Assembly (NCBI RefSeq): GCF_030323865.1
Contig: NZ_CP066362.1
Span: forward strand, 3,720,001-3,784,000
Length of the DNA stretch: 64,000 bases
From: Pseudarthrobacter defluvii
GTDB lineage: Bacteria > Actinomycetota > Actinomycetes > Actinomycetales > Micrococcaceae
Direction: 5' to 3'
Within the stretch, counting starts at the first letter, position 1, and each line of letters begins with the position of its first letter. The notes under the pieces are model-generated. The model had not been told where the DNA came from. It saw nothing but the letters and a program-made list of their open reading frames with translations, and made no database searches. The position numbers and the translations under genes were made by a program. Below are positions 1-64,000 of the stretch, in pieces.

Positions 1-218
1 CCCACGAAGCGGTTCCGCGCGGAACTGCTGCCGCCTTTGGGGTCGTCCGGGAGCTGGGCAAGCTTCTGCGCGTGGGCCGCCAGTTCCAGCCCGTCGACCG
101 CGAGGCGGCCGGAACTGTCACGGCCCGGGGTGAGGGTTCCGTTCTCGGTCCAGCGGCGGACGGTATCATCGCTCACGCCGAGGAACCGGGCAGCTTCGGA
201 AACGCGGATAAGGGCCAT
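1..218 (-). CDS. TOBE-domain helix-turn-helix protein (3' part cut off by window edge)
   Basis: The ATG at 218-216 opens a frame that runs off the left edge. About 70 residues are visible. The N-terminus (RVSEAARFLGVSDDTVRRW) is a MerR/excisionase-type winged helix-turn-helix. It is followed by SGRLAVDG and then SSARNRFVG, the usual entry into a TOBE/Mop molybdate-binding domain. Proteins of this layout bind molybdate or tungstate and are usually found with ModABC uptake genes; none is visible here because the rest lies outside. The family call rests on the N-terminal half only. Confidence 0.75.
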   Translation of the reverse strand, partial: MALIRVSEAARFLGVSDDTVRRWTENGTLTPGRDSSGRLAVDGLELAAHAQKLAQLPDDPKGGSSSARNRFV

Positions 219-336
219 TCGGCGATTCTAGCCCGCAAATACGGAACCAGAAACCGATTATGGGCGCAAAGAAGGAGCTGCACCTGTCCCGCGGGCCCCC
301 GGCTTCCGGAAGTACTGCAGCACTAGACTCGCTTCC

Positions 337-1206
337 ATGGCCATCTACATTGACCCGCCGCTGTGGCCTGCACACGGAACCCTCTTTTCACACCTGGTCT
401 CTGATTCGTCCCTGGCCGAGCTTCATGCCTTCGCTGCCGCCGCCGGGATCCCGAAACGGGCGTTCGACGGCGACCACTACGACGTGCCGGAGCGCCGCTT
501 CGACGAGTTGGTGGCGGCTGGCGCGGTGTCCGTGGAGGCCAGGGTCCTGGTCCGCAGGCTCATCGCCAGCGGCCTGCGGATCCCTGCCCGCCGGCGAAAC
601 AAGGCGCTGAAGGTCCCGCTGCTGAACCGGTGGGAGGCCATCATGCCGGGCCATGATGCGCTGTTCCTGGACCTGCTGGACCGGTGGAGCGAGCCGCACC
701 GCCACTACCACGGCTGCACGCATTTGCTCTCCGTGCTGGAGGCGCTGGACCTGCTCACCGAACCGGACGAGGCGCCGCGGACCGTGCTGCTGGCCGCCTG
801 GTTCCACGACGCCGTGTACCGCGGGGCCGCCGGCCAGGATGAGGAGGAATCCGCACGGCTCGCCGAGAAACGCCTTGAGGAGGCCGGGCTGCCGGAGGAA
901 GAGGTGGCGGAAACGGCGCGGCTGGTCCGGCTCACATCCGACCACCGGCCGGAACCAGGCGACGGCGACGGGGCCCTCCTCTGCGACGCCGACCTGTCCA
1001 TCCTGGGCGGCGAACCGGACGAGTACGCCCGCTACGTCGCCGCCGTACGGAAGGACTACGCGCATATCGGCGACGCCGACTTCGCAGCCGGCCGGGCCGC
1101 CGTCGTGCGCCAGCTGCTGGAACTGGACCCGCTCTTCCACCACCGGCGGGCAAGGGACCTGTGGCTGGACGCGGCACACCGCAACCTGGAAAGCGAGCTG
1201 GCATGA
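337..1206 (+). CDS. DUF4031 domain fused to HD-domain phosphohydrolase-like protein
   Basis: This is a 289-residue protein. Residues 1-85 (starting MAIYIDPPLWPAHGT) match DUF4031, a short domain of unknown function. Residues 100-289 form an HD-superfamily helical domain. Candidate metal ligands are in HYHGCTHL (123-130), WFHDAVY (155-161) and a later DADLSIL. Such HD proteins are often metal-dependent phosphohydrolases, but the substrate cannot be read from the sequence. The stop codon overlaps the start of the next gene (ATGA), so the two are probably translationally coupled. Confidence 0.8.
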   Translation: MAIYIDPPLWPAHGTLFSHLVSDSSLAELHAFAAAAGIPKRAFDGDHYDVPERRFDELVAAGAVSVEARVLVRRLIASGLRIPARRRNKALKVPLLNRWEAIMPGHDALFLDLLDRWSEPHRHYHGCTHLLSVLEALDLLTEPDEAPRTVLLAAWFHDAVYRGAAGQDEEESARLAEKRLEEAGLPEEEVAETARLVRLTSDHRPEPGDGDGALLCDADLSILGGEPDEYARYVAAVRKDYAHIGDADFAAGRAAVVRQLLELDPLFHHRRARDLWLDAAHRNLESELA

Positions 1207-2012
1207 ACGCGCCCGGCTCCAGCCCCCGGCACACGTTCTCCGCCAATGCTGCCCACCGGCAGCTCCCGTTCGCGGTCCGGCTGGACTGGGGGCTCGCCGG
1301 GGCGCTGACGGTGGCACCCGGCGCGGACATCGCGGTGGTGGTGGACGTGCTGTCCTTCGGCACCTGTGTCAGCGTGGCACTGGACCGGGGCGCCGACGTC
1401 TTCCCCTACCGGTGGCGTGACACCAGCGCGGAGGATTTCGCGGCCCACCATCAGGCGCAGCTGGCGGGGCCGCGCGACGGCGGCGGGCTGAGCCTGTCCC
1501 CGGAAAGCCTCCGGACTGCGGCGGCGCTGGAAAGAGTGGTCCTGCCATCCCCCAACGGATCGGAACTGTGCCAGTCGCTGGCCGGGGCGGTGCCTTTGGT
1601 GGCCGCGGTGTGCCTGCGGAACGCGGCAGCAACAGCGGAGTGGGTGGCCGCCAACCTTCCGGACGACGCGGTGGTGGCGGTGGTTGCCGCCGGTGAGCGC
1701 TGGCCGGACGGCACCCTTCGCCCTGCCGTGGAGGACCAGATTGGAGCGGGCGCGTTCATTGCCGGGCTGGTGGCCACGGGCAAGGGCGGCTATGAAGCCG
1801 GGGACGGCCGGCACGGCTATGCACCGGAAGCGGTGGCGGCCATGGCTGTCTACGAATCCGCCGAACCGCGCTTGCGGGAGGTGCTGCAGCAGTGCTCCAG
1901 CGGCCGGGAGCTGTCCGGGGCCGGGTACGCCGGGGACCTGGACATCGCGGCTGAACTGGACCAGAGCGATTCGGTGGCCATCCTGCGGAACGGGGCGTTC
2001 CGGCAGCTTTGA
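1203..2012 (+). CDS. ComB-family 2-phosphosulfolactate phosphatase-like protein
   Basis: This is a 269-residue protein starting at the ATG that overlaps the upstream stop by 4 nt. Family signatures are VVVDVLSFGTCVSVAL near the N-terminus, LPSPNGSELC in the middle, and VVAAGERW followed by EDQIGAGAF. In archaea and some bacteria ComB hydrolyses 2-phosphosulfolactate on the way to coenzyme M. Actinobacteria do not normally make coenzyme M, so the true substrate here is probably different. The family assignment is firm and the reaction is inferred. Coupling to the DUF4031-HD gene suggests a shared pathway. Confidence 0.8.
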   Translation: MNAPGSSPRHTFSANAAHRQLPFAVRLDWGLAGALTVAPGADIAVVVDVLSFGTCVSVALDRGADVFPYRWRDTSAEDFAAHHQAQLAGPRDGGGLSLSPESLRTAAALERVVLPSPNGSELCQSLAGAVPLVAAVCLRNAAATAEWVAANLPDDAVVAVVAAGERWPDGTLRPAVEDQIGAGAFIAGLVATGKGGYEAGDGRHGYAPEAVAAMAVYESAEPRLREVLQQCSSGRELSGAGYAGDLDIAAELDQSDSVAILRNGAFRQL

Positions 2013-2023
2013 GAAGCTGCCGG
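2000..2023 (+). terminator. hairpin terminator containing the ComB-family stop codon
   Basis: A perfect 10-bp stem (CCGGCAGCTT / AAGCTGCCGG) with a 4-nt loop is followed by GTTTCG. The TGA stop of the phosphatase gene (2010-2012) forms most of the loop. The U-run is short, so termination strength is uncertain. Confidence 0.55.
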
Positions 2024-2072
2024 TTTCGGGGACCTGCTTCGATTTAGCCGGGAGCTGTGCCACACTGCACGG

Positions 2073-2456
2073 ATGAGCCTGCGCATCCAAGCCATCGCTG
2101 TTGATTCGACCGATCCCAGCATTCCCGCAGCCTTCTGGGAAAAGGCGCTTGGATGGCGCCGGACCCATGAAGAGGATGACGAGATCGTGCTGGAGCCGCC
2201 GGCAGGCAGCACCGAAGACGGCGTGCTGCCCGACCTGCTCTTCCTCAAGGTCCCGGAGCAAAAAGAACTTAAGAACCGGCTCCACCTGGACCTCCGACCG
2301 GAGGACCAGGACGCCGAAGTGGCGAGGCTGGAGGAACTGGGTGCCCGGCAGGTGTCGGTGGGCCAAGGCGTGGCCGCGACGTGGGTGGTGATGGCCGACC
2401 CGGACGGCAACGAGTTCTGCGTCCTCCGCGCCCTGCGGCCCGGCGGAACCGGCTAG
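2073..2456 (+). CDS. VOC-family (glyoxalase/bleomycin-resistance fold) protein
   Basis: This 127-residue protein has the betaalphabetabetabeta pattern of the vicinal oxygen chelate fold. It opens with LRIQAIAVDSTDPSIPAAFW and closes with VMADPDGNEFCVLR, the usual C-terminal strand signature. Most members of this actinobacterial subgroup (Glyoxalase_6-like) have no assigned substrate. Its stop overlaps the stop of the convergent yccF-like gene in a shared CTAG. Confidence 0.8.
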   Translation: MSLRIQAIAVDSTDPSIPAAFWEKALGWRRTHEEDDEIVLEPPAGSTEDGVLPDLLFLKVPEQKELKNRLHLDLRPEDQDAEVARLEELGARQVSVGQGVAATWVVMADPDGNEFCVLRALRPGGTG

Positions 2457-2869
2457 CGGTACGTCCTGACCGGATAGGTGCTCACGAAAGGCGTGCTGGT
2501 GGGCACGATCTGCTTGCCCAGCGGCATCAGGGACACCGGGATGAGCTTCAGGTTGGCGATGGCCAGCGGAATGCCGACGATGGTGATGGCCATGGCGAAC
2601 GCCGTGACCACATGGCCAATGGCGATCCAGATCCCTGCTACCAGCAGCCAGATCACATTGCCCAGCAGCGAGAAGACACCGGTGCCGCCGGGCTTGTCCA
2701 CCACCATCCGGCCAAAGGGCCACAGGGTGTAGGCGGCGATCCGGAACGAGGCAATGCCCCACGGGATGGTGACGATCAGCAGGCAGCAGACCACGCCCGC
2801 CAGGAAATAGCCCAGGGCCAGCCAGAGGCCGCCGAAAACCAGCCAGATGATGTTCAGAAGTGTCTTCAT
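2453..2869 (-). CDS. YccF-domain inner-membrane protein
   Basis: This is a 138-residue integral membrane protein. I chose the ATG at 2869 (MKTLLNIIWLVFGGLW) because the YccF domain begins directly there; an upstream ATG would add 10 charged residues. Two YccF repeats are visible: IIWLVFGGLWLALGYFLAG and, later, NVIWLLVAGIWIAIGHVV. Each is followed by a hydrophobic segment with the IPxG or IPLA turn. The function is unknown; some homologues are linked to ion channels or CBASS-like systems, but nothing nearby supports that here. Confidence 0.85.
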   Translation of the reverse strand: MKTLLNIIWLVFGGLWLALGYFLAGVVCCLLIVTIPWGIASFRIAAYTLWPFGRMVVDKPGGTGVFSLLGNVIWLLVAGIWIAIGHVVTAFAMAITIVGIPLAIANLKLIPVSLMPLGKQIVPTSTPFVSTYPVRTYR

Positions 2870-2960
2870 GCACCCATTGTGCCCCCGCCCCTCTGACAAA
2901 AGGGTGGGGGACTCCCCTGATCCTGCCCTGATAACCGCCGGTGGCGAGGCAGGACAGTAT

Positions 2961-3572
2961 CTAGACCGTGGCGGCGTCCTTGGCGGCGTGCACGAAAGCC
3001 CGGACCTTGGCCAGGTCCTTCACGCCCCGGGATGCCTCCACACCGGAAGAAACATCCACGCCCCAGGCATGGGCGGCTGCCGATGCCTGGCCCACATTCC
3101 CGGGTTCAAGCCCACCGGCCAGCAGCCAGGTCCGTCCCTGCAGCACCGGCAGGGCCGCCACGGAGGCGTAGTCCCAGGACTCGCCGGATCCGGGCACGGC
3201 TGCATCAATCAGGAGCAAGTCCTCGCCCCAGTCTTCGAACTCATCCTGCGCGGCACCCATGGTGATGGCCCTGACCAGCTTCATGCCGGCGTCGTGCACG
3301 GTTGTCACGTCCGCACGGGACCGGCTGCCATGCAGCTGGATCCATTCCAGGCCTGCGGCCCGGGCGATGGCGATGGCGTCGGCCACGGGTTCGTCGCGGA
3401 ACACCCCGATCGGAGAGACGGTTTTGGGGACCCCTGCGAGCAGCGAAGCCGCCTGCGACGGCGAGACGACCCGGGGGCTGGCGGTGAGCACGAACCCCAC
3501 GGCGTCTGCGCCGGCATCCACTGCTTCGCGCACCGATTCGGGCGTGCTGAGACCACACACTTTGACGAACAT
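2961..3572 (-). CDS. trpF: phosphoribosylanthranilate isomerase
   Basis: This 203-residue TIM barrel catalyses the third committed step of tryptophan synthesis, the isomerisation of phosphoribosylanthranilate to CdRP. The catalytic cysteine is in FVKVCGL at the N-terminus. The general acid aspartate lies in IDAAVPG or the C-terminal VDVSSGVE motif. The phosphate-binding loop is LAGGLEPGNV. Length is normal. It stands apart from other trp genes, as is common for trpF in actinobacteria. Confidence 0.93.
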   Translation of the reverse strand: MFVKVCGLSTPESVREAVDAGADAVGFVLTASPRVVSPSQAASLLAGVPKTVSPIGVFRDEPVADAIAIARAAGLEWIQLHGSRSRADVTTVHDAGMKLVRAITMGAAQDEFEDWGEDLLLIDAAVPGSGESWDYASVAALPVLQGRTWLLAGGLEPGNVGQASAAAHAWGVDVSSGVEASRGVKDLAKVRAFVHAAKDAATV

Positions 3573-3675
3573 TCCCGGCTCCTTCAGGCTGTTTTCGTGT
3601 TGACCCCCCGCAGGAGATTAGCAGGGACGGGACGCAACTGCGATGCCGCCCGCAGGAGCAAACTAGGCTGGGCTG

Positions 3676-4245
3676 ATGCAGATCATCCGCTTCGCAGAGC
3701 TCAAGGCCGAACCGTGGCGCAACGGCGGCGGGGTAACCAGGGAAATCGCACGCCAGGGCTCCGAAGACGGCGGCTTCGACTGGCGGGTGAGCATCGCTGA
3801 CATTGCCAAGGCAGGGGACTTCTCGGCCTTTGCGGGAATGGAGCGCGTCCTGACGGTTATCGAAGGGGAGCTGCTCCTGCTCTCCGTCGATGGCGCGGAG
3901 CAGCCCCTGGAGAAGTACCGTCCCTTCCGGTTCGACGGCGGGGCCGCAACTGCAGCCAAGCTGCCCACCGGGGACATCAGGGACCTGAACGTCATCACCC
4001 GGGCCGGGGCCTACAAGGGCTTCACATCGATCATTGAGCTGTCCAGGAAGCGCGCCCACCCCGTGTTTGAGGGACAGTTCGGTGTGCTGCTGCAGGGGCA
4101 GGCGAAGGTCAGCCAGGGCGGCGGCGAGCCGGTGGAGCTGGGCCGCTATGACGCCGTGGCCGGCTCGGACGCCGATTCCCCCGAGATCCTGGGCCGCGGC
4201 TTCCTGGCCGTGGTTTCCATCGACGCACAGGAAGCCACAAACTAA
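3676..4245 (+). CDS. HutD/Ves family cupin protein
   Basis: This 189-residue protein begins MQIIRFAELKAEPWRNGGGVTREIA, the conserved N-terminus of HutD (Ves) proteins. It continues with FDWRVSIADI and FAGMERVLTVIEGE. HutD is a bicupin found with histidine-utilisation genes and thought to modulate that pathway, possibly by binding formylglutamate. No hut genes lie near this copy. It is followed by the riboswitch-controlled SMR genes and is probably independent of them. Confidence 0.85.
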   Translation: MQIIRFAELKAEPWRNGGGVTREIARQGSEDGGFDWRVSIADIAKAGDFSAFAGMERVLTVIEGELLLLSVDGAEQPLEKYRPFRFDGGAATAAKLPTGDIRDLNVITRAGAYKGFTSIIELSRKRAHPVFEGQFGVLLQGQAKVSQGGGEPVELGRYDAVAGSDADSPEILGRGFLAVVSIDAQEATN

Positions 4246-4335
4246 GCACCCGCAGGTGGTGAGGTTGGGCACCAACGGTGGCTGGCCGCCGTCGTGCGTT
4301 GCTACGCTGAAATCCAAGGCTTCACACCCGAGCCT

Positions 4336-4376
4336 CCGGACGACGGTTCAGTACCCGGCATGCGACAAGACTGGCC
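4336..4376 (+). promoter_or_regulatory. guanidine-III (ykkC-III) riboswitch
   Basis: The core elements occur in order with correct spacing: CCGGACGA (4336-4343), ACCCGG (4353-4358) and GACAAGAC (4364-4371), then GGCC. P1 forms from CCGG 4336-4339 with CCGG 4355-4358. A pseudoknot pairs the loop bases TCAGT (4348-4352) with ACTGG (4370-4374); these bases differ from the Thermobifida fusca example I remember but still pair. The pseudoknot 3' strand ends three bases before the Shine-Dalgarno AAAGGA (4377-4382) of the first SMR gene. Guanidinium binding would therefore be expected to control ribosome access. Confidence 0.88.
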
Positions 4377-4389
4377 AAAGGAATCTGTC

Positions 4390-4713
4390 ATGTCGTGGGT
4401 AATCCTCATTCTTTCCGGCGCGCTGGAAGCCGTCTGGGCCGCGGCCCTGCACCGGACCTCCCAGGTTTCCGGACGCCGGCGCCTCGCCCCTGCCGCCCTT
4501 TTCCTCGTGGCCGTGGCGGCCAGTACCGGCGGCCTTGCCGTCGCCATGCAGTCCATTCCCACCGGCACCGCCTACGCTGTGTGGGTGGGTGTGGGCGTGG
4601 TCCTCACCTCCGCCTACGCGATGGCCACCAAAGTTGAACGCCCGACGGCGGCGCGCCTGCTGCTGCTCTCCGGCATCGCGGCCTGCGTGGTTGGCCTGAA
4701 GGTGGTGGCGTGA
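4390..4713 (+). CDS. SMR-family guanidinium exporter, subunit 1 (Gdx/SugE type)
   Basis: This is a 107-residue four-helix small multidrug resistance protein. The ATG at 4390 follows AAAGGA by 7 nt and gives MSWVILILSGALEAVWAAAL. The essential glutamate is residue 13, within GxxExxW, the signature of Gdx rather than EmrE-type members. Helix 3 carries GTAYAVWVGVGVV. It forms a pair with the next gene and probably works as a heterodimer exporting guanidinium in exchange for protons. The upstream guanidine-III riboswitch supports that substrate over quaternary ammonium compounds. Confidence 0.88.
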   Translation: MSWVILILSGALEAVWAAALHRTSQVSGRRRLAPAALFLVAVAASTGGLAVAMQSIPTGTAYAVWVGVGVVLTSAYAMATKVERPTAARLLLLSGIAACVVGLKVVA

Positions 4714-5078
4714 TGCTGAGGGGCATGCTTCCGTGGCTGGTGCTCCTGGCGTCCGCGGTCCTTGAAGCAGTCTGGGCAACGGCCCTTGGCCTGTCCGACG
4801 GTTTCAGCAACCCCCTGCCCACCATCGTCTTCGCCGTCACCGCAACCCTGAGCATGCTGGGCCTGGGCATGGCCATCCGCAGTATCCCGCTGGGTACGGC
4901 CTACGCGATCTGGGTGGGCATCGGCGCTGCGCTCACCGTCGGCTGGGCGATGGCCACCGGCGTGGAACCCTTCAGCGTGGTGAAACTGCTGTTCATCGCC
5001 GGCATCGTGGCTTGTGCCGCCGGCCTGAAAGCGCTGCCGGCCGGGAAAAACGCGCCGGCTGCGCGCAGCAGTGACTAG
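4713..5078 (+). CDS. SMR-family guanidinium exporter, subunit 2 (Gdx/SugE type)
   Basis: This is a 121-residue SMR protein whose ATG shares one base with the preceding stop (TGATG); a GTG three bases upstream is an alternative. Four hydrophobic helices are visible, with the glutamate in ASAVLEAVWA and GTAYAIWVGIGAAL in helix 3. A short polar tail (residues 108-121) is longer than usual. Paired SMR genes commonly encode opposite-facing halves of a heterodimer. Translational coupling to subunit 1 agrees with 1:1 assembly. Confidence 0.87.
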   Translation: MLRGMLPWLVLLASAVLEAVWATALGLSDGFSNPLPTIVFAVTATLSMLGLGMAIRSIPLGTAYAIWVGIGAALTVGWAMATGVEPFSVVKLLFIAGIVACAAGLKALPAGKNAPAARSSD

Positions 5079-5087
5079 GCTTTTGCC

Positions 5088-5714
5088 ATGGACTCCCCCG
5101 AGATCGCCCAGGCCGTCGATGCGCTGCGGCGCAGGATGGTGCCTGGCTCGCGGACCATCCTGGGCATCGCCGGGGCGCCGGGGTCCGGAAAGTCCACGTT
5201 CGCGACCTGGCTCCAGGAGCAGTTCAGCCTGGGAACCTCGGTTGTGGTGCCCATGGACGGCTTCCACCTGGGCAACGCGATCATCGAGGGCACGCCGTTG
5301 CGGGCGCGGAAGGGCGCCATCGACACGTTCGACGGCGGCGGGTACCTTTCGCTGCTGCGGCGCCTGGCGTGCCGGGACGAGGCAGTGGTGTACGCGCCGG
5401 AGTTTCGCCGCACCCTGGATGAACCGGTGGCCGCGTCCATCGCCGTTCCCGCCGACGTCCCGCTGGTGATCACCGAGGGGAACTACCTGCTGGCGGACCA
5501 GGAGCCGTGGAAGGGGGTGCGGGCGCAGCTGGACGAGGTATGGTTCCTCGAAACCCCGCACGAGCTGCGGCTGCAGAGGCTGGTGGACCGCCATGTGTCG
5601 TTCGGGATGGACCGGGAGGCCGCGCTTGCGTGGGCCACTGGACCCGACGAGGCCAATGCCCGGCTCATCCAGGCCACCCGCCCGGCCGCGGACCGCGTCA
5701 TACCCTGGCTGTAA
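5088..5714 (+). CDS. P-loop nucleoside/nucleotide kinase family protein (uridine kinase-like)
   Basis: This 208-residue protein has a Walker A motif GAPGSGKST (about residues 28-36). It also has VVPMDGFHL, typical of the PanK/uridine kinase-like group (PRK09270 type), and VITEGNYLL, where the glutamate and following turn serve as the Walker B-like region. The LID-like part is FLETPHELRLQRLVDRHV. Members phosphorylate small molecules, with fructose or other sugars suggested for some; the substrate here is unknown. It lies 9 nt after the SMR pair and may be cotranscribed. Confidence 0.8.
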   Translation: MDSPEIAQAVDALRRRMVPGSRTILGIAGAPGSGKSTFATWLQEQFSLGTSVVVPMDGFHLGNAIIEGTPLRARKGAIDTFDGGGYLSLLRRLACRDEAVVYAPEFRRTLDEPVAASIAVPADVPLVITEGNYLLADQEPWKGVRAQLDEVWFLETPHELRLQRLVDRHVSFGMDREAALAWATGPDEANARLIQATRPAADRVIPWL

Positions 5715-5745
5715 CTTCATTTTCAGGAAACGAACAGGAGCACCC

Positions 5746-6759
5746 ATGGCTAACGCCCCCACCCATTCCGGCAGTACTGTCCAGCTCGGCGACGGCCTGG
5801 CCGTCAGCCCCCTGGGCTTCGGCGGCATGGCACTCACACCCGTGTACGGCGAGGTGGACCCAGCCGAGGCGCTGCAGACGCTGCACCACGCCGTCGACGC
5901 CGGTGTCAGCTTCATTGACACCGCGGACATCTACGGCGGGGGCAGCAACGAGGAGCTCATTTCCCAGCTGCTCAAGGACCGGCGGGACGAGGTCCAGCTC
6001 GCCACCAAGTTCGCGCTGGTGGGCACGCCCACGGACGGCTACACGGACATCCGCGGTGATGCTGCGTACGTGCGCCAGGCCGTGGAGCGGAGCCTGCAGC
6101 GGCTGGGCACGGACGTGATCGACCTCTACTACATGCACCGCCGGGACGTGCGCGTTCCCATTGAGGAAACCGTGGGCGCCATGGCCGAGCTGGTGAAGCA
6201 GGGAAAGGTCAAGCACCTGGGCCTGTCCGAGGTGACGGCACAGGAACTGCAGGACGCCTCGGCGGTCCACCCAATCGCTGCGGTCCAAAGCGAATGGTCC
6301 ATCTGGAGCCGGGACGTGGAACGCAACGTGGTTCCCGCAGCCGCCGCCCTGGGCGTGGGCTTCGTTCCCTACTCCCCGCTGGGCCGCGGTTTCCTCACCG
6401 GAACCGTTGACACCTCCAGCCTGGGTGACAAGGACTTCAGGCGGAACATCCCCCGCTTCGCCCCCGATGCCGCAAGCGCCAACCAGGCCGTGGTGGACGC
6501 GGTCCGGTCCGTGGCGGACCAGCTGCAGGCCACACCCGCGCAGGTTGCCCTCGCCTGGCTGCTGGCGCAGGGCAAGCGGCTGGGCCTGCCTGTGGTCCCC
6601 ATCCCCGGCACCCGCAAGGCCGCCCGCATCGACGAAAACCTCGGCGCATTGTCCCTGGACCTCACCCCGGCGCACCTGGAAGCACTGGAGGCGGCCTCGG
6701 ACGCGGTCGTCGGCTCCCGTTCCGCGGACCCTAAATGGGTGTCCGAGGGCCGCGAATAG
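5746..6759 (+). CDS. aldo/keto reductase
   Basis: This is a 337-residue (alpha/beta)8 NADPH-dependent oxidoreductase. The start at 5746 is preceded by AGGAG (5736-5740); an in-frame upstream ATG has no ribosome site. The catalytic tetrad regions are visible: Asp and Tyr in FIDTADIYGGGSNEE, Lys in LATKF, and His in LYYMHRRD. Further signatures are KHLGLSEV and VPIPGTRK. It resembles the AKR13/YakC group, which act on pyridoxal or small carbonyls. The physiological substrate is unknown. Confidence 0.87.
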   Translation: MANAPTHSGSTVQLGDGLAVSPLGFGGMALTPVYGEVDPAEALQTLHHAVDAGVSFIDTADIYGGGSNEELISQLLKDRRDEVQLATKFALVGTPTDGYTDIRGDAAYVRQAVERSLQRLGTDVIDLYYMHRRDVRVPIEETVGAMAELVKQGKVKHLGLSEVTAQELQDASAVHPIAAVQSEWSIWSRDVERNVVPAAAALGVGFVPYSPLGRGFLTGTVDTSSLGDKDFRRNIPRFAPDAASANQAVVDAVRSVADQLQATPAQVALAWLLAQGKRLGLPVVPIPGTRKAARIDENLGALSLDLTPAHLEALEAASDAVVGSRSADPKWVSEGRE

Positions 6760-6801
6760 CATCTCGTTCCACCACCAACCGACCCAACCCTAAGGAGCCC
6801 C

Positions 6802-7119
6802 ATGCCTGCCATCGTGCACTTCGAAGTCCAGATTGACCCGGCCCGCCGGGACGACGCCGCCGGATACCTGTCTGAAACCCTCGCCGCCACCCGCGCCTGG
6901 CCCGGCAACCTGGGCATCGAAGCCCTGGTGGACGACGCTGATCCCTGCCACATCCTGGTAGTGGAAACCTGGGCCACCACCCAGGACCACGACGACTACG
7001 CGGCATGGCGGAAGACGCCGGAGGGAAAGCACAGGCTGGGTGAAGTCCTCGCCGGGACACCGTCAAAGCAGGTCTACTCCGCAACCATGCCGCTCGACCT
7101 GCAGCCTTCCCAGGACTAG
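6802..7119 (+). CDS. antibiotic biosynthesis monooxygenase (ABM) domain protein
   Basis: This is a 105-residue single-domain ferredoxin-like protein. AAGGAG (6792-6797) lies just before the ATG. It resembles the YgiN-type putative quinol monooxygenases: an opening HFEVQIDPARRDD, then LVVETWATTQDHDDY, with the tryptophan and acidic residues conserved. The 42-nt gap after the aldo/keto reductase on the same strand suggests a redox operon with it. Function beyond family level is not visible. Confidence 0.75.
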   Translation: MPAIVHFEVQIDPARRDDAAGYLSETLAATRAWPGNLGIEALVDDADPCHILVVETWATTQDHDDYAAWRKTPEGKHRLGEVLAGTPSKQVYSATMPLDLQPSQD

Positions 7120-7123
7120 GCCC

Positions 7124-7774
7124 GTGGACTCACTTCTCTACGACCTGCCTGCCCTCACCATCCGCAGCATCTCCGTCAGCGCGATGGACAACAACGTGTA
7201 CCTGCTGACCGCCAAGGAGAGCGGAGCGCAGCTGCTGATCGACGCCGCTGACGATCTGCCCGCCATCCAGCAGTTGCTGGCGGACGGGGCCGCGGACACG
7301 TCGGCGGCCCCCCGGCTTGCCCTGATTGCCACCACGCACCAGCACTGGGACCACGTGCGGGCGCTGGAGGAACTGGTGGCGGCAACGGGGGCGCGGACAG
7401 CTGCCGGCGCGGATGACGCCGATGCGTTGCCGGTCGCCGTGGACGTCCGGCTCAGCCATGGCGACGTCGGCAACTTCGATGGTTTTGATGTGACCGCAGT
7501 TCACCTGCGCGGCCACACGCCCGGTTCCATTGCCTTTGTGTACCAGGACCCGGAAGGGCCGGCGCACATCTTTTCGAGCGACTCGCTGTTCCCCGGCGGG
7601 GTGGGCAACACGGATAAGGATCCTGCACGGTTCAACCAGCTCCTGACCGATGTCACGGAGCGGCTGTTCGGCGCCTACCCGGACAGCGCCGTCGTCCATC
7701 CCGGCCATGGCAAGCCAACCACCTTGGGTGCCGAACGCCCGCACCTGGAAGAGTGGCGCGCCAGGGGCTGGTAG
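7124..7774 (+). CDS. MBL-fold metallo-hydrolase
   Basis: This is a 216-residue protein starting at GTG 7124, four bases after the ABM stop. The start gives the N-terminal strand pair the fold needs; ATG 7184 would remove it. Zinc ligands are in THQHWDH (HxHxDH), LRGHTPGS, SSDSLFPGGVGN and VHPGHG. Glyoxalase II-like and rhodanese-linked enzymes share this pattern. The substrate could be a thioester or a mycothiol adduct; nothing in the sequence decides. Confidence 0.85.
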   Translation: MDSLLYDLPALTIRSISVSAMDNNVYLLTAKESGAQLLIDAADDLPAIQQLLADGAADTSAAPRLALIATTHQHWDHVRALEELVAATGARTAAGADDADALPVAVDVRLSHGDVGNFDGFDVTAVHLRGHTPGSIAFVYQDPEGPAHIFSSDSLFPGGVGNTDKDPARFNQLLTDVTERLFGAYPDSAVVHPGHGKPTTLGAERPHLEEWRARGW

Positions 7775-7823
7775 TGATCAGCCAACTGCCGCCAAATCCC
7801 ACGAAGAGAGGGTCCGGGAACGC

Positions 7824-8939
7824 ATGAAGGACATTGCCGTGGGCATCGACGCCCAAGACAACGGGCGGCTGGACCAGGAGCTGACGCCGAACTCCGCCGC
7901 GCGTCACCGGCGAATGGTGCTTGTGGGAACGCTGGCCACGGCCGGGATAGCCATCGCGGTCCTCCTGTGGGCCAAGTGGTACCCCTATGCCCTCAAGATC
8001 CCGGCGGTGGCGGACAGCCACTCGTTGGGAAACTCCGTCTTGTCCGGCAAGGCAAGTGCGCCGCCCGCCCCCTCGTGGAACGCGGCTTTTGAGTACAGCC
8101 TGGGCTACGTCGGGTCGATCTGGCAGGCGCTGGTGGCCGGCCTGCTCGTTGCAGCGGCGGTGGAGGCGTTTCTTCCGGCCCGCCGGCTGCTCGCGCTGTT
8201 CCAGGCCAGGCGTGGCCCGGCGGCGAGCACGGTCTGCGGCGGGCTTCTGTCGATGTCGTCAATGATGTGCACGTGCTGCGCCGCCCCCGTTGCGTTGAAC
8301 GTCCGCCGCAGAGGGGTTCCGGTGAGCTCCGCCCTCGCTTACTGGTTGGGCAACCCCGTGCTCAATCCGGCAGCCCTGGCATTCATGGCCTTTGTGCTCC
8401 CATGGCAGTTCGTCGCCGTCCGCGTGGGCACCGGCGTTCTCCTTGTCTTTGGTGTCACGCTGCTCGTGAGCCGCCTGGCAAAAGGGACCAGCGTCGCGGA
8501 ACCGGTGGAGCAGTCCGCCGAAACCGTGACTGCCGTTGGCGCTGTCCGCCGGTTCGCCAAGGCCCTGGCCCGGTTGTCGGTGCGCCTCCTGCCGGAGTAT
8601 GCGGTGGTTGTGATGCTCCTGGGTGCCTTCCGTGGCTGGCTGTTTCCGGAGGCCGGCATGCTCGCGTCGTGGGGCGTGCTCGCAGCCGTCCTGCTCGCCG
8701 TCGTCGGAACCCTGTTCGTGATCCCGACGGCCGCGGAGATCCCCATCATCGGCGCGCTGATGGCCGCTGGAGTTGGACTGGTTCCCCTGGGCGCCCTGGT
8801 GCTGACCCTGCCCGCCCTGAGCCTGCCGTCGATGCTGATGGTCCGCGGGGCCTTCCCGGGCCGGGTAATTGCAGCCACGGGGGCTGCCGTGATGGGACTG
8901 GGCCTGGTGGGTGCCGCCGCGATGGCCGCCCTGACCTGA
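7824..8939 (+). CDS. ArsP/DUF318-like permease
   Basis: This is a 371-residue membrane protein with roughly eight to nine hydrophobic helices. I chose ATG 7824 (MKDIAVGID). The family centre is MMCTCCAAPVALNVRRRGVP followed by YWLGNPVLNPA, the paired-helix motif of the ArsP_1/YraQ permeases. Its CxCC cysteines could bind metal or an organoarsenical. Homologues export trivalent methyl-arsenicals or other compounds. There is no arsR or ars operon nearby, so the substrate is open. An N-terminal cytosolic stretch of about 28 residues precedes the first helix. Confidence 0.75.
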   Translation: MKDIAVGIDAQDNGRLDQELTPNSAARHRRMVLVGTLATAGIAIAVLLWAKWYPYALKIPAVADSHSLGNSVLSGKASAPPAPSWNAAFEYSLGYVGSIWQALVAGLLVAAAVEAFLPARRLLALFQARRGPAASTVCGGLLSMSSMMCTCCAAPVALNVRRRGVPVSSALAYWLGNPVLNPAALAFMAFVLPWQFVAVRVGTGVLLVFGVTLLVSRLAKGTSVAEPVEQSAETVTAVGAVRRFAKALARLSVRLLPEYAVVVMLLGAFRGWLFPEAGMLASWGVLAAVLLAVVGTLFVIPTAAEIPIIGALMAAGVGLVPLGALVLTLPALSLPSMLMVRGAFPGRVIAATGAAVMGLGLVGAAAMAALT

Positions 8940-8989
8940 GCAGGACCGCGGCGGGCAGCCTCGGCCTTGGCTGCTAAACACCGTTTAAC

Positions 8990-9053
8990 GCATCGAGTGC
9001 TCCGTAACTGTCGTTTAGAACCTCCTAAACGACGTTATCGGAGCACTCGATGC
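8990..9053. repeat. long inverted repeat (29-nt arms) between convergent genes
   Basis: The left arm 8990-9018 and right arm 9025-9053 are almost perfectly complementary. The outer 15 bp (GCATCGAGTGCTCCG) and inner 9 bp (GTCGTTTAG) match, with a short register slip between them; the loop is AACCTC. It sits between the permease end (8939) and the helicase end (9124), with no U-run on either side. It could be a bidirectional terminator, or a member of a dispersed palindromic element family. An adjacent small palindrome, TAAACaccGTTTA, lies at 8975-8987. Confidence 0.8.
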
Positions 9054-9123
9054 TTGGCTGGGCTCGGCCCACGCCGGCAGGGGTTCCCTGGCCGAGCTTG
9101 CGAGACGAGGGAGCCGGCGGGGA

Positions 9124-11016
9124 CTACCGTCCGCGGCGCTCGTTGGAGGCCGGGGCCGATGCGCGGCGGGGGCCGCTGCGGGCCGGACGGCCTGAACCGC
9201 CGTTGCCCGAGCCGCCGTTGCCTGAGCCGAACGAACCGCCGGAGGTGCCGCCGGTGTTGGAAGACCAGACGGCCTTGCTGCCACCGGTTGCCGCTGCGCG
9301 CTGTCCGGCCGCGGGGCGTCCACTGCGCTGGCCGCCGCCAGCTGCCGGACGCCCGCCGGAAGCGGCGCGTCCACCGGATGCGGGACGGCCCGTGCCGCCG
9401 CGGGGAGCCTCGCTGCGGGTGATCCGGGAATCGCTGCGGCCCTCGGCTGCACGTCCGTTCGATCCGCGGCCAGCCGATGAGCGGCCACCTGCTGCGGGAA
9501 CGTCGTTGCGGTGCGTGGAAGCCGTGCCGCGGCCGCGGGCGTTGCGGCGGGCAGCCGCTGCGGCTACTGCGCGGTCCTCGTTCTGCTCGGCGTTGCGGTC
9601 GAATGCTGCGCGGGCCTCGGTGCGGCCTTCGAATGCAACTGCGCGGCGCTCGGCGCGGGGTACGTCGGTGCGTACTGCCTCGGCTGCAACCTTGCCGCGT
9701 CCGCCACGGCCACCACGGCCGCCGGCGGTGGGGGCAGCCTGGCGGCGTGCGCGCTTGCGCTCGGCGTTGGCGCCGGTGGAGGTGCCGCCGCCCTGCTTGG
9801 GGGCTTTGGCGGCCAGCAGTGCCGCGCGGGTACGCGGGTCCACCTTTTCGGCGATGTCACCGACGAGTTCGGCCACGATGGGCGAGTTGGCGGTGACGCG
9901 TTCGAAGCTGACGTCCACGCCTGCGGCCTTCATGAGCTTCTTCACGTCCGTCTGCTGCTCGGGCAGGGTCAGGGTGACCACGGTGCCGTCGGAGCCGGCA
10001 CGGGCGGTGCGGCCGGAGCGGTGCAGGTATGCCTTGTGCTCGGTGGGCGGATCCACGTGGATGACCAGTTCGACGTCGTCAACGTGCACGCCGCGGGCTG
10101 CGACGTCGGTGGCGACCAGGACGCGGACGTCACCGTTGGAGAACTCGGCCAGGTTGCGGTCACGGGCGTTCTGCGAGAGGTTGCCGTGCAGGTCGACGGC
10201 GGGGATGCCGGCGTCGGTCAGGGTCTTGGCCAGCTTGCGGGCGTGGTGCTTGGTCCGCATGAAGAGGACGCGGCGGCCGGCACCGGAGGCCAACTCCACG
10301 ATCAGCTGCTTCTTGACGGTCTGGTCGTTGACCACCAGCACGTGGTGCTCCATGGTGGTCACAGCTGCCTGCGGATCATCCACCGAGTGCGTGAGCGGGT
10401 TGGACAGGTAGCGCTGGACGATCTTGTCCACGCCATTGTCCAGGGTGGCGGAGAAGAGCAGCCGCTGGCCCTGGCTGGGGGTCATGTCCATGAGCTTCTT
10501 GACCACGGGCAGGAAGCCGAGGTCGGCCATGTGGTCGGCCTCGTCCAGGACGGTGATTTCCACGGCCTCGAGGGTGAGGATGCGCTGGCGGATCAGGTCC
10601 TCCAGGCGGCCGGGGCAGGCGATGACGATGTCGACGCCGGCGCGCAAGGCCTTTTCCTGGCGCGCCTGGGAAATACCGCCGTAGATCACGGTGGTGTTCA
10701 GCCCGGCGGCCTTGGCCAGCGGCTCGATGGTGGCGTTGATCTGGGTGGCCAGTTCACGGGTGGGTGCCAGGACCAGGCCCATGGGGCGGCCGGGCTTGCG
10801 GAAGTGCTTGGCTTCCCGCTCAGCGAGTCTTGCTACAAGCGGGATGGCGAAAGCGATGGTTTTACCGGATCCGGTCCGGCCACGGCCCAGGACATCTCGA
10901 CCGGACAGCGTGTCCGGAAGGGTCTTGACCTGGATGGGAAACGGTTCAACGATTCCCTGCGCGGAAAGGGTGTCTGCAAGGGCCTTGGGAGTACCGAGGG
11001 CAGCAAAAGTAGTCAT
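9124..11016 (-). CDS. DEAD-box ATP-dependent RNA helicase with long Gly/Arg-rich tail
   Basis: This is a 630-residue protein. Core motifs occur in order: Q-motif region FPIQVKTL, Walker A GRTGSGKT, PTRELA, GG, PGRL, DEAD, SAT, then VLVATDVAARGVHVDDV and HRSGRTAR in the second RecA domain. The core ends near residue 400. The remaining 210 or so residues are low-complexity, rich in Gly, Arg, Ala and Ser, with RGG-like clusters and a GNGGSGNGGSG stretch near the end. It resembles the RhlE/CsdA group that remodels RNA in cold and ribosome assembly. The tail probably binds RNA non-specifically. Confidence 0.93.
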   Translation of the reverse strand: MTTFAALGTPKALADTLSAQGIVEPFPIQVKTLPDTLSGRDVLGRGRTGSGKTIAFAIPLVARLAEREAKHFRKPGRPMGLVLAPTRELATQINATIEPLAKAAGLNTTVIYGGISQARQEKALRAGVDIVIACPGRLEDLIRQRILTLEAVEITVLDEADHMADLGFLPVVKKLMDMTPSQGQRLLFSATLDNGVDKIVQRYLSNPLTHSVDDPQAAVTTMEHHVLVVNDQTVKKQLIVELASGAGRRVLFMRTKHHARKLAKTLTDAGIPAVDLHGNLSQNARDRNLAEFSNGDVRVLVATDVAARGVHVDDVELVIHVDPPTEHKAYLHRSGRTARAGSDGTVVTLTLPEQQTDVKKLMKAAGVDVSFERVTANSPIVAELVGDIAEKVDPRTRAALLAAKAPKQGGGTSTGANAERKRARRQAAPTAGGRGGRGGRGKVAAEAVRTDVPRAERRAVAFEGRTEARAAFDRNAEQNEDRAVAAAAARRNARGRGTASTHRNDVPAAGGRSSAGRGSNGRAAEGRSDSRITRSEAPRGGTGRPASGGRAASGGRPAAGGGQRSGRPAAGQRAAATGGSKAVWSSNTGGTSGGSFGSGNGGSGNGGSGRPARSGPRRASAPASNERRGR

Positions 11017-11333
11017 GTAGTTTTTACGGTCTTTCTGGCGGTATCCGGGCGGATATCGGCCCCCGATGCCGGTTGGACCAGGGGTTTCGCCGAAGAAAAG
11101 TCAGGTGATCAACCGGGCGCTGTAAATAAGGACAGCCGGCCGGGACCAAATGGAACGCGTTCATCGACGCAGGATGTGCCTCTCACATGAAGAAAGCCCA
11201 CTCCCTGGAAAGTATCTCCAGACGCGGAGCAGGCGGGCATCACTGCACATCAAGTTCCCCCAGTCTAGCATCCCGACGCCCGGCACCCTTCCGCGGCGTT
11301 GCCTTGGACGGCCCGGCGGGGCAGTGTTGACGC
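11017..11333. other. intergenic region: helicase leader and methyltransferase upstream region
   Basis: These 317 bp separate divergent genes and have no convincing reading frame. The part next to the helicase probably holds a long 5' leader, which is common in cold-responsive DEAD-box helicase genes. I could not identify a promoter or a known riboswitch with confidence. Short AT-richer segments (TAAATAAG near 11122, CAAGTTCCCCC near 11250) stand out from the background. Confidence 0.4.
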
Positions 11334-12107
11334 ATGAACGAACACCCTGAGCAGCACCAGGACAGGCACCAGCAGGAAGCGCACGGGAATCAAGCGCACG
11401 ACGGCGGCGGCGCACCGGAGGCGGCCGGCGGCAGCATTGATGCCGCGTCCGTATGGGACGAGCGGTACCGCACCAAGGCGCGGCTCTGGAGCGGGAAGCC
11501 CAACCCGCAGCTGGTCCGTGAAGCCGGCGGCCTGCGTCCTGGAAAGGCGCTGGAACTGGGCTGCGGCGAAGGTGCCGACGCCATCTGGCTTGCCCAGCAG
11601 GGCTGGTCCGTGACCGCCGTCGATGTTTCCGCCGTCGCCCTTGAGCGGGCGCACTCACACGAGCTGGCCGAACTGGCGCGGGAAAGCGTGCAAGCGTCCA
11701 ACGGTGGGATCGACAGCCGGATCATGTGGCAGCTTGCGGACCTGACGCAGTGGCAGCCGGAAGCTTCCTACGACCTGGTGACGTCACAGTTCCTGCATTC
11801 GCAGGAACTCGACTGGCGGATTCCCCTGCGCACAGCGGCCTCCGCGGTGAAGCCGGGCGGGACCCTGCTGGTGGTGGGCCACCACCCGGACCGGCTGCCG
11901 CCCTGGGGCCCGGCGCACCACCACGCCGGCATGTTCTACACGGGCGACCAGCTGGTGCAGGAGCTCGGGCTGGACCGGCATGATGCCAACGGCCGCCCGG
12001 AGTGGCAGCTGGAGGTCCTCACTGCACGGGAACGGCCGGTGACCGGGCCGGAAGGGCAGGAAGCGACCATCGCCGACGTAGTGCTCCGGGCAACCCGGCT
12101 CGCCTGA
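11334..12107 (+). CDS. class I SAM-dependent methyltransferase
   Basis: This is a 257-residue protein. The SAM-binding motif I is ALELGCGEGADAIWLA, motif II is VTAVDVSAVALERA, and the post-II region is YDLVTSQFLHS. It ends with a UbiE/thiopurine-like C-terminal half. The first 35 residues are His/Gln-rich and probably disordered, so the true start may be internal; no good ribosome site precedes the ATG at 11334. The target (small molecule or macromolecule) is unknown. A hairpin follows the gene. Confidence 0.8.
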   Translation: MNEHPEQHQDRHQQEAHGNQAHDGGGAPEAAGGSIDAASVWDERYRTKARLWSGKPNPQLVREAGGLRPGKALELGCGEGADAIWLAQQGWSVTAVDVSAVALERAHSHELAELARESVQASNGGIDSRIMWQLADLTQWQPEASYDLVTSQFLHSQELDWRIPLRTAASAVKPGGTLLVVGHHPDRLPPWGPAHHHAGMFYTGDQLVQELGLDRHDANGRPEWQLEVLTARERPVTGPEGQEATIADVVLRATRLA

Positions 12108-12117
12108 CCGTCTCGTT

Positions 12118-12149
12118 CGGCCGTACTGGTGGTTCAGCGTGTACGGCCG
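12118..12149. terminator. possible bidirectional hairpin between methyltransferase and MFS genes
   Basis: The perfect 9-bp arms CGGCCGTAC (12118-12126) and GTACGGCCG (12141-12149) flank a 14-nt loop. The right arm lies inside the last codons of the MFS gene. There is no strong U-run, so terminator activity is plausible but not proven. Confidence 0.4.
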
Positions 12150-13567
12150 GTAACCCGGGGCGCTACCAGCGCGGCGCCGACTGCAATGGCCGCGGTGAAG
12201 GCGAAGACGCCCGCGAAGGACTGGACCGCCGTCGTAGATGCCGCAAAGACTATCCCCGTGGTGGCCAGCGACAGCGCACCGCCCAGGGAGTCGGAAATGG
12301 ACATGGCGGAGCTGTTGAAGCCCTCATTTTCCTTGGTGGAGAGCGCCAGGGTCATCACGCTGAGGCGCGGGTAGAGCAGGCCCATGCCACCGCCGGCCAG
12401 GACCCAGCCCGCAATGGCGATGGCGGGCGGCCAGTGCAGTGCCGTGGTGGCGAGGGCCAGGAGCACCGCGGCCAGGACCATCAGCGAGCCGGTCTGCACC
12501 GCGCTTTGGTGCGGCAGCCGGGACCCCAGCCTTCCCTGGACCGCCGCAGCACCGGCCCAGGCCAGCGCTCCCCCGGTCAGCGTCAGGCCGGCCAGGGTGG
12601 GCGGGAACGCGTACTGGTCGATCAGCAGGTAGGGAAGGTAGACCTCCGCACCAAAAAACGACGCCGACGCCAGCCCCCGTGCCAGGATCACGCTTGGCAG
12701 TCCGCGCCGGGCGGCCAGGGTACCGCGGGGCACCAAGGGCCGGACGGCCACCAGGGCAAGGACGACGGCGGCCGCTGCCAGGAGTGCCGTGGCGGCGGGG
12801 AACGAGGGGACGCTGGCGTCGGCCGAGAGGTTGAGGCCCAGCACCGCGAGCGCTGCCAGCGCCGCCCACCCCAGCCGCCCCAGAGCCCACGGCGGAACGG
12901 CTTGGCTTGATGGTCCTGCCGCGTCCGGTTGGCTGGTTCCTTGCGGCTGAACGGACTCCCGGGGCTCGTCCAGGCTGCGGAGTACCGGCACGATCATCGC
13001 CAGCGCGGGAATCACCAGGCCCACCACGCCCAGGAACACCCAGTGCCAGCTGAAGACCTGGGCCACCACGCCGGCGGCGAAGGGTCCCACCAATGAGGGG
13101 ACCACCCACGCGGCTGAGAACGCGGCGAAGATCCGGGGATGCAGCGGGCCGGGAAAGAACCTCGCCACCAGCACGTAGAGCGAAACAGTCAGGGCTCCGC
13201 CGCCGAGCCCCTGGACCAGGCGCCCCGCTACGAGCATCGGCATCGACACCGAACTGCCCGCAATCAGGAGCCCCAGCACGAACAGCGACACAGAGGCGTA
13301 CAACGGCATGGCAGGCCCGCGCCGGTCGGACCAGTTGCCGGCTCCCACCATGCCGATCACGCCGGTTGCCAGCGGCCCGGCGAAGGCCAGGGCGTAGAGG
13401 CTGCCGCCGTCCAGCTCCCGGCTGACCAGCGGCATGATGGTAGTGACGGCCAGGGACTCGAACGCGGCGAGGAACACCAGGGCGCACGTACCGATGGTCA
13501 CCCAGAGGTACGGGGGCCGGAAGATCCCGGTGGCGGGATGGGCGGCCGGAAGGGTGGAGTCCCGCAC
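12134..13567 (-). CDS. MFS transporter (drug:H+ antiporter-like)
   Basis: This is a 477-residue membrane protein starting at GTG 13567, preceded by TAGGAAC. About 14 hydrophobic segments are visible. Motif A is GAGNWSDRRGP after helix 2, and GRLVQGLGGGALTVSLYVL follows in the helix 4 region. A central hydrophilic loop (residues about 208-230, SVQPQGTSQPDAAG) separates the halves. It lies 8 nt after the other MFS gene on the same strand, so the two probably form an operon. The substrate is unknown. Confidence 0.83.
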   Translation of the reverse strand: MRDSTLPAAHPATGIFRPPYLWVTIGTCALVFLAAFESLAVTTIMPLVSRELDGGSLYALAFAGPLATGVIGMVGAGNWSDRRGPAMPLYASVSLFVLGLLIAGSSVSMPMLVAGRLVQGLGGGALTVSLYVLVARFFPGPLHPRIFAAFSAAWVVPSLVGPFAAGVVAQVFSWHWVFLGVVGLVIPALAMIVPVLRSLDEPRESVQPQGTSQPDAAGPSSQAVPPWALGRLGWAALAALAVLGLNLSADASVPSFPAATALLAAAAVVLALVAVRPLVPRGTLAARRGLPSVILARGLASASFFGAEVYLPYLLIDQYAFPPTLAGLTLTGGALAWAGAAAVQGRLGSRLPHQSAVQTGSLMVLAAVLLALATTALHWPPAIAIAGWVLAGGGMGLLYPRLSVMTLALSTKENEGFNSSAMSISDSLGGALSLATTGIVFAASTTAVQSFAGVFAFTAAIAVGAALVAPRVTGRTR

Positions 13568-13575
13568 GGCAGTTC

Positions 13576-14922
13576 CTACCCCACGAACCGGTTCCGGCCC
13601 GAGCGGTAGCCGAAGACCGCCGCGAGCATGCCCACCACCATGAAAAGGATGCCGGCAGGCACGAAGGAGCCGGTGGCCTGGTGCAGCTGGCCCACCATGA
13701 GCGTCCCGGTGGAGCCCACCCCGTAGCCCACGCCCTGCATCATGCCGGAGAGGTGGGCGGCGGTGTGCCCGTCGCGGGTGCGGAGCATGATCAGGGTCAG
13801 AGCCGCTGCGGTGAGGCTTCCCTGCCCCAGCCCCAGCAGTCCGGCCCACACCCAGATGAGGTTGAGCGGACCCAGGATGCTCAGCACGAATCCGCCGCCG
13901 GTCATCAACGCCACCACGGTATTGATGGCGCGCTGATCCCGGAACCTCGCGGCCAGGGCAGGGGCGAACAGCGAGCCCAGCATCTGCAGCACGATGCAGA
14001 CGGCGACAATGAGCCCTGCGGTGGCACCGTCCACGCCCCTCTCCCGGAGGATGGGCGCCAGCCAGGCGAAACCGCTGAAGGACATCATGGCCTGCAGCAC
14101 CATGAAGATGGTTACCTGCCAGGCGACCGGGGAGCGCCACACGTTCACGCCGTCCCGTACCGCCTGGTGCCGGACGGCCCCCTGCCGGACGGCTACGGGA
14201 AGGAACAGGAGAAGCACGACGGCGGCGGGCAGCGCCCAGACCCACAGCGCCTTGGTCCACTCCCCCGTCGCCGTGTAGACCGGGTAGGTGAATCCGGCTC
14301 CCAGCGCGGCGGACGCACAGATGGCCGTTGTGTAGAGGCCGCCCATGAGGCCCAGCCGGTGGGGAAAGTCGCGCTTCACCAAGCCGGGAAGCAGCACATT
14401 GCAGAGAGCGATGGCCGCGCCGCAGGCAGCCGTGCCAACCAGGAGGGCCGGCAGGTGGCCTGCGCCGCCCGTGCCTGCCCCGGTGTCCACGGGCCGCAGC
14501 AGCAGCCCCGCGGTCAGCAATGCCATGGCCCCCAGCAGCACCCGTTCAGCCCCGAACCGACGGGCCAGGACAGGGGCGAGCGGTGCGAATACGCCGAGCA
14601 GTGTCACGGGGACCGTGGTCAGCACCACCACGGACCAGCCCGGCAGCGCCGCCTGGGACGTCACTTCCGGAAGGACTGCGGAGAGGCTGGAAAAGACGCT
14701 GCGCAGGTTCAGGCCGATCAGGACCAGGCACACCCCCAGGTAGGCCAGGGCCCGGCGGCTGCCCACCCGGGTGGGTGCGGCCGCCGGGAGTTCATCGATT
14801 TCCGCATCCACCAGGGTGCTGAGGTCCACCAGGCTGCTGCCGGCACGGGTCCCGCCCTGGGAGTCCCCGGAGTCTGTCCTTCGCCGCTGCTTCCTTGCCT
14901 CGGCATTCATTGCGTCCTTCAT
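13576..14922 (-). CDS. MFS transporter (CynX/NimT-like)
   Basis: This is a 448-residue 12-helix transporter. I placed the start at ATG 14922 (MKDAMNAEARKQRRR). ATG 14910, with AAGGA 4 nt upstream, is an equally reasonable start and removes four residues. The N-terminal 55 residues are hydrophilic and cytosolic. LIGLNLRSVFSSLSAVLPE at helix 1 and LPGLVKRDFPHRLGLMGGLYTTA in the middle are typical of the CynX/NimT (cyanate or 2-nitroimidazole) subfamily. The last codons are followed after 8 nt by the second MFS gene. Confidence 0.83.
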   Translation of the reverse strand: MKDAMNAEARKQRRRTDSGDSQGGTRAGSSLVDLSTLVDAEIDELPAAAPTRVGSRRALAYLGVCLVLIGLNLRSVFSSLSAVLPEVTSQAALPGWSVVVLTTVPVTLLGVFAPLAPVLARRFGAERVLLGAMALLTAGLLLRPVDTGAGTGGAGHLPALLVGTAACGAAIALCNVLLPGLVKRDFPHRLGLMGGLYTTAICASAALGAGFTYPVYTATGEWTKALWVWALPAAVVLLLFLPVAVRQGAVRHQAVRDGVNVWRSPVAWQVTIFMVLQAMMSFSGFAWLAPILRERGVDGATAGLIVAVCIVLQMLGSLFAPALAARFRDQRAINTVVALMTGGGFVLSILGPLNLIWVWAGLLGLGQGSLTAAALTLIMLRTRDGHTAAHLSGMMQGVGYGVGSTGTLMVGQLHQATGSFVPAGILFMVVGMLAAVFGYRSGRNRFVG

Positions 14923-15056
14923 GGGCCCATTCTTGCAGGAGACCGCAGAGGTGGGTTTTCCACATAGGGGAAGGGGCAGCTTCCAGCCTTTCCCGCAGCT
15001 TCGTAGGTTGAAAGCAGCCGCGGCCGCGCATGGCTGCATCAACCGACGGGAGCACC

Positions 15057-15500
15057 ATGGAAAACACGCCACAACCGGAACCCGGTCCGGCACGCGTAGA
15101 AACTACGGGCACCGGGGCCGGCATCAATGGGCTGGGCAACAACGGCCCTGGAAACGAAGGACCAGGCAATGCGGGAGCCAACAGCAAGGCCACCAACAGC
15201 CTGGTCCTGGCGATCCTTGCCCCTGCAAGCATGCTCCTCACCGCCCCTGCTTCCATGTTCGCCATGTTGATGACCTACTCGGACAACGGCCATTCGGACA
15301 GGCCGTGGGTGACGCCCTTCGTGCTGTTCAGCCTGCCGGTCCTTTTCGCCTCGCTCGGTCTCCGCCAGGCCCTCCCAGCCCTGAAACAGTTGCCACGCGG
15401 ATCCGGAAGTTGGTCCGCGGCGGCTGTTGCCCTTTGTATCTGCGGCCTGGTGTTCGCCCTTGCCCTCGGTCCGGTGCTCGACCTCATAGGCGTGTTCTGA
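15057..15500 (+). CDS. small membrane protein of unknown function
   Basis: This is a 147-residue protein starting at ATG 15057, with GGGAG just upstream; an in-frame ATG at 15030 lacks a ribosome site. Residues 10-45 are rich in Gly and Asn (GINGLGNNGPGNEGPGNAG) and look disordered. About three hydrophobic segments follow. The layout resembles the DUF4190 type of actinobacterial membrane proteins but without a diagnostic motif. No function can be stated. Confidence 0.65.
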   Translation: MENTPQPEPGPARVETTGTGAGINGLGNNGPGNEGPGNAGANSKATNSLVLAILAPASMLLTAPASMFAMLMTYSDNGHSDRPWVTPFVLFSLPVLFASLGLRQALPALKQLPRGSGSWSAAAVALCICGLVFALALGPVLDLIGVF

Positions 15501-15562
15501 CCACAAGCATGTTCCGGGCACCAGCACGCACCGCCAGTTCCCGCGGCGCTATTCTGGAATGG

Positions 15563-16486
15563 ATGAGCGAATCCCCTGAAAACCCCCAGCAGCCGCATGT
15601 CCCAAGGCCCGTGACGCCCGGAACCCAGGCCTCCTTTGGCACTTACGGCGGCCGCCCGGTCAGCTTCGTGCGCCGCGGCACCCGCCTGCAGGGGCGGCGG
15701 CAGGCCGCCTGGGCTGAACACGCCGAGCGGTGGGCCGTCGACGTACCGCGGCACGTAGCGAACACCTCGGTCCACCCCGACTACACCTTCGACGCGGCGG
15801 CTGAGTTCGGCCGCGATGCCCCGCTCATTGTCGAGATTGGTTCGGGCCTTGGCGATGCCATCTGCCACGCGGCGGAACAGAACCCGGACACGAACTTCCT
15901 GGCCGTGGAGGTCTACACCCCAGGGCTGGCCAACACCATCATCAAGATCAACAGCCGCCGCCTGAACAATGTCCGGGTGGTGGAGGCAAACGCCCCGGAG
16001 GTACTGGCCACCATGCTGCCCGAGGGCTCGGTCAGCGAACTGTGGGTCTTCTTCCCTGACCCCTGGCACAAGTCGCGGCACCACAAGCGCCGGCTCATCC
16101 AGCCGGAGTTCGCCAGCCTGGCGGCACGGGCCCTTAAGCCCGGCGGCCTGTTCCGGATCGCCACTGACTGGTCCAACTACGCCGTCCACGTCCGGGACGT
16201 GATGGCAGCGTCCACCGACTTCGAGAACCTGCACACCGGCGAGCGCCGCGGCCCTGAAAGCCCCCTGACCCAGGTGTGGCAGTCTGGCGTTGAATCCGTG
16301 GTGGGCGGCGCACCCGTCCGCGAGGGACGCGCTCCCGTCAGTACGGAACACACCGGCCCCAACGAAGGCGTGGACGAAACGGGCGGCTGGGCACCGCGCT
16401 TCGAGGGCCGGATCAGGACCAGCTTCGAGGCAAAGGCCCACGAGGCCGGCAGGTTGATTTTCGACCTCTGCTACCGGCGGCGCTGA
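15563..16486 (+). CDS. trmB: tRNA (guanosine(46)-N7)-methyltransferase
   Basis: This 307-residue enzyme methylates G46 of tRNA. Family features are VEIGSGLGDAI (SAM site, about 90-100), NFLAVEVYTPGL, WVFFPDPWHKSRHHKRRL (161-178, the catalytic/tRNA-contacting signature) and LFRIATDW. The C-terminal TSFEAKAHEAGRLIFDLCY is also typical. Residues about 242-277 form an acidic, Gly/Pro-rich insertion before that segment. The N-terminal 45 residues are a basic extension. Confidence 0.93.
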   Translation: MSESPENPQQPHVPRPVTPGTQASFGTYGGRPVSFVRRGTRLQGRRQAAWAEHAERWAVDVPRHVANTSVHPDYTFDAAAEFGRDAPLIVEIGSGLGDAICHAAEQNPDTNFLAVEVYTPGLANTIIKINSRRLNNVRVVEANAPEVLATMLPEGSVSELWVFFPDPWHKSRHHKRRLIQPEFASLAARALKPGGLFRIATDWSNYAVHVRDVMAASTDFENLHTGERRGPESPLTQVWQSGVESVVGGAPVREGRAPVSTEHTGPNEGVDETGGWAPRFEGRIRTSFEAKAHEAGRLIFDLCYRRR

Positions 16487-16509
16487 ACGGCGACGTCCAG
16501 GTCAGGACT

Positions 16510-16956
16510 TCAGCCCACGCTGATGGAGCCCACGATCTCCTTGAGCATGTCCAGCCGGGGCTCCGCCTCCGGGTTCAGGTAGGGCCAGATGACCACGACG
16601 CCAATGAAGCGCCCGCTCTCCCACACGCCGACCGTGGCAGCCACCTTGGCCGGCCCGCCGTCGTCGTCATATCCCACCACCACGGCGTAGGCAGCCTTGC
16701 CGGGCAGGTTCAATTCCCCCTCCGCCAGGAGGGTCCCGCCCCGTTCCTCAAGGTAGAAGTCCGACATCAGGTGCGCCCAGCCGTTGGCCTGGGGGGCGTC
16801 CTGCACGGAGGTGTCGTCCTTGATCACGGTGACCAGGACACCGTTCAGCAGGCCGTACTGTTCGCTGTTGGGCCCGGCCGTGGAGTCGTCCAGGACCTGG
16901 GTGTGCTCGGGGAAGTCTGCGGTGAAGCCCAGCGGGGATTCGATGTGCACTGACAT
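16510..16956 (-). CDS. small soluble protein, probable partner of the adjacent WXG100-like protein
   Basis: This is a 148-residue protein with no signal peptide. It begins HIESPLGFTADFPEHT and ends with an amphipathic helix (EPRLDMLKEIVGSI). The mixed beta pattern resembles DcrB/DUF1795 or PsbP-like folds, which include effector-chaperone proteins of other secretion systems; that likeness is by eye only. It starts 5 nt after the stop of the upstream WXG100-like gene, so it is almost certainly in the same operon. Confidence 0.6.
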   Translation of the reverse strand: MSVHIESPLGFTADFPEHTQVLDDSTAGPNSEQYGLLNGVLVTVIKDDTSVQDAPQANGWAHLMSDFYLEERGGTLLAEGELNLPGKAAYAVVVGYDDDGGPAKVAATVGVWESGRFIGVVVIWPYLNPEAEPRLDMLKEIVGSISVG

Positions 16957-16961
16957 GGGTT

Positions 16962-18542
16962 TCAGAGCCTCTCGAGCTTGGTGTCGTTGGGGACCTTATA
17001 GTACGTGGAAACGTTGGTGGTGGCCTGGTTCTCGGTCTTGACCTCCACCTCGCCCAGCTTCACGTCGAAGCCTGCCTCATTCTTGGCAGTAACCACCGAG
17101 TTCACCTGGACAGTGGCGGAACCGGCCTCGTAAAGCCGGGCTGCGTCGCGGGCGGCGCCCGTGTCATTCCCCAGGGCGACGTTGCGCAGGTAGCTGTCGA
17201 TGATGGGGCGGTTCTCCGGGGAGTAGTCCACGTCGATCTTGACGGTGCCCTGGGTTCCTGCCGTGACGGTGGAATCGAATTTTGCGGCCTCTGTCTTCAC
17301 ACCGGAGGTGACGCCCTGCGCCACGGTGCCGTCCATCGACACCGAGACGGAGTCAATGTTGTTGCTCTTGTCCATGTTGACCTGCAGCCCGCCCTTGCCC
17401 GACGCCTCGAAGACCCGGCCGTCAAGCTTAAGCTGGCCCTGCGCGGAGATCTCACCGCTGGCTGTGGAAGTTCCGTCCGTCAGGTTCCGCTCATAGGCCA
17501 GGTCCAGCTTCGCCCCGCCCGAGGCCGTGCCGGCCTCACCCTTTGCATCGAGCGAGAACGTGCCCTTGGCCTTGTCCGTCTGTCCCATGGAACCGTTGTC
17601 CTTGGCAGCGTCATTGATGGTGTCCAGGACGTAGCCGGGAGGATTGCCCGCCACATCCTTGATCTCGCCGATGCTGTCCGGCGGCAAGTCCCGGTACATC
17701 TGTTCGCGGGCAGCCATGGCTTCCTCCACGCTCCCGAAGGTGTACTCGCGCGATACCTCGCCGGTCAGGGTGGCCCCCGCCGTGCCGGTGGTGTCATTCA
17801 CGCCGAGGCCCAGGTTTCCGTACACCTTCATGGTGGCGGACCCGTCGGCGTTCTCCACCACCTCGGTCCCCACTTCGGCACCCCCGTGGACCCAGGCGAC
17901 CCTGGCTTCGATGGAGGCCTTGCCCGTCTCCGAATAGACCGGGATGTCCGCCTTGGCCAGCTCCTGGAGGTGCTGCTTGGCCAGCTGCTGCGCGGCCGCG
18001 GGGATTCCGCCGTCCATGCGCATGAGGTCTTCGGCGAAGGGGCCATCGCTGCCCTCGCCCTCGATCAGGTATCTGCGGTCGGCGTCGGACAGCCCGGCCC
18101 ACCACTTCGCCTGCTCTTCGGGGCTGGCGTTGAGCATCCGGTCAAGCCCAGACTCCAGTTCCCGGTGGTGTTCCGCGAGCGCCCTGGCGGCTTCGGCCTT
18201 TTCCTGGAACCATTCCTTGGCCTGCGTCGCCAAAGAGGTGATCCGGTCCCAGGTGCCGCCGCCGGAGCCGCCGCTTCCCTGGGCGGAAGCTTTCTCCTGC
18301 TCGTCGGCGTGCTTCATCAGGATTTTGGAGTTTTCCCGAAGGCTGGCGACGACTTTGTCGAGGCTGGGCCGGTGGCTGGCGCTCCACTCCTGGCGGAAGC
18401 GTTCACCGTCCCTGCCCTTCCAGGGCGCGGACTGGATCTGGCTGTGCAGCGAGCCGGCACGGCTGCTCAGCAGGGACGCTGCCTGGTCCGCCGCTTTGGC
18501 CAGCGCCCGCAGCTGGCTTATGTCTGCGCCGTAAAAAGTCAT
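16962..18542 (-). CDS. WXG100-like N-terminal protein with beta-rich C-terminus (putative type VII-secreted)
   Basis: This is a 526-residue protein. Residues 1-85 form a helix-turn-helix pair with a W-x-G turn (APWKGRDGERF), as in ESX/WXG100 substrates. Residues 100-170 are a charged helical stretch, and WWAGLSDADRRYLIEG resembles a motif seen before DUF1023 domains in actinobacterial ESX-associated proteins. Residues about 210-520 are repetitive, beta-rich and mostly acidic (TLTGEVSREYTFG, KGTFSLDAKGEAGTASGGAKLDL). No enzymatic motif was recognised. No ESX machinery genes lie nearby. It forms an operon with the small gene downstream. Confidence 0.7.
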   Translation of the reverse strand: MTFYGADISQLRALAKAADQAASLLSSRAGSLHSQIQSAPWKGRDGERFRQEWSASHRPSLDKVVASLRENSKILMKHADEQEKASAQGSGGSGGGTWDRITSLATQAKEWFQEKAEAARALAEHHRELESGLDRMLNASPEEQAKWWAGLSDADRRYLIEGEGSDGPFAEDLMRMDGGIPAAAQQLAKQHLQELAKADIPVYSETGKASIEARVAWVHGGAEVGTEVVENADGSATMKVYGNLGLGVNDTTGTAGATLTGEVSREYTFGSVEEAMAAREQMYRDLPPDSIGEIKDVAGNPPGYVLDTINDAAKDNGSMGQTDKAKGTFSLDAKGEAGTASGGAKLDLAYERNLTDGTSTASGEISAQGQLKLDGRVFEASGKGGLQVNMDKSNNIDSVSVSMDGTVAQGVTSGVKTEAAKFDSTVTAGTQGTVKIDVDYSPENRPIIDSYLRNVALGNDTGAARDAARLYEAGSATVQVNSVVTAKNEAGFDVKLGEVEVKTENQATTNVSTYYKVPNDTKLERL

Positions 18543-18564
18543 GGTTTCCCCCGGGAAAAGAGTG

Positions 18565-18640
18565 CGGTACCTGTCAATCGATGGTCCTTATGGTTGCACA
18601 GGTACCGGGACCGGGCGATGGGGATCCCTCCCCATCGCCC
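18565..18640. other. two adjacent perfect hairpins in a divergent intergenic region
   Basis: Hairpin 1 has arms CGGTACCTGT (18565-18574) and ACAGGTACCG (18598-18607), perfect over 10 bp. Hairpin 2 has arms GGGCGATGGGG (18613-18623) and CCCCATCGCCC (18630-18640), perfect over 11 bp with a 6-nt loop. They lie between the divergent WXG100-like and DUF1206 genes, where terminators are not expected. They could be operator palindromes or leader structures. Confidence 0.6.
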
Positions 18641-18802
18641 CAGCCTCCCCATGCCGCGGTATTCCGGGAGGCGACGATGTGAGGAGCCGACTGTCCACCA
18701 TCCCGGCACACGTGGCACGATTGCCCTTGTACGAAGGGCACGCACACCAGCGCACTACCGCGCCTGCTCAAAGGAAAGACGATAAAAGAAGAACTGAAAC
18801 AG

Positions 18803-19612
18803 GTGGTCGACAAGGCCGAGGACGTCACGAATTCGCGCATCCTCGAGCTCCTGGCCCGGGCCGGGTTTGCGGTCAGCGGCATCCTGCACCTGCTGGTGGG
18901 TGCCATTGCGGTCCGGCTCGCCGTGGGCGGAACGGGCAGCGCGGATTTCAGCGGCGCGGTGGCCGAGTTGGCAACCATGCCTGTGGGTCCGTTCCTGCTG
19001 TGGGGCAGCTTCGCGGCCTGCGCCGCGTTGTCGCTCTGGCAGACGGGCGATGCGATTTTCGACTTCAACCACCAGGCCACCAAGACAAAGGTCAAGAACA
19101 AGGCCAAGGCCGCCCTGCAGGCGGTTGTATACGCCGTCCTGGCCGTGACTCTTTGGCATTTTGTCACTGGCACCGGGACAGGCGGGGACAACCGCAAGGC
19201 CACCAGCGATTTCACCATCGCCATGGTGCAGGCCCCGGGCGGGGTGGCCTTGCTCGTGCTGATTGGCTTGGCCGTGGCGGTGGCGGGCGTGGCCTACGGC
19301 ATGCGCGGCCCTAAAAAGTCCTTCGAGAAGCACCTGAGGATGCCGGCCTCCGGGACGACGCGGACGGCGGTGGTTACCCTGGGCGTTGCGGGTTACCTGG
19401 CCAAGGGCGCGGTGCTGCTGCTGACCGGCCTGCTCATCGTGATTGCCACCATCAAGGAACACCCGGAGGACTCCACCGGCCTGGACGGCGGTCTGCGTGC
19501 CCTCCGGGACCAGCCCATGGGCCCCTATCTCCTCGCCGCAGTGGGAGCCGGGCTGGTCTGCTACGGCGCGTACATGATCATGCGCGCCCGGCTGGCCAAA
19601 ATGACCAAGTAG
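18803..19612 (+). CDS. DUF1206 membrane protein
   Basis: This is a 269-residue protein with six hydrophobic segments arranged as three DUF1206 repeats of two helices each (LLARAGFAVSGILHLLVGAIAVRLA; LQAVVYAVLAVTLWHF; TLGVAGYLAKGAVLLLTGLLIV). The first canonical start, GTG 18803, has no ribosome site. A strong AAAGGAAAG at 18770-18778 instead points at an in-frame ATA at 18782, which would add seven residues (xKEELKQ). The function of DUF1206 proteins is unknown. Confidence 0.85.
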   Translation: MVDKAEDVTNSRILELLARAGFAVSGILHLLVGAIAVRLAVGGTGSADFSGAVAELATMPVGPFLLWGSFAACAALSLWQTGDAIFDFNHQATKTKVKNKAKAALQAVVYAVLAVTLWHFVTGTGTGGDNRKATSDFTIAMVQAPGGVALLVLIGLAVAVAGVAYGMRGPKKSFEKHLRMPASGTTRTAVVTLGVAGYLAKGAVLLLTGLLIVIATIKEHPEDSTGLDGGLRALRDQPMGPYLLAAVGAGLVCYGAYMIMRARLAKMTK

Positions 19613-19639
19613 CCGGCCGAAGTGTGATGAGGTGGGGGA

Positions 19640-20140
19640 ATGCCCCAGGTACGTGCCGAACGCCTAATCCGCATCGACCCGGAGACTGCGTTTGCCTTCT
19701 CCCAGACCACCGGGGAGTTCCGCCTCAAATGGGACCCCTTCATCTCCGCCCAAGCTTTCCTTGACGGAGCGCAGGCAGCGGGCAAGGGCGTCCGCACCCG
19801 CACCAGGTCCCGCCTGGGCCTGAAGATGGTAAGCCAGTACGTCTCGTACGCCCCTCCCCGGAACGTGGGCATGACCATGGTTTCAGGGCCCTGGTTCTTC
19901 ACGAACTTTGGTGGCGGCTGGCGTTTCACGGCTGACGACGGCGGCACCCGGGCCGTCTGGAAGTACACCTTTTCGTGCCGCCCGGCCCTGCTCCGGCCCA
20001 TCATGGAACGGATCGGTGGCTGGCTGTTGCGCTACGAGATCGAACGGCGGATTGATGCCTTCGCCCGTGCCTGCGAGGACGAGGCCCTGGTGGCGGAGTT
20101 CAAAGCACTGGGGAACCGGGACCACTGGCCAAGGACCTAG
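19640..20140 (+). CDS. SRPBCC-superfamily (polyketide cyclase/START-like) protein
   Basis: This 166-residue protein is built as the helix-grip fold. It opens RLIRIDPETAFAFSQTTGEFRLKWDPF, has a curved central sheet (PRNVGMTMVSGPWFFTNFGGGWRFT), and ends with a long C-terminal helix (ERRIDAFARACEDEA). Members bind hydrophobic ligands; no ligand is indicated. The GTG start with GGTGGGGG upstream is reasonable. Its stop overlaps the stop of the convergent anti-sigma gene in CTAG. Confidence 0.78.
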   Translation: MPQVRAERLIRIDPETAFAFSQTTGEFRLKWDPFISAQAFLDGAQAAGKGVRTRTRSRLGLKMVSQYVSYAPPRNVGMTMVSGPWFFTNFGGGWRFTADDGGTRAVWKYTFSCRPALLRPIMERIGGWLLRYEIERRIDAFARACEDEALVAEFKALGNRDHWPRT

Positions 20141-20790
20141 GGAACCGTAATCACCGCCACCGCGTGCTGCGCACCGTCCCTCAGCTCCACGCTGGAGATG
20201 CTGCCCAGCTGGATGGGCGTTGCACCCGTGACCTTGACCTTTCCGCTGGGCGTGGCCGTCCAGGCACAGGCCCGGTCCTCCCCGCCGGCGCGGTCTCGCA
20301 CCCACAGCGAGAGCGTCCCATCCGCCGGCAGGCTGCTGCCGCTCACCGCAAGCTCGGTCCCCCACGTCTTCCGGGCCATGTCGATGTTCACCTGCAGCCC
20401 TCCCCCGGACACCACGGAATAGGTTGCGTCCGGCTGCGGCGGCCGGGCCAGCAAAGGCCCCACCGCCAGGCCCACCGCCAGGCAGGCAGCGGCGACCGCG
20501 CCCGCCAGCGCTGCCCAACGCCGTCGTGATGTCCGACGCCGGCGCGCCAGTTCGTCGAACAGGCGGACGGGGACGCCCGGGTCAGCCGTCTCGCTGCCGG
20601 GAGCGTCGGTAAGCGCCACGGCGTCGGGGACGGGAAGCGCGTCCAGCAGCGCGGGCACCTTCTCCAGCACTGCAAGTTCCTTGCGGCAGCCGGTGCAGCC
20701 CTGCAGATGTGCCTCGAAGAGGGCAAGGTCGGCGGGCTCGAGGCCGCCCAGCACATAGACGCCCAGCAAAGTGTGCGGATTGGTGCTCAC
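20137..20790 (-). CDS. zinc-finger anti-sigma factor (RskA-like)
   Basis: This is a 217-residue single-pass membrane protein. The N-terminal zinc-finger anti-sigma motif HLQGCTGC (HxxxCxxC, about residues 28-35) lies in a helical domain expected to hold the sigma factor. One transmembrane helix follows (WAALAGAVAAACLAVGLAV, about 91-109). The extracytoplasmic half is an RskA-type beta domain (TWGTELAVSGSSLP ... LWVRDRAGGE). It overlaps the upstream sigma gene by 4 nt, the classic cognate pair arrangement. Confidence 0.9.
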   Translation of the reverse strand: MSTNPHTLLGVYVLGGLEPADLALFEAHLQGCTGCRKELAVLEKVPALLDALPVPDAVALTDAPGSETADPGVPVRLFDELARRRRTSRRRWAALAGAVAAACLAVGLAVGPLLARPPQPDATYSVVSGGGLQVNIDMARKTWGTELAVSGSSLPADGTLSLWVRDRAGGEDRACAWTATPSGKVKVTGATPIQLGSISSVELRDGAQHAVAVITVP

Positions 20791-21287
20791 CGTTCCACCC
20801 CCATTTCGTCCAGGATGGTGCGCAGGGCCCGGAGTGCATAGTACGCGCGGGACTTGACCGTGCCACTGGGGATGTTGAGCTGGACCGCTGCCTCGTTGAC
20901 CGTGAAGCGGCGGTAATGCAGGGCCACCAGGACGTCCCGGTGTTCCTTGCTCAGCCGGAGCAATGCCTCCTCCATCAGCACCCGGTTGAGCAGCTCATCA
21001 ACGCGTCCCATCACCTCGACCGGGTCGGTGGGGCTGCCCTCCAGCGCCTCCGGCGGGCGGCGCCGGCTCCGGCGGTAGTTATCGATCATGATGTTCCTGG
21101 CTGTGCGGTACAAGTAACTGCGGAAGCTGCCGTTGACGTCCGGGGCGTGCTGCCAGACGCGGAGCACGGTTTCCTGCACCACGTCCTCCGCGATCTGGGG
21201 GTCATGGGTGGCGCTGAGCACGAACCGGCGCAGGGCGCTGCCGTGTTCACGGTAGATGGACTCCACCACGCTGTCGTCGAGCGGCAT
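20787..21287 (-). CDS. ECF-type RNA polymerase sigma factor
   Basis: This is a 166-residue sigma-70 family factor. The start is ATG 21287 because GGGAGG precedes it by 6 nt; an ATG 33 nt upstream lacks such a site. Region 2 is FVLSATHDPQIAEDVVQETVLRVW with the -10-contacting YLYRTARNIMIDNYRR. Region 4 is LRLSKEHRDVLVALHYRRFTVNEAA then IPSGTVKSRAYYALRAL. It is translationally coupled to its anti-sigma factor. A good ECF promoter lies about 100 nt upstream on the same strand, implying autoregulation. Confidence 0.92.
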   Translation of the reverse strand: MPLDDSVVESIYREHGSALRRFVLSATHDPQIAEDVVQETVLRVWQHAPDVNGSFRSYLYRTARNIMIDNYRRSRRRPPEALEGSPTDPVEVMGRVDELLNRVLMEEALLRLSKEHRDVLVALHYRRFTVNEAAVQLNIPSGTVKSRAYYALRALRTILDEMGVER

Positions 21288-21387
21288 CCCGGCCCTCCCA
21301 TCGTTGCCCCGGCGCTGCACCGCCCATGTCCCCTCACGCGGCCGGCTGCGCGGGAACGCCGCAGCAACCGGCGCTCCTGGCTGTTAC

Positions 21388-21413
21388 CACGTATCAAGCC
21401 TCCCAACGGTTCA
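21388..21413 (-). promoter_or_regulatory. ECF-type promoter of the sigma/anti-sigma operon
   Basis: On the minus strand TGAACC (21413-21408) is followed by a 16-nt spacer and CGTGGTA (from 21391). This matches the general ECF pattern of an AAC-containing -35 and CGT -10, and it matches the promoter on the opposite strand. The expected leader to the sigma start is about 95 nt. Confidence 0.75.
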
Positions 21414-21447
21414 ACGGCCCGCTCCGTAGCCCCGCTCGACGGTGATG

Positions 21448-21476
21448 TGAACCATTCTTTACCCGGCGGCGTCGTA
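21448..21476 (+). promoter_or_regulatory. ECF-type promoter of the lipoprotein gene
   Basis: TGAACC (21448-21453), a 16-nt spacer, then CGTCGTA (21470-21476). The -35 is identical and the -10 differs by one base from the promoter driving the divergent sigma operon. The predicted leader to the ATG at 21572 is about 90 nt. Confidence 0.77.
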
Positions 21477-21571
21477 GGGGTAGGCGCCCAGTGGCAGGAG
21501 TCCGGGCGCCGGCCATGACGGCATCAGCCACGAAGATCCCGGCAGGGAACATCACAGCCAAGGAGCACACC

Positions 21572-22153
21572 ATGAAACAACATCTCGGGGCAGGCCTTGC
21601 CATCCTGGCCCTGGCGGCAACCCTGAGCGGCTGCGGCAGCAGCAGTACAGCGCCGGCAGGCAGCAGCCCGGCTGCGGGCAGCACAACCGGCAGCACCGCC
21701 GGCACCGGCTCGTCCGGGGCGTCGTCTGCCAGCCCGTCCCCAACTTCTTCGTCACCGCCCGCATCATCGTCGCAGGCGGGGGCCGCTGTCGACCTTAAGA
21801 CGGCTTCCTCGACGGCAGGCAGCGTCGTGGTGGACGCGAAAGGGATGAGCCTCTACTTCTTCACCAAGGACACCAAGGACTCCGGCAACAGCGCATGCAC
21901 CGGTTCCTGCCTGGTCTCGTGGCCGCCGCTGACCACCACCTCGGGCACACCATCGGCCGAGGGAGTGACCGGGAAACTGGGCACCATCAGCACTCCGGAC
22001 GGGAAGAAACAGGTGACCCTGAACGGCATGCCGCTGTACTACTTCGCGAAGGACACCAAGCCGGGCGACACCCTTGGCCAGGGCGTTGGCGGCGTCTGGT
22101 ACCTGTCGGATCCGTCCGGTGCGATGATCAAGGCCGCCGGCCAGGGTTACTAG
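21572..22153 (+). CDS. secreted lipoprotein of the COG4315 / Lipoprotein_15 repeat family
   Basis: This 193-residue protein starts at ATG 21572 after AAGGAG. The signal peptide ends in a lipobox LSGC (cysteine about residue 21), followed by a 55-residue Ser/Thr/Pro/Gly linker. Two PF03640-type repeats follow: GMSLYFFTKDT with CTGSCLVSWPPL, and GMPLYYFAKDT. The family is surface-exposed with unknown role; redox or haem-linked roles have been suggested. The ECF promoter upstream places it as the likely main target of the adjacent sigma factor. Confidence 0.88.
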   Translation: MKQHLGAGLAILALAATLSGCGSSSTAPAGSSPAAGSTTGSTAGTGSSGASSASPSPTSSSPPASSSQAGAAVDLKTASSTAGSVVVDAKGMSLYFFTKDTKDSGNSACTGSCLVSWPPLTTTSGTPSAEGVTGKLGTISTPDGKKQVTLNGMPLYYFAKDTKPGDTLGQGVGGVWYLSDPSGAMIKAAGQGY

Positions 22154-22166
22154 GGCTGCGTTCGGC

Positions 22167-22985
22167 CTACTTCAGCGGAACGTCGGGGACCTTGCCCGGA
22201 AGCGGGATTTCCGTGGGCACCGGAACAGGCAGTTTGGGGCTGCCCTGTTCCAGGCCCTTCTTGACTTCCCCCGGAACATCCGTGGGAAGTGAAGGCCGCG
22301 CCGGGGTCTCCGCCGGCTTTTCCGCGGGTACTCCGTGGGTGGGGGCGTTCCCGGGCCGGGCAGGAACGCTCGACGGCGCCACCACGGCAGGTGCCGACGC
22401 AGGCGCCGGTGCCGCCGGAACGGAGTCCGGGCTGCTGGTTGCCGACGGCCGGGATGCCACGGGCATGGGTGCGGGTGCCTGGCCGCCGGTGTTCCCTGCG
22501 GGCGTCACGCCGGAGCCTGTCACGAAAGTGGTGACGGCATGGTTCAGCTGGGTGAAGGAGTCGCGGAAGCCCTGGTCCGAGGCGGCGGCAACCGCACCGC
22601 CGGCCGCCAGCGATGCCGCTACGGACAGTGTGGTGAGCGTGATGCGGCGCTTGGCCTTGCGGCGGGCGGCGAGTTCGTCAGCAGGCTGGTCCGCGGTTTT
22701 CGATGCGGCCCAGTGCTGCCCTGCGCCGGCTTGGGCGGCGCAGTCTTCAACGGTGGCCCCTGCTGTGGGTCCGGCGGTGGGAAGCACAGAGGTTTCGGCC
22801 AGCGTGGCTGCTCGCGATGAGCCTGCCATCAACGCCGCGATTTCGGCGGAGGGCGCCGGTGCCTCTGCTGCGAGGGATCGCAGGTCGGCCAGGGCGTCGC
22901 GGAGCTGGCCGTCGTCGCCCATGCCTGCCTCCAGCAGGAGCTGGTCAATGGCCCCGCCATTGCGGGATCCTGCGGTGTCACTCAT
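22167..22985 (-). CDS. putative anti-sigma factor, single-pass membrane protein with Pro/Ala-rich exterior
   Basis: This is a 272-residue protein whose start overlaps the end of the preceding ECF sigma gene by 8 nt. Residues 1-110 are soluble and acidic, without a HxxxCxxC zinc motif. One transmembrane segment (about 114-135, TLTTLSVAASLAAGGAVAAA) follows a basic stretch RRKAKRR. The outer part, residues 150-272, is low-complexity (Pro, Ala, Val, Ser) and ends PVPTEIPLPGKVPDVPLK. Gene order and topology suggest a non-zinc anti-sigma factor. There is no direct motif proof. Confidence 0.65.
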   Translation of the reverse strand: MSDTAGSRNGGAIDQLLLEAGMGDDGQLRDALADLRSLAAEAPAPSAEIAALMAGSSRAATLAETSVLPTAGPTAGATVEDCAAQAGAGQHWAASKTADQPADELAARRKAKRRITLTTLSVAASLAAGGAVAAASDQGFRDSFTQLNHAVTTFVTGSGVTPAGNTGGQAPAPMPVASRPSATSSPDSVPAAPAPASAPAVVAPSSVPARPGNAPTHGVPAEKPAETPARPSLPTDVPGEVKKGLEQGSPKLPVPVPTEIPLPGKVPDVPLK

Positions 22986-23541
22986 GATGTGCCTGGTTTC
23001 TCTTGAGCGTTTGTGCCTTGAGGTTCTGCAGGGCCCGGCGCTGGAGCTGCTTGATGGCTCCGGCGCTCTTGCCCATGATGGCGGCCACCTGGTCGATGGA
23101 CAGATCGGCCACGACGCGAAGGGCCAGGACCTCCTGGTGTTCCTCGCTGAGCCCCGCCAGCATGGCCGCGGCTCCGCCGGTCAGTTCCACGGCGTGGTCT
23201 TCGGCTGACGGCGTGGTCCGGCCGTCGTGCTGGGGGTCGTAGGGTGTGAGCTGCGGCCTGCGCTCCAGCCGGCGGTAGTGGTCCACCATGCGGGCGTGGG
23301 CAATGGAGAAGATCAGGGACTTGGCCCCCTGCATGCCGCCGGTAAGGCTGCTGATCCGGGGATAGAAGGCCAGGAAGACGTCCTGGGTGACGGCCTCGGG
23401 GTCATCCACTCCGCGCGCTTTGAGGTACCCCTGCACCGGGCCCGCGAAGGTTCGATAGGCAGCAGCGAACAACGCGGCCGGATCGGTTCCGGCTGCGTTG
23501 TCGAATATATCGATTTCTTCTTGGGCCAAAGTGTCTAGCAC
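22978..23541 (-). CDS. ECF-type RNA polymerase sigma factor (second system)
   Basis: This is a 187-residue factor. I prefer GTG 23541 because GGAGGAG lies 6 nt before it; ATG 23556, five codons upstream, is the alternative. Region 2 is GVDDPEAVTQDVFLAFYPRI with IFSIAHARMVDHYRRLERR. Region 4 is LSEEHQEVLALRVVADLSIDQVAAI with GAIKQLQRRALQNLK. The next gene overlaps it and probably encodes its membrane regulator. No confident promoter was seen directly upstream. Confidence 0.88.
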   Translation of the reverse strand: MLDTLAQEEIDIFDNAAGTDPAALFAAAYRTFAGPVQGYLKARGVDDPEAVTQDVFLAFYPRISSLTGGMQGAKSLIFSIAHARMVDHYRRLERRPQLTPYDPQHDGRTTPSAEDHAVELTGGAAAMLAGLSEEHQEVLALRVVADLSIDQVAAIMGKSAGAIKQLQRRALQNLKAQTLKRNQAHHE

Positions 23542-23684
23542 CAGCGGCTCCTCCATCCCGGAACCTGGCTCACGCCGTGTCCCGGTTTCCGGTACGGACT
23601 GCCAGTCCCCCTGGTCATCCGGCTGCTTCTTTGCGGGTCTTTCAGGGGCGCCCTGCCAACCATGCGCGCCCCGCCCGGCTGACC

Positions 23685-23710
23685 GGACTGCGGCCGGTAA
23701 GCCGCAGTCC
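23685..23710 (-). terminator. hairpin after the PAV-repeat gene
   Basis: A perfect 10-bp stem (GGACTGCGGC 23685-23694, GCCGCAGTCC 23701-23710) with a 6-nt loop lies 18 nt beyond the stop of the PAV-repeat gene and upstream of the sigma gene on the same strand. There is no U-run. It probably separates the two transcription units or attenuates read-through. Confidence 0.5.
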
Positions 23711-23727
23711 AGACTAGCCAATGAGCC

Positions 23728-24444
23728 TTAGCGGGCCGAAACCGACGGCGCGTGGACCGTGTTGCCCGTGGCCGGAACAGCGGGGACAGCAGGAACCGCG
23801 GGGACGGTGGTCTTGCCGTCGACACCCGGAACTGCCGGAACGGCGGGAACTGCGGGAACCGACGGAACAGCCGGAACCTCGGGCTTTTCAGCCTGGACGG
23901 ACACGGAACCCTTGGTTTCGGCGCCGGCCTTCGCGGCGGCGTCAGCCTTGGTAACGACGTCAGCGCAGTAGCTCTTGATGTTCGCATCACCCTGGGCTGC
24001 GATGGACAGCGAGGAGAACGCCTTGGAGGAAGCGTCCAGGCCACCGTGGGTGAAGGCGGTGCAGAGGCCCAGGGCGGCGGGGCCGGCAGCGTCAACGGCC
24101 GTGTTGGCCTTTGCCGTCTCCGTTGCGTCGGCGCTGACGTTTTCGTCCGAAGCCTCGGCGGTGGCGGAAGCCTTGGCGGTGGCGTCCCCGGTGGCTTCTG
24201 CGGTCTTCACGGCATCGGACACAGCGGCGGTTGCGGTGGGAGCGGGGGTTGCCTTCGCGTCAGCAGCTGTTTCCGCTGCCAGCTTGGGGGCGGGAGCACC
24301 GAAGACATCGTGGGCGGTCTGCTGGGCCTGGGTGGGGAGGACGCCCGAGACGGCGGCGGCACCGGTTCCTCCTACTGCCAGGGTTCCGGCGGCCAGGACT
24401 CCGGCGGCGACTTTGCTGGTGGCGAGAACGGTGAACACAGACAT
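23728..24444 (-). CDS. exported low-complexity protein with PAV repeats
   Basis: This is a 238-residue protein. Its N-terminal hydrophobic segment (about residues 8-36, TSKVAAGVLAAGTLAVGGTG) serves as a signal or anchor, followed by GVLPTQAQQTAHDVFGAP. Residues 50-125 are Ala/Thr/Glu-rich. Residues 126-190 contain two cysteines (GLCTAF, SYCADV) that could pair outside the cell. The C-terminus holds tandem P-A-V tripeptides in two blocks split by GVDGKTTV. GGAG precedes the ATG. It lies just upstream of the second ECF system and has an ECF-like promoter of its own. Confidence 0.7.
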   Translation of the reverse strand: MSVFTVLATSKVAAGVLAAGTLAVGGTGAAAVSGVLPTQAQQTAHDVFGAPAPKLAAETAADAKATPAPTATAAVSDAVKTAEATGDATAKASATAEASDENVSADATETAKANTAVDAAGPAALGLCTAFTHGGLDASSKAFSSLSIAAQGDANIKSYCADVVTKADAAAKAGAETKGSVSVQAEKPEVPAVPSVPAVPAVPAVPGVDGKTTVPAVPAVPAVPATGNTVHAPSVSAR

Positions 24445-24478
24445 TTACTTCTCCAAAACCTAGACAACACATCGGACT

Positions 24479-24535
24479 GGGCCCGCCGCGCGGGCCCATC
24501 ACCGACTACATCGCCTGGGTTCGCGGAAAGGTTAC
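24479..24535 (-). promoter_or_regulatory. possible ECF-like promoter and leader hairpin of the PAV-repeat gene
   Basis: On the minus strand GTAACC (24535-24530), a 16-nt spacer and CGATGTAGT (from 24513) resemble an ECF promoter of a different specificity from the one at 21.4 kb. Between it and the start codon lies a perfect 8-bp hairpin GGGCCCGC / GCGGGCCC (24479-24497). The -35 overlaps the stop codon of the upstream gene. Confidence 0.4.
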
Positions 24536-25185
24536 GGACCTCCAAAAATTTCTTTTCCTGCGCCCAAATCCCCGGAAAAGTTCCGGATCGCCGGTCCGCA
24601 CCGGCTGCTTCGCAGCGCTCCCGCGATCCGCGAAGCCGGGGCACCGGCGAAGGCCGCTCTCCTGCCGGCCAAGTCAGGAACCAGGGCCGCCGCGCGCTGA
24701 ATGTAGGGCCCAATCTCCTCGTCATCCAGCACCAGCAGGTCCGGCTGACCACGCAGCCACCTGGAGTTGAGGGCGGTGATGTTTTCGCGCTCCAGCAGCT
24801 CTTCAAACTCGCCGTCCAGCTCCGCCAGCCGGAAGACGCCGTCGTGATCAGCTTCGGTGCCGCAGGCTCCCACGGCGCGGTTGAACAGGTCCAGGTGCGC
24901 GGCGGCACCCATTGCGGCCATGCCCTCACGCACCAATGCGTCGGCGGCACCGAGGCGCCGGCCCACCATCACGGCATACTGCGCAAAGCCGCCCTCCAGT
25001 ACCTCGGAAAGGTAAAAGTCCACCAGGCAGCTCCGCACGGCAACCGGAGACATCTCATCCCTGAACAGCAGGGCGTGATGCATGGCGTTGACGATCGCAG
25101 CGTTGGCCTCCACCACTTCTTCGTCCCTGCCGCCGTCGATGCTGCTGCTGGTGAGGACGACGGGCAGGTACGTGAGGGTGGCCAT
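24532..25185 (-). CDS. DMP19/DUF4375-like protein
   Basis: This is a 217-residue soluble protein. ATG 25185 (MATLTYLPVVL) follows AAGGAT; an upstream ATG would add 14 proline-rich residues. The recognisable core is LVDFYLSEVLEGGFAQYAVMVGRR, matching the DMP19/DUF4375 pattern (an acidic residue, then NGG/EGG-F), followed by helices rich in Ala and Leu. The C-terminal 25 residues are basic and probably flexible. The function is unknown; human-virus DMP19 fold members mimic DNA, but that should not be extended to this protein without evidence. Confidence 0.65.
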   Translation of the reverse strand: MATLTYLPVVLTSSSIDGGRDEEVVEANAAIVNAMHHALLFRDEMSPVAVRSCLVDFYLSEVLEGGFAQYAVMVGRRLGAADALVREGMAAMGAAAHLDLFNRAVGACGTEADHDGVFRLAELDGEFEELLERENITALNSRWLRGQPDLLVLDDEEIGPYIQRAAALVPDLAGRRAAFAGAPASRIAGALRSSRCGPAIRNFSGDLGAGKEIFGGP

Positions 25186-25398
25186 GGGGATCCTTGCTGG
25201 AGGTGGTGGTGCGCCGGACGCCTTCACGGTACGGGGGAAGGGCCACAGCTGAGCCGGCGGGAAATGAACGCCAAGCGAAGTTTTCGGGGCCTGCGGAGAA
25301 AGCGCCCGGCAAAGGCCCGCACTGTGGCGAACTAAGATGGATCAGATAGCCACCCACCGGACCCGGCCCCGCCGTGACCTCCCGAAAGTAGTGCCACC

Positions 25399-28300
25399 AT
25401 GCCATCCCAACCGGACGAAAGTGCGGATCTGGCAATACAGACACCTGCCATCAACGACCGCTCGCTGGCGGCCGGACTGGCGTATGCCATGGCCAGCAGG
25501 GTCTCCGGCATATCGTTCGACGGCGGTACGGGCCTCATGCTGGGAAAGGTCCGTGGCGGCGCGGAGGTTCCTTACTCCACCACGGCCAAGCTGGTCCGCA
25601 GGGCCGGCGGCTGGAGCTGCACCGTGGGTGTCTGCAGTTGCCCCGTCCGGAAGGACTGCAAGCATGTGGCGGCCCTGCTCTTCGCTGCGGAGGACAACCC
25701 CTCGGTCCGGATGCAGTTGCTGGCGCCGTCCACCGCGACGCAGGTGTCCCGCGCACCCTCCACCGCCCTTTCCGACTGGGAGCAGGCCCTCAGCCCGCTG
25801 ATCTCCCAGCCGGGTTCCGCCCCCTCCACCAGCGGGGTTCCCCTGGCGCTGCAGTTCGAGGTGGAGGAACCGCCCCCGCACTTTTCCTACACGGGGCGCC
25901 GGGATCCGGTCCGCGGAGTGCGGCAGCTCAAGGTCCGGCCCGTCATCATGGGCGCCAAGGGCAAGTGGATCCGCGGCGACGTTTCCTGGAACACCCTGAG
26001 CTACCTGAACTTCCGGCGGGAGTCGAACCAGGCGCACGTGGAGTGGCTGCAGGAGTTCCTGGCCGGCCACTCCTCCTCCGCCAGCCGGATGCACAACTCC
26101 GCGGGCCTGTGGCTGGGGCTGAACTCCTATGCCGGGAAGAACCTCTGGGGCCTGCTGTCCGACGCCCGGAAGATCGGGCTCGCCCTGGTCCACTCGCGCG
26201 GCACCGAGCCGGTCCGTATCGCCGAGGCCCCTGCCGCCGTCGGGCTTTCCCTGAGCCGGTACGGGGCTCCGGTGGCCGAGCCGTCCGGGGTGGACGCCGC
26301 CACGGCAGACGCGTCCGACGGCGGGCTGGAGCTTTCGCCCACCATCACGGTTGAGGGCGCAGAGGTTGATCCGGCGTCGGTGGGCACCATCGGCCGGCCG
26401 GCGCACGGGCTGTTCTTTACCTCCGGGGAGGCCTCCCTGCCGGGCGTGCCCGACCCCAACGGAACCATTACCCTGGCCCCGCTCGAGAACGGGCTGAGCG
26501 AGGAACTGCTGGCGTTCGTCACGGCGGGAAGCACGCTGCACATCCCGGCTAAGGACGAGTCGCGGTTCCTGACGGGCTTCTACCCGAAACTGAAGCAGAC
26601 GGCCCGGGTGACGGCGCGGGACGAGTCCGTGGAACTGCCCGAACTCGCCCTTCCCACCCTGTCGCTGCTGGCGAACTACGGTGCCGACCACCGCGTGCGG
26701 CTGCACTGGGAGTGGCACTACAAAACCGGCAAGCTGGTCACCGCCCAACCCCTATGGCGGCACCCCGGCGATGCCGGCTACCGTGACGACACCGCCGAGT
26801 CCCGCATCCTGGAGGGCGTCGGCCAGCCTTGGGATGTGGTGCCCGCCCTGGGCGAATCGGCCACCGGCGGCTGGGGCACGCCCCGGCTGGCGGCTTCTGC
26901 CGAGCTGACAGGCCTGGACACGCTGGCGTTCACGGAGGAAGTGCTGCCGCGGCTGCGGGAGGCGCCGGACGTGGATGTGGAGACCGTAGGCGAGATCGCG
27001 GACTACCGCGAGGCCGAGGAAGCGCCCGTGGTGTCCATCTCCACCAAGGCTACGGAACAGCGCGACTGGTTCGACCTGGGCATCCAGATTTCCCTGGAGG
27101 GCCAGCCCGTTTCCTTCGCTGCCGTATTTTCAGCCCTCGCCGCTGGCCAGACCAAGATGCTGCTGCCCAGCGGCGCCTATTTCTCGCTGGACCTGCCGGA
27201 ACTGCACCAGCTGCGGGCCCTGATCGAGGAAGCCAGGTCGCTGCAGGACAATAAGGACGCGCCGTTGCAGATCAGCCGGTTCCAGGCCGGGTTGTGGGAC
27301 GAGTTGGCGCAGCTGGGGATCGTCGATGAACAGGCCGCGGCCTGGCGGTCCGCGGTGGGCGGCCTGCTGGAGGGCGGCACGGACGGACTGCCGCTGCCGG
27401 CTACCTTGAACGCCGAACTGCGCCCGTACCAGCTGGAGGGGTTCAACTGGCTCAGCTTCCTGTACAAGCACGGGCTGGGCGGCATCCTCGCTGATGACAT
27501 GGGCCTGGGCAAGACGGTGCAGGCGCTGGCACTGATGTGTGCGGCGAAGGAGCTGGCTGTTGAAGCTGCGTCGGCCCTGGCCGAGTCCGACGGCGGTGCT
27601 GCCGCTGTCTCCGTTGTGGACGGCGCAAACCGGCCTGCCGCCGTCGCGCCTTTCCTGGTGGTGGCGCCCACCAGCGTGGTGGGCAACTGGGCCGCGGAAG
27701 CCGCACGCTTCGCTCCGGGCCTGACCGTCCGGACTGTTGGCGAGACCTTTGCCAAGAGCGGGCAGGATGTGGCGGAAGCCCTGGGCGGCGCAGACATCGT
27801 AATCACGTCCTATGCCCTGTTCCGCATCGACTACGAGTCCTACGCCTCCCGCACCTGGTCCGGGCTGGTGCTGGACGAAGCGCAGTTCGTGAAGAACCAC
27901 CAGTCCAAGGCCTACCAGTGCGCCCGCAAGCTGCCGGCGGCGTTCAAGCTGGCCATCACCGGCACGCCGCTGGAGAACAACCTCATGGAGTTCTGGTCAC
28001 TGACGTCCATCGTGGCGCCGGGCCTCTTCTCCAGCCCCAAGCGCTTCGCGGAGTACTACCAGAAGCCGGTGGAGAAGAACGGCGACAAAGGGCAGCTGGA
28101 GAAGCTCCGGCGCCGGGTCCGTCCGCTGATGATGCGCCGCACCAAGGACCAGGTGATCAAGGACCTGCCGCCCAAGCAGGAGCAGGTCCTGGAGGTGGTG
28201 CTGAATCCGCGGCACCAGAAGGTGTACCAGACGCACCTGCAACGCGAGCGGCAGAAGATCCTGGGGCTGATCGAGGACGTCAACAAGAACCGGTTCACCA

Positions 28301-28884
28301 TTTTCCAGTCGCTGACCCTGCTGCGGCAGCTCAGCCTGGACGTTTCGCTGGTGGATCCTGCCTTGTCCGCGGTGCGGTCCTCGAAGCTGGATGTGCTGTT
28401 CGAACAGCTCGAGGACCTGGTGGCCGAGGGGCACCGGGCACTGATCTTCAGCCAGTTCACCGGATTCCTGGGCAAGGTCCGGGAGCGGCTGGACCAGGAG
28501 GAGATCGAGTACTGCTACCTCGACGGCGGAACGCGGAACCGGGCCGACGTGGTCAGCGAGTTCAAGAACGGCACCGCGCCCGTGTTCCTGATTTCGCTCA
28601 AGGCCGGTGGATTCGGCCTGAACCTCACCGAGGCCGACTATGTCTTCCTGCTGGATCCCTGGTGGAACCCGGCATCCGAGGCGCAGGCGGTGGACCGGAC
28701 GCACCGTATCGGCCAGGACCGGAACGTCATGGTGTACCGGCTCGTGGCCAAGGACACCATCGAGGAAAAGGTCATGGCGCTCAAGACCCGGAAGTCGCAG
28801 CTGTTCGCGGACGTCATGGAAGGCGACGCCCTGGCCGGCGGGGCCATCACGGCCGAGGACCTGGCGGGGTTGTTCAAGGAGTAG
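25399..28884 (+). CDS. SNF2-family DNA helicase/translocase with SWIM zinc finger
   Basis: This is a 1161-residue protein. A SWIM finger lies at residues 79-89 (CSC ... CKH). A long middle domain (residues 100-650) of mixed beta structure follows. The SNF2 motor has Walker A DDMGLGKT (about 697-704), VVAPTSVVGNW, DEAQ box LDEAQFVKN (about 823), ITGTPLENN, and in the second lobe ALIFSQFTGFLGKVRE, LKAGGFGLNL and HRIGQDRNV. Bacterial SNF2 proteins of this type remodel protein-DNA or RNA polymerase complexes; the exact role is not known. It appears monocistronic. Confidence 0.93.
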   Translation: MPSQPDESADLAIQTPAINDRSLAAGLAYAMASRVSGISFDGGTGLMLGKVRGGAEVPYSTTAKLVRRAGGWSCTVGVCSCPVRKDCKHVAALLFAAEDNPSVRMQLLAPSTATQVSRAPSTALSDWEQALSPLISQPGSAPSTSGVPLALQFEVEEPPPHFSYTGRRDPVRGVRQLKVRPVIMGAKGKWIRGDVSWNTLSYLNFRRESNQAHVEWLQEFLAGHSSSASRMHNSAGLWLGLNSYAGKNLWGLLSDARKIGLALVHSRGTEPVRIAEAPAAVGLSLSRYGAPVAEPSGVDAATADASDGGLELSPTITVEGAEVDPASVGTIGRPAHGLFFTSGEASLPGVPDPNGTITLAPLENGLSEELLAFVTAGSTLHIPAKDESRFLTGFYPKLKQTARVTARDESVELPELALPTLSLLANYGADHRVRLHWEWHYKTGKLVTAQPLWRHPGDAGYRDDTAESRILEGVGQPWDVVPALGESATGGWGTPRLAASAELTGLDTLAFTEEVLPRLREAPDVDVETVGEIADYREAEEAPVVSISTKATEQRDWFDLGIQISLEGQPVSFAAVFSALAAGQTKMLLPSGAYFSLDLPELHQLRALIEEARSLQDNKDAPLQISRFQAGLWDELAQLGIVDEQAAAWRSAVGGLLEGGTDGLPLPATLNAELRPYQLEGFNWLSFLYKHGLGGILADDMGLGKTVQALALMCAAKELAVEAASALAESDGGAAAVSVVDGANRPAAVAPFLVVAPTSVVGNWAAEAARFAPGLTVRTVGETFAKSGQDVAEALGGADIVITSYALFRIDYESYASRTWSGLVLDEAQFVKNHQSKAYQCARKLPAAFKLAITGTPLENNLMEFWSLTSIVAPGLFSSPKRFAEYYQKPVEKNGDKGQLEKLRRRVRPLMMRRTKDQVIKDLPPKQEQVLEVVLNPRHQKVYQTHLQRERQKILGLIEDVNKNRFTIFQSLTLLRQLSLDVSLVDPALSAVRSSKLDVLFEQLEDLVAEGHRALIFSQFTGFLGKVRERLDQEEIEYCYLDGGTRNRADVVSEFKNGTAPVFLISLKAGGFGLNLTEADYVFLLDPWWNPASEAQAVDRTHRIGQDRNVMVYRLVAKDTIEEKVMALKTRKSQLFADVMEGDALAGGAITAEDLAGLFKE

Positions 28885-29054
28885 GACTGCGGGGCGCGGT
28901 TCTCGACGCGGTTCCTGGTATTCGACGCCCGTGTTCCTTTTCGCGGCCCACATATCCGGCGCGCCAGGGAACCTGCGCAGCGCGGATGCGTTTGCGCGTC
29001 GTCAACGGGCGAATATGCTGGTTCCAACGCAAAACTACAACGTTGGAGAAACCG

Positions 29055-30116
29055 GTGAACCACCAGCAGACAGCCCCATCAACGGCAGTGCAGTCCGCCG
29101 CACCAGCGCCGCTGCTGCCCCTGCGCCCGGACGCCTTCACCGTCCCCTACCGCGATCCGGTCTGGGATGGCCCCACCGACCCCATCCTTGTGGCGGACCA
29201 CCTCAAGGGCGAGTGGGTGCTCTTCTATACCCAGCGCCGCGCCACCGCCCCGGGACTGACCGGAGTGGAATGGGTGCACGGCACCGGCATCGGCGTCGCG
29301 CGGTCGTCCGACGGCGGCACAACCTGGCGCTACCAGGGCACCGTGGAGGGACTCGTCCCACCCGGAACGGAACTGCCGGCAACCCTCTGGGCGCCCGACG
29401 TTGTCCGCATCGGCGACCGGTGGATCATGTACCTGACCATCCTGGGCGGCAGGCGGACGGACTGGACCGGGAAGGCGGAAATTGTCCAGTTCGCCAGCCG
29501 GGACCTGGAAAACTGGGAGTACCTGGGGGCCATCGACCTGGACTCGCCGCGCGTGATCGACGCCGCCGTCGCACTCTGCGGCGACGGCCGGTACCGGCTC
29601 TGGTACAAGGACGAGGCCAGGGGCTCCAACACGTACAGCGCGGTCAGCGACACCCCGGACGACCCGTCCTCGTGGGTTTTGGAAGGCGTCGCCATCCCCG
29701 GCCGGCCGCACGAAGGCCCCAAGGTCTTTCAGCTTGGCGGCAAGTACTGGATGATCGTGGACGAATGGCGCGGCCAGGCCGTCTACGGCTCCGATGCTGC
29801 GGCGGGCACCTGGGTCCTGCAGGAACACCTGGGCGGGTTGATCCTCACGGCGCCGGAATCGGTGGACGGAAGGGCCGTCGTCGGACGCCATGCTGATGTG
29901 GTGCCCCTGCCGGACGTGGTGCCCCTTCCGGAGGGAATGCAAGGTGGAACGTCCGACGGCGGCACGCGGCGGGCGCTGCTGGTCTACTTCACGCATCCCT
30001 ACTGGGGCGGCGAGGACATCGACACGATGGCACCGGACCCGCGCACGCATCTCAGCCATGTCCGGGCAGCCGTGCTGGAAGTGCGCGACGGAAACCTGAT
30101 CTGCACGGAACACTAG
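29055..30116 (+). CDS. beta-propeller glycoside hydrolase (GH43-like)
   Basis: This is a 353-residue protein starting at GTG 29055 with GGAGA upstream. The blade pattern of a five-bladed propeller is visible: YRDPVWDGPTDPILV with the early Asp, GTGIGVARSSDGGTTW, LWAPDVVRIGDRWIMYLT, RVIDAAVALCGDGRYRLWYKDE and GPKVFQLGGKYWMIVDEW. These match the GH43/GH32/GH130-like clan, with the aspartate and glutamates in the expected blades. There is no signal peptide, so it acts inside the cell. The substrate is unknown; arabinosides or xylosides are the usual guesses. An inverted repeat CCAACG-N11-CGTTGG overlaps its ribosome site. Confidence 0.65.
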   Translation: MNHQQTAPSTAVQSAAPAPLLPLRPDAFTVPYRDPVWDGPTDPILVADHLKGEWVLFYTQRRATAPGLTGVEWVHGTGIGVARSSDGGTTWRYQGTVEGLVPPGTELPATLWAPDVVRIGDRWIMYLTILGGRRTDWTGKAEIVQFASRDLENWEYLGAIDLDSPRVIDAAVALCGDGRYRLWYKDEARGSNTYSAVSDTPDDPSSWVLEGVAIPGRPHEGPKVFQLGGKYWMIVDEWRGQAVYGSDAAAGTWVLQEHLGGLILTAPESVDGRAVVGRHADVVPLPDVVPLPEGMQGGTSDGGTRRALLVYFTHPYWGGEDIDTMAPDPRTHLSHVRAAVLEVRDGNLICTEH

Positions 30117-30147
30117 GCACTGCGCGCAAAATTCCTGGCCACGCAGA

Positions 30148-30207
30148 AGGGCCAAACCTCGGAACTATAAGCCGGCGGCTGCCGGCACCGGTCCAAGGTT
30201 TGGCCCT
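30148..30207. terminator. large two-part hairpin between convergent genes (bidirectional terminator)
   Basis: The perfect 12-bp arms AGGGCCAAACCT (30148-30159) and AGGTTTGGCCCT (30196-30207) enclose an inner hairpin GCCGGC-GGCT-GCCGGC. It lies exactly between the GH43-like gene and the oppositely oriented amt gene. A long perfect stem between convergent ends is best explained as a shared terminator, though U-runs are weak. Confidence 0.65.
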
Positions 30208-30231
30208 GACTGGTGCGCTGGACGTGCGGGG

Positions 30232-31524
30232 TCAGACCCGCTGCGGCGAGCCCAACTCCACCGGGTCCTCGTCCGTCAGGTACGCCAGCTCGGAGTGCGC
30301 TGCAAGGTCGATGCCGCGCAGTTCGTCCTCGGGCTTGATGCGGAGGCCGCCCATGGCCTTGTCCAGGATCTTGGCCAGGACCCACGTGACGACGAAGGAG
30401 TAAGCCAGCACCGTAACTGTGGCCAGGGCCTGCACGCCCAGCAGTTCGAACCCGCCGCCGTAGAAGAGGCCGCTGACGCCGTTTGGAGCCTTGTCCGTAG
30501 CGAAGAGCCCGATCAGCAGGGTGCCAAGGATGCCACCCACCAAGTGGACGCCTACGACGTCGAGCGAGTCGTCGAAGCCCAGGCGGAACTTCCATTCGAT
30601 GGCCAGCGAGCAGACGGCACCGGCGATCGCACCGATGGCCAGTGCACCCAGCGGGCTGACCGCGCCACAGGCCGGAGTGATGGCCACCAGGGCGGCGACC
30701 AGGCCGGAGGCCGCACCCATGCTGGTGGCCGCGCCGTGGCGGAACCGCTCCACGAGCGCCCAGGCGAGCAGGCCGGTGGAAGCTGCCACCGCGGTGTTGA
30801 GGAACACCACCGCCGCCGACTGGCCGGCGGAGAGGGCGGAGCCGGCGTTGAAGCCGAACCAGCCCACCCAAAGCAGGCCTGCACCCAGCAGCACCAGCGG
30901 GCGGCTGTGCGGCTTGGCGTGTTCCACCTTGGGCCAGCCGGAGCTCTTGCCCAGGACCAGGGCAAGTGCCAGGGCGGCGGCGCCGGCGTTCATGTGCACC
31001 GCGGTGCCGCCGGCGAAGTCGATGGCCTTGATGCCGTTGGCGATCCAACCGCCCACGGTGCTGCCGTCCGCCGAGTCGAACGCAAAGACCCAGTGTGCAA
31101 TCGGGAAGTAGACAATAGTGGCCCAGATGCCCGCGAACAGCATCCAGGCGCCGAACTTCATCCGGCCTGCGGCGGCTCCGGCAACCAGGGCCGTGGTGAC
31201 GCAGGCAAAGAACAGCTGGAATGCGGCAAACAGGATGACCGGGATGGACGCCGAATCATCCTTGGCCAGCAGCTGCCCCATGCCGGGGAATTCGGTGACG
31301 TCACCGATCAGGCCCAGGCCGCCGACGGAGTTGCCGAAGGCCATCGAGTACCCGAACAGGGCCCACAGGACGGCCACCAGGCTGGCGCCGCCGACGCACA
31401 TCATCATCATGTTGAGGATGCGGCGCGACCCCACCATGCCCCCGTAAAACAGGGCCAGGGCGGGGATCATCATGCAAACCAGCGCCGAGCTGGCCAAAAT
31501 CCAAGCGACATTTCCCGAGTCCAT
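30232..31524 (-). CDS. amt: ammonium transporter (Amt/MEP/Rh family)
   Basis: This 430-residue channel has 11 expected helices and transports ammonium across the membrane. Signatures include ALFYGGMVGSRRILNMMM near the N-terminus, AHWVFAFDSADGS, the pore histidine segment DFAGGTAVHMNAG, and DVVGVHLVGGILGTLLIGLFA carrying the second histidine. The C-terminal cytosolic tail (about residues 385-430) is suited to GlnK contact, but no glnK gene follows it here. AAAGGGG precedes the ATG. GlnR-like half-sites lie upstream. Confidence 0.95.
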   Translation of the reverse strand: MDSGNVAWILASSALVCMMIPALALFYGGMVGSRRILNMMMMCVGGASLVAVLWALFGYSMAFGNSVGGLGLIGDVTEFPGMGQLLAKDDSASIPVILFAAFQLFFACVTTALVAGAAAGRMKFGAWMLFAGIWATIVYFPIAHWVFAFDSADGSTVGGWIANGIKAIDFAGGTAVHMNAGAAALALALVLGKSSGWPKVEHAKPHSRPLVLLGAGLLWVGWFGFNAGSALSAGQSAAVVFLNTAVAASTGLLAWALVERFRHGAATSMGAASGLVAALVAITPACGAVSPLGALAIGAIAGAVCSLAIEWKFRLGFDDSLDVVGVHLVGGILGTLLIGLFATDKAPNGVSGLFYGGGFELLGVQALATVTVLAYSFVVTWVLAKILDKAMGGLRIKPEDELRGIDLAAHSELAYLTDEDPVELGSPQRV

Positions 31525-31844
31525 GGGAAACCCCTTTCAAGATGCGAACAGAGCGGTGAGTTGCCGTCAGAGCCGTTTCGCCGGAGGGACGTGGACGGAG
31601 AAACCACGTGCGGCGGAGGGGCGGCTTTTGCCGTCTGGTCTCAATCTATGGCGGCCATTTCTGGTTGGGTTTCAGGGGTGTTAAATGATGGTTTCCTTCA
31701 TTTGCGCCGGGGTTTCAGGTGTAACGCAAGGCGCAGGAGCACCTGATGTTTCAGGGGCAGGACGACGTGGCAGCGCAGTACTAGGCGGTTGCGGGGCTAG
31801 GCTGGGGAAATCCGGGCAGCAACCCACCCCGAAGGAGCCAGCCC
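31525..31844. promoter_or_regulatory. amt control region with phased GAAAC half-sites (GlnR-like)
   Basis: These 320 bp between divergent genes hold three GTTTC motifs (minus-strand GAAAC) at 31669, 31691 and 31712, spaced 22 and 21 bp, about two helical turns. The first is preceded on the minus strand by TTAAC with 6 nt between, matching the GTnAC-n6-GAAAC half-site of actinobacterial GlnR; the other two lack a clear GTnAC partner. The remaining sequence is GC-rich with no reading frame I trust. Confidence 0.5.
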
Positions 31845-32954
31845 TTGAACAGCACGCAGCCCTCCCGCATGCCTCCCACTGAGCTCAGGGTGGGCGTGGT
31901 GGGCATCGGCTGGGCCGGCCAGCAGCACCTGAAGGCCTACGCCGCCATCGAGGGCGTCCGCATCGTCTCGCTCGCAGGAATGGAAAATGAGCTCCGGGAC
32001 TCACTGCGGGCCGAATACTCCATCCCGAACGGCTTCGCCGACTGGAAGGAGATGCTGGACCACGGCGGCCTGGACGCCGTCAGCGTGGCACTTCCCACCT
32101 TCCTGCACGCGCCGGTCGCGATCGCCGCGCTGGAACGCGGGCTCCATGTGCTGAGCGAGAAGCCGATTGCGCGCAATGCCGTGGAAGGCCAGGCCATGGT
32201 GGACGCGGCGCGGAGGGCCGGGCGCGTGCTGGACGTTGCGTTCAACCACCGCCGCCGTGGGGACATCCAAGCCCTCAAGCAGGTCATTGACGACGGCGGC
32301 CTGGGCCGCCCCTACTACGCCAAGGCATCCTGGCTGCGCCGCTCGGGCATCCCCACCCTGGGCAGCTGGTTCACCAACCCTGAGCTGTCCGGCGGCGGAC
32401 CGCTCGCCGATATCGGTGTCCACGCACTGGACTACGCGCTGTACCTCCTGGGCGAACCGAAAGTTGTGGCTGTCTCCGCCGCCACCCACTCGGAGCTCGG
32501 GCCGCAGGGCAGGGGCGGCGGAACCCGGTTTACGGCCCAGGCCTCCAGCCACGCGTTCGAGGTGGAGGACTTTGCCTCGGCCTTCCTGCGGCTTGAAGGC
32601 GGCGGAACGCTTGTGGTCGAAGCAAGCTGGGCCACATACCGGGAAGCGGACGACCAGCTGGAGTTCACGGTCTACGGCACCGACGGCGGCGCCGAGCTCA
32701 AGGCCCATGGGGCTCCTTTTCCACCCATCGGCGAACTCCGGGTGTTCACTGACAAGGACGGCGAATCCGCCGACTACATGCCCGCCGTCATACCCGGCCG
32801 CGCCCACGATGCAGTGGTGGAGGATTTCGTCACCGCGGTGCGCGGCGGCGCGCAGGTATGGGGCCGGCATGATGGCTCCCTGGCGCTGTACCGGGCACAG
32901 ATCATCGATGCCTGCTACCAGTCAGCACTGGAGCAGAGGGAGGTTCGGCTCTAA
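31845..32954 (+). CDS. Gfo/Idh/MocA-family NAD(P)-dependent oxidoreductase
   Basis: This is a 369-residue protein starting at TTG 31845 with AAGGAG 7 nt upstream. The Rossmann domain has [19 protein letters not shown], with [28 protein letters not shown] carrying the catalytic EKP lysine. The C-terminal substrate domain contains [21 protein letters not shown] with the DIGxHxxD histidine. Enzymes of this type oxidise sugars or inositols. The stop overlaps the next gene start (TAATG), a ThuA homologue, so a ThuA/ThuB-like sugar-oxidation pair is likely. Confidence 0.9.
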
Positions 32955-33712
32955 TGAACGGAAAACTGCGGATCCTGGTGTGGAACGAGGGCGTGCATGA
33001 GGCCAACAACCAGCCGTCCCACATCGGGGAGATCTACCCGGAAGGCATCCACGGCGCCATCGCCGCCGGGCTTCGCTTCCATCTTCCGGATGCGGAGGTC
33101 ACGACGGCGGTACTCGCCACAGATGATGAGCATGGGCTTGCGGAGGAGGTGCTTGCGGACACGGACGTCCTGCTGTGGTGGGGCCACATAGCCCATGCCG
33201 AGGTCAGCGATGCCGTCGTCGAACGCGTCCACCGGCACGTGCTGGGCGGGATGGGGCTGATTGTGCTCCACTCGGGGCATTTCTCGAAGATCTTCACCAA
33301 ACTGCTGGGGACCAGCTGCTCTCTTGCCTGGCGGAACGACGGCGAGCGCGAACTGGTGTGGACCGTGAAGCCCTCGCATCCCATCGCGGACGGCGTGGAC
33401 AGCCCCATCGTCATCCCCGAGCAGGAGATGTACGGCGAGCTGTTCGACATTCCGGACCCGGACGACCTGATCTTCATCAGTTCCTTCGCGGGCGGTGAGG
33501 TGTTCCGCTCCGGCGTCACCTTTACCCGGGGCAAGGGCCGCATCTTCTACTTCAGCCCGGGCGACCAGGAGTACCCGGTGTACCACCACCCGCAGGTCCA
33601 GCGCGTTCTGGCCAACGGTGCGAAGTGGGCGGCGCAGCCGGGCCTTGACCGTTCCGCCCCCTCGGTGACCAACCCCGGGCGGGAGTGGTTCCAGGCCGAA
33701 AACCGTCATTGA
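32954..33712 (+). CDS. ThuA-domain trehalose-utilisation-type protein
   Basis: This 252-residue protein is of the glutamine amidotransferase-like ThuA fold. It opens [36 protein letters not shown] and has [13 protein letters not shown] and [58 protein letters not shown] closes it. ThuA with its MocA partner was described for trehalose, sucrose and related disaccharides in rhizobia. The exact chemistry here, keto-sugar processing, is inferred. It is coupled to the upstream oxidoreductase. Confidence 0.9.
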
Positions 33713-33861
33713 CATCGGGTGCCCGCAAGAGCAGATTGAGAGCGTTGATCCATGGGTCCGGCAGGCTCTGGACGGGGCACATCCCGCCCTGCCGGCCCCG
33801 ATTCCCGGCCGCGCACAGCCCCGGACGAACTCAATAACCACTCCTTACGAAGGAGCCAGCA

Positions 33862-34236
33862 ATGCCCGCAGTAACGGTGAAGGACCTGGAGTCCAAATCA
33901 TTTGACCAACCGGATGAAAAGCGCCGCCCTCCCAAGACTCAGGTGGACGTAGTAAACATTGGTGGCGCCACCCTTGGCCGGTTCACCTTCGAGCCCGGCT
34001 GGCGCTGGTCGGAAACCGTCAAGACGGTGGTCCAGACGGACACCTGCCAGGTCAACCACCTGGGCGTCTGCGCCGCCGGGACCCTGACCGTGCAGATGGC
34101 CGACGGAACCGGCATGACCATCCAGGCCGGCGACGCGTACTCCATTCCGGCAGGCCACGACGCCTGGGTGGAAGGCAGCGAGACCTACGTTTGCTATGAA
34201 GTGATGAGCGCAGCAGAATTCGCCAAGCCCGCCTGA
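33862..34236 (+). CDS. cupin-domain protein
   Basis: This is a 124-residue single-cupin protein starting at ATG 33862 after AAGGAG. Beta strands include TLGRFTFEPGWRWSETVKTV, VNHLGVCAAGTLTVQMADGTG and AGDAYSIPAGHDAWVEG, the two cupin motifs. It lacks the full set of metal ligands (HxH-E-H) of enzymatic cupins, so it may be a sensor or binding protein. It follows the MocA/ThuA pair by 149 bp and has its own terminator. Confidence 0.82.
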   Translation: MPAVTVKDLESKSFDQPDEKRRPPKTQVDVVNIGGATLGRFTFEPGWRWSETVKTVVQTDTCQVNHLGVCAAGTLTVQMADGTGMTIQAGDAYSIPAGHDAWVEGSETYVCYEVMSAAEFAKPA

Positions 34237-34263
34237 CCCCAAGGTTCCCACGTATCGCCAGGA

Positions 34264-34289
34264 AAGGGAGGTCCGCCAGGACCTCCCTT
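34264..34289 (+). terminator. hairpin terminator after the cupin gene
   Basis: A perfect 11-bp stem (AAGGGAGGTCC / GGACCTCCCTT) with a 4-nt loop begins 28 nt after the cupin stop. It ends in TT and then AAC, so it is a strong stem with a short U-run. Confidence 0.6.
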
Positions 34290-34338
34290 AACTGCTGTTG
34301 TGGCCCTACGGTGGAGGGAACACAACGATCGGAGAACA

Positions 34339-35331
34339 ATGAAAGTCACCGTCATCGGCGGCAGCGGCCACATCGGGTCGTTCCTGGTTCCCCGGCTGGT
34401 CCGTGCGGGCCACGACGTCACCGTCATCAGCCGCGGCAGCCGCAAGCCCTACAGCGAGGCACCCGAGTGGCAGGATGTGCACCAGGTCACCGCAGACCGG
34501 GAGGCGGAGGACCGCGACGGGACTTTCGGGGACCGGGTGGCCGCCCTGAAACCGGATGCTGTGGTGGACCTGGTCTGCTTCACCCTTGAAGCGGCAGCAT
34601 CGCTGGTGCAAAGCCTGCGCGGCGAGGTGGGGCACCTGCTGCACTGCGGCTCCGTCTGGCGGTACGGTCAAAGCCTGAAGCTGCCCATCAGGGAAGGATC
34701 GGACTCGGCCGCGGAGCCTTTCGGCGAGTACGGCGTCCAGAAGAACCGGATCGCCCTGATGTTGAAGGAGGAAACGGCGCGCGGCGGACTGGCCACCACG
34801 TCGCTGCACCCAGGCCATATCGTCGGACCGGGCTGGCATCCGATCGGCCCGCTGGGAAACCTCGACCCCGCAGTCTGGCAGACCATCTCCGCCGGCCAGC
34901 CCCTCCGGGTTCCCGGCAGCGGCGCCGAGCTCATGCACCACGTGCATGCCGATGACGTGGCCCAGGCCTTTGAGAAGGCCATCGCACAGCGGGAAGCTGC
35001 TGCCGGCGAGGACTTCAACATCGTCGCCCCCACCGCACTGACCGTCCGCGGCTACGCGGACATCGCTGCGGCCTGGTTTGGCCACGCCGCGGTGCTGGAG
35101 ACGGTCACGTGGGACCGCTTCCGGGAAGACACGACGCGGGACTACGCCGAGTCCAGCTGGGGCCACCTCTACCGCAGCCAGTGTTTCAGCATTGAAAAGG
35201 CGGCCTCAGTCCTGGGCTACGCTCCGCGATACGAGCCGGAGCAGGCCATCTTTGAAGCCGTCGAGTGGCTCGTTGACCACGGCCAACTGCATGTCGCCCG
35301 CCCGCTGGGCGCGCCCGCCGGCGTGGAGTAA
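34339..35331 (+). CDS. NAD-dependent epimerase/dehydratase (extended SDR)
   Basis: This is a 330-residue protein starting at ATG 34339 with GGAGAA upstream. The nucleotide-binding loop is VTVIGGSGHIGSFLV, and LKPDAVVDLVCFTLEA forms the fourth strand. The catalytic YxxxK is in FGEYGVQKNRIAL (about residues 134-138), and SLHPGHIVGPGW lines the substrate pocket. It is of the atypical/extended SDR type often acting on sugar nucleotides or reducing isoflavone-like compounds. Its place downstream of sugar genes suggests a sugar role, without proof. Confidence 0.8.
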   Translation: MKVTVIGGSGHIGSFLVPRLVRAGHDVTVISRGSRKPYSEAPEWQDVHQVTADREAEDRDGTFGDRVAALKPDAVVDLVCFTLEAAASLVQSLRGEVGHLLHCGSVWRYGQSLKLPIREGSDSAAEPFGEYGVQKNRIALMLKEETARGGLATTSLHPGHIVGPGWHPIGPLGNLDPAVWQTISAGQPLRVPGSGAELMHHVHADDVAQAFEKAIAQREAAAGEDFNIVAPTALTVRGYADIAAAWFGHAAVLETVTWDRFREDTTRDYAESSWGHLYRSQCFSIEKAASVLGYAPRYEPEQAIFEAVEWLVDHGQLHVARPLGAPAGVE

Positions 35332-35366
35332 AAGTCCGGGGTCCGCTTCGCCAGAGCTCCTGCAGT

Positions 35367-37547
35367 CTATTGCCGGGCGGAGGCGGCGCGGACGGCACCG
35401 TCCCGGACCGTCACCTCGAACTCCGTCCACGACCCGTCAGGACTGGGAACAGTTATCCGCCTGGCTCCATCGGGAGCCGCGAAAGCCTTGAACTCAACGT
35501 TTCCTGCCCAGTCATAATCCGGGCGGTCGGTGACCGTGCCCAGGGGCAGCACCGCACCCTCCCGCACCCATGTTGCGGCCTCCATAACCGAGTAGGCCTT
35601 GCGGTGCCATCGCGGCCCGGCCAGCTGTTCACCTGAGCGGAGATGGGTCCAGGTGCCCTCGGGAAGGTAGAAGGACACGGTTCCCGAGGGGTCCATGACT
35701 GGCGCCACCAGGAGGTCCGGTCCCAGCATGTACTGCCGGTCCAGGTGGGCGCAGCCGGGATCTTCCGGGAATTCCATGAACAGGGGGCGCATCAATGGAA
35801 TGCCCTCCGTGTAGGACTCCTCGGCCGACTTTGCCAGGTAAGGCATCAGCCGCATCTTCTGCTCGGTGAACTGCCGCAGAACGTCCACCGATTCCTCGTC
35901 CACCAACCAGGGGACCCGGTAGGAGTTGGAGCCATGCAGCCGCGAATGGGAAGACAGCAGGCCGAAGGCAATCCAGCGCTTGAAGATCTCCGGTTCCGGA
36001 GTGCCTTCGAAACCGCCGATGTCATGGCTCCAGAACGAGAACCCGGAGGCAGCCAGGGACAGCCCGCCGCGCAATGACTCGGCCATCGCTGCGAACGTGG
36101 ACTCGCAGTCCCCGCCCCAGTGCACCGGCATGGTCTGCCCGGCGGCGGTGGCGGAGCGGGCAAAGACCACCGCTTCGCCCGCGCCCAATTCCTTGGACAG
36201 CAGGTCGAACACCGTCCGGTTATAGAGCTGGGCGTAATAGTTGTGCATCTTCTGCGGATCAGAGCCGTCGTGCCAGGCCACATCAGTGGGAATGCGTTCA
36301 CCAAAATCGGTTTTGAAGGAGTCCACGCCCTGGCCCAGCAGGGCCCGCAGCTTGTCCTGGTACCAGAGCACCGCATCGGGATTCGTAAAGTCCACCAGGC
36401 CCATGCCGGCCTGCCACATGTCCCACTGCCACACCGAACCGTCCGGCCGCTTCACCAGATAACCCCGCTCCAGCCCCTCACGGAACAGATACGACCGCTG
36501 GGCGATATAGGGGTTGATCCAGACGCAGACTTTGAGGCCCCGGTCGTGCAGCCGGGCAAGCATGCCTTCAGGGTCAGGGAAGGTGGCCGGATCCCAGATG
36601 AAGTCGCTCCAGTGGAAGGAACGCATCCAGTGGCAGTCGAAGTGGAACACGGACAACGGCAGGTTGCGCTGGTCCATGCCATCGATGAACGAATTAACGG
36701 TGGCTTCGTCATAGTCAGTGGTAAACGAGGTGGAGAGCCAGAGCCCGTAGGACCAGGCCGGGATCCGTGCCGGCCGCCCGGTCAGCTCCGTGTAACGCCG
36801 CATGATCTCTTTGGGGGTGGGCCCGTGAATGATGAAGTACTGCAGCTTCTGGCCCTCGACACTGAACTGGGTGCGGGACACCACCTCCGATCCCACTTCA
36901 AAGGAGACCTTTTCGGGATGGTTGACGAACACGCCATAACCGTCGTTGGTCATGAAGAACGGGATGTTTTTGTAGGCCAAGTCGCTGGATGTGCCACCGT
37001 CCTCATTCCAAATGTCGATCGACTGCCCGTTCTTCACGAAGGCGCCAAAGCGCTCGCCCAGCCCATACACGTTGGTTCCCACGCCCAGGCTGAGCTGTTC
37101 GTGCACAAAGGACCGCCCGCCGTCGTCCGTTATGACGCCCACGCTGCGGGGCGTTGAACTGGTCAGCAGGCCGCCGTTGCCCAGGAAATCCACGCCCCAG
37201 TCGCCTGTGGTGCTGACCCTTGCGGTCAGGTTGCCGGACGTGATGCTCGCCGTGCCGGCGTCACGGGAAAAGGTGGGGGCCGGCCCCGACCGATTGATTT
37301 CAAAATGCGGCCCGTTGTCCACGGCACCCTGGAAATGCTCAATGGTCACGCCGATGACGTCCGGCAGGGGCGCGTCGAACGTGACCGTCAACTGCGGCAG
37401 GTTGAGGGCATCGCCCCGGGAGTTGATCCGTTTCGTGGGTGCGTACACCGTCAGGGTGCGGGCGTCAGTTACTACGTCGGACACGTCGCGCGGGTGCAGC
37501 GCGGAGAAGCCTTTGCGGTGCAACCAGTATCCGTCGGTGAATTTCAT
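35367..37547 (-). CDS. yicI: alpha-xylosidase, glycoside hydrolase family 31 (YicI-type)
   Basis: This 726-residue intracellular enzyme has an N-terminal beta domain, a catalytic (beta/alpha)8 barrel and C-terminal beta domains. The nucleophile is D414 in FKTDFGERIP, the YicI hallmark that distinguishes alpha-xylosidases from alpha-glucosidases. The acid/base is D480 in HWGGDCEST. It releases xylose from the non-reducing end of isoprimeverose-type or xyloglucan oligosaccharides. Its ATG overlaps the stop of the GH42 gene by 4 nt, so the two are coupled. Confidence 0.9.
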   Translation of the reverse strand: MKFTDGYWLHRKGFSALHPRDVSDVVTDARTLTVYAPTKRINSRGDALNLPQLTVTFDAPLPDVIGVTIEHFQGAVDNGPHFEINRSGPAPTFSRDAGTASITSGNLTARVSTTGDWGVDFLGNGGLLTSSTPRSVGVITDDGGRSFVHEQLSLGVGTNVYGLGERFGAFVKNGQSIDIWNEDGGTSSDLAYKNIPFFMTNDGYGVFVNHPEKVSFEVGSEVVSRTQFSVEGQKLQYFIIHGPTPKEIMRRYTELTGRPARIPAWSYGLWLSTSFTTDYDEATVNSFIDGMDQRNLPLSVFHFDCHWMRSFHWSDFIWDPATFPDPEGMLARLHDRGLKVCVWINPYIAQRSYLFREGLERGYLVKRPDGSVWQWDMWQAGMGLVDFTNPDAVLWYQDKLRALLGQGVDSFKTDFGERIPTDVAWHDGSDPQKMHNYYAQLYNRTVFDLLSKELGAGEAVVFARSATAAGQTMPVHWGGDCESTFAAMAESLRGGLSLAASGFSFWSHDIGGFEGTPEPEIFKRWIAFGLLSSHSRLHGSNSYRVPWLVDEESVDVLRQFTEQKMRLMPYLAKSAEESYTEGIPLMRPLFMEFPEDPGCAHLDRQYMLGPDLLVAPVMDPSGTVSFYLPEGTWTHLRSGEQLAGPRWHRKAYSVMEAATWVREGAVLPLGTVTDRPDYDWAGNVEFKAFAAPDGARRITVPSPDGSWTEFEVTVRDGAVRAASARQ

Positions 37548-39610
37548 GGGGTGTCCGTTCCGTTCGTCGTGTCAGGGGTTGCTTTGAGGATGAGGGCGCC
37601 GTGGGGTTCCAGCACCAGGTCCGGTCCGTGTGCCTGGCCCGTCAGAAGGTCCACGGACTGGTGGCGCAGGCGCACTGCGTGTGATTCGTTGCTGTGGTTC
37701 AGCAGGAAATGCCACTCACCGCGAATGGCCAGTTCGACGTCGGCCGGCAGCAGGTCCGGTACCGGCGGGATGAGCCCTGCGTCGCGGACGGCGGCGCCCA
37801 CTATGTGCTGCAGGGCGGCCGGCGGCAGGTCGGCGCCCACATACCAGGCGGTGCCGGCTCCAAAGCCGTTGCGCACCACGGCGGGCTGCCCTGCGAGCGC
37901 ACCGGATGTGAAGGTCGCCCTGGCACGGGCCTTCGGGCCGTGGAGGCACAGGTCTTCCGACCAGGCGGCCGCGTTCACCCCTTCCGGCAGGCCCGCTTCC
38001 AGGTTTCCTTCAGAATCCCGGAAGTCGATTCCGACGGCGTCAGCAACGGGCCGCCACTCCTCGCCGGTCACTCCCAGCATGTCCGCCAGCACGGAGGGGA
38101 AGCGGCCCTGCCGGAGGTGGCCGTCCGCGTCCGCCACAGCGGTGAAGGGCCCTACGACGGCAGTTCCTCCCGCATGCACCCATGACTCCAGCTGTGCGGC
38201 GTGTTCTTCCCGCAGCAGGAAAAGGCTGGGAACCAGGACCAGGTCGAACCTGGCGAGCGGACTGCCCGGGTGCACCACCTCGACGGACAGTCCCCGTCGC
38301 AGGAGGGGCCGGTAATACGCCAGCAGCTGGTCCATCACCCCAATCCGTTCAGTGGGGCAGTCCGGTGACTCAGCCGCCCACCAGCTTTCCCAGTCGAACA
38401 GGATGGCGACCGCCGACTGCGCGGTGGTCCCGGCGAGGGACCGCAGCGCCTGCAACTCCCCGCCCAGGTCGGCGACCTCCCGGAACGTCCGGGTGTCTTC
38501 CCCGGCAAGGGGCACAACCGCGGAATGGAAGCGCTCGGCACCGAAGGCTGACTGGCGGAACTGGAAGAAACAGATGCCGTCCGCGCCGCGGGCCACGGCG
38601 GAAAGGGAATCCGTACGCAGGGCACCGGGTTCCTTCGCCGCGTTGTGCGCCCGCCAGTTCACGGCTGAGACCGCCGACTCCATCAGGAGCCACGGACGGC
38701 CGCCGGAGAGGCCGCGGCACAGGTCGTGCGTCAGCGCGCCTAGCTCCCACGTCTGTGGCTGCGCCGGGTCCGTGTACCAGTTGTTGCCCACGAGGTCCGT
38801 CTCGCCGGCAAAACCGAAGTAGTCGGCGCCACGGAAGAACCCCATCAGGTTGGTGGTCACAGGCACGTCCGGAGAGTACTTGCGGATGACGTCTCGTTCG
38901 GCGGTGTACAGCCGGAGCAGCGCATCGGAGGTAAACCTCTTGAAGTCCAGGACCTGCGTGGGGTTATGAAGGTACGGGGCCGTCCGCGGCGGGAGGATCT
39001 CCTCCCAGCTGCCGTACCCCTGGCTCCAGAAGGTGGTCCCCCAGGCCCTGTTCAACTTGGTGAGCGAACCGTACCGGCGCAGCAGCCATGTCCTGAAGGC
39101 GTCTGCCGTCTCGTCGTCGTAACTGATCTGTCCCAGTTCATTGCCCACATGCCAAAGGACCAGTGAGGGATGCTTGCCGTAGCGTTCGGCCAGCGCCGCG
39201 GTCACCTGCAGCGCCGCGCGCCGGTAGACGGCCGACGACGGCGAGAACTGGTTGCGCGAGCCGTACCAAAGCGTAGTACCGGCAGGATCGGTGGGCAGCG
39301 TGTCCGGGTAGCGGTGCCCCAGCCAGGGCGGCGGCGAGGCAGTGGGGGTGGCGAGGCAGATCCTGATGTCGGCTTCGGCCAACAGGGCGAAAATACGGTC
39401 CAGCCACCCGAAGTCCCAGCTGCCTTCAGACGGCTGCAGCCTGGCCCAGCTGAACACGCCCAGGGTAACCAGGTTGATGCCCGCCTTGTGCATGAGGTTG
39501 ATGTCATCGGCCCAGGTATCCTCGGGCCATTGCTCCGGGTTGTAGTCGGCGCCGAAAAGCAAGCCTGACCGGCTGGTTATGGTGTCAAGGCCGCGGCTGG
39601 GAAGAAGCAT
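37544..39610 (-). CDS. beta-galactosidase, glycoside hydrolase family 42
   Basis: This is a 688-residue cytosolic enzyme. It opens LLFGADYNPEQWPEDTWADDINLM, typical of GH42. The acid/base is E158 in LWHVGNELG and the nucleophile E311 in LLMESAVSAVNW. The trimerisation domain (from about residue 390) and a C-terminal beta domain follow. AAGGATTTCC precedes the ATG. It removes terminal beta-galactose and sits in an operon with the GH31 gene. Divergence from the LacI gene is only about 25 bp. Confidence 0.92.
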   Translation of the reverse strand: MLLPSRGLDTITSRSGLLFGADYNPEQWPEDTWADDINLMHKAGINLVTLGVFSWARLQPSEGSWDFGWLDRIFALLAEADIRICLATPTASPPPWLGHRYPDTLPTDPAGTTLWYGSRNQFSPSSAVYRRAALQVTAALAERYGKHPSLVLWHVGNELGQISYDDETADAFRTWLLRRYGSLTKLNRAWGTTFWSQGYGSWEEILPPRTAPYLHNPTQVLDFKRFTSDALLRLYTAERDVIRKYSPDVPVTTNLMGFFRGADYFGFAGETDLVGNNWYTDPAQPQTWELGALTHDLCRGLSGGRPWLLMESAVSAVNWRAHNAAKEPGALRTDSLSAVARGADGICFFQFRQSAFGAERFHSAVVPLAGEDTRTFREVADLGGELQALRSLAGTTAQSAVAILFDWESWWAAESPDCPTERIGVMDQLLAYYRPLLRRGLSVEVVHPGSPLARFDLVLVPSLFLLREEHAAQLESWVHAGGTAVVGPFTAVADADGHLRQGRFPSVLADMLGVTGEEWRPVADAVGIDFRDSEGNLEAGLPEGVNAAAWSEDLCLHGPKARARATFTSGALAGQPAVVRNGFGAGTAWYVGADLPPAALQHIVGAAVRDAGLIPPVPDLLPADVELAIRGEWHFLLNHSNESHAVRLRHQSVDLLTGQAHGPDLVLEPHGALILKATPDTTNGTDTP

Positions 39611-39635
39611 GGAAATCCTTGGTTAAATGGAACGT

Positions 39636-40661
39636 ATGAGCAATCGAAAGGCTTCAACGGCTGCCACCATCAGCGACGTGGCCCGGGAGGCCGGAGTTTC
39701 GACAAGCACGGTTTCCTACGTGATGAGCGGGAACCGACCTATATCGAAAGAAACCCGCGAAATCGTCGAAGCAGCCATGCGCCGGCTGAAGTACAGCCCC
39801 CGGTCCAGCGCGCGTGCCCTGGCTTCCAGCCGCTCCAGCGTGCTGGGCCTGGTGGTGCCGCTGCGTGCGGACGTGAACGTGGGCGTGGTCATGCAGTTTG
39901 TCACCGCCGTGGTCACCACCGCCCGCCGGTTCAATCAGGACGTATTGCTGTTGACGCAGGACGATTCCGGAAGCATCGAGCGCGTAACTTCCCAGTCCAT
40001 GGTTGACGGTCTTGTCATGATGGATATCGAGGCCCGGGATCCGCGCATCCCCCTGCTGGCCAAGTTGGACAAGCCTGCCGTCCTCATCGGGATGCCGGAC
40101 GACCCCCGCGGCCTTAGCTGCGTCGACTTCGATTTCGCCGGCGCGTCCCGGACCGCCGTCAGGCACCTTGCCGAACTGGGCCACAAGGGCATCGCCTTTA
40201 TCGGTTCCCCTCCCGCCTCGCTTCGGCGTCACGCCACCTACGCCGACCGGGCCCTGAGGGGTTTTGAGGACGCCTGCGGCACCCTGGGCATCAGCCATGT
40301 CTCGGTGGCCTGCGAAGCCGACCCGGAAGATCTGGCCAAAGCCCTTGACCGGGTCTTCGGAGGCACGGAGCCCATCACGGCTCTCCTGGTGCACAACGAA
40401 GGGTTGCTTCCCATCCTCCGGGAGAACCTCGAGGCGCACGGCCGTTTTGTGCCGCAGGATGTCTCGGTGGTGGTCATTGCCCCCTCTGATGTTGCCAGGG
40501 CCGCCTTCCGTCCATGGACTGCCGTTTCCATTCCCGCCCTGGACATAGGCCGGGCTGCGGTGGAGATGGTGATGGACCGGTTGAGCCTGGCCAGGCCCGC
40601 GGAACAGCGGCTGATTGCGCCGATCCTGACGGAAGGTGCCACCACCGCTGCCGTTGGCTGA
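39636..40661 (+). CDS. LacI-family transcriptional regulator
   Basis: This 341-residue repressor has the DNA-binding headpiece TISDVAREAGVSTSTVSYVMSG (about residues 10-31), the hinge helix SARALASSRSSVLGLVVP, and a periplasmic-binding-like ligand domain. I used ATG 39636; ATG 39627 is 9 nt upstream and neither has a strong ribosome site. It is the evident regulator of the flanking carbohydrate genes; the palindrome at 44422-44437 is a likely operator. The ligand is inferred to be an oligosaccharide or its breakdown sugar. Confidence 0.9.
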   Translation: MSNRKASTAATISDVAREAGVSTSTVSYVMSGNRPISKETREIVEAAMRRLKYSPRSSARALASSRSSVLGLVVPLRADVNVGVVMQFVTAVVTTARRFNQDVLLLTQDDSGSIERVTSQSMVDGLVMMDIEARDPRIPLLAKLDKPAVLIGMPDDPRGLSCVDFDFAGASRTAVRHLAELGHKGIAFIGSPPASLRRHATYADRALRGFEDACGTLGISHVSVACEADPEDLAKALDRVFGGTEPITALLVHNEGLLPILRENLEAHGRFVPQDVSVVVIAPSDVARAAFRPWTAVSIPALDIGRAAVEMVMDRLSLARPAEQRLIAPILTEGATTAAVG

Positions 40662-40690
40662 GCGCGGCCCGGCACCTGGTATGCGCCGGC

Positions 40691-41644
40691 TCATCCCTTG
40701 ACGGCTCCAATCATGACGCCCTTGGTAAAGTGCTTCTGCACAAAGGGATACACGATCAGGATGGGCACCATTGCCAGGACGATGACTGCCATCTGCAGGG
40801 CAGGACCAGCTGCGGCACCCGAGCCCACATCCACCTGGCCCGCCACGGAGACGCCCTGAAGGACATAGGAGCGGAGCACTACCTGCAGCGGATTCATTGA
40901 GCTGTCATTGATGTAGAGGACCGCATTGAAGAACGCATTCCAATAACCCACGCCGTAGAACAACGCGATAACGGCGGTAACTGCTTTCGACATCGGCAGC
41001 ACGATCTGGGTCAGGGTGCGCCATTCGCTGGCGCCATCAATCCGTGCACTGTCCAGGATCCCCCGGTCCATCCCCATGAAGAAGCCCCGCAGGATGATGA
41101 TGTTGAAGACGGAGATGCAACTGGGGAGGATCAACGCCCAATACGTGTTGATCAATCCAAGCCCCGAAACCAGCAGGTAGGCCGGGATAATACCGGCGCT
41201 GAAGAACATGGTGACCAGCAGAGTAAACAGGATCGGGGTATGGGCGAACGACCCGGGCCGGGAGAGTCCGTAGGCGCAAAGGACGGACACCACCATGCTC
41301 AGTGCCGTGCCTGTGGCCGTGACGCCGATGCTCACCAGCACCGCGCGGGTGACCACGCCGCCGCTGAGGATCTGCTGGTAGGCCGAAAGTGACATTTCAC
41401 CGGGGACCAGGACCAGGCCGCCGGCCTGGGTGATGGTGGCCTGCGAGGAAAAGCTGGTCAGCACGATGGTGTACAGCGGCCCGAGGACTGCCAGCACAAC
41501 CACTGCGAGTACCACCGCCGTTCCGGCTTTGGTGGCGGCTCCGGGCTCTTCGTCCCAGCTTGGCCGTTGGGGCCCGCTGCCAGGCTGCCTGCGCAGCAGG
41601 GATGAACGGGCAGTCAGGGAGTTATTGCTGGAAAATATGCTCAT
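40691..41644 (-). CDS. carbohydrate ABC transporter permease (CUT1, MalG/LplC-like)
   Basis: This is a 317-residue membrane protein with six helices and an N-terminal hydrophilic stretch of about 35 residues. The EAA loop is DSARIDGASEWRTLTQIVLPMSK, matching the CUT1 inner permeases that dock on a MsiK-type ATPase. VQKHFTKGVMIGAVKG is the conserved C-terminus. It shares a 4-nt overlap with the other permease and is the last gene of the SBP-permease-permease operon. No ATPase gene accompanies it. Confidence 0.9.
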   Translation of the reverse strand: MSIFSSNNSLTARSSLLRRQPGSGPQRPSWDEEPGAATKAGTAVVLAVVVLAVLGPLYTIVLTSFSSQATITQAGGLVLVPGEMSLSAYQQILSGGVVTRAVLVSIGVTATGTALSMVVSVLCAYGLSRPGSFAHTPILFTLLVTMFFSAGIIPAYLLVSGLGLINTYWALILPSCISVFNIIILRGFFMGMDRGILDSARIDGASEWRTLTQIVLPMSKAVTAVIALFYGVGYWNAFFNAVLYINDSSMNPLQVVLRSYVLQGVSVAGQVDVGSGAAAGPALQMAVIVLAMVPILIVYPFVQKHFTKGVMIGAVKG

Positions 41645-42678
41645 TTGGAGTAGACACCGCTCTCACCGAAGACATGGGCTATCTTGTTGGCTGCCAGGAT
41701 CAAGGCCAGGCTCACCACACCCTTCACAAGTCCGGCGGCGGCGGCGTAGCTCCAGTCGCCGTTTTGCACGCCGGTGAAGTAGACAAAGGTGTCCAGCACT
41801 TCGGAAGCCTGCGCTCCCACTGCGTCCCGCTGGAGGATCATCTGTTCGAATCCCACGGTGAGCGAATCCCCCAGCCGCAGAATCAGCAGCAGCACGATGA
41901 CGCTGCGGAGTCCCGGAAGGGTCACGTGCCACATACGTTTCCATCTGCCTGCCCCGTCTACCGCTGCCGCCTCGTATTGGGCGGGATCGATGGCGCTGAG
42001 GGCGGCGAGGAATACGATGATTCCCCATCCTGCGTCTTTCCACACCGCTTGGGACGTCAGCAGGAACAGGAAGGTATCCGGGTTGGTCATGATGTCCACG
42101 GGCTGCCACCCGTTTGCCCGCAGGGCCTGGTTGAGGAGACCGGCCCCGCCAAAGATCTGCTGGAAGACTGAGACCACCAGCACCCATGAAAAGAAATGCG
42201 GCAGGTACACCACTGACTGGATGACGGCACGCAGGCCCGGGTTGACCAGCGAGTTGAGCAACAGGGCCAGGGCTATGGGAATTGGAAAGAAGAACAGGAG
42301 CTGGAAGGCCGTGATGGTGAGCGTGTTCTTGACGGCAAGCCAGAAGTCCCCGTCGGCGAACACCCGGGCAAAATTCTCCAACCCCACCCAGGGGCTGTCA
42401 GGAATCCCTATGTAGGGGGAGTAGTCCTGGAAAGCCACCACGTTGCCCAGCATGGGTACGTAGGCGAAAATTCCCAGGAGGACCACGGCCGGCAGGACCA
42501 TGAATACCAGCGACCGGTCCCTGGCGAACCGCAGCTTCAGGTTTGCTTTTGGACGGGCCAGGGCGGCGGCCTGGTCCGTTCCGTTCCCGCCGCGCCCTGC
42601 CGCAGCCTTCGGGGCCGCCATTCTGCGGACGGCATGGGCGCTCGGAGGGGCTGCCTGGTGCTCTGTTCCGGTACTCAC
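41641..42678 (-). CDS. carbohydrate ABC transporter permease (CUT1, MalF/LplB-like)
   Basis: This is a 345-residue membrane protein starting at GTG 42678, with AGGAGG ahead of it. The EAA loop is EAAAVDGAGRWKRMWHVTLPGLR. The N-terminal 50 residues are Ala/Pro-rich and cytosolic; six hydrophobic helices follow. SVVYLPHFFSWVLVVSVFQQIFGG is typical of the LplB group, whose partners import oligosaccharides. It lies 10 nt after the binding-protein gene. Confidence 0.9.
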   Translation of the reverse strand: MSTGTEHQAAPPSAHAVRRMAAPKAAAGRGGNGTDQAAALARPKANLKLRFARDRSLVFMVLPAVVLLGIFAYVPMLGNVVAFQDYSPYIGIPDSPWVGLENFARVFADGDFWLAVKNTLTITAFQLLFFFPIPIALALLLNSLVNPGLRAVIQSVVYLPHFFSWVLVVSVFQQIFGGAGLLNQALRANGWQPVDIMTNPDTFLFLLTSQAVWKDAGWGIIVFLAALSAIDPAQYEAAAVDGAGRWKRMWHVTLPGLRSVIVLLLILRLGDSLTVGFEQMILQRDAVGAQASEVLDTFVYFTGVQNGDWSYAAAAGLVKGVVSLALILAANKIAHVFGESGVYSK

Positions 42679-42688
42679 CAGGTTCCTC

Positions 42689-44377
42689 CTAGGCCAGGAA
42701 TCCGGCGTAGAAGTCGCGGAGCTCATCGCCGCCCTTGCTGCGCCAGGACGCGAGCTCACTGTCGAGGTCCTTCATGCTCTTGCGTCCGCGGACGATGTCC
42801 TTGGCCAGATCGTCAAACGGCTTGGACAATGAAGCAAACTTGGCCGGTTCCTGGATCTGCATGCCGAAGAAGATGTCTTCCTGGACGTTGGGCGCCTGCC
42901 GCGCCTCCCATTCCGACTGGGATTTCACCAGCCCCGGGTACTGGATCATCGAGTTCACAATGGGCGGATTGACCAGGAATGCGTAGGTACTGGTGACCTC
43001 TTCAGTCCCCTTGGCCGTTGCCTGCGGTACGCCCTGTGCATCCCGGGTGAAGTGCACTCCCTCAACGCCGTTGTTGATGAGCACCTGTTCTTCACTGCCA
43101 AACGGTGCGGCGATGAAGTTCGCCAATGCGAGCATTTCCTCCACCTTGGCGAGATCGGTTTTCTTGATGAAGCTGAAGATGGCTGCAGGCTGGGCCCGGT
43201 AAAGGGTCGGTTTTCCGCCGTCGGGAGCGAAGAAATCGAGTGGCTGCAGGTTGAACTTCGGATTCGACGGCAGGACCCGGGCCAGCGATTCGTGCCATGA
43301 GCCGGTTCCATCAGCGGACATCAGCACCGACCCGGACTCCAGACGCTGCTTGCCCTGTGAATTTCCTGCCACTGCGTCCGGATGAACGGATCCGTCCGCA
43401 AAGAGCTTGGTGGTCCACTCAAGCGCGGCACGGTATTCGTCAGTCTCAAACTTGTTTTGGAGCTTGCCGTCCACCTTCTTCCATTTGGGGACGACGCCAT
43501 GGATGAGCTGCGCTCCTACCCACATGTCGTTGCAGGCCCAGCGGTTCTTGGAAGCGTCTGTCAGTCTCTTCGCGGTGGTGCGGAATTCGTCCGCGGACTT
43601 GGGCGGGGCGACTCCGAGTTCCTCGAAAAGGTCGGCGCGGTAGAAGATGGCATCGGAGAGCAGGGCGCCCGGGTAGGGCAGTCCGTAGAGCCCTCCGCCA
43701 AAGCAGCCCATCTTCCAGGCCGCGGTGGGGATGTTGGCCAGGTTGGGGTACTTGTTGACTTTATCCCCCGCCAGGAATTGGGACAGGTCCTGGAAGACTC
43801 CTGCGGCGGCCTGGTCAAAGCGCGGCGGAAGGTTCCAGCTCGGAATGACCATCCAGTCCGGGACATCCTTGGGTGAGGCCAGCACCGTCTGCACTTTGTC
43901 GGCGTAGGCGTTCCCGTCGTTGACCTGGAAGTTGATGTTGGCCCCCAGCCGATCGTTGACAGCCTTGTAGTAACTGTTCTGCGGCAGCGCCGGAGGTACC
44001 GCCCACCAGGCCGGCGTCATGGCCGTGTAGGTTCCGCCCCGGCCGGGCGTGCTGGTCACGGACTTCACCAGGGAGGGGATGGAAGTGAATCCGGGGGTGG
44101 AACCGTTGACTGAGGGAATGTCCGGCTTGGCGAGATCGAGCGGCTTATAGGCCGGGACCAGTTTGGCCACGGTATCGGCGAGGCTGCCTGAGGTGGTCGC
44201 CTTGGGTGTGGAACCTCCGGAGCAGGAGGTCAGCGCCGTGGGGGCGGCGGCCAGGAAGACCGCGCCGCCGAGGGCGCCCAGGAATGACCGCCTGTTGAAA
44301 CGGCCAGGCCCGGCCGCCGGCAGAGTCCCTGTTCTGCGGGGGTCAACCTCTGCTGGATCAACCTGGAAACGTGGCAT
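42689..44377 (-). CDS. extracellular carbohydrate-binding lipoprotein (CUT1 SBP, Tat-exported)
   Basis: This is a 562-residue binding protein. ATG 44377 has AGGAGT upstream. The signal region has a twin-arginine motif RRSFLGALGG and a lipobox TSCSGG, so it is likely folded before export and anchored by lipid. The mature part resembles LipO/YtcQ-type long SBPs (GNAYADKVQTVLASPKDVPDW; LYGLPYPGALLSDAIFYRADLFEELG). It delivers sugar to the two permeases downstream. A promoter with an operator overlapping the start region lies upstream. Confidence 0.9.
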   Translation of the reverse strand: MPRFQVDPAEVDPRRTGTLPAAGPGRFNRRSFLGALGGAVFLAAAPTALTSCSGGSTPKATTSGSLADTVAKLVPAYKPLDLAKPDIPSVNGSTPGFTSIPSLVKSVTSTPGRGGTYTAMTPAWWAVPPALPQNSYYKAVNDRLGANINFQVNDGNAYADKVQTVLASPKDVPDWMVIPSWNLPPRFDQAAAGVFQDLSQFLAGDKVNKYPNLANIPTAAWKMGCFGGGLYGLPYPGALLSDAIFYRADLFEELGVAPPKSADEFRTTAKRLTDASKNRWACNDMWVGAQLIHGVVPKWKKVDGKLQNKFETDEYRAALEWTTKLFADGSVHPDAVAGNSQGKQRLESGSVLMSADGTGSWHESLARVLPSNPKFNLQPLDFFAPDGGKPTLYRAQPAAIFSFIKKTDLAKVEEMLALANFIAAPFGSEEQVLINNGVEGVHFTRDAQGVPQATAKGTEEVTSTYAFLVNPPIVNSMIQYPGLVKSQSEWEARQAPNVQEDIFFGMQIQEPAKFASLSKPFDDLAKDIVRGRKSMKDLDSELASWRSKGGDELRDFYAGFLA

Positions 44378-44421
44378 TGCGGCACTCCTTTGTGTGGGCA
44401 AGGGGGAAAATCTACAGAACC

Positions 44422-44473
44422 GTCGAACCGGTTCGACTTGCACTAGGCTACGACAACGTTCCAGTTCGGGCAA
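44422..44473 (-). promoter_or_regulatory. SBP operon promoter with LacI-type operator
   Basis: On the minus strand TTGCCC (44473-44468), a 17-nt spacer and TAGCCT (44450-44445) form a reasonable sigma-70 promoter. Seven bases downstream lies a perfect 16-bp palindrome GTCGAACCGGTTCGAC (44422-44437) with the central CG typical of LacI-family operators. Position over the expected transcription start fits direct repression. The same palindrome could control the divergent GH3 gene. Confidence 0.7.
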
Positions 44474-44568
44474 TAGAAAACGTGTTGCGCCTCACATGCA
44501 GTCCTGTAAGACTGGAGTTCATCCCAAGGATTTGTATAAGCGATTCGATAGCGTCCGATTGGATTTTC

Positions 44569-47448
44569 GTGCACAGCCAACCCGCCACCGCCATTCCCGC
44601 CCCGCCACAGGCCCCGGACCCAGCGCCTGTGCTGCTCCGCTCCCTCACCCTTGAACAGAAGATCGCGATGCTCCACCAGCATGCTCCCGCGGTTCCTGAA
44701 CTGGGCCTGGCCCCTTTCCACACCGGCGCGGAGGCGGCACACGGGGTGGCCTGGCTGGGTCCGGCCACCGTATTCCCGCAACCCGTTGGGATGGCTGCCA
44801 CCTGGGATCCGGGCCTGATCGAAAAACTGGGTGGGGCCACGGGGCGCGAGCTGCGGGCAAAGAAAGCTGATGATCCCGCAGTCGGGCTTAACGCCTGGGC
44901 CCCGGTGGTCAACCCGCTGCGCCACCCGCTGTGGGGGCGGAACGAGGAAGGGTTTTCCGAGGACCCGCACCTCACCGCAGAACTGGCCGGCGCCTACTGC
45001 CGGGGCCTGAAAGGAAAACACCCTTCGGTCTGGCTCACCGTACCCACGCTCAAGCACTTCCTGGGCTACAACAATGAGCGCGACCGGAACGTGACCTCCA
45101 GCAACCTCAGTCCCCGGGTTCTGCACGAGTACGAGCTGCCCGCCTACCGCTCCCCCATCGAGGAAGGCGTGGCGGGCGCCGTCATGCTCTCCTACAACCT
45201 GATCAACGGCCGGCCTGCCCACGTCTCCGACCTCGTCCAGTCCCAGCTCCGGCAGTGGCGCAACGGAGACTCCATTACCGTCGTCACCGATGCCGGCGCC
45301 CCCAGCGCCCTCTTCCGTGCCGAGAAGTATTTCTCCGACGGCCCGTCCGCCTATGCGGCTGCCTTGCAAGCCGGAGTGGACAACTTCACCGACGACGGCG
45401 AGGACTCCAAACCGTCCGTCGGTTACCTCACGGAAGCGTTCCGGCAGGGTCTGATCACCGAGGCGGACGTGGACCGTGCGGTTTTCCGACTGCTGTCCCT
45501 GAGGGCGAGGACCGGGGAGTTCGCAGGGCAGGAGAACCCGTACTCGGCCATAGGACCCGAGGCCATTGGAGCCCGGGAGCACGTGGCACTGGCCCGGGAG
45601 GCAGCCGCCAAGTCCGTAGTGCTCCTCCGCAACGAAGCAGCGCTGGGAGAATCGGAGCCGCTTCTTCCCCTGCATCCCGTCTCCGGGTCCGTTGCCGTGA
45701 TCGGCACACTGGGTTCCCGGGTGCTGAGCGACTGGTACAGCGGAACATTGCAGGACCCCGTCAGCATCGCGGAAGCGTTCACCCATGGAACGGGGGACGA
45801 AGGCAGCGGCACCCTGGTTGAAGATGGCGTAGACGTTGTGGCATTCAGGTGCGTGCGCACGGACGGGTATCTCGGCGCGGACGGCGGGGAGGTCCTGACG
45901 GCCACGGCCCCGGAAGTAGGCAGGCAGGAAGCGTTCGCCGTAAAGGACTGGGGCGGTGGAGAACTGACCCTCCAATCGCCGGAGAGCGTGAAGTTTGTCA
46001 CCCATACAGGGGACGGATACCTGCGTGCCACGGCGGACCGGATTGGCGGATGGGTGGTGCAGGAAACCTTCCGGCTGGACTATGCGCAGGACGGCACTGC
46101 GGCCCTGCAGCACGTGGGCAGTGGACGCTGGGTGCGCATCGAAGCCGGAACCGGCAGTGCCGGGCTTGTCCCGGATTCCGGCAGCGCTGACCGGTTCTTG
46201 CTGCGGACACTTAAGTCAGGCCACGAGGCGGCGCGCCGGGCCGCCGAAAAGGCCGCTACCGCCGTCGTGGTTGTAGGCAACGACCCCCATCTGGGCGGCC
46301 GCGAAACGCTTGACCGCCTTACGCTGGATCTTCCCCTCGCCGACCAGGAACTGGTGCGCGTCGTACGCGAGGCCAACCCCCGGACCGTGCTGGTGATTGT
46401 TTCCTCCTACCCGTATGCGCTGGGAGCTCTGGCCGACACCCCTGCCATTGCGTGGACCTCGCATGGCGGCCAGGAGCTGGGCAACGGCGTGGCGGAGGTC
46501 CTGACGGGGGCCGCCGAACCCTACGGCCGGCTGCCGCAAACCTGGTTCGCACGCACTGAGGACCTGCCGGACATCCTTGACTACGACATCATCACGTCCC
46601 GGGCCACCTACTTGTACAGCGAGGCGGAACCCCTCTATCCCCTGGGACACGGCCTCTCCTACGCGCAGGTGCAGTACGAGTCGATGACGGTGGCGGCACC
46701 TTCAGTCCCGGGAGACAAGGCACGGGGCAGCGTGGGGGTGAACGTTTCCCTCCGTAATGCCGGCACCCGTCCCGCAGCCGAGCTGGTGCAGGTATACGCC
46801 ACCGCGCCGAACCACCGACACGGTTTCCCCCGGCGCCGGCTGGTGGCGCACACCAGAATCGATGTGCCGGCACCCGGAACGGCCGTCGCCACTGTGCAGG
46901 TACCCCTGGAGCGCTTGGCCACCTTCAGCGTGGTGGAGGAACGTATGGTTGTGGAACCGGGTACGTACCAGCTCCTGGTGGGTGCCTCGGCAGAGAACCT
47001 GCCGCTGCATGCGGAACTCGAAGTGCCGGGACATCAGGGACCGGTGCGGGCAACGGGCTGCTGGTTCAGCTCACAGAACTACGATTCCTGCGGCAACCTT
47101 GCCCTCGTCCCTGAAACCCCGCTCGCCGGGACTGCCATCAGTCCAGCCGACACTTCGCGGCCGGCGTGGGCAACGTACTCCGGGTGGGACAGGCCGGCTG
47201 ATGAACCGTGCAACGAGGTTCTGTTGGACGTGGTGGGCACCCGCACCGGTGGGCAGGGAGCCGGAACCGCCCGCATTCAGGTAACCGGGCCGGGCGACAC
47301 TTGGACCACAGCGGGCCGCGCCTCCTGCAGCCCTGGCTTCACGGGGGAGCTGGTGATTCCGCTGGACCCCCACCTCACCGCCGGAATGGAGGTGTTCCGG
47401 CTGGTTCTCGAGGGTCCACTGGTGGTCAGCCGCGTCGAACGCCGGTAA
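44569..47448 (+). CDS. glycoside hydrolase family 3 beta-glucosidase/xylosidase with fascin-like insert
   Basis: This is a 959-residue protein. GTG 44569 is the most sensible start; a longer frame upstream would run through the operator. The GH3 N-domain has LTLEQKIAMLHQ, GFSEDP (129-133), LKHFLGYNNE and TDAGAPSAL, with the nucleophile at D241. The second domain follows around 340-550 and 550-680 and is interrupted by a fascin-like/beta-trefoil segment (about 430-547). A fibronectin III-like domain and an extra C-terminal beta domain (about 840-959) complete it. There is no signal peptide, so it works inside the cell on imported oligosaccharides. Confidence 0.85.
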   Translation: MHSQPATAIPAPPQAPDPAPVLLRSLTLEQKIAMLHQHAPAVPELGLAPFHTGAEAAHGVAWLGPATVFPQPVGMAATWDPGLIEKLGGATGRELRAKKADDPAVGLNAWAPVVNPLRHPLWGRNEEGFSEDPHLTAELAGAYCRGLKGKHPSVWLTVPTLKHFLGYNNERDRNVTSSNLSPRVLHEYELPAYRSPIEEGVAGAVMLSYNLINGRPAHVSDLVQSQLRQWRNGDSITVVTDAGAPSALFRAEKYFSDGPSAYAAALQAGVDNFTDDGEDSKPSVGYLTEAFRQGLITEADVDRAVFRLLSLRARTGEFAGQENPYSAIGPEAIGAREHVALAREAAAKSVVLLRNEAALGESEPLLPLHPVSGSVAVIGTLGSRVLSDWYSGTLQDPVSIAEAFTHGTGDEGSGTLVEDGVDVVAFRCVRTDGYLGADGGEVLTATAPEVGRQEAFAVKDWGGGELTLQSPESVKFVTHTGDGYLRATADRIGGWVVQETFRLDYAQDGTAALQHVGSGRWVRIEAGTGSAGLVPDSGSADRFLLRTLKSGHEAARRAAEKAATAVVVVGNDPHLGGRETLDRLTLDLPLADQELVRVVREANPRTVLVIVSSYPYALGALADTPAIAWTSHGGQELGNGVAEVLTGAAEPYGRLPQTWFARTEDLPDILDYDIITSRATYLYSEAEPLYPLGHGLSYAQVQYESMTVAAPSVPGDKARGSVGVNVSLRNAGTRPAAELVQVYATAPNHRHGFPRRRLVAHTRIDVPAPGTAVATVQVPLERLATFSVVEERMVVEPGTYQLLVGASAENLPLHAELEVPGHQGPVRATGCWFSSQNYDSCGNLALVPETPLAGTAISPADTSRPAWATYSGWDRPADEPCNEVLLDVVGTRTGGQGAGTARIQVTGPGDTWTTAGRASCSPGFTGELVIPLDPHLTAGMEVFRLVLEGPLVVSRVERR

Positions 47449-47923
47449 GGGTCGGCGCCGGTGGCCCGGGCAGCCGCCGCAGCCGGGCCACCAGCGTGGC
47501 GGCGAGCAGCGCGCTTGCCAGTTCCAGGGCGATCACCAGCAGCAGTTGGGTGCCGCCGGGGTCAGCAGCAGCAGCCGACGGCGGCGCCCCGCCATGGACA
47601 TGCCCGGCACCACCGCCGAGCAGGAGGACGGCGTGCAGTGCAGCCATGGCCACGGCGGCCACCGTGACCTGGTGCAGGGCGCCCAGCCTGCAGTGCCGCC
47701 AGATGTGGCCCGTGCAGGGCAGGCAGACGGCGGCGAGCGCCACCATCAGGACGCCCAGCCACACACCGTGATGCCCCGAGACGGCCACCCAAAGGTGCAC
47801 CGCGCAGGACACCGTGGTGACCACGGCCACCAGCCGGGGATGCAGGACGGGACCATTGGCACGGACCCGTCCCGCCGCCGTCGTACTCCCTGCCGGAGCA
47901 GGTACAAGGCTAGTGGCAACCAC
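47426..47923 (-). CDS. small membrane protein, histidine-rich loop
   Basis: This is a 165-residue protein starting at GTG 47923 inside the end of the amine oxidase gene (14-nt overlap). Four hydrophobic helices are visible. The third loop contains [14 protein letters not shown], and [12 protein letters not shown] (about residues 75-86) carries three cysteines and two histidines near helix 2. This could bind copper, which would fit the upstream copper enzyme, but that is inference. Its 3' end overlaps the convergent GH3 end by 23 nt. Confidence 0.55.
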
Positions 47924-49850
47924 CGCTGCCGCCCTCGCTGTGGCAGGAGGACGCCTGCTGGTTGGGGTTGGCGGGGACGTCCAGAACGGGGCTGCGGTCG
48001 AAGAAGCCCTCGGGGCGGAGCTTGAAGCCCACCGTGTCCACGGGCATGATGGGCCAGTCCTCCACCCGGGGGAAGTGGGTGAGGCCGAAGGTGTGCCAGA
48101 CGACGATGTCCTGGCCGTTGATGTCCCGGTCCTGCGCCACGTAGGCGGGCAGTCCGGCACCGCCGGCGTGCTGGTTCACGAAGTCGCCGGTGGGGTAGCG
48201 CTCGTCGTCCGCGTACCGCGTGACCCACACGTCCTTGGTGGCGAAAGCGGCGCGGCGGGCGATGGACGATTCCGGGTCCGCCAGCAGCGTGGGCTGGTTG
48301 TGCGGGTGCAGTTTGTAGCCCACGGGCTCGCCCAGCCGGTTGCGGGATTCGGGGTTGGAGATGATCCAGGTCCGGCCGGCGCGGGCGTCGGCTTCACGGA
48401 CGCCGTCGGATTCGCGCGAAAGCACCGTGCGCCTGCGGGAGAAGGCGTTGCCGCGCTCGTTGCCGGGGCCCATTGGCTGCCGGACCACATCCTCTTCCTC
48501 CACACGGTTGGTGAACCCGTCGATGGCCATGTCCAGCCGGGCGCTGAACAGGTGCTGGTGGAAGGGCGCACCCAGGCCAGGGGCCAGCTGGGAGATGTTG
48601 TCCGAGCCGCCGTCGGGGAACGCGGAGGTGAAGACGATGCCGGTGGCTTTGGCCTCGAATTCGATGGTGCCGTCCAGGTAGAGGTACCAGTAGAAGCCGT
48701 AGTCGTAGTTGCCGATGGTGGTGAAGAAGGAGATCACCAGCCGGCGGTTGCGGCGGGTGTAGGTGACACCGCTCCACAGGTCGGAGTGCTTGGAGAGGAT
48801 GCTCCAGTCCTCCTCATGCATGCAGATGCCATTGCGGATTTCGCGTGGGTTTCCGAACGCGTCACTGATGACGGGGCTGAGGTACGTGATCTCACCCAGG
48901 CAGTCGCAGCCCAGTTCCAGCGAGTTGGCGTACTGTCCCACCAGGTATTCGCCGGTGTCGAAGTAGTTCTGCCAGGACCGGATGGGCGACGGGTCGCCGT
49001 ACGGGACCACCATTTCGGCGATGGAGGCGCGGTTGATGATCTGCCGCTTCCGGCCACCGTCCTGGAAGGCCAGGTTGTGCAGCACCACGCCTTCGCGGAC
49101 ATCGAAGCCGACGTCCACGCTCCACTTTTCCCACTCCACGTGGTTGCCGCCGGTGACGGTGAAGCTCGGCCCTTCGGGCTGGGTGATGCTGATGGGCTTC
49201 TGGGTTTCGCGGATGGGGCCGGTCAGCTCCGGGTCCGTGTAGTTGCCGTGTTCGGCGGGGATGGGGATGGCGCCGAGGTCGATCACCTGGGTGACCTCCT
49301 TGCTGACCACATCCACGTACGCCACCAGGCCGTCGACGGGGTGCGCCCAGGCGCTGTCCTCCGGGAAGTCCTGCACGAAGGCCAGCCCGCGAAGGATGCG
49401 CCGGCCCTTTTCCTCCGCATACTCAAAGACGCCTGCGGACAGCGGGGCCACCCGGACTTTTTCGACAGCGAGCCCGCGGTCCGCCAGCGCCTTGAGCCAT
49501 CGCTCATCGGTGGCCAGGAGCGACTCCACCACCTCGAACTCCTCCTCCAGGACGGGCAGTTCGCCGGTCACCGCGGTGTCGAGTTCGACGGCGGAGAGCA
49601 CCTTCTGCTGGGCGGTGGAGACGACGGCGTCGCGCGGCGCAGCCCCGGAAACGTCGTGGATAAAGACGCGGAAGCGCCGGTCCGCCGTGGCAGGGCCACC
49701 ACCCCGGGCGGGGTCCAGCAGGCCCAGGTAGGCGATCCGGTGCTGCGGGCCCAGATGGCCTTCGGCGTGCAGGATGGAACGCACATCCAGGATTTCCGGC
49801 GCTGATGCCAGGCGGAAGGCGGAGGCAGTTTCGGTGGGTGCAAGAGTCAT
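47910..49850 (-). CDS. copper-containing primary amine oxidase (phenylethylamine oxidase type)
   Basis: This is a 646-residue enzyme oxidising primary amines to aldehydes, with ammonia and hydrogen peroxide as co-products. With ATG 49850 as the start, the catalytic base is D298 (NYFDTGE), the topaquinone precursor Y382 (GNYDYG) and copper ligands H431 and H433 (FHQH). These are the positions I recall for Arthrobacter globiformis AGAO, which supports this start. The third ligand is in [10 protein letters not shown]. The tail [13 protein letters not shown] is unusually Cys/His-rich. A TetR gene is divergent. Confidence 0.95.
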
Positions 49851-49887
49851 GGGAGAGCCTTTTGTCAGGGCCGTCACCGGCCGCTGG

Positions 49888-49915
49888 TTTATTTTCTATA
49901 GTTGTAGAGAATAAA
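49888..49915. promoter_or_regulatory. palindromic operator between amine oxidase and TetR genes
   Basis: TTTATTTTCTA (49888-49898) and TAGAGAATAAA (49905-49915) form an imperfect palindrome, 10 of 11 bp paired around a 6-nt centre. It is AT-rich in a GC-rich background and lies 38 bp before the amine oxidase start, where a repressor would block transcription. It is best read as the site of the adjacent TetR protein. Confidence 0.68.
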
Positions 49916-49971
49916 GGTCCGTAACATGGCTCACAAGAGGTTGAGCCGAATATTTCCGGGGAGTGGCCGCG

Positions 49972-50565
49972 GTGCCGAAGATTGTTGACCATGACGAGCG
50001 CCGCCTGGAACTCGTGGATGCCACCTGGCGGATCATTGCCCGTCAGGGCCTGGAAAGCGCCACCATGCGGGAGATCGCCACGGAGGCAGGCTTCGCCAAC
50101 GGTGCCCTGAAGCCGTACTTCCCCACCAAGGACACGCTGCTGGAATTTGCGTTCAGCCACGTGTTCAACCGGACCAATCAGCGCATCGCTCGGGTGACTG
50201 CGGGCAAGGCCGGGTTGGACGCGCTGCGGGCTTTCTGCCTCGAAGTCCTCCCCCTTGACGAGGAACGCGTGAACGAGGCGAGGATCGTGGTTCCGTTCTG
50301 GCAAAGGGCCATCAATGACCGCCAGAAAGCCGCGATCCACCAGCAGTCCATGGACGAATGGCTGGCCTCCATCCGCCGCTTCCTCGCCGAGGCGAGGGAC
50401 AGCGGGGACGTGAGCGCCGCCGTCGACGACTCCGTCCTTGCCGGCCAACTGCTCAACATGCTGCTCGGAGCGCAGATCGAGGCAGCCCTGGCATCGGACG
50501 GACGGCTGGACTTTGGCCACGCGGAACAACTCGAGGGCTACCTGGCACTTCTGGGATGCTCCTGA
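49972..50565 (+). CDS. TetR-family transcriptional regulator
   Basis: This is a 197-residue regulator starting at GTG 49972, because GGGGAG lies 8 nt upstream; GTG 49963 overlaps that site. The helix-turn-helix is SATMREIATEAGFANGALKPYFPTKDTLLEFAF (about residues 27-59). The C-terminal ligand domain resembles the BetI-like TetR_C group. It is divergent from the amine oxidase gene with the AT-rich palindrome between them, so it probably controls amine oxidation in response to an amine or its product. Confidence 0.9.
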   Translation: MPKIVDHDERRLELVDATWRIIARQGLESATMREIATEAGFANGALKPYFPTKDTLLEFAFSHVFNRTNQRIARVTAGKAGLDALRAFCLEVLPLDEERVNEARIVVPFWQRAINDRQKAAIHQQSMDEWLASIRRFLAEARDSGDVSAAVDDSVLAGQLLNMLLGAQIEAALASDGRLDFGHAEQLEGYLALLGCS

Positions 50566-50682
50566 CCCGTTTCACAAAAAAGTACGACGCCGGATGGGCA
50601 CCAAAGTCGAAAGCATGCTTAGTATGGAGGGGTCAGGCTCTGGCTTTGGCCAGGGAGAGCACCAACTGTAAGGAGCACCTCC

Positions 50683-50859
50683 ATGGGTTTGGATGACAAG
50701 ATCGGCAACGCCGCAGAGAAGCTTGGCGGCAAGGGCAAGGAAGCTGCCGGCAGCGCAACGGGTGACGAGAGCCTGAAGGCCGAAGGCAAGACCGACCAGG
50801 CCAAATCGGACCTGAAGCAGGCCGGCGAGAACGTCAAGGACGCCTTCAAGAAGGATTAG
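50683..50859 (+). CDS. CsbD-family stress protein
   Basis: This 58-residue protein starts at ATG 50683 after AAGGAG. It reads MGLDDKIGNAAEKLGGKGKEAAG and ends with DQAKSDLKQAGENVKDAF, the two amphipathic halves of CsbD proteins. It is very hydrophilic and probably unstructured or helical on demand. In Bacillus, csbD is part of the general stress response. It stands alone and is followed by a strong terminator. Confidence 0.9.
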   Translation: MGLDDKIGNAAEKLGGKGKEAAGSATGDESLKAEGKTDQAKSDLKQAGENVKDAFKKD

Positions 50860-50873
50860 TCCGCGTCTTACAA

Positions 50874-50909
50874 CAATGGGTGCAGCTCCAGCGGGGGCTG
50901 CACCCATTG
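50874..50909. terminator. strong hairpin terminator between csbD-like and DUF1003 genes
   Basis: A perfect 13-bp stem (CAATGGGTGCAGC 50874-50886, GCTGCACCCATTG 50897-50909) with a 10-nt loop is followed by GCGTTT. It lies between convergent genes and could act in both directions. Confidence 0.75.
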
Positions 50910-50915
50910 GCGTTT

Positions 50916-51323
50916 CTAGGGTTTGTCGCGCAAGTCCCGGAGCTCCTGCAACAACTTCAGCTGTTCGGCGTTGATGTCCATGAGCATTTCGATTTGGGCG
51001 GCCGCGCGCACATCTGTCTCATAGTCATGCTGGGCCATGGCAGAGGCGATGGCATCCTGGCGCTTGGCCGCAATGAGCAGGATGGCACCCTGCAGCCCAG
51101 CAAGCATTGACAGGAACAGATTCAGCAGGATGTAGGGGTACGGGTCCCATGCATTAGTGGCCAGGACGTAGGAATTCACCGCCGCCCAGAGCACCATGAA
51201 GCCCACGAAGATGCCCACGAATGGCCAACTGCCCATGCCGTTCCGGAGCCTGTCCGCGGCCCTGTCGCCCGCACTGAGGCCCTCTTTGTGCTGCCGGTGC
51301 CAGTTCACTCTCATCTCAACCAT
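50916..51323 (-). CDS. DUF1003 membrane protein
   Basis: This is a 135-residue protein with two hydrophobic helices (FVGIFVGFMVLWAAVNSYVL and PYILLNLFLSMLAGLQGAILLI). These are separated by WDPYPY, the conserved DUF1003 turn. It ends with a charged coiled segment (about residues 80-135) with MSxx-like repeats of polar residues (KRQDAIASAMAQHDYETDV). The function is unknown in the family. Confidence 0.9.
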   Translation of the reverse strand: MVEMRVNWHRQHKEGLSAGDRAADRLRNGMGSWPFVGIFVGFMVLWAAVNSYVLATNAWDPYPYILLNLFLSMLAGLQGAILLIAAKRQDAIASAMAQHDYETDVRAAAQIEMLMDINAEQLKLLQELRDLRDKP

Positions 51324-51384
51324 GCGCTCAGGATAAATCCCCGGCCCCAGGCAGGCCGGCTCCTGAGGGCGCAGCTTCTATCGG

Positions 51385-52059
51385 CTAGTGAATGAGCCCC
51401 GAAACCAGGTTGATGGTGGTGGCCAGGACGATGGCGCCCAGGAGGTAGGACAGCAGCGCCTGCCGCAGGACCGTGGAGCGGATGGCATTGGTTTTCAGGT
51501 TGGTGTCCGAGACCTGGAAGGTCATGCCGACAGTGAAGGCCAGGTACGCAAAGTCCGAGTAGCGGGGCTGGGATTCCTCGTTGAAATCGACGCCGGTGCC
51601 GTCCCGGTAGTAGATGGCGGCATACCGGAGGGTGAACAGCGTGTGCACCAGGAACCATGACAGGGCGATGCTGCCCAGTGCCATGCCGACCGTGGCGTCC
51701 TTTGCTCCGCCCTGCTCATTGGAGGCGTCAAGCAGGATCAAGGCCACCCCCGCAAAACTGGCCACCGTGGCAGTGAGCACCAGGGCGTCCGAAAAGACGC
51801 GGCCCGGATCCTCCCGCCGGGCATGGGCGGCGGTGGCCGCGGGCCCGAGCCGCCCGATGACGCTCCACACCCAGACCAGGTAGGTGGCCGAGGCCGCTGC
51901 CCACCCGAGCGCTGGCGCGTAGGCCCAGGCCCCCGAAGGGCCGACCAACAGCGCCGCAGCGAGGCCAATGACCAGCATGACCAGCACCCGAAGCCGCGAA
52001 TGGTGCGCCCGGGAGTTGAAGTTCCGGTGATGGTCGCCGGTAACCGTCGTGGACTTCAT
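51385..52059 (-). CDS. DUF1345 membrane protein
   Basis: This is a 224-residue protein starting at ATG 52059; an ATG 45 nt upstream adds no family sequence. Five to six helices are visible. Conserved segments are SWFLVHTLFTLRYAAIYY and PRYSDFAYLAFTVGMTFQVSDTNL, then LRQALLSYLLGAIVLATTINLVSGL, all typical of DUF1345. The function is unknown. It shares strand with the DUF1003 gene 61 bp away. Confidence 0.9.
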   Translation of the reverse strand: MKSTTVTGDHHRNFNSRAHHSRLRVLVMLVIGLAAALLVGPSGAWAYAPALGWAAASATYLVWVWSVIGRLGPAATAAHARREDPGRVFSDALVLTATVASFAGVALILLDASNEQGGAKDATVGMALGSIALSWFLVHTLFTLRYAAIYYRDGTGVDFNEESQPRYSDFAYLAFTVGMTFQVSDTNLKTNAIRSTVLRQALLSYLLGAIVLATTINLVSGLIH

Positions 52060-52222
52060 TGCCCGATCATGGCACGGCAGGCTGAAGCGTGGCTGGAAGA
52101 GCACGACTTCTTATTTTCGCCAACCGTTGAAAAACGTTTCGCCGGGCGTTAACCTGAAAGCACTGTGTCGCAGGGCACGCCAACGGGGAACGTCGAGTGG
52201 CCATCCGTCGCGAGGAAGATCC

Positions 52223-53194
52223 ATGCCAGCAACCGCAAAAACCGGCGCAACCGCCAGTCCCCCACGCCAGGATCTGACATCCAGCGTGGCCACGTCATTC
52301 GATCACTGGAAGCACATGGTGGCCGAGTCCTTTGTGCCGCTCAACGCCCGGACGGCCGACGTCGACGGCTTCCGGGGCCGGATGCGCTCCCGCGTGCTGG
52401 ACCGGATGTCCGTCGTGGAGGTGACCGCCACCTCGCATGAGGTGCACCGCACGCCGGCGCTGATCGCCCAGGCCCACGAGCGCTATTTCAAGCTGAACCT
52501 GCAACTGGAGGGCACCGGCCTGCTGATCCAGGACAACCGCGAAGCGGTCCTGCAACCCGGCGACTTGGCCATTTATGACACCAACAGGCCATACACCCTC
52601 GCATTCGAGGAACAGACCCGGATCATGGTGCTGATGTTCCCCTGCGACGCACTGTCCCTGCCCACCGACTATGTGGGACAGCTCGCAGCGGTCCGCATGG
52701 GCAGCGGGGGCCTCAGCGGAATAGTTGGCCAGTTCATCCGGGAGCTGTCAGCCAACCTGGACGTCCTGAACGGGCCCAGCGGAGCCCGGCTTGCCACCAA
52801 CGCCCTGGATCTGGTGTCCACCATGCTGCACGCGGAAATGGACATCATCCCGGACCGGATGAAGCCGCAGGCGCTGCTGGCCGTCTCGGTCCGGGAGTAC
52901 ATCGAAGCGAACCTCTCCGACCCCCTGCTCTCCCCCGCGAGCATTGCCGCGGCGCATTTCATCTCCACCCGGCACCTGCACAACGTCTTCCATGAGTCCG
53001 GAACCACGGTGGCCGGCTGGATCCGGACACAGCGGCTCGAAGGGGCCCGGCGCGAACTCCGGGACCCGCTGCACGCGGGCAAACCGGTAGGGGCGGTAGC
53101 AGCGCGCTGGGGGTTCCTGGATGCCGCCCATTTCAGCCGCACCTTCCGGGACGCGTTTGGTGTTTCGCCCAGCCAGTGGCGGCGGGACGGCTGA
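52223..53194 (+). CDS. AraC-family transcriptional regulator
   Basis: This is a 323-residue regulator starting at ATG 52223 with GAGGAAG before it. The N-terminal part (residues 20-200) is an AraC-binding-like domain with the YFKLNLQLEGTGLLIQDNREAVLQPGDLAIYDTNRPY pattern. The C-terminal pair of helix-turn-helix motifs lies at about 220-320 (SPASIAAAHFISTRHLHNVFHESG ... AARWGFLDAAHFSRTFRDAFGVSPSQWR). The target genes and inducer are not indicated; the closest gene, gdhA, is convergent. Confidence 0.9.
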   Translation: MPATAKTGATASPPRQDLTSSVATSFDHWKHMVAESFVPLNARTADVDGFRGRMRSRVLDRMSVVEVTATSHEVHRTPALIAQAHERYFKLNLQLEGTGLLIQDNREAVLQPGDLAIYDTNRPYTLAFEEQTRIMVLMFPCDALSLPTDYVGQLAAVRMGSGGLSGIVGQFIRELSANLDVLNGPSGARLATNALDLVSTMLHAEMDIIPDRMKPQALLAVSVREYIEANLSDPLLSPASIAAAHFISTRHLHNVFHESGTTVAGWIRTQRLEGARRELRDPLHAGKPVGAVAARWGFLDAAHFSRTFRDAFGVSPSQWRRDG

Positions 53195-53204
53195 AGCAAC
53201 CCGC

Positions 53205-54551
<1,347 letters not shown>

Positions 54552-54742
54552 CTAACTTTGCCGACATGAAAGACGGCACAGGAAAGCACCGTCGCTTCGA
54601 AGGTTCACGTTTCAACCTATCCGATTACGACCGGGCACCAGTAGGCCGATCCCCCCAGCTCCACTAACCTCCGTAATGTGACAGCAAAATTCCATTATTC
54701 GATAACCGCCAAGCCTCGCCCTAGCACCGGAAGGAGGCACTG

Positions 54743-55396
54743 ATGCCCTACATTTGCCTTCTCCTCTCCGGCGCCGCGCTGCTGGTCAACGGGCTGGCGG
54801 CGCTCGGGCAGCTCCCCCGCCGCGACGGAGCCGCGTTCAGCCTGGTGCTCGGCGGTACCCAACTGGTGCTCGGCGTCGTGCATCTTTCCGGCGCCGGCAC
54901 CGGCACCGAAGCCCTCATGACGGCGGCCGGCATGTTCCTGTTCGGACTGACCTACGTCTATGCCGGGTTGGACGTCCTGCTGGGGCTGGGTTCGAAGGGA
55001 CTGGGCTGGTTCTGCGGCATGGTGGCTTTCGTGGGGCTGCTGCTGGCGGGAACCTGGCTGGGCACCGACCCGCTGCTCGCCGTGCTCTGGGTGTGCTGGT
55101 CGGTGCTGTGGGGTCTGCTGTTCGCCTCCTCAGCCCTGGGCGCGGTACGGCTGGAACCGTTCGCTGGCTGGGCGCTGGTCCTGGCAAGCCAGGTGACGGC
55201 CACGGTTCCGGCATTCCTGGGCCTGGCCGGGGCCTGGCCGCGGAGTTCCTGGGCTGCAGGGGTGGCCGCCTTGCTCGTGGCCGCGGTCTTCCTGGCAGCA
55301 CGCGCATTGGCCCGGCGCGGACGTGGTGGTCCGCGCCGGGCCGGTGCAGGCGCTTCGGAACAGGCGGTGGGGCAGGAACGCCTTACGGCCGGCTGA
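54743..55396 (+). CDS. AmiS/UreI-family urea or amide channel
   Basis: This is a 217-residue six-helix membrane protein. It opens MPYICLLLSGAALLVNGLAALGQL and carries the paired repeats LVLGGTQLVLGVVHL and GLTYVYAGLDVLLGLGSKGLGWFCG, typical of the UreI/AmiS fold. Such channels move urea or short amides. GGAAGGAGG precedes the ATG. No urease or amidase gene is nearby. The 3' end overlaps the convergent permease gene by 14 nt. Confidence 0.85.
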   Translation: MPYICLLLSGAALLVNGLAALGQLPRRDGAAFSLVLGGTQLVLGVVHLSGAGTGTEALMTAAGMFLFGLTYVYAGLDVLLGLGSKGLGWFCGMVAFVGLLLAGTWLGTDPLLAVLWVCWSVLWGLLFASSALGAVRLEPFAGWALVLASQVTATVPAFLGLAGAWPRSSWAAGVAALLVAAVFLAARALARRGRGGPRRAGAGASEQAVGQERLTAG

Positions 55397-56864
55397 GCAC
55401 CGGACGGGCGGCGGTGGCGTGGCTCCGCCGCTCGATCACGGATTCCACCAGCACCCCGGCCAGGAAGACCACCGGTACGACGGCCAGCAGGGCGGTGGCG
55501 GTTTCAGCGCTGCCACCGATCAGGGCGGTGAAGTTGCTGACCACCAGGAACAGGACCCACCCGAGCAGCACCGTTGCCAGCACCGGGGCGATCCTGGTTT
55601 GCCAGAGCTGGGCGCCGGCACGTTCGCGGCGGAAGAAGCTGACCACGGCGACCGAGCACAGCATGTAGAGGACCAGCAGCGCAGCCACGGCCAGGCCGCT
55701 GAACCAGGAGAAGAGGGTCAGGACCGGGTCCAGGGCAAGGATGGCGAACGGAAGCACCAGCACGACGGCGGCAGCGGACTGGATCCAGGCAGCGACGGCG
55801 GGTGCGCGGTGCCGGTTGGTCCGGGCCAGGACGGCGGGCATGGAGCCCTGCAGGGCCAGGGAGTGCAGGTAGCGGTTGATGCCGTTGTGGAACGCGATGA
55901 TGCCCGCCAGCAGCGACGTGACCAGCAGGATGCCCGCCACGACGCCCGCCCACGGGCCGAACAGCTCCACCAGGGGGCCGATCACGAACGAGGTGGCGTC
56001 CCCTGATTCGAGGGCGGCACCTGCAGCACCCATCACCTGGGACGGGCCGTAGTAGCTAACCAGCATCCACGAAATGAAGGCGAAGAAGATTGAGATGACG
56101 CCGACGGACAGGTAGGTTGCCCGGGCCACTGTGCGGTGCGGATCCTTGGCTTCCGCCGAGTAGATGGCGGTGGACTCGAAGCCGAACATGGACGCCACGG
56201 CGAACATGATGGCCACGCCGGGCGCACCGGCGCCGATCGCTTCGGGCGAGAAGGACGCGGCCACGCTGATGCCTTCGGGGCCGCCGCCACTGAACAGGAC
56301 GGTGAAGCCGAACAGCAGCAGGATTGCCACCTCGAGCCCCACCAGCAGGGCCAGGACGCGGGCGCCGAGTTCAATGTTCAGGGAACCGAGCACCTGGACC
56401 CCGGCCATGGTGGCCAGGGCCAGCAGCCACCACGGAACCTGAAGTCCAATGGAGGCCAGCAGTCCCGAAAAGGCGGAACCGTAAAGCCCGTACATGGCGG
56501 CTTGGACGGTGTTGTAGGCAAGGAGGGCCAGCCAGGCGGCGCCGGCACCCGTCTTCCTGCCGAACGCAGCAGTGACGTAGGCGTAGAACGCGCCGTTGGC
56601 CTGGATCTTGCGGCTCATGGCCACGAAGCCCACTGCGAAGATCACGATGACGATGCCCACGATCAGGTAGGCGCCGGGTGCGCCGGCACCGTTGCCAAGC
56701 GCGGCGGCAAGCGGCGAGGCACCCACGATCCCCGTCAGGGGCGCCTGTGCCGACAGGACGAAGAAGAGGATACCCAGGACGCCGATGCTGCCGGCGCGGA
56801 GGGCAGTTGAGCGCTCCTTGACCGGAGCGTCAGTGGTCCGGGGCTCGGAATTCGAAATACTCAT
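55383..56864 (-). CDS. APC-family amino acid permease
   Basis: This is a 493-residue transporter with 12 helices, starting at ATG 56864 after AAGGATCAA. Residues 1-25 are cytosolic. The unwound helix 1 motif is VLSAQAPLTGIVGASP, helix 6 carries FGFESTAIYSAEAKDPHRTVARA, and a long series of hydrophobic segments follows. The APC signature places it among amino acid or amine importers. Its neighbours do not identify the substrate. Confidence 0.88.
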   Translation of the reverse strand: MSISNSEPRTTDAPVKERSTALRAGSIGVLGILFFVLSAQAPLTGIVGASPLAAALGNGAGAPGAYLIVGIVIVIFAVGFVAMSRKIQANGAFYAYVTAAFGRKTGAGAAWLALLAYNTVQAAMYGLYGSAFSGLLASIGLQVPWWLLALATMAGVQVLGSLNIELGARVLALLVGLEVAILLLFGFTVLFSGGGPEGISVAASFSPEAIGAGAPGVAIMFAVASMFGFESTAIYSAEAKDPHRTVARATYLSVGVISIFFAFISWMLVSYYGPSQVMGAAGAALESGDATSFVIGPLVELFGPWAGVVAGILLVTSLLAGIIAFHNGINRYLHSLALQGSMPAVLARTNRHRAPAVAAWIQSAAAVVLVLPFAILALDPVLTLFSWFSGLAVAALLVLYMLCSVAVVSFFRRERAGAQLWQTRIAPVLATVLLGWVLFLVVSNFTALIGGSAETATALLAVVPVVFLAGVLVESVIERRSHATAARPVLSRP

Positions 56865-57019
56865 TTGATCCTTCTTAACGGTCATGAGTTGGGGAAAATT
56901 GCTATGGAATCCAGACTGGCAGCGCGGCGCGGCAGCCCGTTGTCCGCCAGCGCCCAGTTGTTGTATGTCAGCGCAGTGCCTGCTCCCGGCGGAAGCGGTA
57001 AGGCATTGCTGCACACGAA

Positions 57020-57064
57020 AAAGACCCCTGCCGTAAGCTGGGTGGCTTCGCGGCAGGGGTCTTT
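57020..57064 (-). terminator. rho-independent terminator of the ABC ATPase gene
   Basis: A perfect 14-bp stem (AAAGACCCCTGCCG 57020-57033, CGGCAGGGGTCTTT 57051-57064) lies 22 nt beyond the stop of the minus-strand ATPase gene. Read on that strand it is followed by further Ts, making TTTTT. This is the clearest intrinsic terminator in the window. Confidence 0.85.
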
Positions 57065-57085
57065 CGGTTTACGAGTCGGTGGTTC

Positions 57086-57937
57086 TCAGGGAACAGCGAC
57101 TTCTTCCGCATGCCGCCGGTGGCTTCCGTGCCTGCTGCTGCGGCCCGTGCGGGCGGTCCAGCGCTCGTGCCGGTACTCGACGTCGATGGGGTGCCCGAAG
57201 GCGGCAGTGATGTTTTCGCTCGTGATGACCTCGGCAGCGCGCCCGGCGGCCACGGCCTGCCCGGCTGTGATCAGCAGCGCGTGGCTGGTGGTGGCAGGCA
57301 GTTCCTCGAGATGGTGGGTGACCAGGACGGACGCCATGCGCGGGTGGGTGTAAGCGAGGTCGTCGATGGTCTCCAGCAGTTGCTCCCGGGCAGCGATATC
57401 CAGACCGGTGCAGGGTTCATCGAGCAGCAGCAACTCCGGGGAGGAGATGAGCGCCCGGGCGATCAGCGCACGCCCACGCTCGCCCTGGGAGAGGGTGGGC
57501 CAGCGCAGTCCGGCTTTGGGTGCCAGGCCGAACTGTTCCACCAGGGCGTCAGCCTTGGCCAGCTCGGCATGGGTGGGCTCCCATCGCGGCGACAGTTCGT
57601 TACTGCCGGTCAGCCCGGTCAGTACAACCTGGCGGATGGTGAGAGGTGCAAGGATCTGGTGGCGCGGGTTTACATGGCCGATGGACCGGCGAAGCGCCTT
57701 CATTTCCACCCGGCCCAGGCGTTCGCCCAGGACAGAGACCGTGCCGGAGCTGGGGTGGTTGACAGCCCCGCACAGCGCCATGAGGGTGCTCTTCCCGGCT
57801 CCGTTCGCACCCAGCAATGCCCAGTGTTCTCGGGCTTTGACCGAGAGCGAGATCCCGCTGATGATTTCCCTGCCATCCCGGCGGAACGAAACGTCGTCCA
57901 GTTCCAGTACCTGGTCGCCCATCGGCCGGTCATTCAT
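57086..57937 (-). CDS. ABC transporter ATP-binding protein (YlmA/ModF-like)
   Basis: This is a 283-residue ATPase. Walker A is GANGAGKST (about residues 43-51), the Q-loop region is GHVNPRHQ, the signature is LSQGERGR, Walker B is LLLLDEPCTG and the switch histidine is in VLVTHH. The extended C-terminal part is basic and His/Arg-rich (TARTGRSSRHGSHRRH). No permease accompanies it, so it may be a soluble type or pair with one elsewhere. It is separated from purU by a strong hairpin. Confidence 0.88.
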   Translation of the reverse strand: MNDRPMGDQVLELDDVSFRRDGREIISGISLSVKAREHWALLGANGAGKSTLMALCGAVNHPSSGTVSVLGERLGRVEMKALRRSIGHVNPRHQILAPLTIRQVVLTGLTGSNELSPRWEPTHAELAKADALVEQFGLAPKAGLRWPTLSQGERGRALIARALISSPELLLLDEPCTGLDIAAREQLLETIDDLAYTHPRMASVLVTHHLEELPATTSHALLITAGQAVAAGRAAEVITSENITAAFGHPIDVEYRHERWTARTGRSSRHGSHRRHAEEVAVP

Positions 57938-58023
57938 CCTGGGATCTCCTCAAAGGGGTTGGTGTTTCCCCAACTCTCCCGCCCCGTCCCGCGGCAATGC
58001 AAAATGGGCCGGTAATACAGCAA

Positions 58024-58057
58024 CGCGGCCGGCTGTCCCTTGGGACAGCCGGCCGCG
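58024..58057. terminator. 16-bp hairpin between purU and the ABC ATPase gene
   Basis: CGCGGCCGGCTGTCCC (58024-58039) and GGGACAGCCGGCCGCG (58042-58057) pair perfectly with a 2-nt loop. It lies 24 nt beyond the end of purU, which closes the sarcosine operon, and upstream of the ATPase gene. There is no U-run on the minus strand. Confidence 0.6.
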
Positions 58058-58080
58058 CTTTCGTGTGGAGGCTTGTTCCG

Positions 58081-58977
58081 CTACCGCAGCACCACGGTGC
58101 GGTTGCCCTGCAGGATGACCCGGCCTTCGCAGTGCCACTTCACGGCGTTGGACAGGGCCTTGCATTCGGTGTCGCGGCCGGCGGCCACCAGGTCCTCCGG
58201 CCCGTAGGTGTGGTCCACGTCCACCACCTGCTGGGAGATGATGGGTCCCTCATCCAGCTCGGCGTTGACGTAGTGAGCGGTCGCACCGACCGTCTTGACG
58301 CCGCGGGCGTAGGCCTGGTGGTACGGCTTGGCACCCTTGAAGCTGGGCAGGAACGAGTGGTGGATGTTGATGGCCCGCCCGTCCAGCTTCCGGGTCAGGT
58401 CATCGCTGAGCACCTGCATGTAACGGGCCAGCACCACCAGTTCCACGTCCAGTCCGTCCACCAGCGCCATCAGTGCCGCTTCCGCGGCGGGCTTGGTGTC
58501 GGCCGTAACCGGGATGTGGTGGAACGGGATGCCGTGCCACTCCACCAGGGCCTCGTGGTCCCGGTGGTTGGACACCACCGCAACGATCTCCACGGGCAGT
58601 TCGCCGATCCGGGACCGGAACAGCAGGTCGTTGAGGCAGTGCCCGAACTTGGACACCATGATCAGGACCTTACGCTTGGAGCCCTGGCGTTCCAGCTGCC
58701 AGCGCATGCCGAACTTTTCCGCCACCGGGGCGAACGAGGTCCGCAGCTCCTCCAGCGTGGAATCGTCGCCTTCGGAGACGAAGTGCACGCGCATGAAGAA
58801 GTGGCCTTCGGAGCGCTCACCGAACTGCTTGTTGTCGATGATGTCGCAGCCGTGTTCCAGCAGGAACCCGGACACTGCGTGCACAATGCCGGGGCCTTCC
58901 GGGCAGTCCAGGGTCAGGACGTGTTCCACGGTGGCGGGCGCCTTTGATGCGGGGAGATGGGTTTCAGTAACAGTCAT
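58081..58977 (-). CDS. purU: formyltetrahydrofolate deformylase
   Basis: This 298-residue enzyme hydrolyses 10-formyl-THF to THF and formate. An N-terminal ACT domain (HVLTLDCPEGPGIVHAVSGFL) precedes the formyltransferase-like domain. It holds the catalytic Asn/His/Asp set in FHHIPVT, INIHHSFLPSF and GATAHYVNAELDEGPII. It follows sdaA by 3 nt. In sarcosine operons it restores free THF after demethylation, which fits its place here. Confidence 0.96.
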   Translation of the reverse strand: MTVTETHLPASKAPATVEHVLTLDCPEGPGIVHAVSGFLLEHGCDIIDNKQFGERSEGHFFMRVHFVSEGDDSTLEELRTSFAPVAEKFGMRWQLERQGSKRKVLIMVSKFGHCLNDLLFRSRIGELPVEIVAVVSNHRDHEALVEWHGIPFHHIPVTADTKPAAEAALMALVDGLDVELVVLARYMQVLSDDLTRKLDGRAINIHHSFLPSFKGAKPYHQAYARGVKTVGATAHYVNAELDEGPIISQQVVDVDHTYGPEDLVAAGRDTECKALSNAVKWHCEGRVILQGNRTVVLR

Positions 58978-58980
58978 GGC

Positions 58981-60396
58981 TCAGCACTCGATCACATTCA
59001 CGGCGAGGCCTCCTCGGGAGGTTTCCTTGTACTTGGTTTTCATGTCGGCTCCGGTGTCGCGCATGGTCTTGATCGCCTTGTCCAGCGAGACCTTGTGACT
59101 GCCGTCTCCGTGCAGGGCCAGCCGGGCCGCGTTGATCGCTTTCACGCTGGCGATCGCATTCCGCTCGATGCACGGGATCTGCACCAGGCCGCCCACGGGA
59201 TCGCAGGTAAGGCCCAGGTTGTGCTCGATCCCCACCTCGGCGGCGTTCTCCACCTGTGCCGGCGTTCCGCCGAGCACTTCGCAGAGACCGGCCGCAGCCA
59301 TCGAGCAGGCGGAGCCCACCTCGCCCTGGCAGCCCACTTCGGCGCCCGAGATGGAGGCGTTCAGTTTGAACAGGATTCCGACGGCGGCCGCCGCCAGCAG
59401 GAAGCGGACCACACCGTCGTCGTTAGCCCCTGGAACAAACTTCACGTAGTAGTGCAGGACGGCCGGGACGATGCCAGCGGCTCCGTTGGTGGGGGCGGTG
59501 ACGATCCGGCCGCCGGCGGCGTTCTCCTCATTCACGGCCAGGGCGAAGAGGTTTACCCATTCCATGGCGAGCAGCGGATCCGCCGGTGCCTGGACGGGCG
59601 ACGGCGACGCTGCCGCGGCTTCGGCGGTGGCGGCCGAAGCCGTCAGGGTGCGGAACAGGGCCGGCGCCCGCCGGGTGACGTTCAGTCCTCCCGGCAGGAT
59701 GCCTTCGGCGTTGCAGCCGTTCTCCACGCATTCGCGCATGACGGCCCACAGCCCCAGCAGTTGTTCGCGGAGTTCCGCTTCGCTGCGCCAGGTCAGTTCG
59801 TTGGCCAGCATGACCTCGGAGATGGATATACCTTCACGGCTGCAGATCTGCAGGAGTTCATCCGCCGTGGAGAACGGGTACGGCAGCACGGTGTCGTCAG
59901 GCACCACCTTGTCCGCACCCTCGGCGTCGCCGTCCACCACGAAGCCGCCGCCGATCGAGTAGAAGCTCCGCTCGCTCAGGACTGCTCCGGTGTGGTCCAG
60001 GGCCCGGAAGGTCATGCCGTTGGGGTGGGCGGGAAGAGACTTGCGGCGGTGGAGCACCACGTCCTCTTCCCAGTTGAAGTCCACCCGGTGGCTGCCTGCA
60101 ACGTGCAGTTCAGCGTTCAGGGCCGCGGCCGCCACCTGGTCGTCGGCAGTGAAAGTGTCCACGGTCTCCGGTTCCAGGCCCTGCAGTCCCAGGACCACGG
60201 CCTTGTCCGAGCCGTGGCCGCGCCCCGTGGCGCCCAGGGAACCGAAAAGTTCCGACTGGACGCGCACGGTGGAGGCCAGCTGCCCGTCGCCCTTCAGCCC
60301 GTCCGCGAACAGCTTGGCCGCCCGCATCGGGCCCACCGTGTGTGACGACGAGGGCCCGATGCCGACGGAAAAGAGGTCAAGGACGCTGAGCGCCAT
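58981..60396 (-). CDS. sdaA: L-serine ammonia-lyase (iron-sulfur)
   Basis: This 471-residue single-chain enzyme converts L-serine to pyruvate and ammonia. ATG 60396 gives [20 protein letters not shown], the conserved beta-domain opening; it shares one base with the soxG stop (TGATG). The 4Fe-4S cysteines are in the [11 protein letters not shown] segment and [19 protein letters not shown]. It links serine, made from glycine and one-carbon units by GlyA, to pyruvate. Both the alpha and beta domains are present. Confidence 0.95.
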
Positions 60397-61046
60397 CAGG
60401 GGACCTCTGGCGAGGCGTACTCCCGCATGGCGTCCAGCAGCCACCGGCCCAGGAACTCGGCGAAGGAAGCGCGCGGGAAGATCCGGAAGGACTCCTCACC
60501 GGTCTTCCACAGGATGGCGGGGATGTTCGCGATTTCGGTGGAGAAGGCGGTGCCGGCTTTGAAGACCCGCGGGTGCAGGTCCAGCGAGTTGCCCTTTTCC
60601 AGGACGGCGCGGGCCCGGGGGCCCGTCAGTTCGAACGTGGTCCGGTTGGCGGACAGGTCCACCACCTGGCCCGCGTCGCTGCCCAGCGCTTCCCGGAGGG
60701 CGGGGATCAGGTCCCCGCCGAGGGATTCGTGCGCCTCGGTGGGTGCCACCACCAGGAATTCGGAGGGGCCAAGCCACAGCACGGACACGTCGCCGTTGCC
60801 GGCCACCGCGCCGGAGCCGGAGGGGAGGCCGCCGGTGACGCCGGCCAGGCGCTCCGCCGCGGCGGATCCGGCCGGTGCGCGGAGGCCCACCATGGTCAGG
60901 AAGGGCACCTCGGAGATTTCAACGGTGCCGGCCAGGGAGCCTGCTGCGAACTCGTCCGCCAGCTGGCGGGCCGGGCTGACGCGGGCGGCGAGGTTCTTCT
61001 CGGCATTGGTCTTTGCGGAGGTCGGGGATGCTGCTGTCTCAGCCAT
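60396..61046 (-). CDS. soxG: sarcosine oxidase subunit gamma
   Basis: This is a 216-residue subunit of the heterotetrameric sarcosine oxidase. ATG 61046 ([12 protein letters not shown]) overlaps the soxA stop by 8 nt. The fold is GcvT-like with [40 protein letters not shown] and [27 protein letters not shown], typical of SoxG. It has no catalytic site of its own and helps assemble the complex. Confidence 0.93.
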
Positions 61047-63981
61047 CTTTACGGGTCCCTTCAGAGTCAAAAAGCACTGTTTCTGCCACAACCACGTCCA
61101 CCAGCTGGTCGCCGGCGGCTGCCACCAGCGTTTCGCCGATGCGGTTGCGTCCGTTCTTGATCAGGGCCAGGCCGAACGAGCGGCCCAGCGCTGCGCTGTG
61201 GTAGCTGGAGGTGACGAACCCTTCCATCGGCACGGGGCCGTAGGCGGGGTTGGTGGAGCGTCCCTTTTCCACGAGCTGGGTGCCTTCCGGCAGGCGCAGC
61301 GAGCCGTCCACGGGAAGGACGCTGACCAGGTGCTTGCGGTCCTGACGCTGGGCGTCCGACCGGGTGTAGGAGCGCTTGCCGATGAAGTCCTTGGCCTTGG
61401 AAACGATCCATTCCATGCCGGCGTCCTGCGGGGTGACGGTACCGTCGGTGTCCTGCCCGACAATCGGGTAGCCCTTCTCGGCGCGCAGCACGTGCATGGT
61501 TTCGGTGCCGTACGGGGTGATGTTGAACTCGGCACCGGCGGCGGCCACTGCCTCCCAGGTGTTCAGCCCGTACCAGGCCGGAACGTTGATCTCGTAGGCG
61601 AGTTCACCGGAGAAGGAGATCCGGCAGACCCGGGCGCGGACGCCGGAGGCGAGGGTGGTTTCGCGGAAGGTCATGAACGGGAAGTTCTCCGCGTCCAGTC
61701 CGCCGTTGGCGGCGAGTTCCGGGGCCACCTTGGCTATCACTTCGCGGGACTTGGGCCCGACGACGGCAATGGTGTTCCACTGTTCGGTCACCGAGGTGCA
61801 CTGCACGTCCAGCTCGGGCCATTCGGTCTGCAGCCATTCCTCCAGGTGGTCCAGCACCTTCGCGGCACCGCCGGTGGTGGTGGTCATGAAGAAGGTGTCC
61901 TCATCCAAGCGGAGGGTCACGCCGTCGTCGAAGATCATGCCGTCAGCCAGGCACATGACGCCGTAGCGTGCCGAGCCCGGGGCGAGCTTCTTGAACGCGT
62001 TGGTGTAAACGCGGTTCAGGAACTCGCCCGCGTCCTTGCCGCGGATTTCGATCTTGCCGAGGGTGGTGGCATCCATGAAGCCCACGGAGTCGCGGACGGC
62101 GGCGCATTCACGCAGCACTGCAGCGTCCATGTCCTCCCCGCCCTGCGGGTAGTACCAGGGGCGCTTCCACTGTCCGACGTCCTCGAAGAGTGCGCCCTTG
62201 GCAACGTGCCACGGCTGGATCGAGGTGATGCGGGCGGGGTCGAACAGTTCCCCGCGCTGGCGTCCTGCCAGTGCGGCAAAGGCCACCGGGGTGAACGGGG
62301 CGCGGTAGGTGGTGGTGCCGATGTCGCCGATTCCGCGGGAGGCTTCGCCGGCGGTGCGCAAGGCCGCGGCGATGACGCCGATGGCGTTGACGCCAGAGGT
62401 CTTGCCCTGGTCGTTGGCGGTGCTGATGGAGGTGTACCGCTTGATGTGTTCCACGGAGCGCATGCCGGCACCCGTGGAACGGAGGACGTCCGCCACGGAC
62501 TGGTCACGCTGGAAGTCCACGAAGTGGTGGTGCCAGTCATCAGGGGTTCCGCTCTCACCCGGCACCAGCCACAGCTGGCGGGTGGGGGCGGAGGCCTTCG
62601 GGTCGCCGAACGCGGACGGTTCGACGGCGGACTCGAAGCCCGCGGCGATGGCCGCCTTCGCGCCGGCGGAGATGCCTTCGGCGACGCAGTCTTCGGTGGC
62701 GAAGGAGCCGCGGCCGGCACCAATGGTCTGCTGGGCGGGAACCTCGGTGCTGGGCACGAAGGCTGCCAGCTCCTCATCCCAGCGCAGCTTGCCCTGGCGC
62801 TGGGAGTGCAGGTGGACCAGCGGGCTCCAGCCGCCGGACACAGCCAGCAGGTCTGCTGCGATCTGTTCGACGCCGGAAGTGAGCTCGCCGTCGTTGTTGA
62901 TGCTGCGGACAGTCACGCCGTCCAGGCGGCCCGCGGAGTCAGCCGAGGTGTTGGCCACCGCGCTGCCGATCAGCACGCGGATTCCGGATTCGACGGCGGC
63001 GGTTGCCACGGCGGTCAGCTTGGGGCGGGCGTCCACGACGGCAGCCACCTTCACGCCGGCGGCGGTGAGGTCGGCGGCAACGGCGTAGGCGCTGTCGTTT
63101 GTGGTGCTGATGACCACGCGCTTGCCGGCAGCTACTGCGTAGCGGTTCAGGTAGGTGCGGACGGCCGAGGCGAGCATGATGCCCGGGCGGTCGTTGTTCT
63201 CGAACACCAGCGGGCGCTCGTGGGCACCCGGTGCCAGAACAACCTGGCTGGCACGGATGTGCCAGATCCGCTGGCGGGAGACGCCGGGGGCTGCGGGGCT
63301 GGTGAGGTGGTCGGTGCGGTTCTGGACGGCGATGACGTAGTTGGCGTCGTAGGCGCCGAACGCCGTGGTGCGGTTCAGGACCGTGGACTCGGCGCCGGAG
63401 ACCAGTTCGGCTTCGACGTCGGCCACCCATTCCAGGGCGGGCTTGCCTTCGATGGTTTCGGCCAGCCCTTCGGCGGTGGAACCGGAGAGCAGGGAACCGC
63501 CCAGTTCGGGCTGGTCGTCCAGGAGCATGACGCGGGCGCCGGTGCGGACGGCTTCGCGGGCCGCGGCGAGGCCGGCGGGGCCGCCGCCGACCACCAGGAC
63601 GTCCGTGTGGACGTACTTCTTGTCGTATTCGGCGCGGTCATCAGCGGGATCGAGCTTGCCCAGGCCGTTCAGCTGGAGGGCCTGGAGCCCGTCCACCAAG
63701 GAAACGGTGGTGGCAGGGAGCATGGACTCGGCCACGTGGCCGGGGAAGCGGGCTTCCACGCGGACCAGCGCGTTGGCTTCTTCAACACCGGCGGACATGA
63801 TGCCGCGGGGGCGGTCCTCGTACAGGGAGTTGCCGGCCGCGATGCGGCCGTTGGCCAGCAGCGCGGAAGCCAGGGTGTCGCCGGGGTGGCCGGTGAACTC
63901 CTCGCCGTCCACGGTGAAGCGCCAGGAGATGGTGCGGTCGATGCGGCCGCCGGTAGCCAGGCGGGCGTTCTGCGAAGTCAC
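61039..63981 (-). CDS. soxA: sarcosine oxidase subunit alpha
   Basis: This 980-residue chain carries the NAD-binding Rossmann part and the THF-binding part of heterotetrameric sarcosine oxidase. An N-terminal 2Fe-2S-like fold without cluster cysteines (about 15-100) is followed by GGGPAG (132-137) in the dinucleotide site. From about residue 600 it is GcvT-like and binds tetrahydrofolate for capture of the methyl group as 5,10-methylene-THF. GTG 63981 has AAGGAG 7 nt upstream. soxB and soxD probably lie just beyond the right edge. Confidence 0.96.
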
Positions 63982-64000
63982 TTGGTCGCTCCTTCCGGGG

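Follow-up and report, generated by a model that had tools for sequence, protein, structure and literature searches.

Organization of the locus

The window, that is, the whole 64,000-nt stretch of Pseudarthrobacter defluvii DNA analysed here, carries two adjacent SMR genes preceded by a guanidine-III riboswitch aptamer (Table 1). Both gene products have the SMR fold, with scores above the PF00893 cut-off of 23.7 bits, and no other PF00893 match was found in the genome. The start of SMR2 overlaps the stop of SMR1, and SMR1 codons 102, 106 and 107, located at the ribosome site of SMR2, rank among the most conserved synonymous sites of that gene. Upstream lies a HutD-family gene (PF05962, 158.7 bits; window 3676-4245), which 36 of 48 Micrococcaceae loci carry in the same orientation. 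A nucleoside-kinase-like gene (NF006743; window 5088-5714) begins 9 nt after SMR2; we considered it as an operon partner and rejected it as a conserved part of the system, because 18 of the 48 Micrococcaceae loci, and none of the 33 loci from other groups, have it on the same strand.

Table 1. Features of the riboswitch-SMR locus (window positions unless another source is given)
Feature	Position	Strand	Basis
Candidate extended -10 promoter element TGCTACGCT	4300..4308	+	predicted transcript start near 4314
Guanidine-III riboswitch aptamer (RF01763)	4314..4379	+	53 bits vs gathering score 36, E 3.8e-8
P1, 5' strand CCGG	4336..4339	+	P1 pairs 1 and 3 covary, 19 distinct pair patterns
P2 (pseudoknot), 5' strand UCAGU	4348..4352	+	P2 pairs 3, 4 and 5 covary
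P1, 3' strand CCGG	4355..4358	+	P1 pairs 1 and 3 covary, 19 distinct pair patterns
Conserved strand CGACAAGAC, proposed ligand-free partner of the start region	4363..4371	+	8 of 9 pairs with 4387-4395
P2 (pseudoknot), 3' strand ACUGG	4370..4374	+	P2 pairs 3, 4 and 5 covary
Shine-Dalgarno-like AAAGGA of SMR1	4377..4382	+	sequence; directly after P2
GUC-AUG-UCG start region, proposed masking target	4387..4395	+	complementarity and controls
SMR1, 107 aa, Gdx-type subunit, positive loops 1 and 3	4390..4713	+	PF00893, 62.9 bits; charge bias -6
Shine-Dalgarno-like AAGGTGG of SMR2, inside the end of SMR1	4699..4705	+	sequence
SMR2, 121 aa from ATG 4713 (or GTG 4710), Gdx-type	4713..5078	+	PF00893, 60.4 bits; charge bias +4
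Carboxylase gene row	L094:3404-12135 (own genome C1 227403-236134)

The original prediction, made from the sequence alone, had assigned the leader to the ykkC-III (guanidine-III) class and proposed a search with the corresponding Rfam covariance model. This search returned a significant match over the full model length, exceeding the 36-bit gathering cut-off (53 bits). It is the sole Guanidine-III match in the 4.5 Mb genome (E 6.4e-10 in the genome search), and at gathering thresholds no other Rfam family matches the window. The sequence elements named originally occur in the expected order, namely CCGGACGA (4336-4343), ACCCGG (4353-4358) and GACAAGAC (4364-4371), and the compensated pairing of TCAGT with ACTGG consists of four Watson-Crick pairs and one U-G pair. 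The start at 4336 proposed at that stage is that of the pseudoknot core, whereas the Rfam match, which includes a 5' hairpin, begins at 4314. The riboswitch abuts the ribosome site, as had also been anticipated: AAAGGA follows P2 directly, and the aptamer ends 10 nt upstream of the SMR1 ATG.

The leader also contains a candidate promoter. The motif TGNTANNNT lies 22-29 nt upstream of P1 in 46 of 47 Micrococcaceae leaders, with 0.7% expected per leader; at 15-45 nt from P1 it is present in 9 of the 33 remaining Guanidine-III-type loci and ahead of 10 of 18 variant aptamers. This suggests that transcription would begin at the edge of the aptamer, from an extended -10 promoter; a simple -35/-10 scan found no promoter. 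Two overlapping inverted repeats (GGTG-N8-CACC and a GCACC-AAC-GGTGGC-like sequence; window 4258-4282) lie upstream of the candidate promoter and were seen by eye in many Micrococcaceae leaders.

Covariation in both pseudoknot helices

The pseudoknot was examined in 98 aptamers with 19 distinct pair patterns, comprising 80 of 81 loci (one, L019, is without the core) and 18 variants. Compensated variation was found at pairs 1 and 3 of P1 and at pairs 3, 4 and 5 of P2, and the observed pairing was reached by 0, 0, 0, 4 and 0 of 2000 shuffles, respectively; these shuffles ignore kinship among the sequences and, because the sequences are related, overstate the significance. The remaining four P1 and P2 pairs hardly vary among the 98 aptamers, and non-standard pair cells are left in L046, L075 and a few other loci. 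The structure line of the Rfam family leaves P1 unpaired, and P1 therefore constitutes a test apart from the model. Collectively, covariation backs an H-type pseudoknot formed by P1 and P2: the compensated changes predicted for P2 are real, and P1, absent from the original prediction, covaries as well.

Distribution of the riboswitch-SMR arrangement

A search of genome contigs confirmed at least 275 relatives, of which 80 were kept for analysis; among the matches listed, the closest relative of SMR1 is from Arthrobacter liuii (98% identity). An SMR gene follows the aptamer in the window, and an aptamer scoring above the gathering cut-off lies upstream of the orthologue in 76 of the 80 relatives (19, 20, 19 and 18 of 20). 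The four loci with no aptamer above the cut-off are L019, which has no core, L046, with an altered P1 strand, and L070 and L075, which have other P1 pairs. The first two, both from Micrococcaceae, keep both SMR genes, with the aptamer lost in L019 and altered in L046. Guanidine-III matches are present in 193 of 198 genomes of the genus, the own genome included, and four of these (G014, G041, G080 and G113) have two matches each. In a sample of the phylum, 51 of 396 genomes contain a match at E 0.001, 42 of them over the cut-off, and the class is described as mainly actinobacterial in the consulted part of PMC12186494. The riboswitch-SMR arrangement is known, and it is nearly universal in the genus.

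Variant aptamers were collected by pattern matching in the 396 genomes, which yielded 21 matches; three were not upstream of an SMR gene and were dropped, leaving 18. Guanidine-III variants with CAAAGAC or AAAAGAC-type strands (L070, L075, L095-L103 and L105-L113) lie upstream of SMR genes in Streptomyces-like and Coriobacteriia-like genomes, and their P1 pairs read CCUG/CAGG, UCUG/CAGA or CCCG/CGGG. We considered the CAAAGAC-type aptamers as a separate class and rejected this idea, given that 18 of the 21 precede an SMR gene and retain P1 pairing; they are treated as variants because most score as Guanidine-III, with some below the Rfam cut-off. An aptamer of Gordonia effusa (L073:2404-2491) has about 26 extra bases between P1 and GACAAGAC, yet scores 46.6 bits.

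The SMR proteins are Gdx-type subunits with opposite charge bias

Residues E13, W16, S42, Y59 and W62 are conserved in all 81 SMR1 or singleton proteins (80 loci and the window) and in all 51 SMR2 proteins. Among them, W16 is diagnostic, being conserved in Gdx and replaced by glycine or alanine in Qac proteins, as stated in the consulted part of PMC7695847. The GxxExxW motif, originally noted for the pair, is exact in SMR1 (G10, E13, W16), whereas in SMR2 alanine takes the place of the glycine; at position 10, every one of the 81 SMR1 or singleton proteins has glycine, while 50 SMR2 proteins have alanine and one has serine. The best solved-structure matches of both subunits are 6wk5 (Gdx-Clo) and 8vxu, ahead of EmrE: E values are 5.1e-12 and 1.7e-11 for SMR1, with 1.3e-7 for the best EmrE entry, and 6e-15 and 2.5e-15 for SMR2, with 1e-5 for the best EmrE entry. 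SugE is the old name of Gdx, and the NCBIfam SugE equivalog NF008512 is the best model for both proteins (71.5 bits for SMR1 and 58.8 for SMR2), although neither reaches its curated cut-off of 126 bits, which, as a guess, might be tuned to single-gene proteins. Guanidinium is a well-founded prediction for the substrate of the pair, because W16 is kept, Gdx-Clo ranks above EmrE, and the aptamer belongs to a guanidine-binding class backed by covariation.

Paired SMRs are adjacent duplicated genes with opposite Arg/Lys bias and account for approximately 20% of Gdx transporters, according to the excerpted text of PMC9574504. The window pair is of this kind: SMR1 and SMR2 are biased in opposite directions, with the positive charges of SMR2 at the termini and in loop 2, and such a distribution would fit an antiparallel heterodimer. 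Opposite signs were found in 51 of 51 pairs (-4 to -8 in SMR1, +1 to +8 in SMR2), whereas the 30 singletons have a bias of -1 (29) or 0 (1). Two SMR genes are present in all 47 Micrococcaceae loci (L004-L050), the window, L054, L057 and L075, and one SMR gene was found in the other 30 loci within the DNA examined. A tree built from few columns unites the 51 SMR1 sequences (support 80/95) and leaves SMR2 of L054, L057 and L075 unplaced. In 30 loci (within L051-L083) the riboswitch type found here stands before a lone SMR gene of nearly neutral bias, and in 50 (chiefly L004-L050) before a charge-biased pair. The difference between singletons and biased pairs is the step from dual topology to a fixed heterodimer, in the terms used by PMC9574504 in the section consulted, and these loci provide a natural series for it.

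Possible guanidine metabolism elsewhere in the genome

At a distance of about 3.5 Mb, the contig encodes a permease (TIGR03428) and two DUF1989 proteins in a row with an allophanate hydrolase (TIGR02713) and a urea/guanidine carboxylase (TIGR02712, 1778 bits). The 17 kb surrounding this row gave no Rfam match at E values up to 0.5; the search for other guanidine riboswitch classes covered the window, the fetched loci and these 17 kb. The row looks like a guanidine (or urea) assimilation set outside riboswitch control. The scheme in the available part of PMC12186494 fits guanidine assimilation, yet predicts that carboxylases without a riboswitch use urea.

Complementarity between the pseudoknot-completing strand and the start codon

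The strand that completes the pseudoknot is complementary to the start region of SMR1 (Table 1), with a pairing energy of -11.2 kcal/mol in the window itself. In comparisons with control sets that all ignore relatedness, this feature is pronounced among Micrococcaceae. Of 48 starts, 38 have GTC before the ATG and 40 have TCG as codon 2 (44 have TCN); for comparison, GTC precedes 4 of 243 other ATGs that have a Shine-Dalgarno-like site, and TCG makes up 36 of the 302 serine codons in the rest of SMR1. At its third base, codon 2 is seventh in conservation among 57 four-fold sites, and three of the six sites above it are the codons at the SMR2 ribosome site. The mean start pairing is -12.3 kcal/mol, vs -2.2 to -7.5 in 19 later windows, and the start window has the lowest energy in 40 of 47 loci. 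When the commonest strand is used, pairing of at least -11 kcal/mol in strength is seen at 18 of 26 distinct start windows, vs 1 of 223 ATGs that have a Shine-Dalgarno-like site and about 1% of 1994 ATGs, while 3 of 200 shuffled strands reach the mean start pairing. When the aptamer bases are held unpaired, a crude stand-in for the pseudoknot, which the folding program cannot fold, the mean predicted openness of positions -3 to +6 goes from 0.16 to 0.57 and is higher in 46 of 47 leaders. The excess of complementarity in Micrococcaceae over several controls suggests start-codon masking as the OFF state.

The signal is weaker elsewhere. In 33 loci outside Micrococcaceae, the start mean is -7.6 kcal/mol with later windows down to -8.3, and 7 of these loci have their lowest energy at the start window; 16 have GTC before the start, and 13 have TCG as codon 2. 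When a longer strand is used, the mean for pairing within the lineage is -16.8 in both Micrococcaceae and Microbacteriaceae. The Micrococcaceae strand, however, does slightly better on the starts of Microbacteriaceae (-18.3), and that of Nocardiaceae scores -15.2 and -15.8 on the starts of Micrococcaceae and Microbacteriaceae vs -11.4 on its own. Streptomyces variants pair best with their own starts (-11.2), and in Coriobacteriia variants the strand shows no such pairing with its own starts (-7.4). Comparison of matched and mismatched lineages hence gave no sign of strand-start co-adaptation, except modestly in the Streptomyces variants, and leader stability is no greater than that of shuffled sequences (z -0.16). 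In-line probing as retold in the consulted part of PMC5696562 indicates that P1 and P2 are formed without ligand and that changes occur in the A5-G12 strand, not in GACAAGAC; the probed construct may or may not include the start codon.

Mechanism and alternative explanations

Considering the aptamer family, the covariation of P1 and P2, the linkage to SMR genes, the Gdx residues and the opposite charge biases, we conclude that the locus very probably holds a guanidine-III riboswitch that switches on translation of a heterodimeric guanidinium exporter of the Gdx type. By extension from the family, guanidinium would stabilise the P1/P2 pseudoknot, SMR1 would then be translated, translation of SMR2 would be coupled to that of SMR1 through the stop-start overlap, and the two proteins, as an antiparallel dimer, would exchange guanidinium for protons. 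To this we add a proposal for the ligand-free state, in which CGACAAGAC would pair with GUC-AUG-UCG and mask the start codon more than the Shine-Dalgarno site. Generalized to Micrococcales, and clearest in Micrococcaceae, such switching by start-codon masking with the pseudoknot-completing strand is put forward tentatively, its likelihood being close to, yet short of, an even chance. If true, the aptamer would itself serve as the expression platform, and selection for pairing with the conserved strand would act on codon 2 and the bases before the AUG. The proposal would also give a concrete form to the OFF state of guanidine-III riboswitches, whose mechanism is presented as less well established in the section of PMC5696562 consulted. 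Start-codon masking as such has been described among riboswitches, in the available part of PMC10907184; our partial survey of the literature met no description of it in guanidine-III, an absence that such a survey does not prove.

How the bound form promotes expression admits other answers. The same riboswitch might expose the ribosome site by releasing some competing structure other than the start-codon pairing, a substantial possibility that we would put somewhat below even. The excerpts of PMC5696562 and PMC12186494 describe exposure of the ribosome binding or Shine-Dalgarno site, the former stating that guanidinium stabilises the pseudoknot and is thought thereby to expose the site, with no specific competing structure named in those excerpts; moreover, beyond Micrococcaceae and Microbacteriaceae there is little signal of the pairing. 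On the other hand, the predicted openness of the Shine-Dalgarno site in 46 Micrococcaceae leaders is 0.58 in free RNA vs 0.39 with the aptamer unpaired (the same crude stand-in), which argues that the site would not be masked in the free RNA, and we rejected Shine-Dalgarno masking on these grounds. Transcriptional terminator control was rejected as the main mode as well, there being no plus-strand terminator-like site in 4200-5200; the two sites in this interval, vs 0.8 expected, are both on the minus strand at 5051-5070. The riboswitch could instead mainly control mRNA stability, the bound pseudoknot at the 5' end blocking a scanning RNase such as RNase E with initiation little changed. Guanidine-III is indeed thought to block RNase E scanning, and such protection is reported in the consulted text of PMC12186494, citing a 2021 paper; the likely transcript start at the 5' edge of the aptamer would suit it. 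We nevertheless regard stability as an unlikely main mode, because the aptamer stops so close to the start codon, abutting the Shine-Dalgarno site, and the start region is constrained beyond what stability control needs. Control of stability and of translation can act together.

Doubts about the ligand and the cargo carry far less weight. That the aptamer resembles guanidine-III by chance is extremely improbable, being contradicted by the score, the uniqueness in the genome, the conserved position and the covariation. It is also very unlikely that the pair exports drugs or other cations, in the manner of Qac proteins or of a nicotine-pathway pump, with guanidine merely the inducer. SMR proteins can be promiscuous (PMC7695847, in the part consulted), a two-component SMR pump of the Arthrobacter nicotinovorans nicotine pathway is listed in the excerpts of PMC9574504, and the NCBIfam SugE cut-off is missed; against this, W16 is present in every sequence, Gdx-Clo outscores EmrE, and 76 of 80 relatives share the riboswitch linkage. 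The pair, which apparently occurs in nearly every surveyed genome of the genus, can thus be given a specific predicted substrate and inducer in place of the "multidrug" label.

Comparison with known systems

The window aptamer is like known guanidine-III riboswitches in its full-length match, the H-type pseudoknot of P1 and P2, the SMR target, the CCGGACGA, GUACCCGG and GACAAGAC blocks and the location just upstream of the ribosome site. It is unlike them in the P2 pairs, which are changed by compensation, and in the start-codon complementarity as proposed here. Guanidine-III crystal structures come from Thermobifida fusca, whose aptamer is 16 nt away from the Shine-Dalgarno site, whereas that of the window adjoins it (PMC5696562, excerpts). 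Both window subunits share E13, W16, S42, Y59 and W62 with Gdx-Clo (6wk5); unlike this homodimer, however, the window system consists of two genes with fixed opposite charge bias, with alanine in place of G10 in SMR2 and three extra residues in loop 1 of SMR1. From PSMR heterodimers, which are likewise adjacent duplicated genes with opposite Arg/Lys bias, the pair shows no difference of kind, being one that carries Gdx residues and stands under a guanidine riboswitch.
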